Source: Acetobacter orleanensis (lineage in GTDB: Bacteria; Pseudomonadota; Alphaproteobacteria; Acetobacterales; Acetobacteraceae). Taken from it: 64,000 bases of DNA. The stretch is taken from positions 1 to 64,000 of the forward strand of contig NZ_LHZV01000057.1 in the NCBI RefSeq assembly GCF_001581005.1, given 5' to 3'. Below the pieces are notes generated by a model. The model did not search any database. It was not told the DNA's origin and saw only the letters and a program-made list of their open reading frames with translations. This document shows, piece after piece, positions 1 to 64,000 of the stretch (the stretch's first letter is position 1; each line of letters opens with the position of its first letter). The position numbers were made by a program, and so were the translations under genes.

Positions 1-606
1 GCACATATCGACATCACGACCATAGCCGACGGCAACCTTGGCTGTGATCTGGCTCTGAAAGACGCATGGGATTGCATTATTCTCGACCGCAGACTTCCCG
101 GCATGGATGGTCTGACAATACTAACAATTATGCGCGCGGCCAATATTCAGACTCCTGTTCTCTTTCTGACAACAATGGACGGCATTAGTGACAGGGTTAC
201 AGGCTTGAAGAGCGGCGGCGACGATTACCTCGTCAAACCTTTTTCATTAGCTGAACTGTCAGCGAGGCTGGATGCCATCTTGCGCCGCATCAAATTTCAA
301 CATCCGGAAACACGTCTGGTGTTTGCCGATGTTGAAATCAACCTTCTAAGCCGGGAATTGCATCGCGCCGGTTCAAAACTCTACATTCAGGGAAAAGAGT
401 TGGAACTTCTTGAATATTTCATGAGACACCCTCTCATACTTGTAACGCGCGAAATGCTGTTGCACGCTGTTTGGGACATTGACTTCCCGATTAGAACCAA
501 TTTGGTCGAAACCCATATAAGCCGACTACGAGAACGTCTGGGGCGAGATGCCCCACCTCTGATCCATACGATGAGAGGTGAGGGTTATATCTTGCGGCAC
601 CCCTGA
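1..606 (+). CDS. OmpR/PhoB-family response regulator, 5' truncated by the window
   Basis: The frame is open from base 1, so the N-terminus lies outside the window; a start at the internal ATG (103) would remove the phosphoacceptor. The visible receiver part has the phospho-Asp motif IILDRRLPGMDG, then the conserved Thr (FLTTMD) and Lys (YLVKPF). A winged-helix DNA-binding domain follows (LVTREMLLHAVWD, then THISRLRERLG and MRGEGYIL). It is presumably a cytoplasmic transcription factor phosphorylated by the kinase encoded 1 base downstream. The signal and regulon cannot be read from the sequence. Family call is firm; the exact subfamily (QseB/TctD-like) is not. Confidence 0.93.
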   Translation, partial: AHIDITTIADGNLGCDLALKDAWDCIILDRRLPGMDGLTILTIMRAANIQTPVLFLTTMDGISDRVTGLKSGGDDYLVKPFSLAELSARLDAILRRIKFQHPETRLVFADVEINLLSRELHRAGSKLYIQGKELELLEYFMRHPLILVTREMLLHAVWDIDFPIRTNLVETHISRLRERLGRDAPPLIHTMRGEGYILRHP

Positions 607-607
607 G

Positions 608-1996
608 ATGACAACCCTGCCCCAGACAACAGTCAGACGCTTTCCAGTTCTCCGGAGTTCGTCTTTTCGTATTGTTGCTTTGTTTGCTGTTTGCTTTCTC
701 GTCAGCGGCCTTATGGTAACCGTGCTATCCGGGTATCGTAGCCAGCAATTGCTTTCACAGCAGATCAGACAGTCTGTTGCAAATGAGCGTGATGAAGCAT
801 TTTCAGAAGCACACGGCCAGGACGTTGTTCATCTACATCCTGTCCTGAAGGAACTCGTGCAGAACGAACCGGGTTTTTACTACCTTCTACAGGATAATCA
901 GCAACACTCTGTCACTGGTACTATGCGGCATTTGAGACCCATTCAGGGTTGGAGGTGGCTATCATGGACGCACCGCGCGCTGCCTCGCGATCACCAGCCG
1001 GTGCTGGGGTATGGCACAGTTCTGCAGGATGGCGGTTATTTTTTTGTTGGCATTAATGCCACACCTCTTCAATCTCTTCGTCGCGATCTTTGGCTGACAT
1101 TGGCATGGAACAGTGTCGCTTTCCTGCTAATCGGCCTTGGGGGCGGCTTTATGCTGAGCCGGCTTGTACTGGGAAAAATCGAGACCATCAGCCTGACAGC
1201 GCGTAAAATCATGCGGGGTGATATTTCTCGCAGGTTACCCCTTAATGGGACAGGAGATGAATTCGACCATCTTGCCGGCAGTCTGAATGCAATGCTCGAC
1301 CGGAATGAAACCCTCATCGCCAGTGTTCAACAGGTCTCAGACGACATCGCCCATGATATGCGGCGCCCACTGGCCCGGTTGGGGCAGCATCTGGATGAGG
1401 CAATGGCGGCGTCTCATCCAGAAATTCGGGATGCCAGCCTTCTCCGTGTAAAGGCTGACCTTCAGGACGCGCTTGAGATATTCTCCTCTCTTTTAAGGCT
1501 TGCACAGATAGAGGCCGGAGACCGCATCCCGGATTGCCAGACATACTCAGTGGACCAGCTCTTCGGAACCATCAGTGATTTTTATCACGCGGTTGCGGAA
1601 GACCATGAACATAGTCTTGTTGTCAGCCCGCCTAAACCTGACGTGACGATTGAGGGAAACCGCGTTTTACTTATTCAGATGCTATCCAATCTGATCGAGA
1701 ATGCCATCAACCACTCACCTCCAGAAACGAAGATCGTTTTGTCTGCACGTTTGAGTAAAGATGTGATCATATTTGTTGTCACGGATACCGGGCCCGGCAT
1801 CCCATTCGCCGAACGGGAGCGGGTATTTGAGAAAATGGTGCGGCTGGATTCAAGTCGCACAGTTCCCGGTACTGGACTTGGGTTGAGCATGGTACGGGCA
1901 ATCGTACGCCTTCATGGCGGCACCATTCGCCTTGAGGACAACAATCCGGGCTTACGTTGCGAGATCAGTCTGCCAACTTTGAATATTTATCCATGA
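608..1996 (+). CDS. Sensor histidine kinase with HAMP domain
   Basis: This is the partner of the preceding response regulator; its ATG lies one base after that gene's stop. I prefer 608 over the in-frame upstream start at 578, which would overlap the regulator and adds ten residues before the basic N-terminus. The protein has an N-terminal membrane segment, a periplasmic stretch of roughly 120 residues, a second membrane segment (LAWNSVAFLLIGLGGGFML) and a HAMP linker. The dimerisation H-box is DDIAHDMRRPLARL with the phospho-His. The ATPase domain shows the N-box NLIENAINHSP, G1 DTGPGIP and G2 GTGLGLSM. The ligand is unknown. Confidence 0.93.
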   Translation: MTTLPQTTVRRFPVLRSSSFRIVALFAVCFLVSGLMVTVLSGYRSQQLLSQQIRQSVANERDEAFSEAHGQDVVHLHPVLKELVQNEPGFYYLLQDNQQHSVTGTMRHLRPIQGWRWLSWTHRALPRDHQPVLGYGTVLQDGGYFFVGINATPLQSLRRDLWLTLAWNSVAFLLIGLGGGFMLSRLVLGKIETISLTARKIMRGDISRRLPLNGTGDEFDHLAGSLNAMLDRNETLIASVQQVSDDIAHDMRRPLARLGQHLDEAMAASHPEIRDASLLRVKADLQDALEIFSSLLRLAQIEAGDRIPDCQTYSVDQLFGTISDFYHAVAEDHEHSLVVSPPKPDVTIEGNRVLLIQMLSNLIENAINHSPPETKIVLSARLSKDVIIFVVTDTGPGIPFAERERVFEKMVRLDSSRTVPGTGLGLSMVRAIVRLHGGTIRLEDNNPGLRCEISLPTLNIYP

Positions 1997-2040
1997 CATC
2001 AATATTTTCGCCCTCTGCAACTCGCACATTGTGCCAAACC

Positions 2041-2847
2041 TTATTTACCCGCGATCATATCGGCAATCATGGCTGCTTTTTCCGATCGGATATGCTCTTT
2101 TCCATGAGCCCGAGCAGCCCATTCTGCATTTGTGGTTAATGCCTTACGTGTCGCGGCTACAACGGTATTGCGCTGATCCAGACCATTATTACCGTGATAA
2201 GCGAGGAGCAGTAATGACATCCACCCACGCCCTGCCGGATAGCGCGCAGTATAGATTTGATAAGCGTTCAACGCACCAGCTTTGATCCAACCGTTTGTTT
2301 GTGGTTCCACATAAGCGTGCACATAGTCCACATACTCTGAGGGTGAGACAAAATAATCATACGGAATCACCATATACACGGGATCTGGAGTTCCTGAGAG
2401 AGGCCCGCTACTGCCAATGCAGTCCGAGACCGTGCTTTCCACTGTGGAAATACCCGTCAGACTTTTGACATCAAGACCGGCTGGCGTCTGCGTATCAATG
2501 GTCTGCCATCTCGTTGCCTGAGCGTTATTCCGGAATTCCAGAATAACAAGGGCGTCCCAAGTGTTAGTATCTACAAGCCGACTGAACAGGATACGATAAT
2601 GAGCAAGTCCGTCTTTGGCATACAACCCCTGTAACCGGGGAACCAGTTGGGTGCGCAGCGCACTCAACAACTCTGGGCGACCTGCGGGTGCGGTACGATA
2701 GGAGATTACAAGAGAGTGCTGATCATTGTCCGAAGCTCGTGCCGGAATCGCCACGAATAAGGCGGCGATCATTGCACCGCATAACAAGAATACCTTGCCT
2801 GAGTTCTGGCTTCGCTTTGCTCGCATATAGCTTGCACGAATAAGCAT
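2041..2847 (-). CDS. Secreted protein of unknown function
   Basis: I do not recognise the family. The 268-residue product starts with a basic segment, a hydrophobic stretch (VFLLCGAMIAALFVAIP) and a plausible signal-peptidase site after ARA, so export to the periplasm is likely. The mature part alternates short predicted strands and helices and has only one visible cysteine. It is convergent with the two-component system and does not share an operon with it. A second ATG (MRAKRSQ, 2826) would give a more compact signal peptide. It may be related to uncharacterised acetic acid bacterial exported proteins, but I cannot name one. Confidence 0.72.
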   Translation of the reverse strand: MLIRASYMRAKRSQNSGKVFLLCGAMIAALFVAIPARASDNDQHSLVISYRTAPAGRPELLSALRTQLVPRLQGLYAKDGLAHYRILFSRLVDTNTWDALVILEFRNNAQATRWQTIDTQTPAGLDVKSLTGISTVESTVSDCIGSSGPLSGTPDPVYMVIPYDYFVSPSEYVDYVHAYVEPQTNGWIKAGALNAYQIYTARYPAGRGWMSLLLLAYHGNNGLDQRNTVVAATRKALTTNAEWAARAHGKEHIRSEKAAMIADMIAGK

Positions 2848-3058
2848 GGCGTAACTTCTTTCCGCTTGATCATTTCAAGATCTGTAAGTCATCACCACCG
2901 CAAAGCAGGAAAAGGCACACTTTGTCAGCTTACAATCACCCAACCTTCCAGTATATGCGCGCATGGCTGCGCCAAGAATTTCCGATATCGCCGATCAAAA
3001 ACAAATACTGATAAAGAAAAAATGCAGAACGCTCTATATTTAAAAATGTTTTGTGTTT

Positions 3059-3943
3059 TTATTCCTCGGTGAGTTTGCTTCGAAAACTGTTCAGACGGTT
3101 GAGCGTTTGCAATGTATGCTCAGGAGAGGCAATGGACAGCCCATAAGCTATGGCTTCCAGAAGCGCCACTGTAGCGGAATGCATGACAATATGTTCTTCT
3201 TTCCCACGAACTGTTGAGATGATGACCGTGCCTGACGGCACTTCGGTCGCCGCGATCCGGTCAGTAATCAAAACAACTGGCAGCTTCTGGCGTTGTGCTT
3301 CATGAAACAGGATAGCGACGTCACGAGACAACGTGCCGTATGCCATGACAATGACAGCGTCCGTCGGATGCAGCAGAATAAGATCATCCGCGAAAAGACG
3401 CCCGGTCGTGCCGATCGGAAAACTGATGCGACCGTGACGGTTCAGTACTCTACAGATGTAATCTGCGATGCCATGAGACGGGCCAATACCGAACACTGCA
3501 ACACGTGTACAGGAATGCAAGACCCTTACCGCATCTGCAATTTGTCGCCGTATTGTCGGGTTCTTTAGAGTCGCCGCCATCTCAATCTGAGTATCAAGAA
3601 TGCTTCCGACTGCTGTATCCAGATCAGACCCGATCTCTTCGATGGTTCGCGAAAGCGCTGAGGCAGGAGTATGCGCGCGGGTAAGCCCGGCAATCAACGC
3701 AGCCCGGAGTTTGGCCAGACTTTCGAAACCCATAGCCTGTACCGATCGAATCACGGAAGCATCCGATGTTCCCAGCTTTTCCGCGAGTTCCGCTGCGGAG
3801 CTGGCCAAAGCGAGAGGACGATTATCATGTATGAACTGTGCAACACGACGTGTCGTTGGCGTCATTCCGGAATCGGGATGCAGACTTTGCAGGATCAGGT
3901 CAGGTTTCAATACTGTGTCCTCCCTCTGCACTGTAGCTGGCAT
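3059..3943 (-). CDS. RpiR/MurR-family transcriptional regulator
   Basis: It has an N-terminal RpiR helix-turn-helix (AAELAEKLGTSDASVIRSVQ) followed by a SIS sugar-phosphate isomerase-like domain (VAVFGIGPSHGIADYICRVL; later VIVMAYGTLSRDV). Proteins of this family usually sense phosphosugars through the SIS domain. It is divergent from the ABC importer at 4032, and the short gap holds an inverted repeat of RpiR/HexR style, so it probably controls that operon and itself. The start at 3943 follows an AGGA at short spacing; starts at 3973 (ATG) or 3988 (GTG) are also possible and would run closer to the operator. A sugar-type regulator next to a ferric-type importer is a mismatch worth noting. 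Confidence 0.87.
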   Translation of the reverse strand: MPATVQREDTVLKPDLILQSLHPDSGMTPTTRRVAQFIHDNRPLALASSAAELAEKLGTSDASVIRSVQAMGFESLAKLRAALIAGLTRAHTPASALSRTIEEIGSDLDTAVGSILDTQIEMAATLKNPTIRRQIADAVRVLHSCTRVAVFGIGPSHGIADYICRVLNRHGRISFPIGTTGRLFADDLILLHPTDAVIVMAYGTLSRDVAILFHEAQRQKLPVVLITDRIAATEVPSGTVIISTVRGKEEHIVMHSATVALLEAIAYGLSIASPEHTLQTLNRLNSFRSKLTEE

Positions 3944-4002
3944 AATCCTTACCCTACAGGCTCGTAATGGCATAATTGCTAACTTCACAAAAGCTTCACG
4001 CA

Positions 4003-4016
4003 GTAGTGTTTACTAC
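4003..4016. promoter_or_regulatory. Inverted repeat, candidate RpiR operator
   Basis: GTAGT-GTTT-ACTAC is a perfect 5-bp inverted repeat in the gap between the RpiR gene and the divergent ABC operon, 16 bases before the latter's start. On the minus strand it reads TGTAGT-AAAC-ACTAC, close to the TGTAAT-N3/4-ATTACA style sites of HexR/RpiR proteins. Binding is inferred. Confidence 0.45.
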
Positions 4017-4031
4017 ATGTTTATATGATTT

Positions 4032-5075
4032 ATGATGACACTATTACGAACTGTGAGGCCGAATAACCGACAACGCAGTGCGCGTATGCGGCTGGCAGCC
4101 ACCTTGCTGTTCGCTGCGAGCGTGGGGTGCGTGGTCAGCCTTGAAGACCACCAGATACCTGACATGGTGGTTTATAGTTCGGTAGGAACTGCGCCAGCGG
4201 TAATTTCCGCCTATACTCGGGAAACTGGACGGCGCGCCAGCCTTGTCACGATGTCTACAGGGGCATTGCTGGCTCGAATTTCGGCTGAAGCCCACCATCC
4301 ACGTTGGGACGTGGTCTGGTTTGAGGGAGATGATGGTGCTGTCGCCATGGATCGAGCTGGACTGTTCGCGCGTGGTACCGTGCCGGATCTGGACTGGACT
4401 CCATTAGGGCGTACCCTGCTGCCCGCTGACAGATCCTATGAACCAACGGGTTTTACTCTGGCTGGGGTGTTCCTTGAGCGCGCAGACAAGGCGCATACCG
4501 TCCAGAACTGGACGCAGGCCTTCAATACAAAGCGGATTGGAATGGCTGATCCGGCGCTTTCAGGCCCTGCGTATCAGCTCCTGGCAGGAATGTTATCTAT
4601 CAATGGCGGCTGGCCAGCAGGGCAATCGGCATTGTTACGGATGGCGGCCAACGGGATGCTGGTTGCTCCGTCTAACGCAGCGGTCTTGACGTCCCTGCTC
4701 ACCGGACGGATCGACTCTGCAATCACGCAGAGTTCGGCAGGGATTGCCCTGTCGCGCACGGATAAGCGATTTCTTGTTGCGCTCCCAGATCCAGCTTTTA
4801 TTCTGCCCGGCGTTGCATCAGTCGCGGCTGATCAGCCAGCGTCAAGACGTCACACTGCCTCTGATTTTCTGCGTTTCATCATGCGGCCAGATATCCAGAT
4901 CCTACGGATGCATGACACAGATGCAGACCGACTGTTCTGGCCAGTGACAAACAGTCCCGCACAGCCGGATCTGCCGGACCCGGACGGAATGACGTTGATG
5001 CACCTGAGCCCCTTGATCTGGGGCGGACGTCAAGCCGAAGTCATTGATTGGTTCCAGCGAATGATTGTTCGATGA
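4032..5075 (+). CDS. ABC transporter substrate-binding protein, ferric (FbpA/AfuA) or phosphonate (PhnS) type
   Basis: This is a periplasmic binding protein for an importer: a signal-like segment (MRLAATLLFAASVGC) is followed by a type II binding fold beginning VVYSSVGTAPAVISAYTRET, and WDVVWFEGDDGAVAMDRAGL corresponds to the family's ligand-cleft region. The adjacent-tyrosine iron motif of FbpA is not evident, so the ligand may not be iron. An internal ATG at 4086 would give a shorter signal peptide. Its stop overlaps the permease start (ATGA), so the two are translationally coupled. Fold assignment is good; substrate is open. Confidence 0.82.
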   Translation: MMTLLRTVRPNNRQRSARMRLAATLLFAASVGCVVSLEDHQIPDMVVYSSVGTAPAVISAYTRETGRRASLVTMSTGALLARISAEAHHPRWDVVWFEGDDGAVAMDRAGLFARGTVPDLDWTPLGRTLLPADRSYEPTGFTLAGVFLERADKAHTVQNWTQAFNTKRIGMADPALSGPAYQLLAGMLSINGGWPAGQSALLRMAANGMLVAPSNAAVLTSLLTGRIDSAITQSSAGIALSRTDKRFLVALPDPAFILPGVASVAADQPASRRHTASDFLRFIMRPDIQILRMHDTDADRLFWPVTNSPAQPDLPDPDGMTLMHLSPLIWGGRQAEVIDWFQRMIVR

Positions 5076-6742
5076 CACACGCGTCACGGTTGCTTTCACA
5101 CATCCCAAACCTTTTGACCAGCATGGCAAGATTGCTCTTTGCTGCGCTCATCATGGTTTGCTTTGTCTATCCTCTAGTAAGGTTTCTGGCTTTGCCGCTA
5201 ATACCGAGCTTGGCGCCATTGCCGCCGCTGGATACGGCATTGAGACATGGCCTGTCGCCCATAGCGATGTGGAATACCGTACGACTGAGTATCGAAGCAG
5301 GGTTTCTGGTCGTCCCACCTGGCCTGCTAATTGGCTTTCTGCTGGAACGCCGAAGGTGGTTGGGGCGCGGATTTCTATCCGTCACATTATGGGCCGTGTT
5401 TCTGATGCCCAGCTATCTGCTGACGTCCGGATGGCAGATTTTAGTCGCCATGCCAGTGCTAGCCGACAGTCACATCAGCCGCCTGTTCTATGGTGAAGCC
5501 GGGATTGTCTTCCTTCTGACAATCAAGGGGCTGGCTTTTTCTGCGATGAGCGCGCGTACGGGTTGGCACGTACTCGGTGAAGATTTGGAGGCTGCATCAC
5601 GCATGCACGTGCGCACCGCGTGGCGACGGTGGTGGTTGATAGCACGGCTGTTGTTCCCCATCGTGGGCAGTATGATGATGGTGCAGATGGTGGCTGCATC
5701 ACAGGATTTTGGCGTCGCGGCAACATTGGGAGCTCAGGTCCACCTCCCCTTGGTGAGCTATGTAATCTACCAGAACCTGTCCACCATTCCTGTCGATTTT
5801 TCCCGTGCCGCGCTTTTGAGCCTCTTTCTGGTTTGTCTGGCCCTGTTAGCTTTAGGGGCGCAGGCCATGCTGGGGCGGTCACAGGCCGCCACAATCGGGG
5901 GCCGCCAGCATCGCCCCGTAGCACTATCATGTCGCCCCGTTATGCTCGCTCTGGCATGGCTGCTGACAGGCAGTGTGTTCTTGGCCGGGGTTGGCGCACC
6001 ACAAGTGGCATTGGCGGTGGAAGGGATGAGCGGCCCGGCGGTTCATGGTTCTCTGGTTGATGCCGGAAGCTGGCGCGCCATCAGCTTGTCATTGCGCTAT
6101 GGATTTGTGTCGGCGGTGGCTGCGGTACTCCTCGCCGCCATTATTCTCGGCGGGCGGATGCGCTCTGGAAAGGGCGGCGCCGTGCTGGCGCGTTTGTTAC
6201 TGTGGCTGACTTCAGCCAACATGGCGGTACCGGGGGTTATTCTGGGAGCCTCTTATCTGATTGCATTCAATGGCGGAATGCTGGCGCTGTATGGAACACC
6301 AATGTTGTTGCTCCTTGCTTATACGGCCAGCCACTTACCCGTTGCCCTGCGCTTTCTTGATGCACCGTTTGCGTCCCTGCATCGTGGACTGGGGGAAGCA
6401 GCACGCGTACATGGTCTTTCACTTTCTGAGCGTCTTGAGGGCATTTATCTGCCGCTACTAATCCGGCCTTTGAGCTGGGCATGGGCCATGGTGTTCATAA
6501 CTGTGTTTTTTGAACTGCCGCTGTCAGAAATCCTGTATCCCGCTGGCACACCACCATTAGCCGTGCGGTTACTTTCTCTGGGAATCTCGCAGCATTATGA
6601 AGCCCAAGCGAGGGTGGCGTTGGTCGGTATGGTAACGTGTCTGGCGGTAACATGTTTGGGTCTGGTGTTGGTACCGTTTCTGGCTGGGCCGACAGATGGA
6701 ACGGATACGACTTTTAAGGCAGACAAAGCGAATGGACGATAA
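5072..6742 (+). CDS. ABC transporter permease, two fused membrane domains (FbpB/ThiP type)
   Basis: The protein is about 556 residues, with around 12 hydrophobic segments in two halves, as in FbpB, ThiP and PhnV-type fused permeases. Both halves carry the EAA loop that contacts the ATPase: EDLEAASRMHVRTAWRRWW in the first and GLGEAARVHGLSLSERLEGI in the second. The start at 5072 overlaps the upstream stop as ATGA and is preferred over 5048. The C-terminus overlaps the ATPase gene by 11 bases. It forms the inner-membrane channel of the importer encoded by 4032-7790. Confidence 0.9.
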   Translation: MTHASRLLSHIPNLLTSMARLLFAALIMVCFVYPLVRFLALPLIPSLAPLPPLDTALRHGLSPIAMWNTVRLSIEAGFLVVPPGLLIGFLLERRRWLGRGFLSVTLWAVFLMPSYLLTSGWQILVAMPVLADSHISRLFYGEAGIVFLLTIKGLAFSAMSARTGWHVLGEDLEAASRMHVRTAWRRWWLIARLLFPIVGSMMMVQMVAASQDFGVAATLGAQVHLPLVSYVIYQNLSTIPVDFSRAALLSLFLVCLALLALGAQAMLGRSQAATIGGRQHRPVALSCRPVMLALAWLLTGSVFLAGVGAPQVALAVEGMSGPAVHGSLVDAGSWRAISLSLRYGFVSAVAAVLLAAIILGGRMRSGKGGAVLARLLLWLTSANMAVPGVILGASYLIAFNGGMLALYGTPMLLLLAYTASHLPVALRFLDAPFASLHRGLGEAARVHGLSLSERLEGIYLPLLIRPLSWAWAMVFITVFFELPLSEILYPAGTPPLAVRLLSLGISQHYEAQARVALVGMVTCLAVTCLGLVLVPFLAGPTDGTDTTFKADKANGR

Positions 6743-7790
6743 CATTCTGACACTGGATGGGATCGAAAAATCCCATGCCCGGACCAAAGTGTTACGCGGT
6801 ATTACGTTGAAAATTCCTCGCGGTCAGTTCGTGTTGCTAATGGGTGCGTCTGGTTCGGGTAAAACGACTCTCCTTCGCATAGTCGCGGGGCTGGAGCGGC
6901 CTGATTCTGGGTCTGTGGCACTCCGGAGCGTGGTGGTGGACAACCCTGCGGGCAAAGTGTTTGTACCCCCCGAACGTCGCGGCTTGGGGATGGTGTTTCA
7001 AGACTATGCGCTGTGGCCACACTTGACTTGTCTTGAAAATATTACCGCCGCCATTCCAAGCCGCTCACTCTTCAAAGCGCGGTCTGAACGGATGGAACGC
7101 GCCCGAAGTCTGGTCCGCGATGTATCGCTGGAAGGGCTGGAAGAACGCTATCCTGCGCAGTTATCGGGCGGGCAGCAGCAGAGGGTCGGTCTGGCCAGAG
7201 CTTTGGCGGCACGTCCCGATCTGCTGCTGTTGGATGAGCCACTTTCCGGTCTGGATGTCGAGATACGAGGACGCATGCGCGACAATATCCGTCAACTCGT
7301 GCGGAAAACATCCTGCTCCGCCCTGTTCGTAACCCACGACCCTGTTGACGTCTGGCGGTTGGCAGACCGGGTGCTGATGCTCGAAGAGGGGCGGATCATT
7401 CAGGACGCCACCCCCGACACATTATACGGCTGCCCACGGTCCCCCCGGATCGCACGTCTGACGGGCGCTGAAGGCGCGTTTACTGTCACATTGCAAAAGC
7501 GGGATATGCAATGGGGATTTGAGAGCGTAACAGGTTTCCAGCCCGTGACACCGGTTGGCCTCATCACCGAGGGACCAGCCAGAGCCTATATTCGGCCCGA
7601 AGGTGTACGTCAGATCAATGAGGGATACGTGGCGCGACGAATAGACATGACGTTCGAGGCCGGACGTTGGCGCGTCTTGTGGCATTTGCCGCAGCTAGGC
7701 TGGTCGCTCCATAGTCTGGAACCCGAAATTCCACCCGAACAAACCTGCCTTGCTTTCGATGCACGGCATCTGTTCGTCTATCCTGTCTGA
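6732..7790 (+). CDS. ABC transporter ATP-binding protein, FbpC/PotA type
   Basis: This is the energising subunit of the importer. Walker A is GASGSGKTT, the signature is LSGGQQQR, Walker B is LLLLDEPLSGLD, and the switch His is in FVTHDPVDVWRLAD. The roughly 120 residues after the ATPase domain form a TOBE-like regulatory domain, as is usual in ferric and polyamine ATPases. The ATG at 6732 is preferred to the one 12 codons upstream because the conserved core begins right after it. It overlaps the permease gene and is followed 47 bases later by the FetA-like gene. Confidence 0.92.
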   Translation: MDDNILTLDGIEKSHARTKVLRGITLKIPRGQFVLLMGASGSGKTTLLRIVAGLERPDSGSVALRSVVVDNPAGKVFVPPERRGLGMVFQDYALWPHLTCLENITAAIPSRSLFKARSERMERARSLVRDVSLEGLEERYPAQLSGGQQQRVGLARALAARPDLLLLDEPLSGLDVEIRGRMRDNIRQLVRKTSCSALFVTHDPVDVWRLADRVLMLEEGRIIQDATPDTLYGCPRSPRIARLTGAEGAFTVTLQKRDMQWGFESVTGFQPVTPVGLITEGPARAYIRPEGVRQINEGYVARRIDMTFEAGRWRVLWHLPQLGWSLHSLEPEIPPEQTCLAFDARHLFVYPV

Positions 7791-7837
7791 TAAGACAAGA
7801 AAAAGATAAGGTTATTTGTATTAGCGCGACAGGATCG

Positions 7838-8491
7838 ATGTTTTTTCTTTCTTCTCCCCAACCTCATGGATGGCCATGCGCCGTCCTGTCAGATGGATTT
7901 TCGGTCCGAGGGCTACGCAACCCTCACGCCGGACCGTTTGATATCGATGTCCCAACTGGGAGTTGCCTTGTCATTACAGGCACGTCTGGCACGGGAAAGT
8001 CTGTATTGTTACGCATGATGGCGGATCTTGATCCGCATCAGGGTGACACCGCGCTGGATGGCCAATTCTGTTCGGCCATGCCTGCTCATTTATGGCGGCA
8101 GCAGGTTTTATATCTGCCAGCTGAACCGGGGTGGTGGAGTGATCGTGTGCTGGACCATATACAAGACAATGCCCAAACCCATGGCCTGATGAAACAGTTG
8201 GGCCTGCGCTGCAATGTGCTGCATGACCCAATCCACCGTCTGTCCACAGGTGAAAGGCAACGTCTTGCCCTGCTGCGCGGCCTGTCCCAGAGGCCTCGTG
8301 TTATGCTGCTGGACGAGCCATGCGCGGCGCTGGATGATACGACGACGCTGCTGGTAGAAGACATGCTACATACAAAAATGACAGAGGGAACAATAATTAT
8401 TCTTGTATCGCACGATATAGAGCAGGCATCGCGGATGGCTGATCAGCGGTGCGAAATAGTTCACGGACATTTCAGCGGAACAATCATATGA
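7838..8491 (+). CDS. fetA: FetA/YbbL-like ABC exporter ATPase
   Basis: The compact 217-residue ATPase lacks a TOBE domain. Walker A is GTSGTGKSVLLRM, the signature LSTGERQRLALLRGL, Walker B VMLLDEPCAALD, and the switch His LVSHDIEQA. In E. coli, FetAB exports iron and raises peroxide tolerance. The stop overlaps the start of the FetB-like gene (ATGA), matching the usual two-gene arrangement. The N-terminal 20 residues are not typical and the true start could be an internal one. Confidence 0.85.
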   Translation: MFFLSSPQPHGWPCAVLSDGFSVRGLRNPHAGPFDIDVPTGSCLVITGTSGTGKSVLLRMMADLDPHQGDTALDGQFCSAMPAHLWRQQVLYLPAEPGWWSDRVLDHIQDNAQTHGLMKQLGLRCNVLHDPIHRLSTGERQRLALLRGLSQRPRVMLLDEPCAALDDTTTLLVEDMLHTKMTEGTIIILVSHDIEQASRMADQRCEIVHGHFSGTII

Positions 8492-9282
8492 CACCAACCT
8501 TGCTGACGTCGGGAGATCTGCTGCTGGCGGGAGGCATGCTTTGCGGCTGCGTTGCCCTGTCTCTCGTGCTGTCACTCGGTATCCAGAAGGCGTTGGTGAT
8601 AGCGGCTTCGCGCATGGTCGTGCAGTTGGTTCTGGCAGGCAGCCTGCTGTTGCTAATCTTCGGGCGCTCCTCTGTCTGGCTGACGGTCGCAATGCTCGTT
8701 TTCATGTTGGCCGCGGCATCTTACGAGGTTGGCACGCGCCAGCTGGTACGCCTAACGCCGGGCTGGCACTTTGCCATAGGGGGTGGCAGCACCGTAACCG
8801 GCACGGTGATTGTCGCATTAATCGGTTTACTGACAGCCTTGCAGCCACATCCATGGTATCAGGCACGTATAGCAATTCCCATGACGGGCCTACTACTCGG
8901 TAATGTCATGAATGCTGTCAGCCTGACGATGAATACAGTGCTTTCCACGATATCGCGCGAACGTTCGGCTATCGAGGCCCGGCTGACATTGGGCGCAACC
9001 CGTGCGGAAGCGATGAACTTTACCATCCAGCAGGCCATTCGTACGGCCCTGATCCCAACACTCAACCAAATGGCTGCCGCAGGAATTATTACCCTGCCGG
9101 GAATCATGACTGGACAGATTCTGGCGGGCATGAACCCGCTGGAAGCCTCAAAATATCAGATCGTGCTGATGAGCCTGATTGTCAGCGGCAATATGATTGG
9201 CGCGACATTGGCTGCCATCCTAACGGCAGCACGACTAAGCGACACCCGAGGGCGATTGCGCATGGATCATCTGGCAAGATGA
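8488..9282 (+). CDS. fetB: FetB/YbbM-like iron exporter permease (UPF0014)
   Basis: The product is 264 residues with about seven hydrophobic segments. UPF0014 hallmarks are visible: LVLAGSLLLLIFGRSSVWL near the N-terminus, MTGLLLGNVMNAVSLTMNTV in the middle and PGIMTGQILAGMNPLEA near the C-terminus. It pairs with the FetA-like ATPase as an exporter homologous to E. coli FetAB. The ATG at 8488 overlaps the fetA stop; a 13-codon longer form is unlikely. It is the last gene of the 4032-9282 operon. Confidence 0.87.
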   Translation: MTPTLLTSGDLLLAGGMLCGCVALSLVLSLGIQKALVIAASRMVVQLVLAGSLLLLIFGRSSVWLTVAMLVFMLAAASYEVGTRQLVRLTPGWHFAIGGGSTVTGTVIVALIGLLTALQPHPWYQARIAIPMTGLLLGNVMNAVSLTMNTVLSTISRERSAIEARLTLGATRAEAMNFTIQQAIRTALIPTLNQMAAAGIITLPGIMTGQILAGMNPLEASKYQIVLMSLIVSGNMIGATLAAILTAARLSDTRGRLRMDHLAR

Positions 9283-9651
9283 AAGAGTGTCCGGTCTTCT
9301 GTGTATGAGATATCAGACTCTCTCACCCGAGAGTGATCCCGTTTTTGCTTTCGATCTACATGCTGCAAGATCATATACACCACGAACACCATCGAGAGTC
9401 TAAACCCGATCATTCGCAAAATCGATCAAGACGTGCGGGAATAGTCGCGATTTGTTTCCCAGAGCGATTTTCACACGTCCAGCCCAATGTCGGGCAGCCA
9501 TTTGTTCGCGAAGAGGATTTGAAGAAGCAGCCGGCGCGAGAGCCTTGGGCTTCTGTTTCAAAGCTCTCACGTCATGGTTTTGAATGGCATTCAAAAATTC
9601 TAACACGAAAAACAAATGGCTTAAAATCTGTTTTTCCCTTAAATTAGGTCT
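9283..9651. other. Intergenic region without a convincing gene
   Basis: Two overlapping reading frames on opposite strands lie here, but neither shows a recognisable domain or ribosome site. A weak hairpin (ACTCTC at 9317, GAGAGT at 9329) followed by GTTTTTG could end the fetAB transcript. Sequence just before 9652 is AT-rich and probably holds the promoter of the GlxA-like regulator. Confidence 0.5.
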
Positions 9652-10599
9652 ATGCACCATATTGGATTTTTCATCTGCCCGAACCATCGGATACTCGACC
9701 TCGCAGGGCCTTTAGGGGCTTTTGAAGAGGCGAACTGCTTCATTGAGGGTGAGAGCTATCGCTTGACGGTCATTTCCGAGTTCGGAGGCCTTGTTGCCGG
9801 AAGTTCAGGGGTTCCCATTCATACGCAGCCCTTTCGCAATAGGGGATTTGATACAGTTATTTTCATCGGTGGAGACATCACTCCTTTTCAAAATCAGGGC
9901 ATCATCGCCGCAGCAAACAAACTTGCGGCAAACACTGCTCGCGTTGCGAGCGTCTGTACCGGTGCATTCCTCCTTGCTGAAACCGGACTGCTCAATGGAC
10001 GTCGCGCAACGACCCATTGGCGTCTCGCCCCAGAACTCCAGCAGCGGTATCCTTTGGTCAGGGTCGAAGCCGATCGCATCTTCATCGCGGACGATAATTA
10101 CTGGACCTCTGCGGGAATTTCAGCCGGTATTGATCTGGCACTCGCGCTCATCGAGACCGACTTCGGAACCAAAATTGCACGTGAGGTCGCGCGTGAACTC
10201 GTCGTTCCCTATCGACGCTCTGGAGGACAGTCGCAGTTTTCAGCCATGTCACAGATGGAGCCGGACTCAGACCGTATCCGCATGGCCCTTGCATTTGCGC
10301 GTGATCATTTGGTCGAACCGCTCCCAATCGAGCGACTGGCAGAGGCTGCTAGATTAAGTGTGCGCCAATTCGGACGCGCTTTTCGCCGCCAAACCGGCGA
10401 GACACCGGCTAAAGCGGTTGAACGTCTGCGCGTTGAAGCCGCATGTGTCCGTTTACAGGATGGCTCAGAACCAATTGAGCAGATCGCAAAGGCGGTCGGT
10501 TTTACGGACCCAGAACGCATGCGCCGCGCCTTCGTCAAACTGCACGGGCATCCACCGCAAGCTATCCGGCGCGCAGGCCGTCTGGACAGTATAGACTAA
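9652..10599 (+). CDS. GlxA-family transcriptional regulator (DJ-1/PfpI domain plus AraC HTH)
   Basis: Residues 1 to about 170 form a DJ-1/PfpI amidase-like domain with the nucleophile-elbow motif RVASVCTGAFLLAETGLL and RATTHWRLAPEL. The C-terminal half is an AraC DNA-binding domain (IERLAEAARLSVRQFGRAFR; second helix pair IEQIAKAVGFTDPERMRRAF). Such proteins are cytoplasmic regulators, often of amine or quaternary ammonium catabolism, and the DJ-1 part serves as a sensor. It is convergent with the TetR gene. The DJ-1 part resembles the exported DJ-1 protein encoded at 14018-14833, which lacks the DNA-binding half. Confidence 0.93.
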   Translation: MHHIGFFICPNHRILDLAGPLGAFEEANCFIEGESYRLTVISEFGGLVAGSSGVPIHTQPFRNRGFDTVIFIGGDITPFQNQGIIAAANKLAANTARVASVCTGAFLLAETGLLNGRRATTHWRLAPELQQRYPLVRVEADRIFIADDNYWTSAGISAGIDLALALIETDFGTKIAREVARELVVPYRRSGGQSQFSAMSQMEPDSDRIRMALAFARDHLVEPLPIERLAEAARLSVRQFGRAFRRQTGETPAKAVERLRVEAACVRLQDGSEPIEQIAKAVGFTDPERMRRAFVKLHGHPPQAIRRAGRLDSID

Positions 10600-10722
10600 C
10601 CGGCCACATCGCGCGCGCAGTGTCGATGCTGACAAATAACAGATGAAGGACATATTGGAGTCAGGGGTCCAACGCGTTGCCCATCGCATTATTCTTGAAA
10701 AAACCTTCGGAAGAGTCGATTT

Positions 10723-11298
10723 TCAAAAATCTGACGCGTCTATCAGGGTCTCAATCGAATCACTAATAAACCCATCAGCCTTTAGCATAACCAGTCCATG
10801 AAGTTGTCCCCATCTCGCATGCGCGGAAATGAGCGATGATGCCGGACTGGATGCTCTAACGCGCTCAAGAAGCGGCTGAAAACTTACTGCCGCCGCACGT
10901 GCAAGGAGGCTGTCGGGGGCGGCCCCGGGCACCAAACCGGACGCAAACATGAGGCGGTAAAGCTCCACATTTTTTTCACCAAAAGCAAGGTAGGCAATTG
11001 CCATCCGCCGCATCGCATGTGCCTTACCGCCACTTGCTGCGGCTTCAAGCAGGACCTCGGTGAACTGCTCAAAACCATCCGTCGCAACAGCTGCGAGGAG
11101 AGCCTCGCGGTCCGTGAAGTGGCGATAAGGCGCTGACTGAGCCACCCCTGCCCGCCGCGCCAACGACGCCATTGAAAGACTCTGCGCCCCATGAGCGGCT
11201 ATTTCCTCTCGGGCAGCATCCAGTAACACCTTTCGCAAGTCACCATGATGATAGGTTTTGCGGCGCTCGGGTCGTTTGGGTTCTACGTCTCGCTTCAT
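10723..11298 (-). CDS. TetR/AcrR-family regulator with WHG-type C-terminal domain
   Basis: The N-terminal HTH is clear (ARRAGVAQSAPYRHFTDREA), preceded by the basic leader TYHHGDLRKVLLDAA. The C-terminal ligand-binding part (AIAYLAFGEKNVELYRLMFA, later ARWGQLHGLVMLKADG) matches the TetR_C_33/WHG domain. The gene is divergent from the carotenoid-cleavage oxygenase, with two palindromes in the gap, so it most likely represses that gene and itself. The inducer is unknown. Confidence 0.9.
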   Translation of the reverse strand: MKRDVEPKRPERRKTYHHGDLRKVLLDAAREEIAAHGAQSLSMASLARRAGVAQSAPYRHFTDREALLAAVATDGFEQFTEVLLEAAASGGKAHAMRRMAIAYLAFGEKNVELYRLMFASGLVPGAAPDSLLARAAAVSFQPLLERVRASSPASSLISAHARWGQLHGLVMLKADGFISDSIETLIDASDF

Positions 11299-11319
11299 GT
11301 GATGATCTATAACATTTTA

Positions 11320-11362
11320 ATTGACACCCAATCAATAAGCGCCAATGTGATTGTCTATCACA
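11320..11362. promoter_or_regulatory. Two 17-bp palindromes between TetR gene and carotenoid oxygenase gene
   Basis: ATTGA-N7-TCAAT (11320-11336) and TGTGA-N7-TCACA (11346-11362) lie in the divergent gap, their centres 26 bp apart. The second sits just before the oxygenase ribosome site. Both are plausible operators of the adjacent TetR protein. TTGACA at 11321 may be a -35 element overlapping the first palindrome. Confidence 0.5.
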
Positions 11363-11374
11363 TCGGAGATCATC

Positions 11375-12751
11375 ATGACTCTGCCATCGAAATCGTCCAA
11401 ACTTGCGGGTTTGGGGGCGCCTTATCTCGCCAACAATTTTGCGCCGATCGAGGCTGAAACCACCGCTTTCAATCTGGAAGTGACCGGTCATATTCCCAAA
11501 GTGCTGACTGGTCGCCTCCTTCGCATTGGTCCCAATCCAGCAGTTGCCCCAGACCCGGTGCGCTATCACTGGCTTTCAGGTTCGGGAATGGCCCATGGCC
11601 TGCGCCTACGAAATGGTAAGGCAGAATGGTATCGCAGCCGCTATGTCAGAGACTCCTCTGTCGTGACAGCCCTGCACGTTCTGCCCCTCGGCGGCCCTGG
11701 CGAAAACAGGCGCGATGGTAGCGTCAATACGAATTTTACAAGTGTGGGTGGAAAGCTTTATGCCATTGTTGAAGCAGGGAGCCTGCCGGTAGAACTGAAC
11801 TATGAGTTGGAAAGTATCGCACGCGCGGACTTCAACGGGACGCTGGAAGCCGGTTTTACTGGCCACCCGAAGTTCGATCCGATCACGGGTGAGCAGCATG
11901 CCTTAACGTATGAACCCGGACAGCCTGTGCGTTACGTTACGGTCGACCAGACCGGCCGCGCCACAACCAGAGCACGGATCGACCTGCCGCACATTCCCCT
12001 GATCCACGATACAGCATTTACCGCCTCATCCATCATCATACCCGATCTGCCCGTGACGTTTCAGCCAGACCGGTCACAGGCGAGATTTCCGTGGCTATGG
12101 GACGAGCGGCGAGACTCACGGATCGGACTTCTGCCACGCAACGGAAATGCCGAGAACATTCAATGGTTTGAAACACCACGTTGTTTTGTCTTTCACTTTG
12201 TGAATGCCTATGACGATAATCATCTCACGATTATTGACCTCATACGCCACCCACGCATGTTCGACCGTGATCACAATGGACCGAACGAAGGTGCTCCCAC
12301 ACTTGTCCGGTGGACGCTCAACCGATGTTCCGGCCAGTTGACCGAGACGCAGCTTGATGATCATGGAACGGAATTTCCGCAGATCAATGGTCGGTTTGGC
12401 GGTCAGCCCTACCGATTCAGTTACACTGCCCATTGGGGTGCCGGTGTAACGTTTGGTCCGGCTATGAAGCACGACATGGTGCGAGGCACCACGGAAATAC
12501 ATGATTACGGCACAGGCCGGATGACTCTGGAGCCAATCTTTGTACCAAAGCCTGATTCATGTGCGGAAGATGACGGCTGGATTTTTTCTTACGTTTATGA
12601 TTCAGGCCGAAACCTAAGCGATGTCGTCATTCTGGACGCGCAGGATTTTGCTGGCGAGCCTGTCGCTACCATTCATCTGCCTGTGCGGGTACCGTTTGGT
12701 TTCCACGGCGGTTGGGTAGCTGACTATGGCGTTACCTCTCCGGTTGTCTGA
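11375..12751 (+). CDS. Carotenoid cleavage oxygenase / lignostilbene dioxygenase family (RPE65)
   Basis: These enzymes use a non-haem Fe(II) held by four histidines to cleave double bonds of carotenoids, stilbenes or phenylpropenes such as isoeugenol. The four ligands are visible at about His164 (TGHPKFD), His211 (LIHDTAF), His274 (FVFHFVNAY) and His444 (FGFHGGW), so the enzyme should be active. Length (458) fits the bacterial family. The start at 11375 has GGAG eight bases upstream; the ORF could begin at 11351 but without support. No carotenoid synthesis gene is nearby, so an aromatic substrate is as likely as a carotenoid. Confidence 0.92.
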   Translation: MTLPSKSSKLAGLGAPYLANNFAPIEAETTAFNLEVTGHIPKVLTGRLLRIGPNPAVAPDPVRYHWLSGSGMAHGLRLRNGKAEWYRSRYVRDSSVVTALHVLPLGGPGENRRDGSVNTNFTSVGGKLYAIVEAGSLPVELNYELESIARADFNGTLEAGFTGHPKFDPITGEQHALTYEPGQPVRYVTVDQTGRATTRARIDLPHIPLIHDTAFTASSIIIPDLPVTFQPDRSQARFPWLWDERRDSRIGLLPRNGNAENIQWFETPRCFVFHFVNAYDDNHLTIIDLIRHPRMFDRDHNGPNEGAPTLVRWTLNRCSGQLTETQLDDHGTEFPQINGRFGGQPYRFSYTAHWGAGVTFGPAMKHDMVRGTTEIHDYGTGRMTLEPIFVPKPDSCAEDDGWIFSYVYDSGRNLSDVVILDAQDFAGEPVATIHLPVRVPFGFHGGWVADYGVTSPVV

Positions 12752-13389
12752 AATAAATCATCTATTCCGAAATAGAAAATTATTTTTCAAAAACTGTTTC
12801 TGTTACAAACCATCTCTTCTGGATAGAAATCTTTTGGAAATACAGACTTTATATGAGAGATCTTGACAAGAATTTTCAAAAATATTTTCTAATCAATGCG
12901 TGTTTTTTAGAAAGTATACGACTCTAAAATTTGTTATCTAGAAAAATATTTTCAAAACTCTGGATGGACTGGATAGAAGCACAACCATTGCAATACGCAC
13001 AATACGTGCAATAAAGCATAAATTTGGGCGTCTTCATTTTTCCTAAAAATATCAAAAACAATTTAAATTTCTATGCAAATCCCTCTATTTAACTCGGCTT
13101 TATTAGAAATCGCGCCAATGCTGCAAAGTCTGCAATGGCGCGATCCCCCTCTACAAGACCAAATCTAAACCTGCGCCTCCGTCGAAACCGCAGGCGATCA
13201 AGTCCCTATCATCTGCAACGATCTTAAATCACATGGACTGTCGGTCTGAGGCGTCCATGTTATGTTTTTGCAGCACCAGCGCCCTCATGACTCAATTCAA
13301 CGGTGCGTTAACAAACGAATTTGAGGTGTGGTGTGCGCAGACAATAAGATATTTTCCGATATATAGCATTCAAGATCAGCAATACTTAT
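12752..13389. other. Long AT-rich intergenic region
   Basis: No convincing gene is seen. Just after the oxygenase stop, TCTATT-ccga-AATAGA (12761-12776) followed by a T-rich run may be a weak terminator. The central part is strongly AT-rich, unlike the flanks. From about 13109 the composition returns to normal and a hairpin occurs. The reading frame around 13233-13475 overlaps the SnoaL-like gene on the other strand and shows no known domain; a decayed gene is possible. Confidence 0.5.
13109..13144. repeat. Inverted repeat / hairpin
   Basis: ATCGCGCCA (13109-13117) pairs perfectly with TGGCGCGAT (13136-13144), and the stem continues with TGC/GCA inside. It is GC-rich within an AT-rich gap. 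No T-run follows on the plus strand, so it is not a standard terminator. Confidence 0.6.
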
Positions 13390-13872
13390 TTAACGATCAT
13401 CAGATTGTACAGGGCCGTCATCATTCCAGATATCACGATGCAATTTCCACATATTTCCCTGTTTTAGAAAAATGAGAATTTGCTTGCCACGCGATTTTAA
13501 TTTTCCATCGTGACTTCTCACAATGGAATCTGAAACTTCAGTTATGACCTTGTCATTGCCGTAGAACTCAAAATTGCTGAAAGTAACCGTATCGGGTGCC
13601 TTTCCTGCATATCCTTCGGTAAAGTATTTCGTGATAGCAGCCGCACCGATAATGCGCTTTCCGCCGGGCTGCAATAATGTTCCATTTTCAGTATAGAGAC
13701 GACCAATAGCCTGATAATCTCCTCGTTTAAAAGCGTCGGCCCATCGCGTATTTTCAGCCTTGATCGCTGATTCTACTGACAGAGGGGGGCTCTCCGCATA
13801 AGCCACAATCGGCAAGATAGCATTGGCGATAACGACCGAAAACGAAACAAATTTAACGAAGAATGATTTCAT
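13390..13872 (-). CDS. Exported SnoaL-like / DUF4440 protein
   Basis: A signal peptide (MKSFFVKFVSFSVVIANAILPIVAYA) is followed by a NTF2-like fold of about 130 residues: WADAFKRGDYQAIGRLYTEN near the N-terminus and ILIFLKQGNMWKLHRDIWND at the C-terminus. Such proteins are often steroid-isomerase-like enzymes or ligand binders, but no catalytic residue can be assigned. A close paralogue is encoded at 15869-16351, on the far side of the DJ-1/SDR pair. The start at 13872 is chosen over 13878 for a standard signal peptide. Function unknown. Confidence 0.85.
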   Translation of the reverse strand: MKSFFVKFVSFSVVIANAILPIVAYAESPPLSVESAIKAENTRWADAFKRGDYQAIGRLYTENGTLLQPGGKRIIGAAAITKYFTEGYAGKAPDTVTFSNFEFYGNDKVITEVSDSIVRSHDGKLKSRGKQILIFLKQGNMWKLHRDIWNDDGPVQSDDR

Positions 13873-14017
13873 GTGCATTACTCACTCTGAGTTCTCTTAG
13901 TAAGTTGATTTTCATCTGAACTGGCCGCAGAAAGTCAAAATACATGCAGCCTAATGACGGCACTTCCGCAATACCATCAAAGCAATGAAACGGCTGTAAA
14001 AAGTTGTCGAATTTGTA

Positions 14018-14833
14018 TCAAAGGATGGGTTGCATCAAACCATTCTCAGAGCCGGGCAGCATTTTATAAACAGCATCACGGACCTTTGGGGGTGCGTCGG
14101 AAGGATTACCTGCGTGAAATGGCGGTTGCGGATCGTACTGAACAAGAAGTTGCACTTCCTGTGCGGCCTGTACACCACGAAGTTCCGCCGCTATCGCTAC
14201 GCCGAAATCAATCCCGGCGGTAACACCGCCGCCACTCATGAACCGGCCATCCTTTACGATGCGCGCTGGGTCTGGAATGGCTCCATATTTCTTGAGAACA
14301 TTCAGAAACGCCCAGTGACATGCGCTGCGCTTTCCTTTCAGAACACCGGCGGCTGCAAGGATAATCGATCCGGTACAAACTGATGTCACATAACGCGCTG
14401 ATTCTGACAGTCTCCTGATATGAGCAAGAATTTCAGGCTTCATCATTGCTGAAAGATCCAACGCACCGGGAACGCAAATCACATCAACCCGCTCTATATC
14501 AGACAGTTTCTCCGTTGGCCCAAAGGTCACGCCTTTTTCCAGAGTCACAAGACCGCCGTCCGGACTGGCGAACCTGACCTTTGTATTAGGAAGGCGTGAG
14601 AGAATTTCGTTAGGACCTGCAAAATCGAGAAGTGTCCCATTCGGATAGATCGCGAACAGGAATTCAATAGGCTTCTCGGCTTGAGCAATCGTTGCCGCCT
14701 GTATTGTTTCAGGCATGAAATCCACAACTGCGGCGGCGGCAAGAACTGCGCCGCCCATGAGCAGTGCATGACGCCGTGCCCGGCCATCTGCACTCAGTTT
14801 TTCCATTGGAATTTTATTGGAATTTTCAAACAT
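14018..14833 (-). CDS. Exported DJ-1/PfpI protein resembling isonitrile hydratase
   Basis: The mature part matches the isonitrile hydratase (InhA) branch of the DJ-1/PfpI family: FAGPNEILSRL, the Cys nucleophile motif YVTSVCTGSIILAAAGVL, RSACHWAF, and the C-terminal VQYDPQPPFHAGNPSDAP typical of that branch. Pseudomonas InhA hydrates isonitriles to N-formamides. Here an N-terminal leader RARRHALLMGGAVLAAAAVV suggests export, perhaps by Tat, although the twin arginine context is imperfect. The start at 14833 has GGAG six bases upstream; 14845 would be a TTG. It is divergent from the short-chain dehydrogenase across an unusual inverted repeat. True substrate unknown. Confidence 0.83.
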   Translation of the reverse strand: MFENSNKIPMEKLSADGRARRHALLMGGAVLAAAAVVDFMPETIQAATIAQAEKPIEFLFAIYPNGTLLDFAGPNEILSRLPNTKVRFASPDGGLVTLEKGVTFGPTEKLSDIERVDVICVPGALDLSAMMKPEILAHIRRLSESARYVTSVCTGSIILAAAGVLKGKRSACHWAFLNVLKKYGAIPDPARIVKDGRFMSGGGVTAGIDFGVAIAAELRGVQAAQEVQLLVQYDPQPPFHAGNPSDAPPKVRDAVYKMLPGSENGLMQPIL

Positions 14834-14912
14834 ATCGCTCTCCAAAGCGCCCTGTTTATACAGGGTCCGTTGCCGAACTCTTTCGACATTTAGCTTTACT
14901 CAAAAATTTCCA

Positions 14913-14992
14913 AAAGGACCTATTTCCCTCATTTTAAGACTCACTTCATCCTGATGTGATTCATGGCTGTATTTGAGGGAAATATGTCCTTT
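14913..14992. promoter_or_regulatory. 19-bp near-perfect inverted repeat between DJ-1 and SDR genes
   Basis: The left arm 14913-14931 (AAAGGACCTATTTCCCTCA) and right arm 14974-14992 (TGAGGGAAATATGTCCTTT) match at 18 of 19 positions, separated by 42 bases. A TTTAAGAC direct repeat occurs at the inner edge of the left arm and outer edge of the right arm. A TATACA box lies at 15012. This looks like a paired operator controlling both divergent genes, possibly through DNA looping. Confidence 0.6.
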
Positions 14993-15072
14993 AAGACATT
15001 TTTCCTTCGCCTATACACTGTCGAAGCCAACGAGAGCTGCCTTTTGTGGCTCTTGAATATGAGGACTCCAGA

Positions 15073-15819
15073 ATGAGACTTTCAGGAAAAACTGCGCTTA
15101 TCACTGGCGGCACGAGCGGCATCGGTCTTGCAACCGCCAAGCGTTTCATCAAGGAGGGGGCCCGCGTAGCTGTTACCGGTCGCGACGAATCCCGCTTTGC
15201 CGACGTGCATGCCGAACTCGGTGGAGAGGCACTCGTCCTTGCTGCGGATGTCCGATCCCTTGAGGCTATGCAAGCCGTTGCATCCCGCGTCCAGAAGACG
15301 TTTGGCGGTCTTGATATCCTGTTTGCAAACGCGGGTTACGTCATTCCAACACCGCTGCCATTGATTAATGAACGCCAGTATGACGACATCATGGACATCA
15401 GCGTCAAAGGTGCCGTGTTTACGATGCAGGCTGCGTTGCCGATACTTCGTGAGGGCGCATCCGTTATTCTGACAACCTCCTTTATTGACCAGACCGGAAA
15501 ACATGCTCTGTCTCTGGTCGCAGCCGCAAAGGCGGCGGTCCGTTCGTTCGCACGGAGTTGGTCTTACGAACTGCTTGACCGAAAAATCCGCGTGAATGCC
15601 GTCGCTCCGGGAGGCATTGAAACACCATTACTCGGAAAGCTTGGCCTGTCTGACGCCGAGGTACAGGCTTTCAAAGCGCAGTTTGCCTCGACTGTACCTT
15701 TGGGCCGCATGGGTCAGCCTGAAGAAATCGCTGCGGCTGTTCTCTACCTTGCCAGCGATGAATCCCGATACGTCGTTGGAACGGAACTGGTGGTCGATGG
15801 CGGCTGCTCCCAGCTCTGA
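15073..15819 (+). CDS. Short-chain dehydrogenase/reductase (SDR)
   Basis: This is a classical 248-residue SDR. The NAD(P)-binding motif TGGTSGIG is near residue 12, and NAG appears in LFANAGYV. The C-terminal PG motif (VNAVAPGGIETPLLG) is typical. The usual active-site YxxxK is not intact: after the Ser-containing strand (VILTTSFIDQTGKHALSLVAAAKAA) the catalytic Tyr appears replaced, with SLVAAAK where YxxxK is expected. Oxidoreductase activity is therefore uncertain. The start at 15073 follows GAGGA at good spacing. It is upstream of the second SnoaL-like gene, 49 bases apart, probably co-transcribed. Confidence 0.88.
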   Translation: MRLSGKTALITGGTSGIGLATAKRFIKEGARVAVTGRDESRFADVHAELGGEALVLAADVRSLEAMQAVASRVQKTFGGLDILFANAGYVIPTPLPLINERQYDDIMDISVKGAVFTMQAALPILREGASVILTTSFIDQTGKHALSLVAAAKAAVRSFARSWSYELLDRKIRVNAVAPGGIETPLLGKLGLSDAEVQAFKAQFASTVPLGRMGQPEEIAAAVLYLASDESRYVVGTELVVDGGCSQL

Positions 15820-15868
15820 AACTATTTTCCACTTTTAGCAGGTAATGATGATTTCTGGAGATGTCCTA

Positions 15869-16351
15869 ATGACAATCACAAAACCGTTCTCGTTTCTCCT
15901 TGGTGCATTGATGGTTCTCGCTCTCCATGACACTCCAGCTCTGGCAGCTCATACGCCATCTGCTGACCCGGCTGAAGTGCAGGCCGTGACAGAACAGTTT
16001 GCCACAGATCTCGCCAAAGGGGATCTTCAAGCAATTTCGCGTCTCTACACCGATGACGCCAGCCTTCTGCCGCCTAATGCAGCAGCAGTTTCCGGCCGAG
16101 CGGCAATCCTTGCCTATTTTGAAAAAACCCTGCGACCGGACCTCATCGGGGGAGCCCGATTTGACCATTATGAGATCTATGCTGGTCCTGAAGCCGCGAC
16201 CAGTATCTCCCAGATCAGGATGCTTGACCGAAATGGTCGCGTCGTCGAACGCGGGAGACAAATTATCATCTTGCTCAAACAGGGAGGAAAGTGGAAAATC
16301 CATCGTGATATGTGGTCGGACACGTCCTCTACAGCCACGAACAATAGATAA
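15869..16351 (+). CDS. Exported SnoaL-like / DUF4440 protein, paralogue of 13390-13872
   Basis: A signal peptide (FSFLLGALMVLALHDTPALA) precedes the same NTF2-like fold: FATDLAKGDLQAISRLYTDD and IIILLKQGGKWKIHRDMWSD. The two paralogues share the LYT, RG(K/R)QI and W-K-HRD-W positions. The ATG at 15869 has GGAG eight bases upstream; earlier ATGs at 15845 and 15848 are possible. It follows the SDR gene and probably shares its promoter. No function can be assigned. Confidence 0.85.
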   Translation: MTITKPFSFLLGALMVLALHDTPALAAHTPSADPAEVQAVTEQFATDLAKGDLQAISRLYTDDASLLPPNAAAVSGRAAILAYFEKTLRPDLIGGARFDHYEIYAGPEAATSISQIRMLDRNGRVVERGRQIIILLKQGGKWKIHRDMWSDTSSTATNNR

Positions 16352-16506
16352 TCAATACAGAAGCATGCGGATATTCATTATCCAGATATGAAATAATCAG
16401 CACCATAATCCGGGGGGCACGATAAGCTTCAGGATCACTGTGGACCTGTTCCTGTCTACAATGCAGTTTATCGTGAATCCTGTTTGGCATAAGGCGTAAG
16501 CCGCCC

Positions 16507-18042
16507 TCAGTCGGCCCTTTGCATCAAAACATACACCACAAGGGATGACAGCAGCGCCAAACCCGCCGCAGTCAAAAGGGCCGCAGAAAAACCATGAGAA
16601 AACGCCTGCCGTGCATAGTCAACGGCTATGGCACGTGATGGACCTTCCAGCCCTGCAACGGCACTGGGAAGATCACCTGCTACAATTGCATCAGCAAATG
16701 TCGAAGAATGCTGACACGCGGGACCACATGCAGACACATTGACCCATGCCCTCACTTTCGTAGCCAATATCCCACTGAGCATGGCGAAGCCGAGCAAAAT
16801 TCCAGAAAACCGTGATGTTGTACTGATCCCTGAGGCCATTCCAGATCGTTCTCGTGGCACCACGCTCATAATCGCTTTCTGCGTCTCTCCGTTCAGCAGA
16901 CCACCGCCGCTGCCAAGCACAACCATTCCCACCAGAATCACTGGCCACGTTAATATCGCGGCTCCCCATGCGGTTATCCCGTTACCAATGGCGACAAGCG
17001 CTAATCCGGATGTCAGAATACCGGCTGAAGACATACGACGCTCAAGGAGACGCCCGATATGCGGGAAGACCAGCATCGCCACGGCAAATGGACACATGGA
17101 AAAGCCCGCCTGCAAAGCGGAACGACCCAGTCCATTTTGAAGGAACAGGGGAAGCATTGACGCCATGACCTGAGCGGAGGCCGCATAAGCAAACATTGCC
17201 CAGACCGCACCAAGAAAACGAGGATTGGTGAACAGGCTCAGATCCAGCATCGGGCGTGACTGAGCCCGCTCGCCAACGATAAAAACAACGAGCGCTACAC
17301 CACCACCAATAAATCCGGCCAACGCCTTTGGAGATCCCCACCCCACAGCCTGACCATTGATCATGCCCCATGTCAGGCCGAACATGAAGACTGCAAAAAC
17401 TATGATCCCGAAAGGATCAAGCCTGCTGGCGGCATTGTCGTTTGATTCAGTCACCAGACCCACTACTGCACCGGCAAGGAATGTGCAGATTGGAACATTG
17501 ATGTAAAAAGCCCAGCGCCAACCAAGAGTGTACGCAATCAATCCGCCAAGAATTGGGGCGATAACCATGGTTAGACCCATGATACTTCCCCATATGGCCC
17601 AAGCACGGTTCCGTGCTTCAGGATCATGAAAGCTGTGACCAATAATGGCGAGTGCCGGAGCCAGAAGGAAGGCAGCGCTTATGCCCTGCAAGGCGCGCGC
17701 CATATACAACCCGGAGGCAGACGGCGCGAGCCCGCAGAGGAGAGACGCAACGCTAAACATCGTGATACCGATTAGATAAACACGGCGGCGTCCGAAACGG
17801 TCAGCAATCGCACCGGCGGGCAGGAGCAGGGAGGCAAAGCACAGCACGTATGTGCTGATCACCCACTCGATATCCGAAAAGCTCGCATGAAATTCGCGGG
17901 CAATCGTGGGGAGGACGATTGCAACCACATTTGTATCCAGAACCGTAAGCGCACAGCCTGTTGAAGCTGTCAGCAGCACCGGGATGAGGCTTACAGTTTT
18001 CTCTGACTTATTCAACACGCCCGATGTAGATGGTCTCGTCAT
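16507..18042 (-). CDS. MFS multidrug exporter, DHA2 (EmrB/QacA, 14-TM) family
   Basis: The 511-residue membrane protein has about 14 hydrophobic segments. Family motifs are present: LDTNVVAIVLPTIAREF in TM1, motif A GAIADRFGRRRVYLIG between TM2 and TM3, and the TM5 antiporter region GPILGG-like as APILGGLIAYTLGWRWAFYI. It should export small hydrophobic compounds using the proton gradient. No HlyD-type adaptor is adjacent, so it may act in the inner membrane alone. It is divergent from the LysR gene with an inverted repeat in between, pointing to control by that regulator. Confidence 0.92.
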   Translation of the reverse strand: MTRPSTSGVLNKSEKTVSLIPVLLTASTGCALTVLDTNVVAIVLPTIAREFHASFSDIEWVISTYVLCFASLLLPAGAIADRFGRRRVYLIGITMFSVASLLCGLAPSASGLYMARALQGISAAFLLAPALAIIGHSFHDPEARNRAWAIWGSIMGLTMVIAPILGGLIAYTLGWRWAFYINVPICTFLAGAVVGLVTESNDNAASRLDPFGIIVFAVFMFGLTWGMINGQAVGWGSPKALAGFIGGGVALVVFIVGERAQSRPMLDLSLFTNPRFLGAVWAMFAYAASAQVMASMLPLFLQNGLGRSALQAGFSMCPFAVAMLVFPHIGRLLERRMSSAGILTSGLALVAIGNGITAWGAAILTWPVILVGMVVLGSGGGLLNGETQKAIMSVVPRERSGMASGISTTSRFSGILLGFAMLSGILATKVRAWVNVSACGPACQHSSTFADAIVAGDLPSAVAGLEGPSRAIAVDYARQAFSHGFSAALLTAAGLALLSSLVVYVLMQRAD

Positions 18043-18123
18043 AAGAAGGGGCCTTGAAAGGATTAAAAACTGTCCTGACGTTACTGACGGCCATAATTTC
18101 TGTCATTCGTCGCTCTTTTCTCT

Positions 18124-18146
18124 ATTATTAGGCATGAGCTAATAAT
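18124..18146. promoter_or_regulatory. LysR-type operator
   Basis: ATTATTAG-N7-CTAATAAT is a perfect 8-bp inverted repeat (18124-18131 and 18139-18146) containing the T-N11-A core of LysR boxes. It lies 13 bases before the LysR start and 82 bases from the divergent exporter gene. Confidence 0.65.
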
Positions 18147-18159
18147 CATCGGCATTCTC

Positions 18160-19044
18160 ATGGAACTCAGACATCTTCGGTATTTTGTAATTCTGGCAGA
18201 AGAGCTCCACTTCGCACGTGCGGCGGAACGGCTGGCTATTTCGCCCCCTACCCTCACAGTACAAATACAGGAAATTGAGCGAACCTTATCGGCCCAGTTG
18301 CTGAAGCGGACAAAGCGTTCTGTCGCCCTTACGTCCGCAGGCGAGGTCTTTCTGGTCGAAGCACGCCGGGTGCTCCAGCAGTTTGCCACGGCGGAAAATG
18401 TCGGACGTCGCGCTGGGCGCGGTGAACTGGGACGGGTAGAAATCGGCTATGTCGGTTCAGCGGCGTACACGGGATTACTACAAGCCCAGATGAGCCAGTT
18501 TTCTGGCGACTATCCGGATGTCCATGTTAATGCACGCGAGTTTGAGATGGAAAAACTCCCGAAGCTGATCGCAGATGGAGAGGTGGATATCGGCTTTGTC
18601 CGGTTGCCCATGACCCTGCCTGCGTCCCTTGAGCACCATGTTCTGATCCGGGATCACTTTTGTCTCGCACGTCCCGCCGCACAAACGGATAGCCCGGAAG
18701 AGGCTGTTGCACCCGCGGACCTCGCCGCTGCGGCTTTTGTATTGCCAGAACAGGCATTTGGGACTTTTCAGGTTGCCAGTCTCGGTGGATTTACACCACG
18801 GATTGTCTCCAGACCGGGAAGCCTTCTCGCCGTATTGACGCAGGTCTCCATAGGGCGGGGCGTCGCCGTTATTCCCAGCACATTACGGGCTGTTGTCACA
18901 CTGCCTGCCGTTGCTTTCCATACTCTTTCCGGCGAGCCCATCATTTCAGAAATAGCGGCTCTCTTTCGCTCGGATGAAAATGCTCCGACAGCTCGCAATT
19001 TTATTACGCAGCTGCGGAAACTGGAAACCCGGTCGGTCTCCTGA
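18160..19044 (+). CDS. LysR-family transcriptional regulator
   Basis: The product has a standard length (294) with the N-terminal HTH MELRHLRYFVILAEELHFAR followed by AAERLAISPPTLTVQIQEIE, and a C-terminal type II periplasmic-binding fold for the co-inducer. The start lies directly after a strong LysR-type inverted repeat. It is divergent from the multidrug exporter gene, which is its most likely target. The inducing compound is unknown. Confidence 0.93.
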   Translation: MELRHLRYFVILAEELHFARAAERLAISPPTLTVQIQEIERTLSAQLLKRTKRSVALTSAGEVFLVEARRVLQQFATAENVGRRAGRGELGRVEIGYVGSAAYTGLLQAQMSQFSGDYPDVHVNAREFEMEKLPKLIADGEVDIGFVRLPMTLPASLEHHVLIRDHFCLARPAAQTDSPEEAVAPADLAAAAFVLPEQAFGTFQVASLGGFTPRIVSRPGSLLAVLTQVSIGRGVAVIPSTLRAVVTLPAVAFHTLSGEPIISEIAALFRSDENAPTARNFITQLRKLETRSVS

Positions 19045-19080
19045 GCAAAACAGCCATCACGACAGTAGGTCTATTGCATT

Positions 19081-19109
19081 GATTGTATGGACAATAATCA
19101 CATACAATC
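19081..19109. promoter_or_regulatory. Inverted repeat upstream of the MocR regulator (site 1)
   Basis: GATTGTATG (19081-19089) and CATACAATC (19101-19109) form a perfect 9-bp inverted repeat with an 11-base spacer, 27 bases before the regulator start. The TTGTATG/CATACAA core recurs before the nitrilase operon at 20753-20784. It is probably an autoregulatory operator. Confidence 0.7.
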
Positions 19110-19136
19110 TGCCAACATATATGGAGACCGCTTCGC

Positions 19137-20540
19137 ATGGCTGATTATCCCTATCTCGCACACTGGAAAGAAGACATCAGCCGGAGTCCGAACGCTATTT
19201 ATCTGACGCTTGCCGATGCTCTGGCCCTTTCCATTCGCAAAGGCGATTTACGGGATGGGGACAAACTGCCTCCCCAACGCGTGATTGCGGAGTACCTCGG
19301 CACCAACCTCACGACCGTCACCCGCGCGTTAACCGAAGCCCGGCGACGCGGCCTTATCGATGCCACCGTCGGACGAGGCACCTTTGTCCGTGTCGGTGCC
19401 GGGGAAAGCCACTGGCGCCATACTGGTCCTGCCGTGGTTGATCTGACCATGAACTTGCCCCCAATCCCGCAGGATCCGCCACTCCAACGCATGATCCAAA
19501 GCGATATTACCGCCATCCTCAAGCAGCAGGATCTGAACAGCCTGATGTCCTACCGCGTAACCGGTGGAACTCTTGAGGAACGCCAGTTTGGCGCAAAATG
19601 GATTGCCCCTGTTATTGGCCAGCGCCGCACGGATGAAATCCTGATAGCCCCCGGTGCCCAGAGTGCTCTGGCGGCAATCGTCAGCACACATACCCAGCCC
19701 GGTGACGTCATCGTCACCGACCGTATCGCCTATCCCGGCATAAGGACCATAGCCGCACAGTTTGGCCTTATCCTTGTGGGTGTAGACAGTGACATGGAAG
19801 GCATGATGCCGGAGGAACTTGACCGGGTGTGCGCCGAACATCACCCCCGGCTGCTTTACTGCATCCCGACCATTCATAATCCCACCACGGCCACAATGTC
19901 CCTGCAACGCCGCAAGGATATTCTGAAAGTCGCCCAACGCCATCACCTGCATATTGCTGAAGACGACCCCTACAGCTTGCTCATGGATACTCCGCTGCCA
20001 GCTCTGGCGGCTCTTGATCATAGCCGTGTCAGCTATATTGCCACACTTGCCAAAACACTCAGCCCCGGTTTGCGTACAGCCTATGTCGCGCTCCCCAGCA
20101 CAGACATGACGCGACGGGTGACCGCAGCCATCCGCGCCATTGCATTGACCAATGCCGGCCTGCTCAGCGCGCTGACAGTCCGCTGGATGCAGACGGAACA
20201 GGCGCACGCCATACTCCACGCCATTCAAAAAGAGCTTCGGCTCCGGCAGTCAGTCGCCCGCAGGATTCTGGGCGAAGAGCACTGTATGAACCCGGACGGC
20301 CCCCATGTATGGCTCAAACTGCCGAACTGGTGGGGAAGTGCCGATTTTGTCGCCTATGCCCGCAGGCGCGGTCTGGCTCTTGTTCCCAGCACAGTGTTCA
20401 CCATCAGTGGCGAACCGCCACAGCGCGCGCGGATTGCGCTGGGGAGCGCACCAGACGCGGCCAGTCTGGAAAAATCCCTGCATGGCGTGCTGTCGGTTCT
20501 CCAGCATAAACGGTCTCCCGGGTTTACTGATATTGTGTGA
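19137..20540 (+). CDS. MocR-type regulator (GntR HTH fused to class I aminotransferase domain)
   Basis: Residues about 20-85 form a GntR winged helix (PPQRVIAEYLGTNLTTVTRA), and residues 100-460 a PLP-binding aminotransferase fold. PLP contacts are visible: Asn248 (IHNPT), Asp276/277 (AEDDPY) and the Schiff-base Lys306 (ATLAKTLSPG). MocR proteins use the PLP domain to sense an amino compound. It stands directly upstream of, and parallel to, the nitrilase operon. Near-identical inverted repeats lie before both, so it is very likely that operon's regulator. This differs from the regulators I know of for Nit1C clusters. Confidence 0.92.
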   Translation: MADYPYLAHWKEDISRSPNAIYLTLADALALSIRKGDLRDGDKLPPQRVIAEYLGTNLTTVTRALTEARRRGLIDATVGRGTFVRVGAGESHWRHTGPAVVDLTMNLPPIPQDPPLQRMIQSDITAILKQQDLNSLMSYRVTGGTLEERQFGAKWIAPVIGQRRTDEILIAPGAQSALAAIVSTHTQPGDVIVTDRIAYPGIRTIAAQFGLILVGVDSDMEGMMPEELDRVCAEHHPRLLYCIPTIHNPTTATMSLQRRKDILKVAQRHHLHIAEDDPYSLLMDTPLPALAALDHSRVSYIATLAKTLSPGLRTAYVALPSTDMTRRVTAAIRAIALTNAGLLSALTVRWMQTEQAHAILHAIQKELRLRQSVARRILGEEHCMNPDGPHVWLKLPNWWGSADFVAYARRRGLALVPSTVFTISGEPPQRARIALGSAPDAASLEKSLHGVLSVLQHKRSPGFTDIV

Positions 20541-20876
20541 CCTGCTTGTGCATCGGGCATCAGAGACTCCCGCCGGGGCCGTCTCCTGAAATTCTGGATT
20601 TGGAAACAAGGAATGACCGCACTCACAAACGCGTGAGAATAATACCCTTGTAAAACAAAGCTTTAATGAGGCTACAACCGATTGCATGGTTGCGTGGCAT
20701 GATTAATCTGGCTTTGTACCCATGAAATTAGCTTTTATCGCATTTTTTGTTGATTTTGTATGGAGACCATTATCCATACAAAATTTTGAAACGCCCGCCT
20801 CTCGTGTCACATCTCTCCCGGTAACGCGGTCACTCCCGACCTTCCGCCGGAGACCGCAGCACACGGGAGAGATATC
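20541..20876. other. Leader region of the nitrilase operon
   Basis: There is no gene here. The first 200 bases are unremarkable; the last 130 are AT-rich and contain the 32-bp palindrome described separately. The distance from that palindrome to the first operon gene is 92 bases, leaving room for a 5' untranslated leader with GGGAGA before the start. Confidence 0.55.
20753..20784. promoter_or_regulatory. 32-bp palindrome upstream of the nitrilase operon (site 2)
   Basis: ATTTTGTATGGA (20753-20764) and TCCATACAAAAT (20773-20784) are perfect 12-bp inverted repeats with an 8-base spacer. It shares the TTGTATG/CATACAA core with site 1 before the MocR gene; the core spacing is 12 bases here and 11 there. 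It probably overlaps the operon promoter. Confidence 0.72.
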
Positions 20877-21359
20877 ATGCCAACAATTGAACACGCTCCA
20901 CACAAAGATGGTGATTGCTTCGTCAATTATGAAAACAAGGTTTTCGAGGACGTTAAAGCCAACCCCGGCGAAAAAGCCCTCATCACCTTCCATACCGTTG
21001 CCAATGAAGGGTCCGTTGGGTTCGTAAACCTGCTTCAGGCAACACGCCTTATCCGCAAAGGGTTTGAAACATCTGTATTGCTGTATGGTCCGGGTGTCAC
21101 CCTTGGTGTGCAGCGCGGTTTTCCCCGCCTAGGTGATGAAGCCTTTCCGGGCCACATGAACTGCAACAAACAGATTGCAAAAATTCTTGAAGAGGGCGGA
21201 AAAGTTTATGCCTGCCGCTTCGCGCTTCAGGCTTTGTACGGATATGGCGAGCAAAACCTGATCCCCGGCATTACGCCCATTAATCCGCAGGACGTGCTCG
21301 ACATTATCCTGCTTGCCCGACGCGACAACGCCTTCATCCTCAATACATGGACTCTCTAA
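20877..21359 (+). CDS. MSMEG_0572/Sll0783-family nitrogen starvation protein (Nit1C cluster, NitB-like)
   Basis: This is the first gene of the Nit1C cluster. The 160-residue protein matches the Sll0783 family: [19 protein letters not shown] at the start, [19 protein letters not shown], then [15 protein letters not shown] and the C-terminal [15 protein letters not shown]. In Synechocystis the family member sll0783 is nitrogen-regulated and its loss affects polyhydroxybutyrate accumulation. The fold resembles DsrE-like proteins, but its biochemical role is not established. The next gene starts 23 bases downstream. Confidence 0.9.
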
Positions 21360-21382
21360 GGCCCTAGGGAGGACCATCAGCC

Positions 21383-22366
21383 ATGTCCCGTATCGTTCGC
21401 GCCGCAGCCATCCAGATCAGCCCTGTCCTTGGTGACGATGGTCTGGGGACTGCCCGGAAAGTCTGTCAGACCATCCGTAATGCCGCTGAAAAAGGCGTTA
21501 ACCTGATGGTCTTTCCTGAAACCTTTGTGCCCTACTACCCCTATTTCTCATTCATTCAGCCGGCATTCCGCATGGGTGCCGAGCATCTGGAACTCTACGA
21601 ACGCGCCGTTATCATTCCCGGACCGGTTACAGACATGGTGGCCGAAGCGGCCCGTCAGACCGGCACAGTCGTCGTGCTAGGCGTGAATGAAAGGGATTTT
21701 GGCACCCTCTACAACACGCAGATCATCTTTGATGCAACAGGTGAAATCTTGCTCAAACGCCGTAAGATTACCCCCACCTATCATGAGCGCATGATTTGGG
21801 GACAAGGGGATGGCGCGGGCCTGAAGGTTGTTGACAGCGCCGCAGGACGCATCGGGGCGCTGGCTTGCTGGGAGCATTACAACCCCCTCGCCCGCTACGC
21901 GCTGATGACGCAGCATGAGGACATCCACTGCGCACAGTTTCCCGGCTCTCTGGTCGGCCAGATTTTTGCCGACCAGATGGAAGTGACACTTCGACACCAT
22001 GCTCTGGAATCCGGCTGTTTTGTCGTGAACGCCACCGGCTGGCTGACGGAAGAGCAGATCAAGGACATCTCCGGTGATCCGGCACTGGAAGGACCACTAC
22101 GGGGAGGCTGCTTCACGGCCATTGTCTCTCCTGAAGGCAAGCTGCTCGCACCGCCCCTGACTGAAGGGGAAGGCATGGTGATCGCGGATCTCGACTTCGC
22201 CCTGATCACCAAGCGCAAGCGCATGATGGATTCCGTCGGGCACTACGCACGCCCCGAACTGCTCAGCCTGCTTCAGGACCGACACCCCGCCCGGACCGTT
22301 CATTACGCCAGAGAGCCGGAACAGGAAGTCCCGCCGGCCCTCTCCCACAATGAGGTTGCGCCATGA
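21383..22366 (+). CDS. nitC: Nit6803/Nit1C-family nitrilase
   Basis: Nitrilases hydrolyse a nitrile to the carboxylate and ammonia. The catalytic triad is complete: Glu46 ([12 protein letters not shown]), Lys128 ([12 protein letters not shown]) and Cys162 ([10 protein letters not shown]). Length (327) and the WGQGDG and [14 protein letters not shown] motifs fit the Nit1C branch. In Pseudomonas fluorescens NCIMB 11764 the orthologous cluster is required for growth on cyanide as nitrogen source. The physiological nitrile in this organism is unknown. A good AGGGAGGA ribosome site precedes the ATG, and the stop overlaps the radical SAM start (ATGA). Confidence 0.95.
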
Positions 22367-23472
22367 CCGTTCCGACACTCGGCTCGTTCTCCGGCCGCAA
22401 GCTCGTGACCGACCTGCAATCCTTCGGGTTGCAGATTGGCGAACAGACCGGAGGCATCGCCCGCAAAGGCGGGGCTGGTCCTTCAGATCACAAGACGATC
22501 ACCATCGCAGGGCAGACCGTTATGGTCCCGGTCTATACATCCGGCGCGCGCCGATCACCGTTTCAGGCAAGCCCACCTGACCAGAAAGGTGCCAGCACGC
22601 TGCTGCGAGACGGCCACCCCCTCGGCACGATCCATTTCCCGGCGGCGCCACGCTTCTACGGCCTGACAACAGCAGATGGTATTCCCTACTGGAAAATAGC
22701 CCTGCTGCACGGACGGGACACGCTGGCCACGACCGTATATCAAACCTGCATTCGTTATGCTGACCGACGCACCTCCTGCCAGTTCTGCGCCATCGGCCAG
22801 TCTCTGGAGGCGGATCGGACAATCGCCCACAAGACACCCGCGCAACTGGCTGAAGTTGCGAAAGCCGCTGTAGAACTGGACGGCGTGCGTGACATGGTCT
22901 TGACCACCGGCACCCCTAACATGGTGGACCGGGGTGCCGCCGTGCTGGCTGCCTCTGCCCGTGCCATCAGGGCGGCTGTTGACCTCCCGCTTCAGGTCCA
23001 GTGTGAACCACCGCGTGACCATGCATGGTTCCAGCGCCTGCGCGATGCTGGAGCGGACAGTCTGGGCATGCATCTTGAAGCCGCCACGCAGAGCGTGCGC
23101 GAAAAAATCATGCCCGGTAAAGCCACTGTCAGCGTCGATCGTTACATGGAGGCGTTTGCGTCCGCCGTGCCACTCTTCGGGCGCGGGCAGGTCAACACCT
23201 ACATTCTGGCCGGTCTGGGAGACAGTGCCGAGGACATTCTGCTTCTGGCCGAACGCCTTATTGCACTTGGGGTCTATCCCTTCGTGGTCCCATTTGTGCC
23301 CATCTCCGGCACACCGCTTGAAAATTATGCACCGCCTTCTGCTGATTTCATGAAATCGGTTCTGGCGCCTCTTGGACGAATGCTACGGGAGGCGAACATG
23401 AAATCCACAGACATCCGGGCAGGATGTGGCCGTTGCGGCGCCTGTTCCTCACTGTCGGCCTACGAACAATGA
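22363..23472 (+). CDS. MSMEG_0568-family radical SAM protein (NitD-like)
   Basis: This radical SAM enzyme belongs to the Nit1C cluster. Its iron-sulfur cysteines are Cys129, Cys139 and Cys142 ([14 protein letters not shown]), a CX9CX2C spacing rather than the classic CX3CX2C. A TIM-barrel core follows, with [21 protein letters not shown] and [16 protein letters not shown]. The C-terminus has extra cysteines ([10 protein letters not shown]) that could bind an auxiliary cluster. The reaction is not known. ATGA overlaps at both ends show tight coupling with the nitrilase and the GNAT. Confidence 0.93.
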
Positions 23473-24032
23473 GCACGACACTTGAAGGCGTGGAAGACCG
23501 ACACTTCATCCCAACGGAATATGTCGTGCGCCTTGCCCGCACACCGTGGGAACGCGCCGGGTACCATGCGCTACGCCGTGAAATCTTTTGCACCGAGCAG
23601 AAGATTTTTGCAGATGATGATCGGGATGCTATCGACGCAACCGCTATTCCCATCATTGCCGCCTGCTGCATGGCGGGTATGCCGGACCGGATTGTGGGGG
23701 CAGTGCGCATCCATAACGCTGAACCCGGTCTCTGGCGCGGTTCCCGTCTGGCAGTCCATGCGGACCATCGCAAGTTGGGGCGGATCGGGGCAGAGCTTAT
23801 CCGCATGGCGGTCTGCACGGCGCACGGTCTTGGAGCGACCCGATTTCTGGCACAAGTGCAGGAACAGAACGTGCTGTTCTTCCGCCGCCTGCACTGGAAA
23901 AGCCTTGGGACCAGTTTCCTGCACGGGTTGCCGCACCACGACATGCAAGCTGATCTGTCACGCTATCCGGCCCACGGACAGGATCAGACATGGCTACTGC
24001 GCCCGCAACCACGCGCCCGACAGGTGGCATAA
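23469..24032 (+). CDS. MSMEG_0567/Sll0786-family N-acetyltransferase (NitE-like)
   Basis: This is a GNAT-fold protein of 187 residues. The acetyl-CoA region is GSRLAVHADHRKLGRIGAELIRMAV, followed by FLAQVQEQNVLFFRRLHW, which ends the fold. N-terminal ALRREIFCTEQKIFADDD resembles the hemolysin-type acyltransferase start. Its substrate is unknown; within the cluster it presumably modifies an amine intermediate. The ATG at 23469 overlaps the radical SAM stop and is preferred over 23424. The stop shares one base with the next start (TAATG). Confidence 0.9.
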   Translation: MSTTLEGVEDRHFIPTEYVVRLARTPWERAGYHALRREIFCTEQKIFADDDRDAIDATAIPIIAACCMAGMPDRIVGAVRIHNAEPGLWRGSRLAVHADHRKLGRIGAELIRMAVCTAHGLGATRFLAQVQEQNVLFFRRLHWKSLGTSFLHGLPHHDMQADLSRYPAHGQDQTWLLRPQPRARQVA

Positions 24033-25000
24033 TGGCACGTGATCTGGCGCACCTGCTCCGCACCCTCCGCAATAGCTGCGCTCTTGCATCCAAGCAGGAT
24101 ATTGCAAAAGTTTCTTCAATTCTAGGAGCTGATGCAAAAGCCATTCGGCTTGGCGATGACTGCGCCGCGATCCCGGATGGTGAGGGTTATCTCCTGCTGG
24201 CCAGCGAGGGGTTTCAGGACAGTTTTGTCCAGTCCATGCCGTGGTTTGCCGGCTACTGCGGCGTCATGGTCAATATCAGCGATATTGCGGCCATGGGCGG
24301 TCGTCCTGTTGCGGTGGTGAATGCGCTCTGGAGCGACACTTCCGACTCAGCCGCCGCCATCCTGCGCGGCTTACAGGACGGCGCACGCACCTATGGCGTG
24401 CCGGTTGTGGGTGGCCATACTAACCTGCGCAGTCCGCACACCGCATTATCTGCCGCCATTCTTGGCCGCGCCCGTCATCTACTGACCAGCTTCGACGCCC
24501 GACCAGATGAGGTTCTGATTGCCGCCATCGACCTGAGAGGCCGCTGGCATGACCCTCACCCCTTCTGGGATGCCAGTTCCGCACTCTGCGGCACACACGG
24601 CGCAGAACGCCTGCAAGGCGACATCGCACTGCTACCCGGCATTGCTGAAGATGGCCTGAGCCGCGCCGCCAAAGACATCAGCATGGCCGGACTGCTGGGC
24701 ACAGCCCTCATGCTTGCCGAATGTTCGGGCGTGGGGATGACCCTCACGCTTGACGCCATTCCGCGCCCCACGGACGCCCCCATGGAGCGCTGGCTATCTG
24801 CGTTCCCCAGCTATGGTTATCTGCTGACAGCCCGCCCCGAAGATGCGGCAACGATCATGACCCGGTTTCACAGCCGGGACATTGCCGCGGCTGTTATTGG
24901 CCAATGCAACAACTCACGCCGACTGGACATCACTTGGGCTGATGAGACAGAGACCTTCTGGGATCTTACACGGACACCGCTCATGGGATTTGCGCCATGA
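24032..25000 (+). CDS. Sll0787-family AIR synthase-like protein (NitF-like)
   Basis: This 322-residue member of the PurM/SelD/ThiL superfamily has the metal-ATP motif RLGDDCAAIPDGEGYLLLASEG near residue 40 and MVNISDIAAMGGRPVAVVNAL near residue 90. The C-terminal domain (GIAEDGLSRAAKDISMAGLLGT) matches the AIR synthase C half. Members phosphorylate or activate a carbonyl or carboxylate with ATP; in the Nit1C cluster the substrate is unknown. It is not the housekeeping PurM. The start at 24032 overlaps the preceding stop by one base, and the stop overlaps the glycosyltransferase start. Confidence 0.9.
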   Translation: MARDLAHLLRTLRNSCALASKQDIAKVSSILGADAKAIRLGDDCAAIPDGEGYLLLASEGFQDSFVQSMPWFAGYCGVMVNISDIAAMGGRPVAVVNALWSDTSDSAAAILRGLQDGARTYGVPVVGGHTNLRSPHTALSAAILGRARHLLTSFDARPDEVLIAAIDLRGRWHDPHPFWDASSALCGTHGAERLQGDIALLPGIAEDGLSRAAKDISMAGLLGTALMLAECSGVGMTLTLDAIPRPTDAPMERWLSAFPSYGYLLTARPEDAATIMTRFHSRDIAAAVIGQCNNSRRLDITWADETETFWDLTRTPLMGFAP

Positions 25001-26169
25001 GCCTGTCCATCGGTATTCTGACCCATTCCACCAATCCACGCGGTGGCGTTGTGCATGGCATGGCGCTGGCAGAAGCCCTATGCGAGGCTGGGCATCATGC
25101 GACCCTGATCGCCCCGGACGTGGAAGGGAGCGGCTTTTTCCGCACACCCCTCTGCATAACCCACTCTATCCCTGCCGCGCGCGAGACCGACCTGCCAACA
25201 TTGGTGGAACGTCGCATTGGTGAAATCAGGGACGCCGTGCGCAGCCTGCATTTTGACGTTCTCCACGCGCAGGATCCCATCAGCGCCAATGCTCTGGCTG
25301 ATCTGATGGATGAAGGCCGGATATCGGGCTTTGCCCGTACGGTTCATCATCTCGATCCCCTGACCCATCCCGTTCTTGCTGCCCGGCAGGAACGCGGCTT
25401 CAAGGCCGCGACCGAACTGTTTACCGTCAGCACCCTGTGGGCAGACATCCTGCGCAACACCCATGGGTGCCATGCCCCCGTTGTGGGCAATGGGGTCGAT
25501 CCCGTGCGTTTTTCACCTGTTCCGCACGGGCGGGATGCCACGCTCCGGGCACGGTATCATCTACCTGCCAGCCGGCGATTGATCCTATCTGTTGGCGGGG
25601 TCGAGCAGCGCAAAAATACCCTGAGCCTGCTAGAAAGTTTTCTGAGCCTGCACCGTGAGCAGATAGATGTTCATCTGGTCATAATCGGTGGCGCCTCGCT
25701 GCTGGATCATTCTGCCTATCGCACCCGGTTCGACGCCTGTCTGCGTGAACGCGGTGCCAGCGATCATGTCACCGTAACCGGACCGGTCGTGGATGAGGAT
25801 ATGCCTGCCTTCTACCGACAGGCGGACGTGCTGGCCTATCCATCCCTCAGCGAAGGGTTCGGCCTGTGTCCACTGGAAGCTCTGGCCTGCGGCACACCCG
25901 TCATCGTGCCAGAAATCGCGCCATTTACAGAACATCTTGAGGAGCCGGACGCTCTGTGGTGCCACCCTGACCGACCAGACACTCTGTTACGGACTTTGCG
26001 GCACGCCCTAAACGTCAAAACCCGTGACCGTTTCCAGAACAGTGGCCCGGCGACAGCCCGCCGTTTCGACTGGCGCAACGTCGCTAGCCGTCACCTTACT
26101 GCCTATCGACGCCTCGCGGCCCTGCCGCGTGCCAGTTCTCCTCCCTCAGGAGCTCTTAACCATGCCTGA
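24997..26169 (+). CDS. MSMEG_0565-family GT4 glycosyltransferase
   Basis: This GT-B fold glycosyltransferase has the N-terminal substrate loop ILTHSTNPRGGVVHGMALAE and the donor-binding domain with LILSVGGVEQRKNT and the E-x7-E type motif SEGFGLCPLEALACGTPVIV. It probably transfers a sugar from a nucleotide donor in the cytoplasm. Its presence suggests the cluster makes or handles a glycosylated compound, which simple cyanide hydrolysis would not need. It overlaps the upstream stop as ATGA and the next gene by 8 bases. Confidence 0.92.
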   Translation: MSLSIGILTHSTNPRGGVVHGMALAEALCEAGHHATLIAPDVEGSGFFRTPLCITHSIPAARETDLPTLVERRIGEIRDAVRSLHFDVLHAQDPISANALADLMDEGRISGFARTVHHLDPLTHPVLAARQERGFKAATELFTVSTLWADILRNTHGCHAPVVGNGVDPVRFSPVPHGRDATLRARYHLPASRRLILSVGGVEQRKNTLSLLESFLSLHREQIDVHLVIIGGASLLDHSAYRTRFDACLRERGASDHVTVTGPVVDEDMPAFYRQADVLAYPSLSEGFGLCPLEALACGTPVIVPEIAPFTEHLEEPDALWCHPDRPDTLLRTLRHALNVKTRDRFQNSGPATARRFDWRNVASRHLTAYRRLAALPRASSPPSGALNHA

Positions 26170-26449
26170 AATGACTTTTCGTGTGCGCTGGCCCGATGGG
26201 GCAGAAACGGAATGCTACTCTCCATCTCTGGTCATTCAGGACCATTTTACGCCCGGCATGACGTATCTGGTCCCGGAGTTTCTGAAAAAGGCTGATACCG
26301 CACTGAACGAAGCCAGTGAGCGGGTTCGCTCACGTTACGGTTTCCCTTGTAGCCGTGCCCTTGGGCAGCTCCAGACCATTCGACAGACCTGCGCACAGTT
26401 CAAAAACAGTCAGGACGCGCAAATACGTGTTCTGTCCTTCACTCTCTGA
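26162..26449 (+). CDS. MSMEG_0570-family nitrogen starvation response protein (NitG-like)
   Basis: The small 95-residue protein begins MPEMTFRVRWPDGAETECYS and continues VIQDHFTPGMTYLVPEFLKK, the typical pattern of this cluster-specific family. It contains two cysteines, one in ETECYS and one near the C-terminus. Function is unknown. The ATG at 26162 has CAGGAG upstream; a longer in-frame start at 26024 lies deep inside the glycosyltransferase gene and is rejected. The next gene begins 10 bases after its stop. Confidence 0.9.
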   Translation: MPEMTFRVRWPDGAETECYSPSLVIQDHFTPGMTYLVPEFLKKADTALNEASERVRSRYGFPCSRALGQLQTIRQTCAQFKNSQDAQIRVLSFTL

Positions 26450-26459
26450 AACGGATCTT

Positions 26460-27710
26460 ATGATGACACAGAATGAGAAAAACATCCCCGTCGTTATTGT
26501 AGGCGGCGGACAGGCAGGCCTCTCCATGAGCTGGTATCTCTGCAATGAGCACGTGGAGCACATCATTTTTGAAGCCAGAACGGCCTGCCATTCTTGGGAA
26601 GATGAACGCTGGGACAATTTCTGTCTGGTTACACCGAACTGGCAGTGCGAACTGCCCGGTCACCCCTATAAAGGGAAAGACCCGCACGGCTTCATGATGA
26701 AGCAGGAAATCATCGATTATGTCCGGGGGTTTGTGAACTCATTTTCCCCTCCCCTACGTGAGCATATGGCTGTCACCTCCATCACACGGCATGAAGCCGG
26801 CGGATATCGCGTGGTGGCGGCCGATGAGGTCTGGCATGCACAGCATGTCGTGATTGCATCGGGTGCGTATCATGATGCTGTCATTCCGGGTTATGCCAGT
26901 GCTATTGATTCTGCTATTTTCCAGCTTCATTCACAGGATTACCGCAATGCATCCCAGCTTCCGGAAGGGGCTGTTCTGGTTGTTGGAAGCGGTCAGTCCG
27001 GTGCGCAGATTGTCGAGGACCTGTTCCTTGAAAAACGCAAGGTGCATCTCTGCGTCGGTTCTGCGCCGCGTGTTTCACGTTTTTACCGTGGCCGCGATAT
27101 TGTGGACTGGCTTGCAGATATGCGCTTCTATGACCTTACGGTGGACAACCACCCTCTGCGTGACGGCGCACGGGATAAGACCAATCACTATGTCACCGGC
27201 CGTAATGGCGGGCATGATCTTGACCTGCGCCTTTTTGCAAAGGACGGCGTAAGTCTGCACGGCACACTGGAGACAATCCGAGATGAGGTTGCGGACTTCA
27301 GGCCGGATCTGAAAATCAATCTTGATGATGCAGACAAGACCAACGCTGACATCAAAAAATCCATTGATGCCTATATCGCCCGCGAAGGCCTGAGTGCACC
27401 AACAGAAACGCCTTACGTGCCCGTCTGGGAACCCGATGGCAGCAACACTCCGCTTGATCTGAAAGCTGCGGGCATCACCTCGATTATCTGGTGCATTGGT
27501 TTTCGCCCGGATTATCACTGGATTGATGTGCCGGTCTTTAACGGAGCCAACAAGCCAATCTGGCATCGGGGCGTGACTGACGCGCCGGGCTTCTACTTTC
27601 TCGGCCTTCCGTGGCTGCACACATGGGGATCAGGACGGTTCTCTGGCGTCTCGCGCGATGCCGCGTGGCTGGCCAGTCAGATCACCGGAAAAGACGTTCC
27701 CGTAGCTTAA
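26460..27710 (+). CDS. MSMEG_0569-family flavin-dependent oxidoreductase (NitH-like)
   Basis: This FAD and NAD(P)H-dependent monooxygenase-like protein of 416 residues has the FAD Rossmann motif VVIVGGGQAGLSMSWYL at the N-terminus, a second dinucleotide motif VLVVGSGQSGAQIVEDL in the middle, and the closing region FLGLPWLHTWGSGRFSGV. It resembles flavin monooxygenases that oxidise heteroatoms. In Nit1C clusters it is usually the last conserved gene. It may oxidise an amine or nitrile intermediate, but this is inference. Start 26460 (or 26463) is chosen because the ORF before it overlaps the small upstream gene. Confidence 0.92.
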   Translation: MMTQNEKNIPVVIVGGGQAGLSMSWYLCNEHVEHIIFEARTACHSWEDERWDNFCLVTPNWQCELPGHPYKGKDPHGFMMKQEIIDYVRGFVNSFSPPLREHMAVTSITRHEAGGYRVVAADEVWHAQHVVIASGAYHDAVIPGYASAIDSAIFQLHSQDYRNASQLPEGAVLVVGSGQSGAQIVEDLFLEKRKVHLCVGSAPRVSRFYRGRDIVDWLADMRFYDLTVDNHPLRDGARDKTNHYVTGRNGGHDLDLRLFAKDGVSLHGTLETIRDEVADFRPDLKINLDDADKTNADIKKSIDAYIAREGLSAPTETPYVPVWEPDGSNTPLDLKAAGITSIIWCIGFRPDYHWIDVPVFNGANKPIWHRGVTDAPGFYFLGLPWLHTWGSGRFSGVSRDAAWLASQITGKDVPVA

Positions 27711-27725
27711 GGGGGAGAGTGCACA

Positions 27726-29498
27726 ATGCTTCCATGGACAACATACGACGCACTCCATAAGGCGGCCCTGAGCCAGCCAGACCAGTTCTGGCTGGACGCA
27801 GCACAACGCATCTCATGGAAGCAGACACCTGTTACCGCATGCCGGACACGCCCAGATGGCTGGCATGATTGGTTTCCCGGTGCCACGCTCAACACGTGCT
27901 TTAACGCTGTTGACCGGCATGTTGAAAATGGACGTGGCAAACAGGCCGCCCTGATCTGGCATTCCTGCGCAACGAAAGAAGAGCGAATTGTCACCTATCA
28001 GGACCTTCTCGACAGGGTCGCCGGATTTGCTGGTGGTCTGCGCGCTCTAGGGGTCAACAAGGGTGATCGGGTTCTGATCACCATGCCGACCATGATCGAA
28101 ACCGCCATAGCCATGCTGGCCTGTGCGCGGATCGGGGCTGTGCATGTCGTCGTTTTTGCCGGCTATGCAAGCCCGGAACTGGCCCGACGCATTGATGATG
28201 CAACCCCAAAAGTCGTTATTATCGCCAGTTGCAGCTTTCAGGGCCAGACGGTAATCCCATCCTTACCCATGCTGAATGACGCGCTCACCCTAGCCGCGCA
28301 CAAGCCACAGGCCTGTGTCATCGTGCAGCGCAAACCCTGCCCGGCGACACTTCTGCCAACGCGGGATCATGACTTCCATATGCTGGAACGGTCCACACCA
28401 GCAGAGCCTGTCGCGCTGCACTCCGAAGATCCGCTTTATATTCTCCATACATCCGGCACAACAGGTCAGGCAAAAGGCATCGTGCGAGACAATGGCGGCC
28501 ATGCCGTAGCACTCGCTCTGTCCATGGAACTGATCTATGGGTGCCACCCCGGAGACACGTTTTTCACAACATCGGACCTCGGCTGGGTCGTCGGCCATTC
28601 CTATGGGGTTTACGCCCCCCTGATCTGCGGCGGCACCAGCGTGATCGTGGAAGGTGGCGCATCTGCATCCGCCATCCGTGCGCTCTGCCATGAACATGCT
28701 GTAAAATGCCTGTTCACAACGCCAACACAGATGCGGCTTATGCGGCAGGAGAGTCGCCATCTCTCAGCAGCGTTGCTGCCTGCACTGGCCCGCATTTTCG
28801 TTGCCGGAGAATATGCGGACCCGACACTGCTGGACTGGGCGCGATCCTATTTCCGTAAACCTGTTGTGAATCACTGGTGGCAGACAGAAACAGGATGGAG
28901 CATCACGGCCCATTTCTTCGGCCTGCCGGAACATGCCCCCATTTCACTCATCAATGATATTGGACGGCCTGCACCGGGATTTCACCCCGCTATCATGCCT
29001 TCAGAACGCGGGGAATTGTGTGGCGAGATTGTTTTATCCCTGCCGTTACCGCCCGGTTGTCTTGCAGGGCTATGGAAGGATGGAGCTATCCGTGTTCCTT
29101 CTCTCTATCTTGATGAAACAGGCCAGTATTACCGTACGTTCGACGAAGGCATGATTGATGCGACACGCGCGGTTCATATGCTCGGCCGCTCCGATGACGT
29201 CATTAAGGTTGCAGGACGGCGGATTTCCGGTGTGCAGATCGAAAAGGTCATCGCAGCCCACTCAGATGTTCATGCCTGCGCCGTTGTCGCGATCCATGAT
29301 GACCTGCGCGGACAGCGCCCTGTGGCCTATGTCATCCCTATTTCCAAGATGCCGTGCAGACGCTTATCCGATGAGGTTATTGAACTTGTCCATAAAGTGC
29401 TTGGTCGGTGGGTTGGCCTGAAGGAAATCCGCTTCGTCTCTAACCTTCCCACGACCACATCTGGAAAAATCCAGCGGAAACGTCTTCTTGTTTCCTGA
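27726..29498 (+). CDS. AMP-forming acyl-CoA synthetase (acetyl/propionyl-CoA synthetase-like)
   Basis: This adenylate-forming enzyme activates a carboxylate to its CoA thioester. The P-loop is ILHTSGTTGQAKGIV, the A5-like region VVNHWWQTETGWS, the hinge LGRSDDVIKVAGRRISGVQIE and the C-terminal catalytic Lys in TTSGKIQRKRL. The 590-residue length and VNHWWQTETG wording match short-chain acyl-CoA synthetases such as PrpE. It lies 15 bases after the flavoprotein gene with GGGGGAGAG before its ATG, so it belongs to the same operon. A plausible role is to activate the acid released by the nitrilase. It is not among the core Nit1C genes known to me. Confidence 0.93.
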   Translation: MLPWTTYDALHKAALSQPDQFWLDAAQRISWKQTPVTACRTRPDGWHDWFPGATLNTCFNAVDRHVENGRGKQAALIWHSCATKEERIVTYQDLLDRVAGFAGGLRALGVNKGDRVLITMPTMIETAIAMLACARIGAVHVVVFAGYASPELARRIDDATPKVVIIASCSFQGQTVIPSLPMLNDALTLAAHKPQACVIVQRKPCPATLLPTRDHDFHMLERSTPAEPVALHSEDPLYILHTSGTTGQAKGIVRDNGGHAVALALSMELIYGCHPGDTFFTTSDLGWVVGHSYGVYAPLICGGTSVIVEGGASASAIRALCHEHAVKCLFTTPTQMRLMRQESRHLSAALLPALARIFVAGEYADPTLLDWARSYFRKPVVNHWWQTETGWSITAHFFGLPEHAPISLINDIGRPAPGFHPAIMPSERGELCGEIVLSLPLPPGCLAGLWKDGAIRVPSLYLDETGQYYRTFDEGMIDATRAVHMLGRSDDVIKVAGRRISGVQIEKVIAAHSDVHACAVVAIHDDLRGQRPVAYVIPISKMPCRRLSDEVIELVHKVLGRWVGLKEIRFVSNLPTTTSGKIQRKRLLVS

Positions 29499-29659
29499 TA
29501 TAATCAGATTGTCATCGGATAGTCTGAAATTTTAAAAATCCAGATCAGATACGGAACCTTCTGCAAGGGTGCGTAAAGGTGGTCATAGCTGATTGAGCAT
29601 ATATCACCATTAATCCATCAACTCCCCGGACGAACCATCTGACCTAATCTTACGGTTTC

Positions 29660-30646
29660 CTATGCTTCCAGCCTGACAAGAATACGACCTCTGATTTTCC
29701 CATCAAGCAGATCAGATGCCGCCTGTTTAACCTCAGAAAGGGTAATTTCTGTCAGAATCCCGTCCAGCTTTTCAGGGTCAATCAACTCCGCCAGTTGCTG
29801 CCATGCGGCCAGACGGTCTTCTTTCGGGCAACGGACGCTATCAATCCCCACCAGCGTGACGCCGCGCAGAATAAATGGCGCGACTGTTGCCGGGAACTCC
29901 ATCCCCGCGGCAAGACCGCAGGCTGTCACCACGCCTCCGTACTGCATGGAGGCACACAGAGCCGCCAGCATAGCACCCCCCGCGACATCCACAGCCCCGG
30001 CCCACTGTGCTTTTTCCAGCGGGCGGGTCAGCCGTAACAACGCCTGACGGGACATCACGTCCGACGCCCCCAGCCCGCGCAGAGTTGGTTCTTCCTCCGG
30101 GTGACCTGTAATGGCCGTAACCTGATAGCCCAATTTACTCAGCAGCATCAGGGCCACGCTTCCCACGCCGCCGGAGGCCCCCGTGACGACAATCGGGCCG
30201 CTTTTGGGTGTGACACCCTCCCGCATCAAAGCGCGCACGCAGAGCATGGCGGTGTACCCTGCGGTTCCAAGTGCCATGGCCTGCCGCGCACTTAGCCCGG
30301 ATGGCAACGGAATAAGCCACTCACCCGGCACGCGGGCGCGTTCCGCCAACCCGCCCCAATGGCTTTCCCCCACGCCCCAGCCATTCAGCACAACAGGCTG
30401 ACCAACGGACAGGCCCGGATGGGACGAGCTTTCAACTGTTCCTGCAAAATCAACGCCGGGCACCATTGGGTACTGGCGCACAATCGGCCCTTTGCCGGTT
30501 ATGGCCAGAGCGTCCTTATAGTTCAGGGTAGACCATGCCACCCGCACCGTCACATCGCCTTCTGGCAGTTGGTCTTCCGATAGAGACTGCTCGTGGACAA
30601 ACTGGTGCCCTTGGGCATCTTTTTCAATCAACAACGCTTGGAACAT
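29660..30646 (-). CDS. AcuI/YhdH-type NADPH-dependent acrylyl-CoA reductase-like oxidoreductase
   Basis: This medium-chain dehydrogenase lacks catalytic zinc ligands, as in the YhdH/AcuI quinone reductase-like branch. The N-terminal GroES-like domain includes [20 protein letters not shown] and [13 protein letters not shown]; the nucleotide-binding motif is [15 protein letters not shown]. AcuI enzymes reduce acryloyl-CoA to propionyl-CoA, using NADPH. The length (328) is standard. It is convergent with the nitrilase operon's acyl-CoA synthetase gene and divergent from the CNNM-type gene, so no operon is evident. Confidence 0.92.
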
Positions 30647-30830
30647 GGCCTGTCTCCTCCCGCACTCTCAACGCCACACGGGCGCCAGAGATCATCCCAC
30701 TACGTCATTTTCTGGAAACTGCCAGTCACAAAGCTGCGGGCGCGCCCCTGCCACTCGGCCAAATTTGGGAAAATAAATTAGGATTTTAAAAAGCCTACAG
30801 GTATAACCTTGTCCAATAAGCTGTTTCTTA

Positions 30831-32165
30831 TTGAACTCCGAGCGTGTCTTGATTCTTTTTCTTACAGGTTTTGTCGCACTTTTCCTGCTGATTGCTGTCA
30901 GCATCCTGATTTCTCTCTCTGAGATTTCCTTTGCCGCCGCCCGTGATGTGCGCCTCCGCTCCCGCGCAGAAGCTGGCGATAAGCGGGCGCAGGCCTTTCT
31001 GGCCCTGCGGCGTAATAGCGGTCAGGTTATTACTGTCCTTCAGATCTGCCTGAACGGGGTGGGGATTCTGGGCGGTATTGTCAGCTCGGAAATGCTCTCC
31101 CCCCCGTGCGGCGCGCTGCTGCGTTACTGGGGTCTGCCAGACGGATTGGCGGAAAAAATCGGCTCGGCGGTCAGCTTTATTATGGTCACCGGCCTGTTTG
31201 TGCTGTTTGCCGACCTGCTGCCCAAACGCGTAGCTATGAATGCGCCGGATAAGGTGGCGCTGTCCATTGGCTGGTTCCCCAAACTGGCTCTGCGGGTACT
31301 GTATCCGTTTGTGTGGATTTTCTCCAAAGTGTCCGACGCTGTGCTGCGGGCCATGAAAATCCCCGCAGCCTCCGCTGTGGAGCCTGTAACACCGGAAGAT
31401 TTGCGCGCCATTCTGGCGGCTGGCACCGCCTCTGGCGTGCTGCTAGAGCAGGAACACCAGATGATCCAGAACGTACTGGGTCTTCAGGACCGCTCCGTAA
31501 CATCCGCCATGACTCCGCGTGATGAAATTGTCTATCTGGACGTGCAGGACAGCGCTGAAAACAACCACGAAAAGGTTCGTGCCAAACCTTATTCCCGTTA
31601 CCCGCTGTGTGATGGCGGGCTAGATAAGGTCATTGGCTCCATCCGTGCGGAAGACGTTCTGGCGTCAGTCGTTGATCCCGCCAGCATCCCGGAAGGTCCG
31701 GCCCTACGTGGCAACCCGATTTTCCGCATGCGGCGGGACGTGCTCTCCGTGCCGGAAACGCTCAACCTGTGGGACACACTGGCCCAGTTTGATACGCATG
31801 GCGTAGGCTTTGCCCTGATTGTCAATGAGTACGGGCTGGTTGTCGGGTTAATTACCTTCAAGGACATCATGGGTGCGCTCATGGATGGTCTGGCCAATCC
31901 GTTTGAGGAACAGGCCATTGTCCGGCGCGATGAAAACTCATGGCTGATTGACGGAGCGGCACCGATTGGCGATGTCATGCGTGAACTGCATGTGATCGAA
32001 CTGCCCGACAGTACGCATTTTGACACGATTGGCGGTTTTGTCATGCATCGCCTGCGCCGTATGGCGCGCAAGGCTGACCGCGTGGATGCCGGTGGGTTCC
32101 GGTTTGAAGTGGTTGATGTGGAAGGTTTCCGTATCAACCAGTTGCTCGTCACCCGTCTGACCTGA
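30831..32165 (+). CDS. CNNM/CorC (hemolysin-related, TlyC) membrane protein
   Basis: An N-terminal DUF21 membrane domain (LILFLTGFVALFLLIAVS; NGVGILGGIVSSEML) is followed by paired CBS domains (MTPRDEIVYLDVQDS; VPETLNLWDTLAQFDTHGVG) and a C-terminal CorC_HlyC domain (WLIDGAAPIGDVMRELHV). Relatives contribute to divalent cation balance, chiefly magnesium or cobalt. The reading frame has an upstream in-frame stop at 30804 and no ATG before the first membrane segment, so TTG at 30831 is the likely start. It is divergent from the AcuI-like gene. Confidence 0.9.
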   Translation: MNSERVLILFLTGFVALFLLIAVSILISLSEISFAAARDVRLRSRAEAGDKRAQAFLALRRNSGQVITVLQICLNGVGILGGIVSSEMLSPPCGALLRYWGLPDGLAEKIGSAVSFIMVTGLFVLFADLLPKRVAMNAPDKVALSIGWFPKLALRVLYPFVWIFSKVSDAVLRAMKIPAASAVEPVTPEDLRAILAAGTASGVLLEQEHQMIQNVLGLQDRSVTSAMTPRDEIVYLDVQDSAENNHEKVRAKPYSRYPLCDGGLDKVIGSIRAEDVLASVVDPASIPEGPALRGNPIFRMRRDVLSVPETLNLWDTLAQFDTHGVGFALIVNEYGLVVGLITFKDIMGALMDGLANPFEEQAIVRRDENSWLIDGAAPIGDVMRELHVIELPDSTHFDTIGGFVMHRLRRMARKADRVDAGGFRFEVVDVEGFRINQLLVTRLT

Positions 32166-32249
32166 TGCAGGCCGGTTTGTCCCTTGAGGGCAAGACCGGC
32201 GCAGCATTTTGCGAACGACCAAAGCATTTACCCTGTGCTATGCACGGGG

Positions 32250-33563
32250 ATGCTTCGTGTTCGCTTCTTTTATTATCTGATCCTTGCTTTGAGTGCTGCC
32301 GTCCCGGTTGCGGCTACCTCTGCGAAGGCTAACCCCACGCCGTCTCGGCAGCCTCCATCCGGCGCAATGCTGGAGAAAGTTGTTCTGGTTTCCCGGCATG
32401 GCATCCGCAGCCCGACCAAGCCGCTCAGCACATTAGAAAAAACGACAGGTCGTGTCTGGTCCGCTTGGCCCGTGCCACCGGGAGAATTGACGGACCATGG
32501 CCGCACCAATCTGACTCTCATGGGGCAATTCCTCCGTGATTGGTATGCCCCCCTTCTCCCAGCGGCATCGCAGACCTGTACTTCATCAAGCGCTGTTTTC
32601 GTCTGGGCTGATGCCACCGACTCCCGCACACGCCAAAGCGGTGACATTCTGGCCAAGACCCTGAGCCATGGCTGCACCAGTGCCGCGCACGGCCTATCTG
32701 CTGGCCAGCATGACCCTTTGTTCAATGCGCTAGCTGCGGGAAAGGCTCATCTTGACCAGCAACGTGTTATGCCAGCGCTCACTCTTGCGTTTCAGCAGGA
32801 CGTGCCTGCGGTCAGCACAGAGGCAAAGGCGGAATCTGCCTTGCAAGCCGCATTCGCGCCCAACGGATGCCAGCAGCAGAACGGTCCATGCTTTTCTGCA
32901 CCCACCACACTTTCATGGAAAAAGGGACAGCCTCATGATGCAGGTGGTCTTAGCCTGAGCGCCTCCACGGCGGAAAACCTGTTTCTGGAATATGTGGAAG
33001 GCTTGCCGTCTACTGTTTTTGCTCACACACCCACCTCAAAAGAATGCTCCCATGCTGAGACACGCGAGCTTCTGGACACGGTTCTACCCGCCCACGCCTT
33101 ACAAAGTGACAGGCTGAGACGCCTTCCAGCCATTGCAATTCCAAGAGGGTATGTTCTGGCGGAAACACTCATCGAGAGTCTCGCAGGTCAGCCAGTTTTC
33201 CTGCCCGACCAGTCGCTCCTTCCTCCCTCAGCCAGACTGACCATGCTTGCCGGGCATGACACAACACTGGACATGTTGGCCACACTGTTCGGGTTGGACT
33301 GGTCGTTTGCCGACCAGCCTGATCGCACGGCTCCAGACACTACTCTAGCTTTTGAACTCTGGCGCCTTCCTGATGGGCAAAAAGATGTGCGGTTCCGTAT
33401 TTTCCATCAATCTCTGGAACAATTACGGCAGGCACAGCCTATGACGGCACAGACGCTCCCTCTTCCACTTCACAGCCAGCTCTGCCCGTCTTCAGCGCTG
33501 GCGGTTTGTAGCCCGGAAAGGCTTGCACACAGTGTGCAAAAACTAACAGAACAGTTTTTATAG
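32250..33563 (+). CDS. Histidine acid phosphatase / phytase-like secreted enzyme
   Basis: This branch-2 histidine phosphatase has the N-terminal nucleophile motif LVSRHGIRSPTKPL (RHGxRxP) and the C-terminal proton donor motif LAGHDTTLDMLA (HD). A signal peptide (FFYYLILALSAAVPVAATSA) indicates periplasmic location. It could release phosphate or glucose from phosphomonoesters such as glucose 1-phosphate or phytate. The ATG at 32250 with GGGG upstream gives a normal signal peptide; a start at 32184 does not. Substrate specificity cannot be read from the sequence. Confidence 0.92.
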   Translation: MLRVRFFYYLILALSAAVPVAATSAKANPTPSRQPPSGAMLEKVVLVSRHGIRSPTKPLSTLEKTTGRVWSAWPVPPGELTDHGRTNLTLMGQFLRDWYAPLLPAASQTCTSSSAVFVWADATDSRTRQSGDILAKTLSHGCTSAAHGLSAGQHDPLFNALAAGKAHLDQQRVMPALTLAFQQDVPAVSTEAKAESALQAAFAPNGCQQQNGPCFSAPTTLSWKKGQPHDAGGLSLSASTAENLFLEYVEGLPSTVFAHTPTSKECSHAETRELLDTVLPAHALQSDRLRRLPAIAIPRGYVLAETLIESLAGQPVFLPDQSLLPPSARLTMLAGHDTTLDMLATLFGLDWSFADQPDRTAPDTTLAFELWRLPDGQKDVRFRIFHQSLEQLRQAQPMTAQTLPLPLHSQLCPSSALAVCSPERLAHSVQKLTEQFL

Positions 33564-33685
33564 TTTTTTAAAGCAGCGTGATTTATAGTGTGAGATGCGC
33601 ACTATAGCCTTGAAATCTGTCCTCAGGATTTTTAGGATTTACAGAGTACACGGTTTTCTTTTCACTTTTTACAAGGATAAAAGCC

Positions 33686-33850
33686 ATGTCTTCTCACACG
33701 ACGCCAGAAAAACCGCCTTCAAAAAATCTGGCTTCCATTGCCGCTAAAGGCCTGCGTCACCCTGCTTCTTTGACAGAAGAAGAAATCAAGGAACTGTGTG
33801 GCCGCGTGCTTTCCGAAGAGAACAAACGCACTCACCACGACCACGCCTGA
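33686..33850 (+). CDS. Small conserved-looking protein of unknown function (54 aa)
   Basis: This small gene starts MSSHTTPEKPPSKN and continues IAAKGLRHPASLTEEEIKEL, then ends in a His-rich tail (THHDHA). An AAGGA sits at good spacing before the ATG. The LRHP-SLT-EEIK pattern resembles short uncharacterised alphaproteobacterial proteins that are about 50-70 residues long; I recall the pattern but no function. The helical charged body suggests a cytoplasmic protein. It stands alone between the phosphatase and the lipoprotein gene. Confidence 0.72.
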   Translation: MSSHTTPEKPPSKNLASIAAKGLRHPASLTEEEIKELCGRVLSEENKRTHHDHA

Positions 33851-33976
33851 CGCTTGTGGCACGGGCCCGCAGGAGCCTGTTGATAGGCTCCTGCTGATTA
33901 AAAATTTTGCTTTCGCCCAAAAAAATGCCAGAATCTTCAGGTTTACAAGCGTCCAACGATAACAAGAGTGTTTGTC

Positions 33977-34393
33977 ATGAGCTTCAAAAAAGCGTCCCTC
34001 GTCCTTCTTCCGGCGCTTCTGCTGACTGCCTGCGCAGAAACACCCATGGGCCCGACCGCAATGGTTCTACCGGGTCCGGGCAAGAATTACGCGACCTTCC
34101 AGCAGGAACAGAACTTCTGCCGGTCTCAGGCCACTGCTGCCGTACAAGGGCAGGCTGGCAGCCAGAACCGTAAGGCTCTGTATGGTGGTCTGGCCGCAAC
34201 AGCTCTGGGTGCTGGTCTGGGTGCTGCCGCTGGCGGTGGCGCGGGTGCTGGCATTGGTGCCGGTGCCGGTGCTCTGGGTGGCGCGCTGGGCGGTGGGCTT
34301 TATTCCCGCAACCAGCAGGGAGGTCTCCAGACCCAGTATAACAATGCCTATGTGCAGTGCATGGTTGCTTACAAGAACGTGCTGCCCCGGTAA
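33977..34393 (+). CDS. Glycine-zipper lipoprotein
   Basis: The signal peptide ends in a lipobox (LLLTAC), so the protein is probably lipidated and outer-membrane anchored. The middle part is a glycine/alanine-rich zipper (ALGAGLGAAAGGGAGAGIGA) of the kind that spans or packs into membranes. Two cysteines remain in the mature part (NFCRSQ and VQCMVAY). The ATG at 33977 is chosen; GTG at 33968 would add three residues. A strong terminator follows. Its role is probably envelope-structural, but no specific function is known. Confidence 0.85.
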   Translation: MSFKKASLVLLPALLLTACAETPMGPTAMVLPGPGKNYATFQQEQNFCRSQATAAVQGQAGSQNRKALYGGLAATALGAGLGAAAGGGAGAGIGAGAGALGGALGGGLYSRNQQGGLQTQYNNAYVQCMVAYKNVLPR

Positions 34394-34431
34394 AACTAGC
34401 CGAATTCGGCTTTATTCTGCCGCATGGTCAG

Positions 34432-34460
34432 GTGGCCCGATTTGTCGGGCCACTTTTTTT
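34432..34460 (+). terminator. Rho-independent terminator after the glycine-zipper lipoprotein
   Basis: GTGGCCCGA (34432-34440), loop TTTG, TCGGGCCAC (34445-34453), then seven T. A perfect 9-bp stem. Confidence 0.92.
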
Positions 34461-34529
34461 ATGAGCTGTGCAAAATATCCTGCCCGATCAGCGGTGTAAA
34501 AACACTTGCCACCCTTGGGGAACAGGTCA

Positions 34530-35165
34530 ATGTTTGGCCGCATGAGCGCCCATCTTTCCTCTCCTCGTATTGCCGCACTTGTGCTTGCTGGCGGCACGGG
34601 CTCCCGCATGGGCGGGTGTGATAAAACCCTGCTCCCCCTTTCCAGAACCCTGACCGTTCTGGATTATGTTCTATATGCTCTGCGCCCACACTGTGCGGCA
34701 CTGGCTATCAGCGCCAATGGAGACGCCTCTCGTTTCGCACCTTGGAACCTACCTGTTCTATCGGACATGGAGAGCGATACCGGGCCGCTTGCTGGTATTC
34801 TGGAAGGATTGCGTTGGGCAGAAGCACAAAACTGTTCCGTTCTGATCACCGTTCCCGGCGACACACCGTTTATCCCGGCTGATTTACCGCAGCGTTTACT
34901 TCCGGCTCCGGCGGTTGCCGTATCAGCTAACCGGCACCATCATCTGGTTGCCAGTTGGCCCACCTCATGCCGTTCTGCGCTGGAAGCGTGGCTTAGCCAG
35001 CCCGAGTGTAAAGATAAACGCCGTATCCGCGCTTTTGCTGCAACGTTGGGTATGCGCTCTATCGTCTTTCCTGATCAGTCACCGGATCTGTTTTTCAACA
35101 TCAATACACCTGATGAGTACGCTTATGCCCGCACGCTGGCTTATGAAGGGCTAACACATGCCTGA
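34530..35165 (+). CDS. mobA: Molybdenum cofactor guanylyltransferase
   Basis: MobA attaches GMP to molybdopterin, making the bis-MGD cofactor used by enzymes such as formate dehydrogenase. The nucleotide-binding motif LVLAGGTGSRMGGCDKTLL lies near the N-terminus; LSDMESDTGPLAGILEGL and TVPGDTPFIP are also typical. The start at 34530 has AGG five bases upstream; 34542 is an alternative ATG. The gene overlaps fdhD by 8 bases, so the two act as a unit. No molybdoenzyme gene is in the window. Confidence 0.93.
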   Translation: MFGRMSAHLSSPRIAALVLAGGTGSRMGGCDKTLLPLSRTLTVLDYVLYALRPHCAALAISANGDASRFAPWNLPVLSDMESDTGPLAGILEGLRWAEAQNCSVLITVPGDTPFIPADLPQRLLPAPAVAVSANRHHHLVASWPTSCRSALEAWLSQPECKDKRRIRAFAATLGMRSIVFPDQSPDLFFNINTPDEYAYARTLAYEGLTHA

Positions 35166-35949
35166 ATCCGTCATGACCTATTGGCCAGTACAGCGTTTTA
35201 CCGAAACAGAGGCTGAAACCACTACACTCGCCATTGCCGAGGAAACGCCGGTCAATTTTGTCTATAACAGCGTGCCATACGCTGTGATGATGGCAACGTG
35301 TCAGGATCTGGAAGATTATGCCTATGGCTTTTCTATAACGGAACGTCTGGTTTCCCATCCCTCCTCTATCCGCAGTATCCGAACAGAAATGGGAGAAGAC
35401 GGTGTCACCCTGTTTCTCGATATTGCAGGAGAAGATTTCCGGCGTCTGTTACAGTCCCGGCGCGCCATGACGGGTCGAACAGGGTGTGGCGTCTGCGGCA
35501 GTGAAGATCTGAAAAGTCTTCATCAGGCGCTACCTGCTGTGCCAGTCATGCCTCCCGTACCCCTTTCTGCAATTCGACATGCTGTGAAGACACTGGCTGA
35601 CCATCAGACACTGAATGCACAGGTGCATATGGTCCATGGGGCAGCGTGGTATGGTTCAGAGGGTGCCTTGCGCATGATCCGTGAAGATGTCGGCCGCCAC
35701 AACGCTCTGGATAAATTGATTGGAGCGGGGCTTCGTCAAAACATCTGCTTTGCAGAGGGGTTTTGTATCATTACCAGCCGATGCTCTTACGAAATGGTGC
35801 AGAAGGCCATTCTGGCTGGTTTTTCCACGCTGGTTGCCGTATCTGCCCCCACAACCCGCGCCGTGCGACTGGCAGAGCAGGCAGGACTAACTATTGTAGC
35901 ATTAGCGCGGCGGTCCTCACAGCATCTGTTTACAGGTGCTATCGGATGA
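35158..35949 (+). CDS. fdhD: Formate dehydrogenase sulfurtransferase FdhD
   Basis: FdhD passes sulfur from the cysteine desulfurase to the molybdenum centre of formate dehydrogenase. The essential cysteine pair is in GRTGCGVCGSEDL, and VHGAAWYGSEGALRMIREDV with GRHNALDKLIGAGL matches the family core. The C-terminal region TSRCSYEMVQKAI and VSAPTTRAVRLAEQAGL is complete. It overlaps mobA and is followed by a strong bidirectional terminator. The formate dehydrogenase it serves must lie elsewhere. Confidence 0.95.
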   Translation: MPESVMTYWPVQRFTETEAETTTLAIAEETPVNFVYNSVPYAVMMATCQDLEDYAYGFSITERLVSHPSSIRSIRTEMGEDGVTLFLDIAGEDFRRLLQSRRAMTGRTGCGVCGSEDLKSLHQALPAVPVMPPVPLSAIRHAVKTLADHQTLNAQVHMVHGAAWYGSEGALRMIREDVGRHNALDKLIGAGLRQNICFAEGFCIITSRCSYEMVQKAILAGFSTLVAVSAPTTRAVRLAEQAGLTIVALARRSSQHLFTGAIG

Positions 35950-36006
35950 ACTCTGCCCAGCATTGTTCTATTTCATATGCAGTATTTTTCATAAAATAAT
36001 CCAAAC

Positions 36007-36041
36007 AAAAACCCCCTTCAGGCTGCCCTGAAGGGGGTTTT
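36007..36041. terminator. Bidirectional terminator between fdhD and the porin gene
   Basis: CCCCCTTCAGG (36012-36022), loop CTGC, CCTGAAGGGGG (36027-36037). It is flanked by AAAA on the left and TTTT on the right, so it can stop transcripts from both strands. Confidence 0.92.
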
Positions 36042-36111
36042 GCATCAGATCACATATGTAGTTCTGAAAGAGATTTGTTCAAACCTCTTTCAGACTGTCA
36101 CGAAGACCAGA

Positions 36112-37824
36112 TTAGAAGCCTGCCTGCACACGAACAGAGACGGCGTTGCCTGTGCGGCCATAAATGTTGGTCGGCTGCTCACTACGAGAAACAATGAAGT
36201 GGCTGTAATCAAGCATCATGCGGAAGTGACGGTTCGGATACCAGTTGACACCACCTGTCCAGACTGTCTGCTGACCACCACGGATTACGTTCTTGGCGTA
36301 AGCATCCGTCAGGCGGCTGTTGAGGTCGATCACACTGTAATGACCCACAACTTCCATCGCACCCCAATGATTCGTAGCGGGATCGAACTCTTCACTTTCT
36401 TTCACGCCCGGTGCGCCGAAGGCCCCTTCTTTTTCGTTATACATACGCGGGTTGCCAAAGAGCGTGTAGGATGCAGCGCCATACCAACCTTGGAAACCAG
36501 CAGATTTCAGGCCCGGCGCATCACGCTGAACACCAACGTGATAGTATTCACCCTTCACGATCAGGCGTTTCCAGCGGACACCCAGTTCAGGGCCAGCAGC
36601 CCAGACCTGTGCTGCGTTGCTAATACCACCAGTTGCCGAAAGGTTGGCTTCACCAATATCAAATTCAGGACGCTGACCGAAGGACGTGGAACGCGAGCAA
36701 TGATAGGCATCTGTGGAGTTACAGGCCTGACGGAAGGACGCGATTGAGGAGATACCCGTGTGGACATCCCAGTCTTTCGTCGCAACCGGACGCCCGGCAA
36801 CACGCAGCATGCCGCCTGTCTGGCTGTCCATGGTTGTGCCGCTACCACCGCCGTAATAGGTGCTGTTCATGTCAGATGCGTTGCGGTGGCCCCACTCCTG
36901 ACCGGTGAAGTAACCAGCAATCCACCAGCGTTTTTCATAATGCAGAGCGCCAACGCTAAAGCGGGCGTCACCTGCTGCAATGTTACGCACCATGTCTGTA
37001 ATGCTCGGACGTTCGAGCGTGAAGAAGTCGTTGGAGCTTTCAGAATCTTCTTCAGTCACGCGCGGCTGGAAATAACCAACAGTCAGAATGGTATTATGCA
37101 GACCGGTATAGTTCAGGTTGCCTTCATACAGCCCGACATACCCATCGTTATGGTTCGCGCCGAAGTCAGGCGTGACAGCCGCAACCCAGTTTTTGTAACG
37201 GAAGGTGAAGGGAATACGGAGACGGCGCATGTTAGTGGTAAAGCTATTGAAAGCCCCACGCGCTTCACCCGGCCGCGGCCCTGAGTTGAAGAAGCCACCG
37301 AAATCTTCATGGAAGGCAAGGCCAATGGACAGGCCGTAAGCACCGTCTTCAGAGGCGACCGTGAAACGACCTTTCGGGAAGCCGACGATCATGCCGCCGA
37401 CATGCACGTTTTCATCGCTTCTGGTAGCGGCGCGGAAAGACTTCCATGACATGACATCCCCACGGTCAGACGTGGGCGTGCCTGCATTGGCCAGATGAAT
37501 GCGGTTGGCTGAGGCAGGCTGCTCATTGAACTGCACACTTGGGTCAACCGGACCGGAGGCAATGTCATGATGACCGGCTACACGACCACCATGAGCCGAT
37601 GCGCTGCTCATGTGGTCCTGCCGATGAGATACAGTTTCAGTCTTAGCCAGACGACTTTTAAGCGTCGTGATCTGCCCCATCATTTCTTTCCGCATCTGCG
37701 CCATTTCAAGGCGAAGGGCACGGATCTGGGCGTCGTCAGAAGACGATGCCATTGCGACAGGTGCCGCGCCACCCATCAAAAATGAAGCAAAAGCTAGAGA
37801 TGAAATAACCGGTTTACTGCGCAT
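36112..37824 (-). CDS. Phosphate-selective porin O/P-like outer membrane protein
   Basis: The signal peptide (MRSKPVISSLAFASFLMGGA, cut after AMA) is followed by a short coiled-coil (IRALRLEMAQMRKEMMGQIT) and a long beta-barrel region rich in aromatic, glycine-spaced strands, ending in aromatic VSVRVQAGF as outer-membrane barrels do. The pattern fits OprO/OprP porins that admit phosphate or polyphosphate. Four 11-bp Pho half-sites precede it, consistent with induction by phosphate starvation. The ATG at 37824 is preferred; a start at 37875 would place the Pho sites almost on the ribosome site. Confidence 0.88.
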   Translation of the reverse strand: MRSKPVISSLAFASFLMGGAAPVAMASSSDDAQIRALRLEMAQMRKEMMGQITTLKSRLAKTETVSHRQDHMSSASAHGGRVAGHHDIASGPVDPSVQFNEQPASANRIHLANAGTPTSDRGDVMSWKSFRAATRSDENVHVGGMIVGFPKGRFTVASEDGAYGLSIGLAFHEDFGGFFNSGPRPGEARGAFNSFTTNMRRLRIPFTFRYKNWVAAVTPDFGANHNDGYVGLYEGNLNYTGLHNTILTVGYFQPRVTEEDSESSNDFFTLERPSITDMVRNIAAGDARFSVGALHYEKRWWIAGYFTGQEWGHRNASDMNSTYYGGGSGTTMDSQTGGMLRVAGRPVATKDWDVHTGISSIASFRQACNSTDAYHCSRSTSFGQRPEFDIGEANLSATGGISNAAQVWAAGPELGVRWKRLIVKGEYYHVGVQRDAPGLKSAGFQGWYGAASYTLFGNPRMYNEKEGAFGAPGVKESEEFDPATNHWGAMEVVGHYSVIDLNSRLTDAYAKNVIRGGQQTVWTGGVNWYPNRHFRMMLDYSHFIVSRSEQPTNIYGRTGNAVSVRVQAGF

Positions 37825-37880
37825 CTTTGCCAATCCAGAGGAGATAAGATGATTGCTGAATATCCTAGCGAACATCGCTT

Positions 37881-37924
37881 GTGCGTGATGGTTTCATGAT
37901 GGTTTCGTTACAGTCCTATGACAA
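37881..37924 (-). promoter_or_regulatory. Double Pho box: four tandem 11-bp PhoB half-sites
   Basis: On the minus strand four contiguous 11-mers read TTGTCATAGGA, CTGTAACGAAA, CCATCATGAAA and CCATCACGCAC. The first two closely match the E. coli Pho-box pattern CTGTCATA-WAW-CTGTMAY; the last two are weaker repeats in the same register. Located 57 bases before the porin start. Confidence 0.78.
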
Positions 37925-37954
37925 AAAAGGCGGGCTGGATAATCCAGCCCGCCT
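37922..37954 (-). terminator. Terminator of the phoB-phoR-pstS transcript
   Basis: On the minus strand AGGCGGGCTGGA pairs with TCCAGCCCGCCT (37928-37939 and 37943-37954) with a 3-base loop, followed by six T. The T-run leads directly into the porin Pho box. Confidence 0.93.
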
Positions 37955-38029
37955 CACTTCTGAAAAGACTTTTTTAAGAAGATATCTTAAAAAGTATTCT
38001 GAAAGGGATTGATAGAATAATGGGGTTTT

Positions 38030-39052
38030 TTACTTCGCACTTTTCCATGCAGCCAGAATGCTGGTCTTGACGGCCTGCGGCAGAGCCACATAGTCCAGCT
38101 TCTGTGCTGTTGCATCACCCTTTTCAAAGGCCCATGTGAAGAACTTACGCACGGCTTCACCGCGTGCAGCATTTTTCGGGGCAATCGGGGTCAGCACGTA
38201 GGTTGCAGAGACGATCGGCCATGCGCCTTTACCCTGCGTGTCCAGCAGGTTCACTGCGAAATGAGAGGCATGCTGCCAGTCAGCAGCTTCCGCAGCATGG
38301 GCAAAGCTTGCCTGATTCGCAGAAACATCTTCACCCGCACGGTTGTGCAGCTTAACGGTCGTCAGGTGGTTACGGCTGGCATAGGCATATTCAACATAGC
38401 CAATCGCGCCTTCCGTGTTCTGCACGGTGGCGGCCACGCCATCGTTCCCACGGGCGCCCAGACCACCGGGCCATGAGATGGACGTGCTGGCGCCCAGAGA
38501 ATCGTGCCATGAAGCAGAAGAGCCAGACAGATAGGACGTGAAGACGAACGTCGTACCGGAACCGTCTGCACGGTGCACGGGTGCGACGGCCATGTCCGGC
38601 AGCTTTACACCCGGGTTAAGGGCGGCAATCTTCGGGTCATTCCATTCCGTGATTTCACCAGCATAGATACCAGCCAGCACCGCACCGCTCAGGCGCAGCG
38701 TGTCAGCTTTCATGCCCGGAACATTGATGACGGGCACAATACCGCCCATCACTGTCGGGAACTGGAAAAGACCGGCAGAGTCGATCTTTTGCGCATCCAT
38801 CGGCGCATCGGACGCACCGAAATCAACCGTTCCTGCCAGAACCTGATTCTGCCCGGCGCTGGACCCAACGCTCTGGTAGTTCACCGTGACGCCAGCGGCG
38901 GTTTTGGCTGTCTCACCCCAAGCCTCGTAAATCGGGGCGGCGAAGCTGGAACCGGCGCCAGTGACGCTTTCGGCCCGGGAGACGCTCGGCAGTGCAGCGG
39001 TCAAGCACGTTGCAGCGAGCAGACACAGAGCAGGCCTGAAGGAAAGACGCAT
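38030..39052 (-). CDS. pstS: Phosphate ABC transporter substrate-binding protein PstS
   Basis: This is a periplasmic phosphate-binding protein. A signal peptide (FRPALCLLAATCLTAALPSV) is followed by the PstS hallmark VTGAGSSFAAPIYEAWGE; the phosphate-binding loops appear as SSAGQNQVLAGTVDFGASDAP and VHRADGSGTTFVFTSYL. Length 340 is standard. The ATG at 39052 gives the normal signal peptide. It is the third gene after phoB and phoR. The membrane and ATPase subunits PstC, PstA and PstB are not adjacent and must be elsewhere. Confidence 0.95.
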   Translation of the reverse strand: MRLSFRPALCLLAATCLTAALPSVSRAESVTGAGSSFAAPIYEAWGETAKTAAGVTVNYQSVGSSAGQNQVLAGTVDFGASDAPMDAQKIDSAGLFQFPTVMGGIVPVINVPGMKADTLRLSGAVLAGIYAGEITEWNDPKIAALNPGVKLPDMAVAPVHRADGSGTTFVFTSYLSGSSASWHDSLGASTSISWPGGLGARGNDGVAATVQNTEGAIGYVEYAYASRNHLTTVKLHNRAGEDVSANQASFAHAAEAADWQHASHFAVNLLDTQGKGAWPIVSATYVLTPIAPKNAARGEAVRKFFTWAFEKGDATAQKLDYVALPQAVKTSILAAWKSAK

Positions 39053-39112
39053 TTCGGTTTTATCCCTGGACATCATAAATAACGACGCAAATCGCCACGT
39101 CGGGAACAACCC

Positions 39113-40444
39113 TTACTGGGTTTGCGCCTCACGCGGGATGACATGTTGAAGACTATTTTTTGAAGGTTTTATGACATCCGGCGCAGCCGCCACCCGCGGC
39201 AACCAGATGAGGCAGGTTGTGCCCTTGCCAACCGTGCTTTCAACCACAAAACGCCCGCCATGGCGGGTGACAACATGCTGGACAATGGCGAGCCCCAACC
39301 CGCTGCCCTGCACCGTGACCGCTGTTTTGGGCACGCGGTAGAAATGCTCCGTCAGTCGCGGGAGGTGCCGTGCGGCAATACCCGGCCCGGTATCCGCAAC
39401 ACTCAGCACGACCCCCGGCACCGCAGGCCAACGGGAATCGAGGGGGGCTGGCCCGCAGGACACCGTAACCTGCAAGCTACCAGACGCAGGCGCGCCATCC
39501 GTCAGGGTGCCATATTTGATAGCGTTCTCAATCAGATTGAGCAGCACCTGCACAAGCTGGCCGATATCCGCGGCGACGCACAACGCGGGGTCCGGGACAG
39601 GCTGGATAGCCAGTTTTGCCTTTTTCTGACGAAACAGAGCCTGAGACTCGGCTTTCAGGCGGGCAAATAAATCTGTCAGCGCAACAGAACCACGCGGGCG
39701 CTGGTGCTCCACGCGCTGCACGCGGGACAGATAGAGCAGATCATCCAGCAAATGCTGCATCCGCTTGCCTTGCGCGGCCATGATCCCGAGAAATTCCTGC
39801 TGTGCTTCCGGGTCATCCGCAGCGGGGCCTTGTAGCGTTTCCACAAACCCCATTAATGCCGCGAGCGGTGTGCGCAGTTCATGGCTGGCGTAGGCTACAA
39901 AATCGGTATGCTGGCGCTCGGTATTGTCCGCTTCCGTTTCATCATGCAACGCCACAAAAACCAGCACATACGGCGGCCGGTCTGACAATGCGCTCCGGCC
40001 ACGAGGGTCTGCACAGAACGTTGCGGGCAAGACATGCTGCTGGAAAAGTGCCCGGATAACCCGATGATGCGGAACATCCAGGACGATACGTGCTGTTTCC
40101 GCACCGGACGGCGCATCCAGATTTTTTTCAGCCAGCCGGTCTAGCGCTGTCTGAAAAGCAGGATGCCGTTTGATACTGCCCAGATTGTCTTCAAAAATCC
40201 GATGCGCTTCCGGCGAGGCATAGTGCAGCCGACGCTCTGCATCCAGCACCATCGTGGCTGCCGGCAGACAGGCCATGACCTGCTCCACCGCTTCCAGCAC
40301 AGCGGTTCTGGCAGATGTCGGACTATCTTCATGATGATAAGGTCGGGCCACGTCTTTTCCCGGCCGCAGCCGCGCCGCCAGCATTGTTGCTGTCAGCCCG
40401 CTCCCCACCAGTATCCCTGCCACAGCAACAAGTGCCTCATGCAT
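39113..40444 (-). CDS. phoR: Phosphate regulon sensor histidine kinase PhoR
   Basis: An N-terminal membrane segment (ALVAVAGILVGSGLTATMLA) is followed by a PAS-like region with LPAATMVLDAERRLHYASPE. The H-box is YASHELRTPLAALMGFVETL. The ATPase domain has NLIENAIKYG, VADTGPGIA and GSGLGLAIVQHV. In the phosphate regulon it phosphorylates PhoB under starvation. It lies 32 bases downstream of phoB and 60 bases upstream of pstS on the same strand, consistent with one operon. Confidence 0.93.
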   Translation of the reverse strand: MHEALVAVAGILVGSGLTATMLAARLRPGKDVARPYHHEDSPTSARTAVLEAVEQVMACLPAATMVLDAERRLHYASPEAHRIFEDNLGSIKRHPAFQTALDRLAEKNLDAPSGAETARIVLDVPHHRVIRALFQQHVLPATFCADPRGRSALSDRPPYVLVFVALHDETEADNTERQHTDFVAYASHELRTPLAALMGFVETLQGPAADDPEAQQEFLGIMAAQGKRMQHLLDDLLYLSRVQRVEHQRPRGSVALTDLFARLKAESQALFRQKKAKLAIQPVPDPALCVAADIGQLVQVLLNLIENAIKYGTLTDGAPASGSLQVTVSCGPAPLDSRWPAVPGVVLSVADTGPGIAARHLPRLTEHFYRVPKTAVTVQGSGLGLAIVQHVVTRHGGRFVVESTVGKGTTCLIWLPRVAAAPDVIKPSKNSLQHVIPREAQTQ

Positions 40445-40476
40445 GATTCAGGCACTCCGCTGCGTCAGAACGTGTG

Positions 40477-41169
40477 TTAATCCTGTGGCATATCAAGTGC
40501 ATATCCCCGGGCGCGGACAGTTCTGATCAGGTCTTTCTCATCCCCTGCGTTCAGCGTCTGCCGCAACCGTCTGATATGCACATCAACCGTGCGCAATTCC
40601 ACACAGGAGCTGCGCTCCCATGCCTGTTCCAGCAATTCCTCGCGCGAGAACACCTGACCGGGATGCGTCATCAGGAATTCCAGCAATCTATACTCGGTCG
40701 GCCCCAAAGGCAGGAGCCGCCCGCTGCGTTCCACTTTATGGGCAACACGGTCTAGCACCAGCGTGTCAAACTTCAGCACGTTGCCGGAAGGCGGGAGCCG
40801 ACGCAGCATGGCCTTGACCCGCGCAAAGAGTGTTTCCATGCCGAACGGCTTGATCAGATAATCGTCCGCGCCAATTTCCAACCCGCGTACGCTGTCCGTC
40901 TCCTGCCCGCGCGCGCTGAGCATGATGATGGGAATGGATTTTGTTTTTGGCTGTTCTCTCAACTGCCGACACACTTCCAGACCGGAAATCCCGGGAAGCA
41001 TCCAGTCCAGCAGAATCAGATCAGGCGCACGGCGACTCACCTGATCAAGAGCAGTATGGCCATCCCCAGCCAGACGGACATCATAGCCCTGCTTTTCCAG
41101 ATTATAGCAGATCAGCCGGGAGAGCGCCGGGTCATCCTCAACAACGAGAACGCTTGCATTGTTTGACAT
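40477..41169 (-). CDS. phoB: Phosphate regulon response regulator PhoB
   Basis: This receiver plus winged-helix regulator has acidic DD near residue 12, phospho-Asp in DLILLDWMLPGISGLE, Thr/Ser and the Lys in DYLIKPF. The C-terminal domain has LLPLGPTEYRLLEFLMTHPG, SREELLEQAWE, VDVHIRRLRQTL and VRARGYAL, all typical of PhoB. Identity as PhoB rather than a generic OmpR regulator rests on the following phoR and pstS. The ATG at 41169 (MSNNASVLVV) is correct; the frame extends further upstream without support. Confidence 0.93.
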   Translation of the reverse strand: MSNNASVLVVEDDPALSRLICYNLEKQGYDVRLAGDGHTALDQVSRRAPDLILLDWMLPGISGLEVCRQLREQPKTKSIPIIMLSARGQETDSVRGLEIGADDYLIKPFGMETLFARVKAMLRRLPPSGNVLKFDTLVLDRVAHKVERSGRLLPLGPTEYRLLEFLMTHPGQVFSREELLEQAWERSSCVELRTVDVHIRRLRQTLNAGDEKDLIRTVRARGYALDMPQD

Positions 41170-41227
41170 GAACACCCCATAGCGATTCGGGCGCAGGATA
41201 AGCCGGGAAACACGGGAAAAACAACCA

Positions 41228-41245
41228 GTGTCATAAAAATTACAC
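41228..41245. promoter_or_regulatory. Candidate PhoB site upstream of phoB
   Basis: GTGTCAT-AAAA-ATTACAC is an imperfect inverted repeat whose left part matches the TGTCATAA half of a Pho box; the right part fits less well. It lies 59 bases before the phoB start. Autoregulation by PhoB is plausible but the site is weaker than the porin one. Confidence 0.4.
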
Positions 41246-41518
41246 ATATCCGGGACCCGTGTTCCGAGGCTCTGACCGGATGTAACATTATTCTCTACAA
41301 AGGCTGGCGTTCTGGCTTATGAACCGCTTAGGAGCTGGGCCGGCAATTGTACCGGGTTCCCCCTCCCGAAACGTATTTTTCGCCCCCTCTGCCTCAAAAA
41401 TGCAGACGCGGTTTGCTGTCATGCGCCTCCGCCATGAAACCTTTCACAACCGGGTTTCCCGCTCCTTCTCGGAACGCGGACTTTTAGAGCCGGGGATGCT
41501 GAAGGGATCTGCACAACG

Positions 41519-41581
41519 CTGAAAAACAAGATACAGCGGGAGCGTATTTACGCGCAGTATCCAGCCCTCGTCGTTTTTCAG
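41519..41581. ncRNA. Candidate structured RNA element (nested stems)
   Basis: CTGAAAAAC (41519-41527) pairs perfectly with GTTTTTCAG (41573-41581). Inside, GATAC (41530) pairs with GTATC (41557), and GCGT (41542) with ACGC (41550). The stems are coaxial, in a region without protein genes. Either strand could be transcribed. It matches no RNA family I can recognise. Confidence 0.33.
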
Positions 41582-41803
41582 GCTTTTAGGGGGTGAAATC
41601 ATCACGGCCATGCAGCAGGCCCCATATACCCGCTGAACTTGGGTTTGCACGCATACGGAGAAATCTTATCTGTATTTTTCTGAGACTGTGCCGCCGCCGC
41701 TCCGATTACGCCTTAGAAAAACTTTTCGGCACGGCGACAGATTTCCTCTGTTTTCACGGGTAGGATGATAAGTGTCGTCAGACCCACAGCGCCTTGGTGG
41801 CAA

Positions 41804-41848
41804 TAAAAAACCGCTGCATGACCCTTTTTTCAAAGGGCCACACAGCGG
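41804..41848 (-). terminator. Terminator of purA
   Basis: On the minus strand CCGCTG (41843-41848 arm) pairs with CAGCGG (41811-41816 arm) around an inner CCCTTT/AAAGGG stem, followed by a T-run (41805-41810). It lies 34 bases after the purA stop. Confidence 0.88.
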
Positions 41849-41881
41849 GTCAAACCACACTATTGAGTGGCGGATAGTTAC

Positions 41882-43171
41882 TTAGTCTTCAAACGGGTCA
41901 CGCATCAGGATGGTATCATCCCGATCTGGGCTGGTGGAGAGCAGCGTGACAGGTGCGCCGACCAGTTCTTCAATCCGGCGTACATATTTGATGGCCTGTG
42001 CCGGAAGGTCCGCCCAGCGCCGTGCGCCGTGCGTGGTTTCTTTCCAGCCTTCCATCGTTTCAAAAATCGGCTTGATGCGGGACTGAGCCGCCGGGGAGGA
42101 CGGGAAACGGTCCGTCTTCTCACCGTCCAGTTCATACCCCACACAAATGCGGATTTCGTCAAAACCATCCAGCACGTCCAGTTTGGTGAGAGCCAGACCA
42201 TTCACGCCACCAACGCGCACGGCATGACGCACCAGAATGGCATCAAACCAGCCACAGCGGCGCGGACGCCCCGTAACCGTGCCAAACTCATGGCCGCGCT
42301 CACCAATTTTGCGGCCAACATCATCAAAAAGTTCTGTCGGGAACGGCCCTTCCCCCACGCGGGTGCAATAGGCTTTGGCAATACCCAGCACAAACCCGGC
42401 GGCATTCGGCCCCATGCCAGACCCGGTGCCCGCATTGGCGGCGACCGTGTTGGAACTGGTGACGAACGGATAAGTGCCGTGGTCCACATCCAGCATGACA
42501 GCCTGCGCACCTTCAAACAGGATACGGCGACCGCCGCGACGGGCTTCATCCAGAATATCCCATGTCGGAGCCATAAACGGCAGAACCTTGGGCGCTATGT
42601 CGGTCAGGAAGGCCATCAGCTCTTCCTTTGTGAACGTCTCGGCACCCAGACCCGCCAGCAGCGTGTTATGGTGCAGCAGCAGTTCGTCCAGCTTCCAGTC
42701 CAGCGTTTCAGGCTCGGCCAGATCACACAAGCGGATGGCGCGGCGGGCCACCTTATCTTCATACGCCGGGCCAATGCCGCGGCCTGTGGTGCCAATCTTG
42801 CGGTCCCCACGAGCGGCTTCACGCGCGCGGTCCAGCGCGCCATGCACCGGCAGGATCAGGGGCGCGTTTTCCGCAATTTTCAGGGTGTCCGGCGTGACTG
42901 TCAGCCCCTGTTCCTGAATACGGCCAATTTCCGCCAGCAGAGCCTGCGGGTCCACCACCACGCCGTTGCCAATAATGCCCAGCTTGCCGCTGACAACACC
43001 GGAGGGCAGCAGCGAAAGCTTGTAGACCTGATTACCCACCACCAGCGTGTGCCCGGCATTGTGGCCACCCTGAAAGCGCACAACAATGTCTGCCCGGCTG
43101 GCCAGCCAGTCTACAATCTTACCTTTGCCTTCATCGCCCCACTGGGCGCCGATCACCGTGACGTTGGACAT
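41882..43171 (-). CDS. purA: Adenylosuccinate synthetase
   Basis: PurA joins IMP and aspartate with GTP, the first committed step to AMP. The P-loop-like start [30 protein letters not shown], and [15 protein letters not shown] are canonical, as is [16 protein letters not shown] with [12 protein letters not shown]. Length 429 is normal. The reading frame runs about 100 codons further upstream, but these show no homology and overlap the hisZ terminator; the ATG at 43171 is the true start. It has its own terminator. Confidence 0.97.
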
Positions 43172-43213
43172 AAAACGCTCTGCTCCTGGAAAATCTACCT
43201 GAAAAATCCTGCC

Positions 43214-43234
43214 AAAAAGGCCTGCAGCAGGCCT
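43214..43234 (-). terminator. Terminator of hisZ
   Basis: On the minus strand AGGCCT-gctgc-AGGCCT followed by TTTTT (43214-43234). The hairpin lies between the hisZ stop and purA start, so purA likely has its own promoter in the remaining 40 bases. Confidence 0.75.
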
Positions 43235-43247
43235 CTGGCATAGAGGG

Positions 43248-44417
43248 TCAGTCAAGCTTTGTGCATGTTGCACCGGAAAGAAGAAAACCGCACTCCAGAC
43301 GCAGCGCCTCGGCCCGGTTATGCTCCGGGTCTGTGCCGTGAGACGGGCCGGACGGCAGGGCACCCAGCGTGGCATACCCTTCTGCCCGCAGTCGGGCGGC
43401 CACCTGTTGGTCTGCATCCGGGGCGAGATAAACCCGTGGGCGGGGGGCCGCTGCCGGAATGGTGCGAAACAGCACATCCGGCCGGAAGGTCACGCCGCAA
43501 GCGGGTTCATTATCACTGGAAAGATAGCGCCCGCCACGGCCGAGCTCTTCAGCACGGCCTACGGCAAACACCGTAACGCACACGCCGGTATGATATTTCC
43601 AGCCCCGGAATTCCACCGGATCAACCGTCAGCCGCAAGTCCGGGTTGGTTTTGCGCAGGGCTTTGACGGTGGCCGCCAGCCGCTCACTAAAGACGCGGGC
43701 GCGTGGCGGCAGGCTGATATGGGCAAGTTGCTCAAGCGCCTGATCCGCTGGTCCGGTGGCACGCAGCAGGGCAATCAGTGTTTCCGCAGCAGCGCCCCCC
43801 AATTCGGCCACGGCGGCGGCATCCTTACGGTCCAGTGCGCGCATCAGCACGGGGCGTACGGAAGCGGAAATTCCGGCTTCTTCCAGCAAAGCTGGAACCA
43901 GCGGGGGCATGGTGAGGTCAAACGAGACATCCGGCACACCCAGCAGGGCCAGCGCCTCCGCCCCGACGGAAATCACTTCCGCATCCGCCTGCGGGCTGTC
44001 CGGGCCGATTAGCTCAATACCCGCCTGCATGATCTGCCGCCCGCTTTCCTCAGCCGCAGCGGGCACCACCACCACACACGCGCCAGCATAGGACACGCGC
44101 AGGGGCCGCGCCGCCGCGCCAAGACGAGTCGCGGCCATGCGGGCAATCTGGGGCGTAATATCGGGCCGCAGGACCATCATCTTGCGGGTATCCGGGTCCA
44201 TGACACGGAAGCTCTGATCCGCCAGAGTCGCGCCGGAGCCCGCCAGTAATGTCTCTTCAAACTCCATGAGCGGCGGCCGCACACGGTCATACCCGTGCGA
44301 GGCGAACACACCCATAAGGGTTGCAACCCCTTCTGCCTCGGTCCGGGCATCGGGGGTCAGAAGGTCTACAAAGCCAGCCGGGAGCAGAGCCGGGCTAAAG
44401 GGCGGGTCATCCGTCAT
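43248..44417 (-). CDS. hisZ: ATP phosphoribosyltransferase regulatory subunit HisZ
   Basis: HisZ is a histidyl-tRNA synthetase-like protein without charging activity that partners the short form of HisG in the first histidine biosynthesis step. The N-terminal class II core is seen in [20 protein letters not shown] and [16 protein letters not shown], with motif 2-like [40 protein letters not shown] near the C-terminus is also HisZ-like. The ATG at 44417 is preferred to 44453. Length 389 is standard. The histidine operon is not adjacent. Confidence 0.92.
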
Positions 44418-44483
44418 GTTTCGGCCTATAGCACCGCAGGGCGCGCCCGTCATGCCTGCACGCCTGCACTTTTTTAACGCAAC

Positions 44484-45968
44484 TCACCCCTGTGGGACGC
44501 CGGGCAGCGTCTCCCACCCCGGCCCGATGACCGTAATCACCCTCCGGCCCATGCCATCAGCCCGCAGGACAATGATATTCCGGTCTTCCAGCCATTCCAC
44601 CAGACGGCGGGCACGGCCTTGGGAGGCGGTGCCGTAAACACGTGCAATTTCGGCATCAGACGGGCACGGCTGGCGGGCAATGGCGGCACGCGCCAGAAAC
44701 AGAAAAACGGATTGCAGGTCTTCGGGCAGGGCGTTGGCCAGATCTTCCGCCTGCTGCCAGTCCGATGAGGCCGACATGTCCTCACTCACACCGCTGCGGG
44801 CTGTCGCTAAAGCACGGTTGAAAGCCTTGAGGTCCAGCGCGTTTCGGCCCAACCCGGCAATACGGCAGCGCACCAGAAAATCCTGATACAGCACGGCCGG
44901 GGCGCGGAAAGAGGTTTCATCATCCGCCAGCATGTCGCGCAAAATAGCGTTCATGCGGGCTTCCCGCTCAGCCTGATCTTCCGGCGCTTCCTCCTGCGAT
45001 GGCTCGTCCTGCATGGCCGTGGCCTGAGCCTCTCCATGGGCGGCTAGCTGTGTCAGCAGGTCTGGCTGTGGCGCGGCGGGCGCTTTTCTGGGCCGGGCGA
45101 AGGTTTCCGCCAGAGGCACAGGGGCCAGAATCAGATCATGCACGGGGGCGGAGGCTGGCTCAAACGGCGTCAGCACCGGACCGGCGGAACGACTTTCCGT
45201 CTCCACCACGCCAATCCGCACCGGCATAGGTCTGCGGCTCAGGGCCGGGCCAAGGGCCACGAACGTGCCCCGCGCCAGATCCCGGAACGCTTCCGCCTGA
45301 CGGCGCTCCATGCCTAGAAGGTCCGCCGCGCGGGCCATGTCGATATCCAGAAAGGTGCGGCCCATGAGGAAATTGGAGGCTTCCGCCGCCACGTTCTTCG
45401 CCAGCTTGGCCAGACGCTGGGTGGCGATAATGCCTGCAAGGCCGCGCTTGCGACCACGGCACATCAGGTTGGTCATGGCCCCAAGCGAGGCGCGGCGCGC
45501 TTCATCCGAGACCTCACCCGCCGCCGCCGGGGCAAAAAGCTGGGCCTCATCCACCACCACCAGCACGGGGTACCAATACTCCCGCGGGGCCTCGAACATA
45601 CCGCCCAGAAAAGCCGCCGCCCACTTCATCTGCTGGTCCGCATCCAGACCTTCCAGATTAAGCACAACAGAGGCGCGGTGCATCCGCATCCGCTCTCCGG
45701 CAGCATGGAGTGCCATTTCCGAGCACTCCGCGCCATCAATCACCAGATGGCCGAATTTTTCCGCCAGACTGACAAAATCACCTTCCGGGTCAATAATGGC
45801 CTGCTGCACCGTACGCGCCGACTGCTCCAGCAAGCGCCGTAGTAAATGGGATTTACCAGACCCGGAATTGCCCTGCACCAGAAGGCGGGTGGCCAGAAGT
45901 TCGGCAAGGTCCATCTGTGCCGGGCCACCCCCCGGCACATCACCCATCACGATCATATTGCTGCTCAT
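44484..45968 (-). CDS. HerA-like P-loop ATPase (DUF853/DUF87 type)
   Basis: An FtsK/HerA-type ATPase with Walker A VQGNSGSGKSHLLRRLLEQ, Walker B VLVVVDEAQLFAP and GRKRGLAGIIATQRLAKLAK, as expected for HerA motifs. The C-terminal third is a charged region followed by a winged-helix-like segment (PSDAEIARVYGTASQGRARR). The family acts on DNA in an oligomeric ring; the specific role here is unknown. It is probably not a defence NurA-HerA pair, since the partner is absent. The ATG at 45968 overlaps the flavoprotein stop by four bases. Confidence 0.86.
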   Translation of the reverse strand: MSSNMIVMGDVPGGGPAQMDLAELLATRLLVQGNSGSGKSHLLRRLLEQSARTVQQAIIDPEGDFVSLAEKFGHLVIDGAECSEMALHAAGERMRMHRASVVLNLEGLDADQQMKWAAAFLGGMFEAPREYWYPVLVVVDEAQLFAPAAAGEVSDEARRASLGAMTNLMCRGRKRGLAGIIATQRLAKLAKNVAAEASNFLMGRTFLDIDMARAADLLGMERRQAEAFRDLARGTFVALGPALSRRPMPVRIGVVETESRSAGPVLTPFEPASAPVHDLILAPVPLAETFARPRKAPAAPQPDLLTQLAAHGEAQATAMQDEPSQEEAPEDQAEREARMNAILRDMLADDETSFRAPAVLYQDFLVRCRIAGLGRNALDLKAFNRALATARSGVSEDMSASSDWQQAEDLANALPEDLQSVFLFLARAAIARQPCPSDAEIARVYGTASQGRARRLVEWLEDRNIIVLRADGMGRRVITVIGPGWETLPGVPQG

Positions 45969-47218
45969 AGGGGCATCCGATACCGCTCCGGATGGGTCTC
46001 CCGCAACCATGCAAGCGCCCCCTGCGCAGCGCCTCGCCCGGTTGCGAGACATGCGTGCAGTAGATAGCCGCCGGTCGGGGCCTCCCAGTCCAGCATTTCT
46101 CCCGCAGCAAAAACACCGGGTAACGCACGCAGCATCAACCGGGAATCACACGCATCCTGCGCAATCCCTCCGGCTGTGGAGATGGCGCGGGCCAGAGGCT
46201 CCGCACCAGTCAGACGCACAGGCAGGGCCTTCAACCGGGCCGCCAGAGCGGGCATGGATGTCGGTACAGGTCCGGCCTCCCGCAGCAGCGCCACAGCGAC
46301 CGGCGGAAGGCGAAGGGCTTTGCGCAGTTTGTTGGACAGGCTTTCTCTCGGGCGCACAGCCGCCAGCCGTTTTGTCAGATCATCCACCGAAAGATCAGGC
46401 CGCAGGTCACACGAAAGGTCCGCCGCGCCATGCTGCGCCAGATGCTCCCGCAAAGGGGCCGACAGAGCGTAGAGCGCGCCGCCTTCCAGTCCAGAGTTTG
46501 TCACCACCAGTTCCCCGCGCACGGTCAGGCCGCCGAAGGTCAGAGCCACCGGCTTGAGCGGTGTTCCGGCAAACCGCTCCCGGACCGCGTCTGACCAGTC
46601 AACCTGAAACCCACAGTTCGCGGGACGCAGCGCCGAGACAGCAACACCCTTCTGTTCCAGCAGGGAAACCCAGCCGCCATCACTCCCCAGACGCGGCCAG
46701 CTTGCCCCGCCGAGGGCAAGAATGACGGCATCCGGTGCGGTGCATAACGGAATATCAGCCGCGTCACGCTGCTCTTGCAAAAATGTCAGGCGCCCTGCCG
46801 CATCCCAGCCCATCCAGCGGGCACGAGGATGGAGTGTGACGCCCTGCGCACGCAACCGCGCCAGCCATGCCCGCAGCAGAGGAGACGCCTTCATGGCACG
46901 GGGAAAAATACGACCGGATGAGCCGACAAAACTCTCCTGCCCCAGTGCCTCCATCCAGTGCTGGATATCCTCCGTTGTCCATGCGGCCAGAAAGGACGCA
47001 AGCCACGGTGTGGCCTGCGCATAGCGGGTCAGGAATTTTTCTGCGGGTTCGGAGTGGGTAATATTCAGCCCGCCACGCCCGGCCATCAGCAATTTCCGGC
47101 CAAGGCTTGGCATGGCGTCCACAACCTGCACAGCGCAGCCTGTGGCAGACAGCACCTCGGCGGCGGCCAGTCCGGCTGGCCCGCCGCCGATCACAACAAC
47201 ACGAAACGGATGCGTCAT
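45965..47218 (-). CDS. HI0933-like NAD(P)/FAD-dependent flavoprotein
   Basis: The FAD-binding motif is VVVIGGGPAGLAAAEVLSATG, followed by GRKLLMAGRGGLNITHSEP, the HI0933/BaiN family signature. LALGGASWPRLGSDGGW and the closing GVFAAGEMLDWEAPTGGYLL are typical. Relatives reduce flavin or steroid-like substrates, but the substrate is not known here. The ATG at 47218 is correct; 53 upstream codons are unsupported. It overlaps the HerA-like gene start, suggesting co-translation, and lies 46 bases after trpA. Confidence 0.93.
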   Translation of the reverse strand: MTHPFRVVVIGGGPAGLAAAEVLSATGCAVQVVDAMPSLGRKLLMAGRGGLNITHSEPAEKFLTRYAQATPWLASFLAAWTTEDIQHWMEALGQESFVGSSGRIFPRAMKASPLLRAWLARLRAQGVTLHPRARWMGWDAAGRLTFLQEQRDAADIPLCTAPDAVILALGGASWPRLGSDGGWVSLLEQKGVAVSALRPANCGFQVDWSDAVRERFAGTPLKPVALTFGGLTVRGELVVTNSGLEGGALYALSAPLREHLAQHGAADLSCDLRPDLSVDDLTKRLAAVRPRESLSNKLRKALRLPPVAVALLREAGPVPTSMPALAARLKALPVRLTGAEPLARAISTAGGIAQDACDSRLMLRALPGVFAAGEMLDWEAPTGGYLLHACLATGRGAAQGALAWLRETHPERYRMPL

Positions 47219-47264
47219 GCCTGCGGGGCTGAACCGGAAACGGGCAGATAGGAAAAAAGACAGG

Positions 47265-48110
47265 TCATCCCGCCTTTTTCTCCCCGGTTTTGCCCTTGGC
47301 GCGCACAGCGGCCGCCAACGCTTTGATCTGTTCCAGCACATGTGGCAGGGTCTGGTCCGTCGCACGGCCCTCCGCATCCAGCGTATCCGCCAGCGTGGAG
47401 AGCAGTGCGGAGGCCACTACAGCCCCGTCCGCAATATGTGCTGCCGTGGCGGCCTGTTCCGGCGTGCGGATGCCAAAGCCAATGGCAATCGGCAGGTCCG
47501 TCGCGGCACGGAGGCGCGGAAGAACCGCCTGCAAATCATCAGCGCTTGCGGTGCGGGTGCCGGTAATGCCGGTAATGCTGACATAATAAACAAAGCCGGA
47601 CGCATGGGAGAGCACATACCGCAGGCGCTCGTCCGACGTGGTGGGGGCCACCAGACGAATGATATCAAGACCCGCATCCTGTGCGGGCTGTTCCAGAATA
47701 TCGGCTTCTTCCGGTGGCAGATCGACCAGAATTAGACCGTCCACACCTGCTTTAGCGGCATCCGTGCAGAAGCGGGCGTGGCCATAGGCTTCCACAGGGT
47801 TGAGGTAGCCCATCAGGATGATAGGCGTTTCCTGATCCTGCTCACGGAAGGCCGCAATCATTTTCAGCACACCCGCCAGAGTAGCCCCGGCCTTCAGCCC
47901 ACGGCGAGCCGCAAGCTGGATCACCGGACCATCGGCGGAGGGATCGGAAAACGGCATTCCGACTTCAATCAGGTCCGCCCCGGCAGCGGGCATGGCCTTC
48001 AGCAGCGCCAGAGAGGTGTCCAGATCCGGGTCAAACGCTTCCAGATACGGGATCAGCGCGCCACGACCCTGTGCGGCCAGTGCTTTGAAACGGGCGGCAA
48101 TACGGCTCAC
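47265..48110 (-). CDS. trpA: Tryptophan synthase alpha chain
   Basis: TrpA releases indole from indole-3-glycerol phosphate. Key motifs are [20 protein letters not shown] near the start, [19 protein letters not shown] (catalytic Glu and phosphate region), [33 protein letters not shown] and [14 protein letters not shown]. The 281-residue length fits. It overlaps the trpB stop by four bases, the usual translational coupling of the two chains. Confidence 0.97.
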
Positions 48111-49354
48111 AGCTTCACTCCCAGATGCTCGGCAACAGTGAAAATATCTTTATCGCCCCGACCGGAGATATTGACGACCAGCAGGGTTTCCTTTGGCAGG
48201 GTGGGCGCGATCTTGGCGGCGTAGGCAATGGCGTGGGCAGATTCCAGTGCTGGAATAATACCCTCCGTGCGGGTGCACAGCTCAAAGGCTTTCAGAGCCT
48301 CATCATCCGTAGCGCCGACATACTCCGCGCGCCCAATATCACTCAGCCAAGAATGCTCCGGCCCGACACCCGGATAATCCAGACCGGCGCTGATGGAATG
48401 GGCCTCATCAATCTGCCCATCCGCATTTTGCAGCAGATAAGTGCGGTTTCCATGCAGCACACCGGGGCGGCCACGCTCAATAGAGGCCGCCGTTTTGCCG
48501 CTATCGAGACCACAGCCTGCTGCTTCCACCCCGATCAAGCGCACGGAGGCATCATCCAGAAACGGATGGAAAATCCCCATGGCGTTGGAGCCCCCGCCAA
48601 TGGCGGCCACAATCACATCCGGCAGGCGACCTTCCTGCGCCTGCATCTGCTCCTTCGTTTCCTCACCAATCACGCTCTGAAAATCGCGCACCATGGCCGG
48701 ATATGGATGCGGACCCGCCACAGTGCCCACCAGAAAATAGGTGTCTGCGATATTGGCCACCCAGTCGCGCATGGCTTCATTCATGGCATCTTTGAGGGTT
48801 CCGGCTCCGGCGGTTACGGGCACCACCTCCGCCCCCAGCAGACGCATACGGAACACGTTGGGCTTCTGCCGCTCAACGTCTGTCGCCCCCATGTAAATCA
48901 CGCATTTCAGGCCAAATAGCGCGCAGACCGTGGCGGTCGCCACCCCATGCTGCCCGGCCCCTGTTTCCGCAACAATCCGGGTGCGACCCATGCGGCGGGC
49001 CAGAAGAATCTGCCCCATGACGTTATTGAGCTTGTGGGAGCCGGTATGGTTCAGCTCTTCGCGCTTCATGTAAATTTTGGCGCCACCAAGTTCTTCCGTC
49101 ATACGGCGGGCAAACCAGAGGGGGCTGGGGCGGCCGACATAGTCTCGCAGATAGAAATCCAGCTCTTTATGGAACGCGGAATCTGCTTTGGCGGTCTCAT
49201 ACGCCTTATCCAATTCCAGCAGCAGGGGCATGAGGGTTTCCGCAACAAAACGGCCACCATAGCGCCCGCCAAAATGGCCGCGCTCATCCGGCCCGTTCCG
49301 GAGAGAATTGGGCTGAGTTGCTGCCGCGCGGTGCTGTGCTGCCGGATCTGCCAT
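48107..49354 (-). CDS. trpB: Tryptophan synthase beta chain
   Basis: TrpB condenses indole with serine using PLP. The PLP lysine is in [14 protein letters not shown], the phosphate-binding loop is [15 protein letters not shown], and [16 protein letters not shown] is the N-terminal signature. The start [10 protein letters not shown] at 49354 gives 415 residues, the normal size; the frame extends 72 codons upstream without homology. TrpF is not adjacent as it is in many alphaproteobacteria. No Trp attenuator with tandem Trp codons is visible upstream. Confidence 0.97.
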
Positions 49355-49701
49355 GGGTGGTTCTACCGCTCCTGATTTCTGCGTACGATGTCGGGGCACG
49401 ATGCCGAAGTGCGATGCCGGGGCCGCCCTACCCCAAAAACAGACTTCTGGCTTACCAGAAGCCGCAAGCTCTTGCCCAGAGGCCGGTTCACAAAAAACAG
49501 ACGGAGGCACCGTTACAAGAAGGGGCCTTTGCTTCAAGCAAGATGCACTGAGCTGATAGAGAGCAAACACCCGCCGAAAGTCGCTATACGGCTATTCTGG
49601 ACTGTCACTTGTCACTGTCGTGCCGGTCTGGTCATATCTGCGGTGCCCGCGCTGCGGGAGCGCATTAGAATGACACGATAAGACCGCCCTAGGAGATGTC
49701 C
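49355..49701. other. Divergent gap between trpB and corA
   Basis: No gene is convincing; the open frame on the minus strand is an in-frame extension of trpB without homology. The last 20 bases hold AGGAG, the corA ribosome site. A hairpin-like CCCGCGCTGCGGG occurs near 49648. I see no riboswitch. Confidence 0.5.
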
Positions 49702-50874
49702 ATGTTTCTGGCCCACAAGCCCGGTGCCCCTGCACGGGCCATTGAAAGTGAGGCCGATGCGGAAGGTGTTGCATGGATTGACCTGCTAAACCCCTCGCAG
49801 GAGGAGCAGGATCTGGCGGCCCGTATCTGTGGCCAGCCACTCCCCACACTGGATGACCTTAACGAGATTGAAAGCTCCTCACGCATCAGCGTGCGTAATG
49901 GCGCGGCGTTTCTCTCCACCCCCCTGCTCAAAAAAACAGGGCTGGAGTTTGAGGCATTTCCGGTTGGTTTTGTGCTCACCGCAGAACGGCTGATTACCAT
50001 CCGGTACCAGCCCTACCCGTCTTTTGAAAATGTGGCGCAGCTTGTTGCTGAACATATCCTGCCCCCCGCACCTGCCGCGACCCCCGCACCCAGCACAGTT
50101 GTGACACCCCACCAGAAAGAGACCTCCACCCCGGACACAGAGGCTCCCCCGCAAACACTGGTGGCTGCTGCCATTGGCCCCGGTGAAGTGCTGGTGGCTC
50201 TGATTGAAACCATTGTAGACCGGCTGGCCGATATTCTGGAAAGCGTTGGCATGTTGTTGGACAAACTGTCCCGCGACATTTTCAAGCGGCGACAAAACGC
50301 ACCCGCCGTACGGAGCATTGCCGCATGGCAGCGGGAATTGCTGGAACGTGTTGGCAGTTCGGGTGACCTATGCTCCCGTGTGCGGGATACATTGCTGGGC
50401 CTGGAGCGCATCACGATTTTTCTGAGTGAAAGTAAAAAGGACGGCATGGCCCCCGCCTCTGGCCTGCCTGTTTCCGCCCGGCATTTTGATGCAGGCGTGA
50501 CGACACTCCCGACGGCAAACGCGCCCTACGCGCTGTCCGGCGCACTTCGCTCCCGCATGGCCACAGCCAACCGGGATCTGGCCTCCCTGAGTGACTATGT
50601 TTCTCAGGCAGCCAGCAAGGTCGAATTTCTGCTGGATGCGACGTTAGGCTTTATCAGCATTGAGCAGAATGGCATGATGAAGGTGCTCACCGTTGTCAGC
50701 TTCATCGGCGTGGCACCCACCCTGATTGCCGGGGTTTATGGGATGAATTTCAAGGACATTCCGGAACTTAGCTGGTCCTTCGGCTATTGGTATTCACTCG
50801 GACTTATGGTCGCATCCGTCGCCTTACCGCTGCTGTGGTTCTGGCGCAAAGGATGGCTTGGAGGCATTAAATGA
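49702..50874 (+). CDS. CorA-type divalent cation transporter
   Basis: The protein has a long cytoplasmic N-terminal domain and two C-terminal membrane helices with the signature GMN motif (IAGVYGMNFKDIPE). NGMMKVLTVVSFIGVAPTLI is the first membrane helix, and YWYSLGLMVASVALPLLWFW the second. It probably carries magnesium or a related cation. A proline-rich insertion (AATPAPSTVVTPHQKETSTP) interrupts the N-terminal domain, unlike E. coli CorA. Start 49702 has AGGAG six bases upstream; 49696 would sit on the ribosome site. The stop overlaps the next gene. Confidence 0.93.
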   Translation: MFLAHKPGAPARAIESEADAEGVAWIDLLNPSQEEQDLAARICGQPLPTLDDLNEIESSSRISVRNGAAFLSTPLLKKTGLEFEAFPVGFVLTAERLITIRYQPYPSFENVAQLVAEHILPPAPAATPAPSTVVTPHQKETSTPDTEAPPQTLVAAAIGPGEVLVALIETIVDRLADILESVGMLLDKLSRDIFKRRQNAPAVRSIAAWQRELLERVGSSGDLCSRVRDTLLGLERITIFLSESKKDGMAPASGLPVSARHFDAGVTTLPTANAPYALSGALRSRMATANRDLASLSDYVSQAASKVEFLLDATLGFISIEQNGMMKVLTVVSFIGVAPTLIAGVYGMNFKDIPELSWSFGYWYSLGLMVASVALPLLWFWRKGWLGGIK

Positions 50875-51464
50875 CGCACCGCACACAGTTTCTCCGCACT
50901 CCCCAAGTGCTCGTAAGCCGCTCGGTAAAAATCATGCGCCGTGCACTAGCAGTCGGGATTGCCTGCCTTATGGGACTGGTTGGCAGTCAGAACAGTTGGG
51001 CCGCCTCCAAACCCGCACCTGTACCCGATCAGACTGCCTATCAGACGCTCTTCAACCAACTGAGTGCGGAACCACTGCGCTACGGTGGCCTTGTCTCTGC
51101 GCGGAACAACCGCATTCTGGTTGGGCTGCACCCCACTGGACCGGGCACTGTGGCTGGCGAGATGATGCGACTGGATTCCGCCATGCGCCCGCTGGATGCC
51201 GGGCCGATAACCGGCACGTTGACACCGCCGACATCAACTCAGCTAAGCCACTGCCACCTGAAGGTAACTCTGTCCGACCGGGATATTCTGCTGGATGGCC
51301 CGTGTTCGGGCAATCTGCTCTCCGGCGTGCTCACCTCCCACCCCAAGCCGAGCCAACTATGGTCTCAGGTTACAAACTTCATCTCGCCTGATACCTCGGT
51401 TTCTCAGTATTGGCTTAGCCGGGACACGTGGCAGGCGGCCATCACACCCAGCCTCGCCCACTAA
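50871..51464 (+). CDS. Exported protein of unknown function coupled to CorA-type gene
   Basis: This 197-residue protein has an N-terminal hydrophobic signal (RALAVGIACLMGLVGSQNSWA) and probable cleavage after AWAAS-like residues. The mature part has two cysteines (SHCHLKVTL and DGPCSGNL) that could form a disulfide in the periplasm. I do not recognise the family. Its start overlaps the corA stop (ATGA), so it is co-translated and may serve cation uptake, but this is only context. The alternative start MRRALAV (50934) gives a shorter signal. Confidence 0.75.
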   Translation: MTHRTQFLRTPQVLVSRSVKIMRRALAVGIACLMGLVGSQNSWAASKPAPVPDQTAYQTLFNQLSAEPLRYGGLVSARNNRILVGLHPTGPGTVAGEMMRLDSAMRPLDAGPITGTLTPPTSTQLSHCHLKVTLSDRDILLDGPCSGNLLSGVLTSHPKPSQLWSQVTNFISPDTSVSQYWLSRDTWQAAITPSLAH

Positions 51465-51469
51465 CGCTT

Positions 51470-51532
51470 GTCAAAGTCTGGCGCTCTGTCACAGTCCGGC
51501 GCTCTGTCAAAGTCTGGTTGACGAACCAGACT
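51470..51532 (+). repeat. 18-bp tandem repeat with 3' hairpin
   Basis: Two 18-base units GTCAAAGTCTGGCGCTCT and GTCACAGTCCGGCGCTCT are followed by a partial third (GTCAAAGTCTGGTTG). The last part folds as AGTCTGGTT-gacg-AACCAGACT (51511-51532). It starts six bases after the upstream stop and could be a transcription end without a T-run. Confidence 0.7.
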
Positions 51533-51723
51533 TACGGATTTATTCTCCGCCTCCAGAACTGGCTGACTTCACCTGTCCAGTCCTTCCCCCTCTGTCAGGA
51601 TCATCCTGCTATCCGGGCCGCTGTGGCGCACATATGCTGTGTCACCCCGTGTTTCCGGGCTTTGCGCAAGACTGGTTCGGACCCTCCCCTTTGTAAACTA
51701 TTTGCCAGTCAGGGCATTCCTAA

Positions 51724-53019
51724 ATGCATCTTGCGGAACTCAAGGCCAAGTCTCCGGCCGATCTTCTGGCCTGTGCCGAAGACCTGAATATCGAAAACGC
51801 ATCGTCCCTGCGCAAGCAGGATATGATGTTCGCCATTCTCAAGGCGCTGGCCGATAATGACCAGGCGATCTATGGTGATGGCACCCTCGAGATCCTGCAT
51901 GACGGGTTCGGCTACCTCCGCTCTCCCGAATCAAACTACCTCCCCGGTCCGGATGATATTTATATCTCCCCCGTTCAGGTGCGCCGCTTTGCCCTGCGGA
52001 CGGGTGATACGGTTGAAGGGCAGATCCGCGCCCCGCGGGACGGAGAACGCTATTTTTCCCTGCTGAAAATCAACACCATCAATTTTGAAGCCCCGGAAGC
52101 CGTCCGGCATCGCATCAACTTTGATAACCTCACACCGCTCTACCCAGAGCGCCGCCTGCAGATGGAAGTGGAAAGCGCTGCCCCGCCGGTAAGTGACGCC
52201 AAGGGCAAAAAGGGCAAGAGCACACAGGATTTCACGCCCCGCGTGATTGATCTGGTCGCGCCCATCGGCATGGGCCAGCGCGCCCTGATTGTCGCCCCGC
52301 CCCGCACCGGTAAGACGGTCATGCTGCAAAGCATTGCCTCCTCCATTTCCGCCAACCATCCAGAATGCTTCCTGATCGTGCTGCTGATTGACGAGCGCCC
52401 GGAAGAAGTGACGGACATGGCCCGCTCCGTGCGGGGTGAAGTGATTTCCTCCACCTTTGATGAACCCGCCCACCGCCACGTGCAGGTGACGGAAATGGTG
52501 TTGGAAAAAGCCAAGCGTCTGGTGGAACACAAGCGCGATGTGGTGATCCTGCTGGACTCCATCACCCGTCTGGCCCGCGCCTACAACACGGTTGTGCCGT
52601 CATCCGGCAAGGTGCTGACCGGTGGTGTGGATGCCAACGCCCTCCAGCGCCCCAAGCGCTTCTTTGGTGCGGCCCGTAACATTGAAGAAGGCGGCTCTCT
52701 GACCATTATCGCCACGGCGCTGATTGATACCGGCAGCCGCATGGATGAAGTGATTTTTGAAGAGTTCAAGGGCACGGGCAACTCCGAACTGATCCTTGAC
52801 CGTAAACTGGCTGACAAGCGCACCTTCCCCGCGATTGACATCACCAAGAGCGGCACGCGTAAGGAAGAAATGCTGGTGGACCGCGCCACCCTGTCCAAAA
52901 TGTGGGTGCTGCGCCGTATTCTGGCCCCCATGGGCACGATGGATGCCATGGACTTCCTGCTGGACAAGCTTAAATACAGCAAATCCAACAATGATTTCTT
53001 CGAGGCCATGAACAACTAA
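51724..53019 (+). CDS. rho: Transcription termination factor Rho
   Basis: Rho is an RNA-dependent ATPase hexamer that ends transcripts. The N-terminal RNA-binding part starts [20 protein letters not shown], with [20 protein letters not shown] as the cold-shock-like fold. Walker A is [11 protein letters not shown], Walker [16 protein letters not shown], and the Q/R loops are in [20 protein letters not shown]. Length 431 is usual for alphaproteobacteria. A 190-base untranslated leader lies between the repeat hairpin and the ATG. A strong terminator follows. Confidence 0.97.
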
Positions 53020-53043
53020 ACGTCTGGTCCCGGACGCGTTATC

Positions 53044-53093
53044 AGACCCCGCACTGGCGGCTGCCTTCAGCCTGCTGCTGCGGGGTCTTTTTT
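53044..53093 (+). terminator. Terminator of rho, overlapping the 3' end of the TusA-like gene
   Basis: AGACCCCGCA (53044-53053) pairs with TGCGGGGTCT (53079-53088), followed by TTTTTT. The right arm and T-run lie within the last codons of the minus-strand TusA-like gene. Confidence 0.9.
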
Positions 53094-53363
53094 CTGGATT
53101 GTCAGCACAATGCTGCCATCCTCTTCCGTCTGTTCAGCCAACACAGCGTGGCCTAATGCCAGCACGGACCGGCGGACATTCCGGTGTGGTTCCTCCCCCC
53201 GCAACCGCACGGCCAGCAGACGCCCTGCCTCCAACACGTCCAACGCCAGACGAGTGCGCACAAATGTCATAGGGCATTTTTCATGGGTAATATCGAGCCC
53301 GAACGGCGCAGCATCCGATGGCTCTGGTGCCGGAATTGCTGACGGGTCTTTTGTATTTTGCAT
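53067..53363 (-). CDS. TusA-like sulfurtransferase family protein
   Basis: This 98-residue TusA-fold protein has the conserved Cys-Pro motif in DITHEKCPMTFVRTRLALDV, where the cysteine carries persulfide in relatives. LRGEEPHRNVRRSVLALGH completes the fold. TusA homologues deliver sulfur for tRNA thiolation or other sulfur routes; which one here is unknown. An N-terminal proline-rich extension is present. The C-terminal codons coincide with the rho terminator hairpin. Confidence 0.88.
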   Translation of the reverse strand: MQNTKDPSAIPAPEPSDAAPFGLDITHEKCPMTFVRTRLALDVLEAGRLLAVRLRGEEPHRNVRRSVLALGHAVLAEQTEEDGSIVLTIQKKDPAAAG

Positions 53364-53519
53364 AAACCATCCTCATCACACCCACCGGGCCAACGGCAGA
53401 AATCATTTGAAATCAGACCTTAAAAAACCTGCGCGTCTGTGTAAAATTGGACAACCCTCTCCCTTTTCGGCTACCAGATGTTTCATGCATGCAGGTGGTA
53501 ACAAGCAGGATTTGCGCCC

Positions 53520-54002
53520 TTGAAGTCACAGTCGACAGAATCGCGGATTGCGCAGCTGTGCGTTGAACATGGCCTGAAAATGACGGGACAGCGCCGTGTT
53601 ATTGCACGTGTTCTGTCGGACGCGGATGACCATCCGGATGTGGAAGAACTCTACCGCCGCGCCACCGCGCTGGATTCCCGCATCTCCGTTGCCACTGTGT
53701 ACCGCACCGTGCGCCTGCTGGAAGAAAAAGGGATTCTGGAGCGCCGAGATTTCGGCGGAGGCCGCGCACGCTATGAAGCCACAGAAAACGGCCGCCACCA
53801 TTATCATCTGATTGATGTTGATAATGGGAAGGTGATTGAGTTTGAAGACCCGGAACATGAAGAGCTGATGCGGCGCGTGGCGGAACGGCTGGGGTTTGAC
53901 TTTGTTTCCATGCGGCTGGAACTGTTTGGCAAAAAACGCCCGCAGCCCGAGCAGGCTGGCAAAACCGCGCAGCCGCCCAAACGTAAAGGAGCTGCCTCAT
54001 GA
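53520..54002 (+). CDS. fur: Ferric uptake regulator family protein (alphaproteobacterial Fur/Mur type)
   Basis: The N-terminal winged helix contains GLKMTGQRRVIARVLSDADD, VEELYRRATALDSRISVAT and VYRTVRLLEEKGILERRDF. The metal-binding region is RHHYHLIDVDNGKVIEFEDP. Unlike E. coli Fur, the two CxxC zinc motifs are absent, as in alphaproteobacterial Fur/Mur proteins, some of which sense manganese. No in-frame ATG precedes the HTH, so the start is TTG at 53520 with AGGA upstream. The stop overlaps the next start (ATGA). Confidence 0.92.
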   Translation: MKSQSTESRIAQLCVEHGLKMTGQRRVIARVLSDADDHPDVEELYRRATALDSRISVATVYRTVRLLEEKGILERRDFGGGRARYEATENGRHHYHLIDVDNGKVIEFEDPEHEELMRRVAERLGFDFVSMRLELFGKKRPQPEQAGKTAQPPKRKGAAS

Positions 54003-54859
54003 GCGCCGCCCAGCGCCCCTCTGACCTCCCTTCTGGCTCCCTCTCCACGTTGGAACTGGACCGCACGAGTTTTCCTGAACTCCGCGGCGGCAATCTGAGC
54101 GTCCGTATTGCTTCGACCGATGCTGAGCGCGATGCCGCACAGGCTCTGCGCTACCGCGTATTTTATGAAGAAATGGGGGCGCACCCGGACGCGGAAACCC
54201 TGCGCCTGAAGCGCGATATTGACGAATTTGACGCCGTAGCAGACCATCTGCTGGTGATTGACCACGCCATTGCGTCCGACGCGCGCGGTGTAGTGGGCAC
54301 CTATCGGCTCGTGCAGGGGGATGCAGCGGCCAAGATCGGTCATTTCTATTCCGCAAGCGAATACGATATTTCACCCCTGACGGACTTTCCCGGACGCCTG
54401 CTGGAAGTCGGTCGCTCCTGCGTGGATAAGAACTATCGTGGCCGGGCGGCCATGCAGCTTCTGTGGCGCGGCATTGCCTCCTACATCTTCCTGCACCGTA
54501 TTGATGTGCTGTTTGGCTGTGCCAGTCTGCAAGGCACTAATCCGGACGCCATGGGGGACCAACTCACCTATCTGTACCACAACCACCTCGCGCCTCCAGC
54601 TTTGCGCGTAAAAGCCCTTCCCGAGCGGCGCGTGGACATGCTGCGCGTGGACCCGCATTCCATTGATGTGCGCAAAACGCTGGCCAAACTGCCACCGCTT
54701 ATTAAAGGCTATCTGCGGCTAGGCGGTTATGTGGGCGATGGTGCTGTGATTGATGCCCAGTTCAACACAACAGACGTCGCTGTGCTGGTGAAAAGTGAAC
54801 TACTGGCTGACAAATATTATCGCCACTATGAACGCCGCCTGCGCGATGCGCTCGACTAA
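53999..54859 (+). CDS. OlsB-like GNAT-fold N-acyltransferase
   Basis: The 286-residue acyltransferase matches the OlsB/hemolysin-like acyltransferase family: ALRYRVFYEEMGAHPD near residue 50, EFDAVADHLLVID, then LLEVGRSCVDKNYRGRAAMQ and LFGCASLQGTNPDAM. OlsB makes lyso-ornithine lipid from ornithine and an acyl-ACP, and acetic acid bacteria are known for ornithine lipids. OlsA is not adjacent. It is translationally coupled to fur, so its expression may follow fur expression. Substrate assignment is from family only. Confidence 0.87.
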   Translation: MSAAQRPSDLPSGSLSTLELDRTSFPELRGGNLSVRIASTDAERDAAQALRYRVFYEEMGAHPDAETLRLKRDIDEFDAVADHLLVIDHAIASDARGVVGTYRLVQGDAAAKIGHFYSASEYDISPLTDFPGRLLEVGRSCVDKNYRGRAAMQLLWRGIASYIFLHRIDVLFGCASLQGTNPDAMGDQLTYLYHNHLAPPALRVKALPERRVDMLRVDPHSIDVRKTLAKLPPLIKGYLRLGGYVGDGAVIDAQFNTTDVAVLVKSELLADKYYRHYERRLRDALD

Positions 54860-54880
54860 GCTGTTTTTTCCACGCGTAGC

Positions 54881-56566
54881 TTGCCCCTCGTGCTGAGCCG
54901 TCTGGCGTTCTGGCGGACCTCTCTGCCAAAAATACCGGCAAGCGATCCAGACCCGCAGCAAAGCCCAAAAAGCAGAGCGCGTCAGGCGGGCCTCATGCTG
55001 GGGATGGGCGCGCTTTCGGCGCTGGCTCTTCCGCCGGTCCATTGCCTGCCTATCCTCCTCCTTACCTTTCCTATTTTGGGCTGCGCGCTCAATACGGCAC
55101 CAAACTGGAAAAAAGCAGCTTGGGCCGGAGCGCTATTCGGGTTCGGATTTTACGCTGCCAATCTCTACTGGTTGGTCAATGCGGTGATGATCCGCGCGGA
55201 AGAGTTCTGGTGGTTTGTGCCCTTTCCCTCTTTGGGCTGCGCGCTCATTCTGGCCCCCATGGTTGCGGCCCCCGCAGCCTTGAGCCGTCTGGCTCCTGCC
55301 GGGCCGCGACGACTTCTGGCGTTTGCCGGGAGTTGGACGCTCTTCGATATGGGGCGTGTGTTTCTGTTCAGCGGATTTACGTGGAACCCCCTTGGTAGCG
55401 CTCTGGCGATTCCCGGCACAGTTGGAGACGTGCTCATTCAGCCCGCCGCATGGATTGGCGTGGATGGGCTGACCCTTTTTGTTGTGCTGGGCGCTCTGTT
55501 TGGTGGCGCGGCACTACAGGATGCCATCCGCGCCAGAACTGATCACCCATGCCGGTTTTTCCCTCACCGGGTTGACCGCCTGCGCATTGCAGCGTGTTTC
55601 GTCGCAGTTATCGGTATCAGCTTGGCAGCGAGTATGATCCGGCTGCACAGCGTGCATCCTGTCGGCGAGCCCGGCCCCATTGCCGTGCTGGTGCAAGGCA
55701 ATGTGCCGGAGACGGAAAAAGTCGGGCACCTGAACCCGCGTGATATTTTTACCCGTTACCTGCACCTGACAGCAGACGGTGTTCTTCAGGCCCACAAGCT
55801 GCAACCACGCTCCGATTTTCCGGACGCCGTGACGCGGCCTATCGTCTTTTTATGGCCGGAAACATCTTTCCCCGGTTCCACACTGTTGCAGGACAGCCCG
55901 CGCGCGCGCCGCATGATTATGAACTGGGCACCGGGTGCAGATGCCGGATTTATTGGGGCTCTGCGCGTTGATGAGGATGGGCGCTACCGGAATTCCGTTC
56001 TGGCACTCGCCCCTGATGGCGATATTACCGCTATTTACGACAAAGCCCGGCTGGTTCCGTTTGGTGAATATCAACCGCCCTTCATTCCGTTGCAAATTGT
56101 CCCTCAAGGCGGCATGGCAGCAGGACCCGGTGCACAGACATGGCATGTGCCGGGCCTCCCACCCGTGGGGCCACTGGTCTGTTATGAGGTTATTTTCTCC
56201 GGTCTGACAGTCAATGGGCATGACCGCCCACGCTGGCTGGCCAACGTGACAAACGATGGCTGGTTTGGGAACAGCGCAGGGCCACGTCAGCACCTTTCCT
56301 CGGTCAGGCTGCGTGCTGTGGAAGAAGGGCTTCCTATCGCGCGCGCCGCCAATACCGGCATTTCCATTGCATATGATGGGTTCGGGCATGAACTCGCCCG
56401 CCTTGGGTGGGGAAAGACCGGCACCCTTGTTGTGTCACTACCCGCAGCCTTGCCCGCGCCCCTGTTTGCACAATATGGCCGCACCCTACCAGCTCTTCTG
56501 AGTCTTGCTGTTTTTCTGGCTGCCTTTATCCGTCCGCGCCGCAAATCTGAAAAAACAGGCCGATAA
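54881..56566 (+). CDS. lnt: Apolipoprotein N-acyltransferase
   Basis: Lnt adds the third acyl chain to lipoproteins at the periplasmic side of the inner membrane. The N-terminal half has several membrane helices (MLGMGALSALALPPVHCLPI; WAGALFGFGFYAANLYWLVN). The C-terminal nitrilase-like domain has the triad Glu (FLWPETSFPG), Lys (YDKARLVPFGEYQP) and Cys (PLVCYEVIFSG). The reading frame starts at TTG 54881; GTG at 54890 is an alternative, and no ATG precedes the first helix. It lies 21 bases after the acyltransferase gene, likely one operon. Confidence 0.95.
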   Translation: MPLVLSRLAFWRTSLPKIPASDPDPQQSPKSRARQAGLMLGMGALSALALPPVHCLPILLLTFPILGCALNTAPNWKKAAWAGALFGFGFYAANLYWLVNAVMIRAEEFWWFVPFPSLGCALILAPMVAAPAALSRLAPAGPRRLLAFAGSWTLFDMGRVFLFSGFTWNPLGSALAIPGTVGDVLIQPAAWIGVDGLTLFVVLGALFGGAALQDAIRARTDHPCRFFPHRVDRLRIAACFVAVIGISLAASMIRLHSVHPVGEPGPIAVLVQGNVPETEKVGHLNPRDIFTRYLHLTADGVLQAHKLQPRSDFPDAVTRPIVFLWPETSFPGSTLLQDSPRARRMIMNWAPGADAGFIGALRVDEDGRYRNSVLALAPDGDITAIYDKARLVPFGEYQPPFIPLQIVPQGGMAAGPGAQTWHVPGLPPVGPLVCYEVIFSGLTVNGHDRPRWLANVTNDGWFGNSAGPRQHLSSVRLRAVEEGLPIARAANTGISIAYDGFGHELARLGWGKTGTLVVSLPAALPAPLFAQYGRTLPALLSLAVFLAAFIRPRRKSEKTGR

Positions 56567-56787
56567 AGCAAATTACTCTTTTCCGTTTAAAGACGTTTAT
56601 TGGCCGAAATGACACCATGAGATGTTTTAATTTCAAATTAATCTTTTATAGTATTATGTAATAATATCCCCACAAAAGTAATGTTATATTTATTTTAATG
56701 TTTTTTATAATCTTCATTTTTAAACATCATGATTCTTCACAATTTTTAAAAATAAAGCCTCATCCTGCTTTGGGAAACTTAACGAAT

Positions 56788-56799
56788 GGTTTATAAACC
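56788..56799. promoter_or_regulatory. 12-bp perfect palindrome upstream of the SinR-like regulator
   Basis: GGTTTATAAACC lies at the end of a 240-base AT-rich stretch, 8 bases before the first possible start codon. It is a plausible autoregulatory operator for the XRE protein. Confidence 0.5.
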
Positions 56800-56807
56800 T
56801 TGGTGCT

Positions 56808-57371
56808 TTGGTGTATAAAATAGCCCCTCCTCTGACGAGAAACGTCGTGATAGAAACAGCCTCCCTCTTACCTACTAACAAATCTTCCAACCCTCGGGCC
56901 GGTTCTGTTGATATGCACGTTGGGCGTCGTATTCGGCTCAGGCGTACGCTCTTAGGGCTCTCGCAGGAAAAACTGGGGGAAGCCCTCGGTATTACATTTC
57001 AACAGGTGCAGAAATATGAACGGGGAGCCAATCGAGTAGGAGCTTCCCGCCTTTATGATCTGGCATCCGCTCTGGATGTGCCAATCAGCTTTTTCTTTGA
57101 TGATATGCCAACTTTTGGGAAAGCACCGGACCATAAAACTCAGTCGGCTCCCTCTGGTGGCTTTGCACAAAACCGCAAGCCATTTGAAACGCCTTTTCAG
57201 ACCGGGACAGCCTCTGTGTTTTCAGATCAGGAAGCGTCCCTGTTCTCCCGCAAGGAAACAATTGAGCTGATCCGGGCTTATTATCGTATTCCTGATCCGG
57301 TAGTACGGAAACGCGTTCTGGAGTTGGTGCGCTCCATGGCACCCGCCCCGGACGAAGATACATCGCCCTAA
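56808..57371 (+). CDS. XRE-family (SinR-like) transcriptional regulator
   Basis: The helix-turn-helix core is VGRRIRLRRTLLGLSQEKLG followed by ITFQQVQKYERGANRVGASR, the usual alphaproteobacterial SinR-like wording. The C-terminal part (LIRAYYRIPDPVVRKRVLEL) is a short helical segment often found in this family. The start is uncertain: TTG 56808, GTG 56811, GTG 56847 and ATG 56913 are all possible; the family usually begins some 30 residues before the HTH, favouring the earlier ones. It follows a long AT-rich promoter region with a palindrome. Function of the regulon unknown. Confidence 0.9.
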   Translation: MVYKIAPPLTRNVVIETASLLPTNKSSNPRAGSVDMHVGRRIRLRRTLLGLSQEKLGEALGITFQQVQKYERGANRVGASRLYDLASALDVPISFFFDDMPTFGKAPDHKTQSAPSGGFAQNRKPFETPFQTGTASVFSDQEASLFSRKETIELIRAYYRIPDPVVRKRVLELVRSMAPAPDEDTSP

Positions 57372-57375
57372 AAAC

Positions 57376-57400
57376 AAAAAGGGACGACCACAGTCGTCCC
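57376..57400 (-). terminator. Terminator of the DUF2076 gene
   Basis: On the minus strand GGGACGAC-tgtg-GTCGTCCC (57381-57400) followed by TTTTT (57376-57380). It begins 14 bases after the DUF2076 stop. Confidence 0.88.
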
Positions 57401-57414
57401 CCTGTTAATGGAGA

Positions 57415-58179
57415 TCAGAATTCCTGATCGCCACCCCAGTCACCACCGGCGTCTCCGCCCCAATCACTGCTTCCGGCGTCAAAGCCCGGATCAGCCGAAG
57501 TCCCGGCCCCGGCAAATGGGTCAGCCCCCGCACCGTCTCCATAATTGTTATTGATAATGGTTTCACCCGGCTGGCCAGCGCCCCATCCGGCATCTGCTCC
57601 ACCGCCGTGATGACCGCTGAACAGATCCGTCAGAGCATTGGCTGCCAGCATCCCACCAGCAACACCCGTTGCGGTTGAAAGAGCGGTGCCAAGAAAACCC
57701 GTGCCACTCCGGAACATGCCGGGCTGCGCCCCATAAGGCAGCGGCTGTGGCTGATACTGCGGGGCTGCCGCCGGACGACCATCCCAGCCCGGAGGAGCGG
57801 CCTGCTGCGACTGAGGCTGTGCGCCACGCTGACCGCCCCCAAACAGACCACCCAGAAACCCACCGCCACCAGCGGGAGCCTGCTGTGCCTGTGACTGCGC
57901 CTGTTGCACCGCCTGCTGGGCTTGCTGAAGCTGGAACTGAAGTTGCTGGATGCGGTTCTGTGCTTCTACCAGCGCCATTTCCTGCACGACCGCCATCTGC
58001 GTAATGCGGTAGCGGGCTTCCGGGTATTGTTGGAATTCCTGCGCCAGAAATCTGTCTGCTTCCGGGTCTACCGGCGGCAGACTAGGCTGTGTGCTGGGCA
58101 CACTCCCAAAGCCGGACTGGGACGCACCGCCCACTCTGGCTACAAATTTCGCAATGAGGTCACGTTCCTCGTTGGTCAT
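57415..58179 (-). CDS. DUF2076 domain protein
   Basis: The N-terminus MTNEERDLIAKFVARVGGAS and PVDPEADRFLAQEFQQYPEA is the DUF2076 signature, followed by a glutamine-rich coiled-coil (QQLQFQLQQAQQAVQQAQSQ), a glycine- and proline-rich middle and an acidic, tryptophan-containing tail (SDWGGDAGGDWGGDQEF). Family members are alphaproteobacterial periplasmic ligand-binding-like proteins of unknown role; no signal peptide is visible here. It is convergent with the SinR-like gene and divergent from glyQ. Confidence 0.9.
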   Translation of the reverse strand: MTNEERDLIAKFVARVGGASQSGFGSVPSTQPSLPPVDPEADRFLAQEFQQYPEARYRITQMAVVQEMALVEAQNRIQQLQFQLQQAQQAVQQAQSQAQQAPAGGGGFLGGLFGGGQRGAQPQSQQAAPPGWDGRPAAAPQYQPQPLPYGAQPGMFRSGTGFLGTALSTATGVAGGMLAANALTDLFSGHHGGGADAGWGAGQPGETIINNNYGDGAGADPFAGAGTSADPGFDAGSSDWGGDAGGDWGGDQEF

Positions 58180-58420
58180 CTCTCTTTATCCCTGCCTGTG
58201 GCATATGCTGCCAGCGTGATGCACTATACACACCGTTACCGCCCTACTCTGTCCAAGATGTGGCGAGGCGGCAAGAGCGTTGCAAGAGGCGAACGGCTGG
58301 GAGTTTCATGCCTTCTCTTCCTGAATGCCTCGTGCCCCTGTATGGTAGATGCGCCGTGCGCTGTACGCGCACATTCTAACTGCCACATTGACTGTCATAC
58401 TGCGGAGTTTCACCCTGACC

Positions 58421-59305
58421 ATGGACCCGGCGTCTCCCCGCCCTACCGAGCGGCCTCTCTCCTTTCAGGACCTGATCCTGACCCTGCACCAGTTCTGGTC
58501 AAAACAGGGGTGCGCCATTCTCCAGCCCTATGATCAGGAAATTGGTGCGGGCACGCTCTCCCCCCACACCACGCTGCGCGCGCTGGGCAGCACGCCATGG
58601 AAGGCCGCCTATGTGCAGCCCTGCCGCCGCCCGTCTGATGGCCGTTATGGTGAAAACCCAAACCGGCTCCAGCATTATTACCAGTATCAGGTTTTGCTGA
58701 AGCCCACCCCGGAAGAAAGCCAGAAACTGCTGCTGGACAGCTACCGCGCCATCGGGATTGACCCGAACCGGCATGATATCCGCTTTGTGGAAGATGACTG
58801 GGAAAACCCGACCATCGGCGCGTGGGGTCTGGGCTGGGAAGTCTGGTGTGACGGCATGGAAGTCACCCAGTTCACCTATTTCCAGCAGGTTGGCGGCATT
58901 CCCGTGGTTCTGCCCTCCACGGAGCTGACCTACGGACTGGAACGTCTGGCTATGTATGTGCAGGGCGTCGAGAACGTTTATGACCTCGATTACAACGGTA
59001 CCGGCCTGACCTACGGGGATGTCTTCCTGCGCGCTGAACAGGATTATTCCCGGCACAATTTTGAACTGGCGGATACGGACCTGCTGTTCCGCCATTTTGC
59101 CGATGCGGAAAAAGAAAGTGTGGCACTGGCGGAAGCCGGTGTGGCCCAGCCTGCCTATGACCAGTGCCTAAAGGCCAGCCATCTGTTCAATCTGCTGGAT
59201 GCGCGCGGCGTGATCAGCGTGAGTGAACGCGCGTCTTATATTGGCCGTGTGCGGACGCTGGCGAAATTATGCTGTGAGACATGGCTGGCTGGCGAGGACA
59301 AATAA
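58421..59305 (+). CDS. glyQ: Glycyl-tRNA synthetase alpha chain
   Basis: This is the catalytic subunit of the tetrameric bacterial GlyRS. Conserved parts are [60 protein letters not shown] and [19 protein letters not shown]. The ATG at 58421 matches the family N-terminus; the upstream in-frame 24 codons lack support. Length 294 is standard. glyS begins four bases after its stop, so the subunits are co-expressed. Confidence 0.97.
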
Positions 59306-59309
59306 GATC

Positions 59310-61382
59310 ATGCCCGAACTGCTGATAGAACTTTTTTCAGAAGAAATCCCCGCCCGCATGCAGCAGCAGGCCGGTGAGACCCTGCTGCGCCTGCTGTCTG
59401 ACGCACTGGCTCCGCTGAACCCGAAAGATGCTGTGGCCTATACCGGCCCGCGCCGTATTGCGGCCTCCTGCACGCTGGACGCTAGTGTGCCCGGCCGCAC
59501 CGTGTCTGAACGCGGCCCGCGTGAAGGCGCGCCGGAAAAGGCTCTGGAAGGCTTTACCCGCAAACATGGCGTGACACAGGATGCCCTGACCTTGCAAAAC
59601 GGCTTCTGGGTGCTGGAGCGGGACGAACCCGCCCTCAGCGCCAAAGCCCATCTTGCCACCATCATGCCGGACCTGCTGCGCCGCTTCCCGTGGCCCAAAT
59701 CCATGCGCTGGGGACAGGGCAGCGCCTTTACGTGGGTGCGCCCGCTGCGCCGTATCCTGTGCCTTCTGGATGGTGAGACGGTGCCGTTCTCTCTGGCTCT
59801 TTCCGGGACGCAGGGTGACGACAATGGCCACCACCTTCAGTCCGGCAACCAGACGGAAGGTCATCGCTTCCTCTCCCCCGGTGCTGTGGCTGTCAGCAGC
59901 GTTGCAGACTGGCAGGACACGCTGAAAACCCGCCATGTGCAAGTGCATGCGGCAGACCGCCGGGAAGCCATTGTGAAGGGTCTGACGGCTCTTGCGACCG
60001 CGGAAGGTCTGGCCCTTGTGCCGGATACGGGGCTGGTGGATGAGGTGGCCGGACTGGTGGAATGGCCGGTGCCGTTCCTCGGCCGGATTGATGAAAAATA
60101 CATGGATCTGCCCGCCGAGGTGATGCAGGTCTCCATGCGCGTCAACCAGCGTTACTTCGCCCTGCGGAACGGTGATGGCTCCGCAGCACCGCGCTTTGCC
60201 TTTGTAGCCAATATTGTCCCGGCGGATGACGGCACGCTGATTGTGACCGGCAATGAGCGCGTGCTCCGCGCCCGCTTTGCCGATGCCCGCCACTTCTGGG
60301 ATCTGGACCGCAAGCAGACCCTAGCCTCCCGCCTCGGTGCGCTGGATGCCATTACCTTCCACGCAAAGCTTGGCAGTCAGGGAGAACGCACACGCCGCAT
60401 GGTGCGGCTGGCCGGACTGATTGCGCCTATGATTGGGGCGTCCAAAGCCGAGTGCGAACGTGCGGCGGAACTGAGCAAAACCGATCTGACGACCGGCATG
60501 GTCGGGGAATTCCCGGAACTGCAGGGCGTGATGGGCGGCTATTACGCGCAGCATGACGGAGAGGCTCCGGCTGTCTGTCAGGCCATTACCGAGCAGTATA
60601 TGCCGCGTAGCCCCGGTGATACGGTGCCGACAGCTCCGGTTTCCATCGTGCTGGGGCTGGCCGACCGCTTTGATATGCTGGCTGCATTTTTTGCCGCAGG
60701 TGAAAAGCCATCTGGTTCAGGTGATCCGTTTGGCTTGCGTCGCGCAGCACTTGGCATTATCCGCCTGATCCGTGAAAACAGCCTGCGTCTGGATCTGGTC
60801 AAGCTGTTCCTGCTGGCTGCGGAAGCCTTGCCAGAGTCCTTGCGGGATGCACCCGATCTGGCTCTCCTGCCGCAGTTTATGGCGGAGCGTCTGCGCGTCC
60901 AGTTACGCTCGGAAGGGGCACGGTATGACTGTCTAGCCGCCATTTCCACCGGCAATACCGACACGGACATCACCCGCCTTCTGGCCCGCGCGCAGGCGCT
61001 GGAAACCATGCTGGAAACGGAGGACGGCAAGAACCTTCTGGCCGCTACCCGCCGCGCCGCCAACATCCTGCGGATTGAAGACCGCAAGGATGGCCCGCAT
61101 GAGGGCGCGCCGGATGCCACCTTGTTTGCCCAGCCCGAAGAACAGGCTCTGGCCGCAACGCTGGACCGCGTTGAACCCGCGGTGGAAAAGGCGTTTGCAG
61201 AAGAACGCTTTACCGACGCCATGCGCGAGGCCGCCAGCCTGCGCGCACCGCTGGACCAGTTCTTTGAAGCAGTGACGGTAAACGCACCCGAGGCTCCCCT
61301 GCGCCTCAACCGTCTGCGGTTGCTGGCTCGTCTGGGACGGATGATGCGTCTGATTGCGGATTTCAGCCAGATTGAAGGGTAA
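59310..61382 (+). CDS. glyS: Glycyl-tRNA synthetase beta chain
   Basis: This is the large tRNA-binding subunit of GlyRS. The start MPELLIELFSEEIPARMQQQ is canonical; then GPRRIAASCTL, PKSMRWGQGSAFTWVRPLRR, MQVSMRVNQRYFALRNGDG and TDLTTGMVGEFPELQGVMGG. The DALR-like C-terminal domain includes FTDAMREAASLRAPLDQFFE. Length 690 is normal. The start at 59310 is preferred over 59223, which lies inside glyQ. A bidirectional terminator follows. Confidence 0.97.
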   Translation: MPELLIELFSEEIPARMQQQAGETLLRLLSDALAPLNPKDAVAYTGPRRIAASCTLDASVPGRTVSERGPREGAPEKALEGFTRKHGVTQDALTLQNGFWVLERDEPALSAKAHLATIMPDLLRRFPWPKSMRWGQGSAFTWVRPLRRILCLLDGETVPFSLALSGTQGDDNGHHLQSGNQTEGHRFLSPGAVAVSSVADWQDTLKTRHVQVHAADRREAIVKGLTALATAEGLALVPDTGLVDEVAGLVEWPVPFLGRIDEKYMDLPAEVMQVSMRVNQRYFALRNGDGSAAPRFAFVANIVPADDGTLIVTGNERVLRARFADARHFWDLDRKQTLASRLGALDAITFHAKLGSQGERTRRMVRLAGLIAPMIGASKAECERAAELSKTDLTTGMVGEFPELQGVMGGYYAQHDGEAPAVCQAITEQYMPRSPGDTVPTAPVSIVLGLADRFDMLAAFFAAGEKPSGSGDPFGLRRAALGIIRLIRENSLRLDLVKLFLLAAEALPESLRDAPDLALLPQFMAERLRVQLRSEGARYDCLAAISTGNTDTDITRLLARAQALETMLETEDGKNLLAATRRAANILRIEDRKDGPHEGAPDATLFAQPEEQALAATLDRVEPAVEKAFAEERFTDAMREAASLRAPLDQFFEAVTVNAPEAPLRLNRLRLLARLGRMMRLIADFSQIEG

Positions 61383-61410
61383 GTCCTTTTTCCTGCTTCT
61401 GCTGTAAGCA

Positions 61411-61449
61411 AAAAAGGGAGAGAGAGCAGTCCGCTTTGTCTCCCTTTTT
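61411..61449. terminator. Bidirectional terminator after glyS
   Basis: AAAAAGGGAGA (61411-61421) pairs with TCTCCCTTTTT (61439-61449); the A and T ends let it work for glyS and for the convergent csaA gene. Confidence 0.88.
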
Positions 61450-61503
61450 ATGAAAATTCTTTTCTTTCTGATGAATTTTTTAGATTTCTAATGCCTATTG
61501 TTC

Positions 61504-61836
61504 TTAGCTTAACCGGGTACCATCAGCCACAGGCTGCTCCAGAGCCGCCAGCACAACGCCCTCTTCCGTTTCAAACCCTGAAAGCAGGAACTGAGAGCGA
61601 AACGGGCCAATCTGTTTTTCTGGAAAATTGATAATCCCGATAATCTGCCGCCCGATCAGGGCGTCTGGCGTATAAAGCTGTGTGACCTGCGCGCTGGTTT
61701 TAAGAACGCCATAGGGTCCAAAATCTGCCCAGATTTTATAAGCAGGCTTCCGCGCTTCCGGGAACGGTTCTACACGCTGAATAGTGCCTGTCACCATCAT
61801 GATTTTTTCAAAATCTGACCAGACAATCCGCTCCAT
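61504..61836 (-). CDS. csaA: CsaA-like tRNA-binding / chaperone protein
   Basis: The 110-residue OB-fold protein begins [20 protein letters not shown], then [20 protein letters not shown] and the closing [18 protein letters not shown], the pattern of CsaA. CsaA proteins form dimers with a chaperone-like activity and bind tRNA in relatives. The ATG at 61836 is chosen because the upstream frame overlaps a terminator hairpin and lacks homology. It is convergent with glyS. Confidence 0.95.
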
Positions 61837-61891
61837 AAACACCGCTCCTGCTCTTTCCTGACGCACGCGCATGCTCACTTCCAGCACGCAC

Positions 61892-61925
61892 AAAAAAAGC
61901 GTGTGACCGGCAAAGGGCCACACGC
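61892..61925 (-). terminator. Terminator of the DUF1328 gene
   Basis: On the minus strand GCGTGTG (61919-61925 arm) pairs with CACACGC (61899-61905 arm), followed by seven T (61892-61898). It lies 75 bases after the DUF1328 stop and before csaA, separating the two units. Confidence 0.87.
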
Positions 61926-62000
61926 TTTCCTATTTTAAACACTCTCGTATAACAAAAGGCTACCCACACATTTTCTCAAAAATAGTGAGCAGACTCTAAA

Positions 62001-62168
62001 CTACACACGCGGGCGGCCAAAGAAGAAGCTCACTACCAGCAGCACGACAAAAACAAACAGCAGGATTTTAGCAATACCTGCAAAGCTTGATGCTGCCCCG
62101 CCAAACCCGAACAGCGAAGCAATCAACGCCAGAATCAGAAAGGTCAGAACCCACCGTAAAATAGCCAT
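62001..62168 (-). CDS. DUF1328 (YtjA-like) small membrane protein (55 aa)
   Basis: The peptide starts [20 protein letters not shown], continues with the small-residue turn [18 protein letters not shown], and ends [10 protein letters not shown], the exact layout of DUF1328 proteins: two membrane helices joined by a glycine/alanine loop. GGAGAG precedes the ATG. Family members are often induced by stress but have no defined function. A terminator follows. It stands between csaA and an exported protein gene on the same strand. Confidence 0.92.
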
Positions 62169-62366
62169 CTCATCTCTCCATCAAGACCATAGCAGTTTCT
62201 CCGGAAAAACATCCGGCTTTGTGCTTCTCCGGTCTAACGCAGAGAAATCAGAAAAGTTCTCTCGGTTTGGAAACGAGATGCGTCATGCTGTCTGTCAGAA
62301 AGATCAGCACACCTCGCGAGCCTCCGGCCCGAGTGGTATAACAGACCGCGCCGGACAGACTGCTCG

Positions 62367-63131
62367 TTAGTGGCCTTCAGCCCCCGGAATGATGTCATAC
62401 CCCGCACTCCCCGGAGCTGGCCCCCGCGGCACGACACTGCCCCCATCAACGCCAACCATCTGGCTGGAGGTGGGACCAATTTCGCGTGCGTCAATCGCTG
62501 TTCCCAACTCCCCACTGCTGCCGGTACCAACAGCGTAGAGCGTCTGTCCCGGCTTAAGCCATGCGGCAAGACGAGCGGCCTCACGCGGCAGCAGATAGAT
62601 CACGGAATGGTCTTTCAACACCGCGCCGTTCAACTGGCCATCCAGATCATAAAGCGGCATCCAGACTTCCCCATGCAGAACCAAATCCGGCCCGGCAATC
62701 ATCTCGGTGGAATGGCGCGGCATAGCGATAAACGTATCCTGCATGCCACGGCCACGCGGGCTGGTCAGCCCGAAAGCCCGGATAATAGGCAGCGTGCGAC
62801 CTTTCAGGCCGCGAATGTCCACTGTGTCACCGGGTTTGATCAACCCGGCCAGCGTGTGGCCCTGATCCGGCGAGATAAACACCTGTGTGCCGTCATTCAG
62901 CACAAAGCCCATCACGCTACCATGGGAGGATGGCAAAAACTGCACAACCTGACCGCTGAAGTGAGGCAGGCCTGACAGGTCATAAACCCCGGCAGCTTCC
63001 TTTTCTGTCACCGTCTGATGAGAGGCGAAATTTGCGGCATTCTGCTGCCCAGCGGGAGCCTTTTGGGCTGGTGCGGCAAAGGCGACAGAAGAAGCCAGAA
63101 GGAAAGCAGGAAGGGAGAACAGATGGCGCAT
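62367..63131 (-). CDS. Exported protein of unknown function with OB-like repeats
   Basis: A signal peptide (MRHLFSLPAFLLASSVAFAA) is followed by a 230-residue mature part. Two segments look alike: FSGQVVQFLPSSHGSVMGFV...DGTQVFISP and LHGEVWMPLYDLDGQLNGAV...DHSVIYLLP, each followed by a L-KPGDT or LKPGQT motif, so the protein is probably a tandem pair of OB-like beta domains. I do not recognise a named family. It lies downstream of purH on the same strand with a 117-base gap. Confidence 0.78.
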   Translation of the reverse strand: MRHLFSLPAFLLASSVAFAAPAQKAPAGQQNAANFASHQTVTEKEAAGVYDLSGLPHFSGQVVQFLPSSHGSVMGFVLNDGTQVFISPDQGHTLAGLIKPGDTVDIRGLKGRTLPIIRAFGLTSPRGRGMQDTFIAMPRHSTEMIAGPDLVLHGEVWMPLYDLDGQLNGAVLKDHSVIYLLPREAARLAAWLKPGQTLYAVGTGSSGELGTAIDAREIGPTSSQMVGVDGGSVVPRGPAPGSAGYDIIPGAEGH

Positions 63132-63248
63132 GGATCAACCAGTTAGAAAAACCCGGCCTGAAATGTGACACAGTTCAGGCCAGAATAAGGAAGACTTTGC
63201 GCCATTGTTCGTCAGGAATGGCTTTCCGGCAAGAGCCGGAAAAGCGTG

Positions 63249-64000
63249 TCAGTGGCGGAAATGACGCATACCGGTAAAGACCATGGCAATGCCTGCGGCA
63301 TCGGCAGCAGCAATCACCTCGTCATCCCGGATGGAGCCACCCGGCTGGATGACCGCCGTTGCACCAGCCGCCACAATGGTTTCTAGACCATCCGCAAAGG
63401 GGAAGAAGGCGTCAGACGCCGCAACAGACCCCCGCGTGAGCGGTGCATCCAGACCCGCGGCCTTAGCGGCCTCACCACTTTTGCTGGCGGCAATACGGGC
63501 GGAGTCAACGCGGCTCATCTGGCCCGCGCCGATGCCAACCGTGGCATCATTTTTTGCATAAACAATCGCATTAGACTTCACGTGCTTCGCCACACGGAAG
63601 GCAAATTTCAGGTCTTCCATTTCCTGCGCGGACGGTGCGCGTTTGGTCACCACCCGTAGGGACTCGGGGGCGATCTGCCCGTTGTCGCGCGTCTGCGCCA
63701 GAAAACCACCCGCCACAGAACGCACAACCACACCAGACGCAGCAGGGTCCGGCAGGCCGCCCGTCAACAGCAGACGCAGGTTTTTCTTGCGGGCCAGAAC
63801 TTCTTTTGCGGCGTCATCCGCACCCGGGGCGACAATGACCTCGGTGAAAATACCCGCAATTTTGGTGGCCGTTTCTGCGTCCAGCGTGCGATTAAGGGCG
63901 ACAATCCCGCCAAAAGCCGAAACAGGGTCACACCGCAGCGCGCTCTCCCAGCAGGCAGAAAGCGTATCACCCACAGCCACACCACACGGGTTGGCGTGTT
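63249..64000 (-). CDS. purH: Bifunctional AICAR transformylase / IMP cyclohydrolase, 5' truncated by the window
   Basis: PurH catalyses the last two steps to IMP. The window holds the C-terminal transformylase half. At the right edge the frame reads [11 protein letters not shown], containing the conserved HANPCG; then [45 protein letters not shown], and the end GMGAGQ-like [17 protein letters not shown] with [19 protein letters not shown]. The terminal RHFRH is complete. The gene start lies beyond base 64000. Confidence 0.95.

Follow-up and report, generated by a model that had tools for sequence, protein, structure and literature searches.

The stretch of DNA analysed here (the window) comprises 64,000 nucleotides of the Acetobacter orleanensis genome (assembly GCF_001581005.1, contig NZ_LHZV01000057.1). 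It carries a gene for a MocR-type transcription regulator and, downstream on the same strand, an operon at positions 20877-27710 that constitutes a complete Nit1C cluster, as its products match eight families in order and over the NCBIfam cut-offs, the glycosyltransferase being an optional member. The NCBIfam family names tie Nit1C to nitrogen starvation. The genes are as follows.

19137..20540, + strand, MocR-type transcription regulator of 467 aa (GntR winged helix and aminotransferase-like domain)
20877..21359, + strand, MSMEG_0572/Sll0783 family protein, first operon gene (TIGR04044, over cut-off)
21383..22366, + strand, Nit6803-type nitrilase (TIGR04048, over cut-off)
22363..23472, + strand, MSMEG_0568-type radical SAM protein (TIGR04043, over cut-off)
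23469..24032, + strand, MSMEG_0567-type N-acetyltransferase of the GNAT type (TIGR04045, over cut-off)
23990..25000, + strand, sll0787-type AIR-synthase-like protein (TIGR04049, over cut-off)
24997..26169, + strand, MSMEG_0565-type glycosyltransferase (TIGR04047, over cut-off)
26165..26449, + strand, MSMEG_0570-type small protein (TIGR04042, over cut-off; start estimated, as the mechanical open reading frame runs from 26024 and the family match begins at residue 48)
26316..27710, + strand, MSMEG_0569-type flavin oxidoreductase (TIGR04046, over cut-off; family match from residue 58, the true start probably lying near 26480)

The regulator matched the GntR winged helix (PF00392, 49.3 bits against a cut-off of 27, residues 22-84) and the aminotransferase I/II domain (PF00155, 60.6 bits against a cut-off of 19.7, residues 100-446), and its C-terminal domain also matched solved aminotransferase structures of fold-type I. 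As judged by this domain content, it belongs to the MocR subfamily of GntR regulators and is predicted to bind PLP and an operator. Among 20 homologues that we picked for alignment, the predicted PLP lysine K306, in the motif LAKTLSPG, is kept in all 19 that cover it, and R432, which we take from general knowledge of the fold to be the arginine holding the substrate carboxylate, is kept in 20 of 20. The retention of both residues favours an amino-acid-like effector, and by analogy with other MocR proteins the regulator would sense an amine or amino acid through PLP. The best NCBIfam match was to EhuR/EnuR (NF052286); however, the score of 355.4 bits lies under the cut-off of 480 and the linked operon is Nit1C, not ectoine catabolism, and the protein was not assigned to that family.

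The earlier note had described a perfect inverted repeat in front of each of the two transcription units, and both can be read directly from the DNA. Upstream of mocR, GATTGTATG (19081-19089) and CATACAATC (19101-19109) form a 9-bp repeat with an 11-bp spacer; upstream of the operon, ATTTTGTATGGA (20753-20764) and TCCATACAAAAT (20773-20784) form a 12-bp repeat with an 8-bp spacer, in which the cores TTGTATG (20756-20762) and CATACAA (20775-20781) are separated by 12 bp. The pattern TTGTATG-N(5-20)-CATACAA occurs exactly twice in the window, with a mean of 0.01 in shuffled sequences and two occurrences in none of 100 shuffles. The genome-wide scan that the note had proposed, with occurrence at many unrelated loci as the outcome that would speak against a dedicated operator, found the same two sites and no others in 3,004,894 bases. 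The paired cores thus lie, as the note had it, in exactly two gaps, the one before mocR (19137-20540) and the one before the first operon gene (20877).

The bare 7-mer TTGTATG is not enriched (6 occurrences, 4.87 expected) and was rejected as a marker on its own. The relaxed form TTGTA-N(14-17)-TACAA is not enriched either, being found at 5 places in comparison with 13 for a reversed control pattern; hence only the full word is special, and the case must rest on comparison among genomes. A larger regulon was supported neither by this relaxed motif nor by tandem TTGTATG words up to 30 bp apart, which occur at one place in the genome as compared with one per strand in the control.

The comparison among genomes was made at 54 loci with a MocR at least 84% identical to that of the window, representing 54 genomes and 51 distinct intergenic sequences. 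Upstream of the operon, the following elements are placed in the window.

20682..20688, + strand, box A, TTGCATG in the window, 74 bp upstream of box C
20704..20710, + strand, place of box B, eroded in the window (3 mismatches)
20756..20762, + strand, box C, TTGTATG, a possible -35 element
20775..20781, - strand, box D, CATACAA, inverted, overlapping a possible -10 element TACAAA (20777-20782)

The pattern TTGTA-N14-CATACAA is kept at all 54 loci, 46 of them exact and eight with one mismatch, and the gap between the two 7-mers is exactly 12 in every case, an invariance that could partly reflect promoter geometry. In most relatives box C reads TTGTAC, not TTGTATG. Mean column identity over 50 distinct sequences is 97% for box C and 99.7% for box D, as compared with 47% between the arms and 42-66% in other stretches, where the columns were aligned by the best C/D match, a procedure that favours these two boxes. 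Further upstream, an exact TTGTATG box B lies 52-53 bp before box C at 49 of 54 loci, and box A is present with at most one mismatch 73-75 bp before box C at 42 of 54. The distances of about 22 bp (A-B), 52 bp (B-C) and 74 bp (A-C) are near whole helical turns. The two-arm operon site of the earlier note is therefore incomplete, as it lacks the two direct boxes A and B kept in relatives; the weakened box A and eroded box B of the window explain why only C and D had been seen. At the position of 20714-20720 the window has a B-like TTGTACC in place of box B. On the aligned sequences, the conserved operon operator consists of three same-direction boxes and one inverted box placed on the likely -10 element.

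The region upstream of mocR presents a different arrangement.

19074..19080, + strand, TTGCATT, a degenerate box 9 bp upstream of box 1 (ATTGC at the same place in many orthologues)
19079..19108, + strand, predicted sigma70-type mocR promoter TTGATT-N18-TACAAT (9 of 12 consensus matches)
19083..19089, + strand, mocR promoter box 1, TTGTATG (of 54 orthologous promoters, 50 have it exact, at -70..-45)
19101..19107, - strand, right arm CATACAA of the inverted repeat, containing most of the predicted -10 element TACAAT (19103-19108)
19117..19123, + strand, third box, lying 34 bp past box 1 and degenerate in the window (ATATATG); many orthologues have (A/T)TGTATG

The promoter prediction is weak, the scan having returned 3 promoter-like sites with 1.1 expected. 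The right arm, looked for in the 50 loci having the left box, is exact in only one of the 54 orthologous loci, the window itself, and has at most one mismatch in five of 54. A same-direction box 30-34 bp downstream of the left box is found with at most two mismatches in 41 of 50 loci and at most one in 29 of 50, twelve offsets having been tried, so that some of the weak ones arise by chance. The GGA that abuts this downstream box, near the start codon, may be conserved as the mocR ribosome-binding site. Hence, the conserved site at mocR is the left box, probably as part of a direct repeat, and the palindrome there, whose right arm overlaps the predicted -10, is private to the window's genome among those examined. 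Since relatives do not share the right arm, the idea of two symmetric inverted-repeat operators was rejected; of the operator pair put forward in the note, the shared box word before mocR and the operon stands, and the matched pair of inverted repeats does not, only the operon repeat being conserved.

The distribution of the regulator and its candidate sites was examined more widely. Some match to this MocR is present in 50 of 61 genomes (that of the window and 60 relatives), and the first Nit1C protein is encoded in 52 of 397 genomes of the family. A further 46 loci were fetched, from 45 of these 52 genomes and from genome G004. Across the comparison, loci L001 and L002 were left out as duplicates of the window's own genome, and two pairs (L030/L031 and L103/L104) represent the same two genomes. 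A MocR match of 37-93% identity adjoins the cluster in 45 of the 46, although at one locus (L076) only its end is seen, at a contig edge; the exception is locus L097. Extra MocR copies were seen in genomes G034 and G028.

Named genomes were scanned as well, and the best 80 of 116 loci divided into 57 acetic acid bacterial ones (Acetobacter, Komagataeibacter, Novacetimonas and Gluconacetobacter) and 23 cyanobacterial ones. Among these best 80, no match to this MocR was found in the 353-4,000 bases upstream at any of the 23 cyanobacterial loci, where the best operon-site match, serving as background, has 3-5 mismatches. By comparison, all 51 acetic acid bacterial loci of this set with a MocR at least 84% identical carry the operon site with at most one mismatch, and at the remaining six of the 57 the best match has 2-4 mismatches. 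The site is lost in A. cibinongensis and A. indonesiensis, which have a 56% identical MocR in the other orientation and a first operon protein 97% identical; in three Gluconacetobacter loci with a 67% identical MocR (best match 2-4 mismatches); and in G. aggeris, which lacks a match to MocR within 4 kb (best match 2-4 mismatches). Thus the operon site does not persist where MocR has given way to another or is absent, even beside a first operon protein of 93-97% identity. The 57-locus set largely repeats the species of the 54-locus set, and the two counts are not independent.

The number of boxes was also compared with shuffled sequences. Of the loci whose MocR is at least 84% identical, 13 of 26 exceed them (share of shuffles at or above the observed number of at most 0.05). 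Since only half of these do so, the case rests on where the boxes lie and how well they are kept rather than on how many there are. At the same level, 10 of 13 loci with a MocR of 43-67% identity exceed shuffles, and here TTGTATG-like boxes tend to persist in other arrangements; two genomes whose MocR is 54-55% identical, for instance, keep exact direct repeats spaced by 32 bp. Each of the six loci with a MocR of 37-39% identity has one box or none, which equals or comes close to the mean of the shuffles. The recognition-helix stretch shifts together with the boxes: these six homologues read FTTVAR, whereas homologues of the type L(T/A)T(V/I)TR (LTTVTR, LTTITR or LATVTR) are accompanied by 2-6 boxes each, although at the three LATVTR homologues every box has one mismatch. 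Locus L097, without a MocR nearby, has two exact TTGTATG boxes at -155 and -112.

Promoter type was examined in the same loci. No sigma54 promoter (TGGCAC-N5-TTGC) was found before the operon in the window, the best candidate having 3 mismatches and lacking the GG/GC core, and a search of the window's own genome gave no match to rpoN. A core-intact element was likewise found in none of the first 28 loci, five of which have look-alikes with 1-2 mismatches but without the core. The 29 later loci whose MocR reaches 66% identity gave none either, with at most two mismatches allowed; a sigma54 promoter in the window's clade was rejected, as none keeps the GG/GC core. Such an element (at most two mismatches, core intact) is present in 10 of 16 loci with a MocR below 60% identity, beginning 52-102 bp before the operon. 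rpoN was found in 14 of 14 distant genomes and in 10 of 25 searched genomes of the window's genus. It was over the cut-off in 11 of 12 Gluconacetobacter genomes, and the difference in promoter is therefore not simply a result of rpoN loss. A search for Sigma54_activat domains (E up to 0.001) found none near nit1C in the 14 distant genomes, several of whose contigs are short, the nearest match on the same contig being a weak one 84 kb away in genome G309. The comparison across the family suggests a change of promoter type beside the same operon and the same kind of regulator.

The sites, their conservation, their spacing and their co-inheritance with MocR are all observed directly, and as a whole they are best explained if MocR reads (A)TTGTATG and thereby controls its own gene and the Nit1C operon. 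From them we infer binding, and consider this reading probable. A head-to-tail MocR dimer, carrying PLP on K306, would bind boxes C and D and so cover the -35 and -10 elements before the operon. Anchored also by boxes A and B on the same helix face (22 and 52 bp apart), it would keep the promoter closed. Some amino compound that the pathway produces or consumes would then react with PLP and alter the grip of MocR, allowing the operon to be transcribed, and the direct boxes before mocR would set its own level. Repression at C/D, stabilised by A/B and relieved by an amino compound, is favoured by analogy with EnuR and the Pseudomonas nit4 MocR, although the 15-bp spacer between the -35 and -10 elements, poor and not called by the promoter scanner, would suit activation at a promoter needing help. 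The autoregulation and operon control proposed in the note are consistent with the MocR-family regulator, the shared word and an operon site that tracks the regulator across genomes, and control itself would follow from what is typical of the family.

The same conservation could in principle be imposed by RNA polymerase, the operon repeat being simply a core sigma70 promoter with TTGTAC or TTGTAT as the -35 element and a mirrored TACAAT as the -10. TACAAT does resemble a -10 box, the ATTTTG downstream is also conserved (90%), and the C-D spacing never varies. However, the implied spacer would be 15 bp and a consensus scanner allowing 16-18 does not call it as a promoter; CATACAA is 99.7% identical including the CA that precedes the hexamer; the same word recurs far upstream as boxes A and B and again at mocR; and the site is gone where MocR has been swapped though the operon remains. 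This explanation is unlikely. A different regulator of nitrogen or carbon use, acting on mocR as well as on the operon, would make MocR a neighbour without a role, and could account for the two exact boxes that locus L097 keeps without a MocR nearby; in Pseudomonas, Nit1C is indeed under another regulator, the sigma54-dependent NitA. The two sites are nonetheless the only ones in the window's genome, unlike what a global regulator would have; across the 57 acetic acid bacterial loci among the best 80 of 116 the presence of the site depends on how similar MocR is, and recognition helix and box type shift in step, all of which make such a regulator quite improbable. That the palindromes are due to chance, or to a transcribed hairpin without a regulatory role, would fit the right arm at mocR, private to the window's genome among those examined, and is very hard to reconcile with a shuffle expectation of 0.01 and conservation at 54 of 54 loci with free drift between the arms.

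If MocR acts at boxes C and D in the favoured manner, RNA would start just downstream of box D, and the folded leader, which can hide the ribosome-binding site, would provide a probable second layer of control. The elements of the leader are as follows.

20789..20876, + strand, 5' leader of the operon mRNA, ~85 nt, predicted to be structured, from the presumed transcription start
20799..20806, + strand, first anti-Shine-Dalgarno strand CTCTCGTG, which can pair with CACGGGAG at 20862-20869
20811..20822, + strand, second, competing anti-Shine-Dalgarno strand ATCTCTCCCGGT, the minimum-energy partner of the Shine-Dalgarno strand in the window's genome
20865..20871, + strand, Shine-Dalgarno sequence GGGAGAG (GGAGA invariant in 27 aligned leaders)

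Downstream of box D the leader is conserved in sequence, and its predicted fold can pair the ribosome-binding site. Two alignments were used, one (A1) of 27 of 28 leaders, L025 being dropped as a near duplicate, and one (A2) of 44, from which identical leaders, L107 (leader-start pattern unmatched), L032 (unplaced) and L094 (inner hairpins deleted) were dropped. L094, whose leader has lost the inner hairpins, and L063 have a similar second anti-Shine-Dalgarno strand. In a four-helix structure drawn after seeing the alignment, so that pair counts lean towards it, 89.4% of cells pair as compared with 34-45% when the structure is slid, with 11 double-changed cells, and, depending on the measure, 0 to 23 of 500 shuffles do as well as the real alignment. 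For the outer stem alone, 96.1% is paired in 44 leaders, one slid version reaching 82%, and covariation is slight. RNAalifold alone recovered the outer stem but not the drawn inner helices, and folding z-scores range from -2.8 to -0.5; covariation in the leader is modest.

A search of positions 20540-20900 against Rfam gave no match in the leader and two sub-threshold matches outside it, both taken as chance: one over the operon palindrome, on its minus strand, to pntA sRNA (19.5 bits, with 54 required), and one at 20540-20600 to IRES_EBNA (12 bits, with 100 required), and the leaders of 8 loci gave none up to E=3. A model of the leader (R1) matched 29 of 397 family genomes once each, always directly before the first Nit1C gene, and a leader common to other genes was accordingly not supported (29 of 29 matches). 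The search used strict filters by which weak matches can be lost, and the model misses 23 of the 52 genomes with a first Nit1C gene, 14 of these being the distant ones. A regulatory leader is likely, and a true riboswitch is possible. On the leader and promoter data together, it may be proposed, as a rather improbable reading, that acetic acid bacteria exchanged the sigma54-type promoter of Nit1C, as seen in distant family members, for a MocR-operated sigma70 promoter and a new ~85-nt leader, whose two mutually exclusive anti-Shine-Dalgarno strands would form a metabolite- or condition-sensing translational switch.

The conserved operator, in tying a PLP-dependent regulator to Nit1C, gives a direct handle on the inducer. 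The compound that would release MocR from TTGTATG is probably a substrate or product of the pathway and, going by the regulator family, probably an amino compound. Nit1C is widespread and, in published accounts, is needed for cyanide use in Pseudomonas.

In open-licence PubMed Central, no report was found, among the matches listed, of MocR controlling Nit1C, of a nitrilase riboswitch or of this leader, which is weak evidence of absence, and no paper there linked nitrilase to both nitrogen starvation and acetic acid bacteria. The main text of a 2016 survey of MocR regulons by Suvorova and Rodionov (PMC5320631) mentions neither nitrilase nor Acetobacter nor Gluconacetobacter, although the survey's supplementary tables may list this system.

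The closest relative by family match is EnuR/EutR (EhuR), the regulator of ectoine catabolism, which is the best NCBIfam match and shares the half-site ATTGT/ACAAT and an operator lying over the -10 and -35; PMC8739950 gives the EnuR consensus as ATTGTnnnnnnACAAT and describes operators that overlap these two elements. Unlike EnuR, the present MocR scores below the family cut-off of 480 and has other target genes, and its arms are about one helical turn further apart (ATTGT-N17/18-ACAAT, as compared with N6 in EnuR), with extra direct boxes. A second likeness is to a MocR of Pseudomonas pseudoalcaligenes CECT5344 that, according to PMC8567248, represses the cio/nit4 cluster, with mutant growth shown and proteomics cited as unpublished. 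There a MocR regulates a cluster containing a nitrilase, and its control is negative; however, it controls Nit4, not Nit1C, and the word operator is absent from that paper. In Pseudomonas, Nit1C itself (nitBCDEFGH) has as its regulator NitA, a sigma54-dependent activator in the opposite orientation, according to PMC11049912. The operon is of the same type, and here MocR stands in the place of NitA, in a genome with no rpoN match. Finally, in PMC5320631 the GabR, PdxR and TauR regulons combine boxes of both orientations, set whole turns apart with spacing that varies slightly, and the -> -> -> <- type of box order is listed for 3 regulogs and 14 regulons. The operon operator resembles this mixed direct and inverted, whole-turn MocR architecture, and the system adds a further case to a familiar type of switch without introducing a new principle.

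At the Nit1C loci of Acetobacter indonesiensis (L132) and A. cibinongensis (L136), the place of the usual MocR gene is taken by a 56% identical homologue in divergent orientation, and the first protein of the adjoining Nit1C cluster is 97% identical. In genome G004, an N-terminal fragment of the usual MocR (89%) is also present on the contig of the Nit1C cluster. Two full MocR copies (90-93%) are carried by each of two genomes from the same genus as the window, G028 and G034, the former with an additional copy broken into two pieces.

In Gluconacetobacter aggeris (L097/L152), no MocR match was found beside Nit1C and the C/D site, the inverted box pair that precedes the operon, was absent. Despite these absences, two exact TTGTATG boxes are still located upstream of the operon. 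The leader is shortened in L094, which matches Gluconacetobacter diazotrophicus (L154), and in L095, where its inner hairpins are missing, and the operator therefore lies at -87 rather than at about -120. The anti-SD strands are still present in both shortened leaders.

A search of the A. orleanensis genome (99.99% complete) identified no match to rpoN. A pair of strong sigma54-activator domains (E 7e-63 and 1e-53), separated by ~3 kb, is encoded outside the window (G000:C8:13261-17464), and these are possibly NtrC/NtrX-like regulators that act without sigma54.

One further gene follows the Nit1C cluster:

27726-29498, same strand as the Nit1C cluster, propionate/acetate-CoA ligase-like gene (532 bits, well under the family cut-off of 955)

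It begins 15 bp after the end of the cluster, in the same orientation, and is a possible additional member of the operon.
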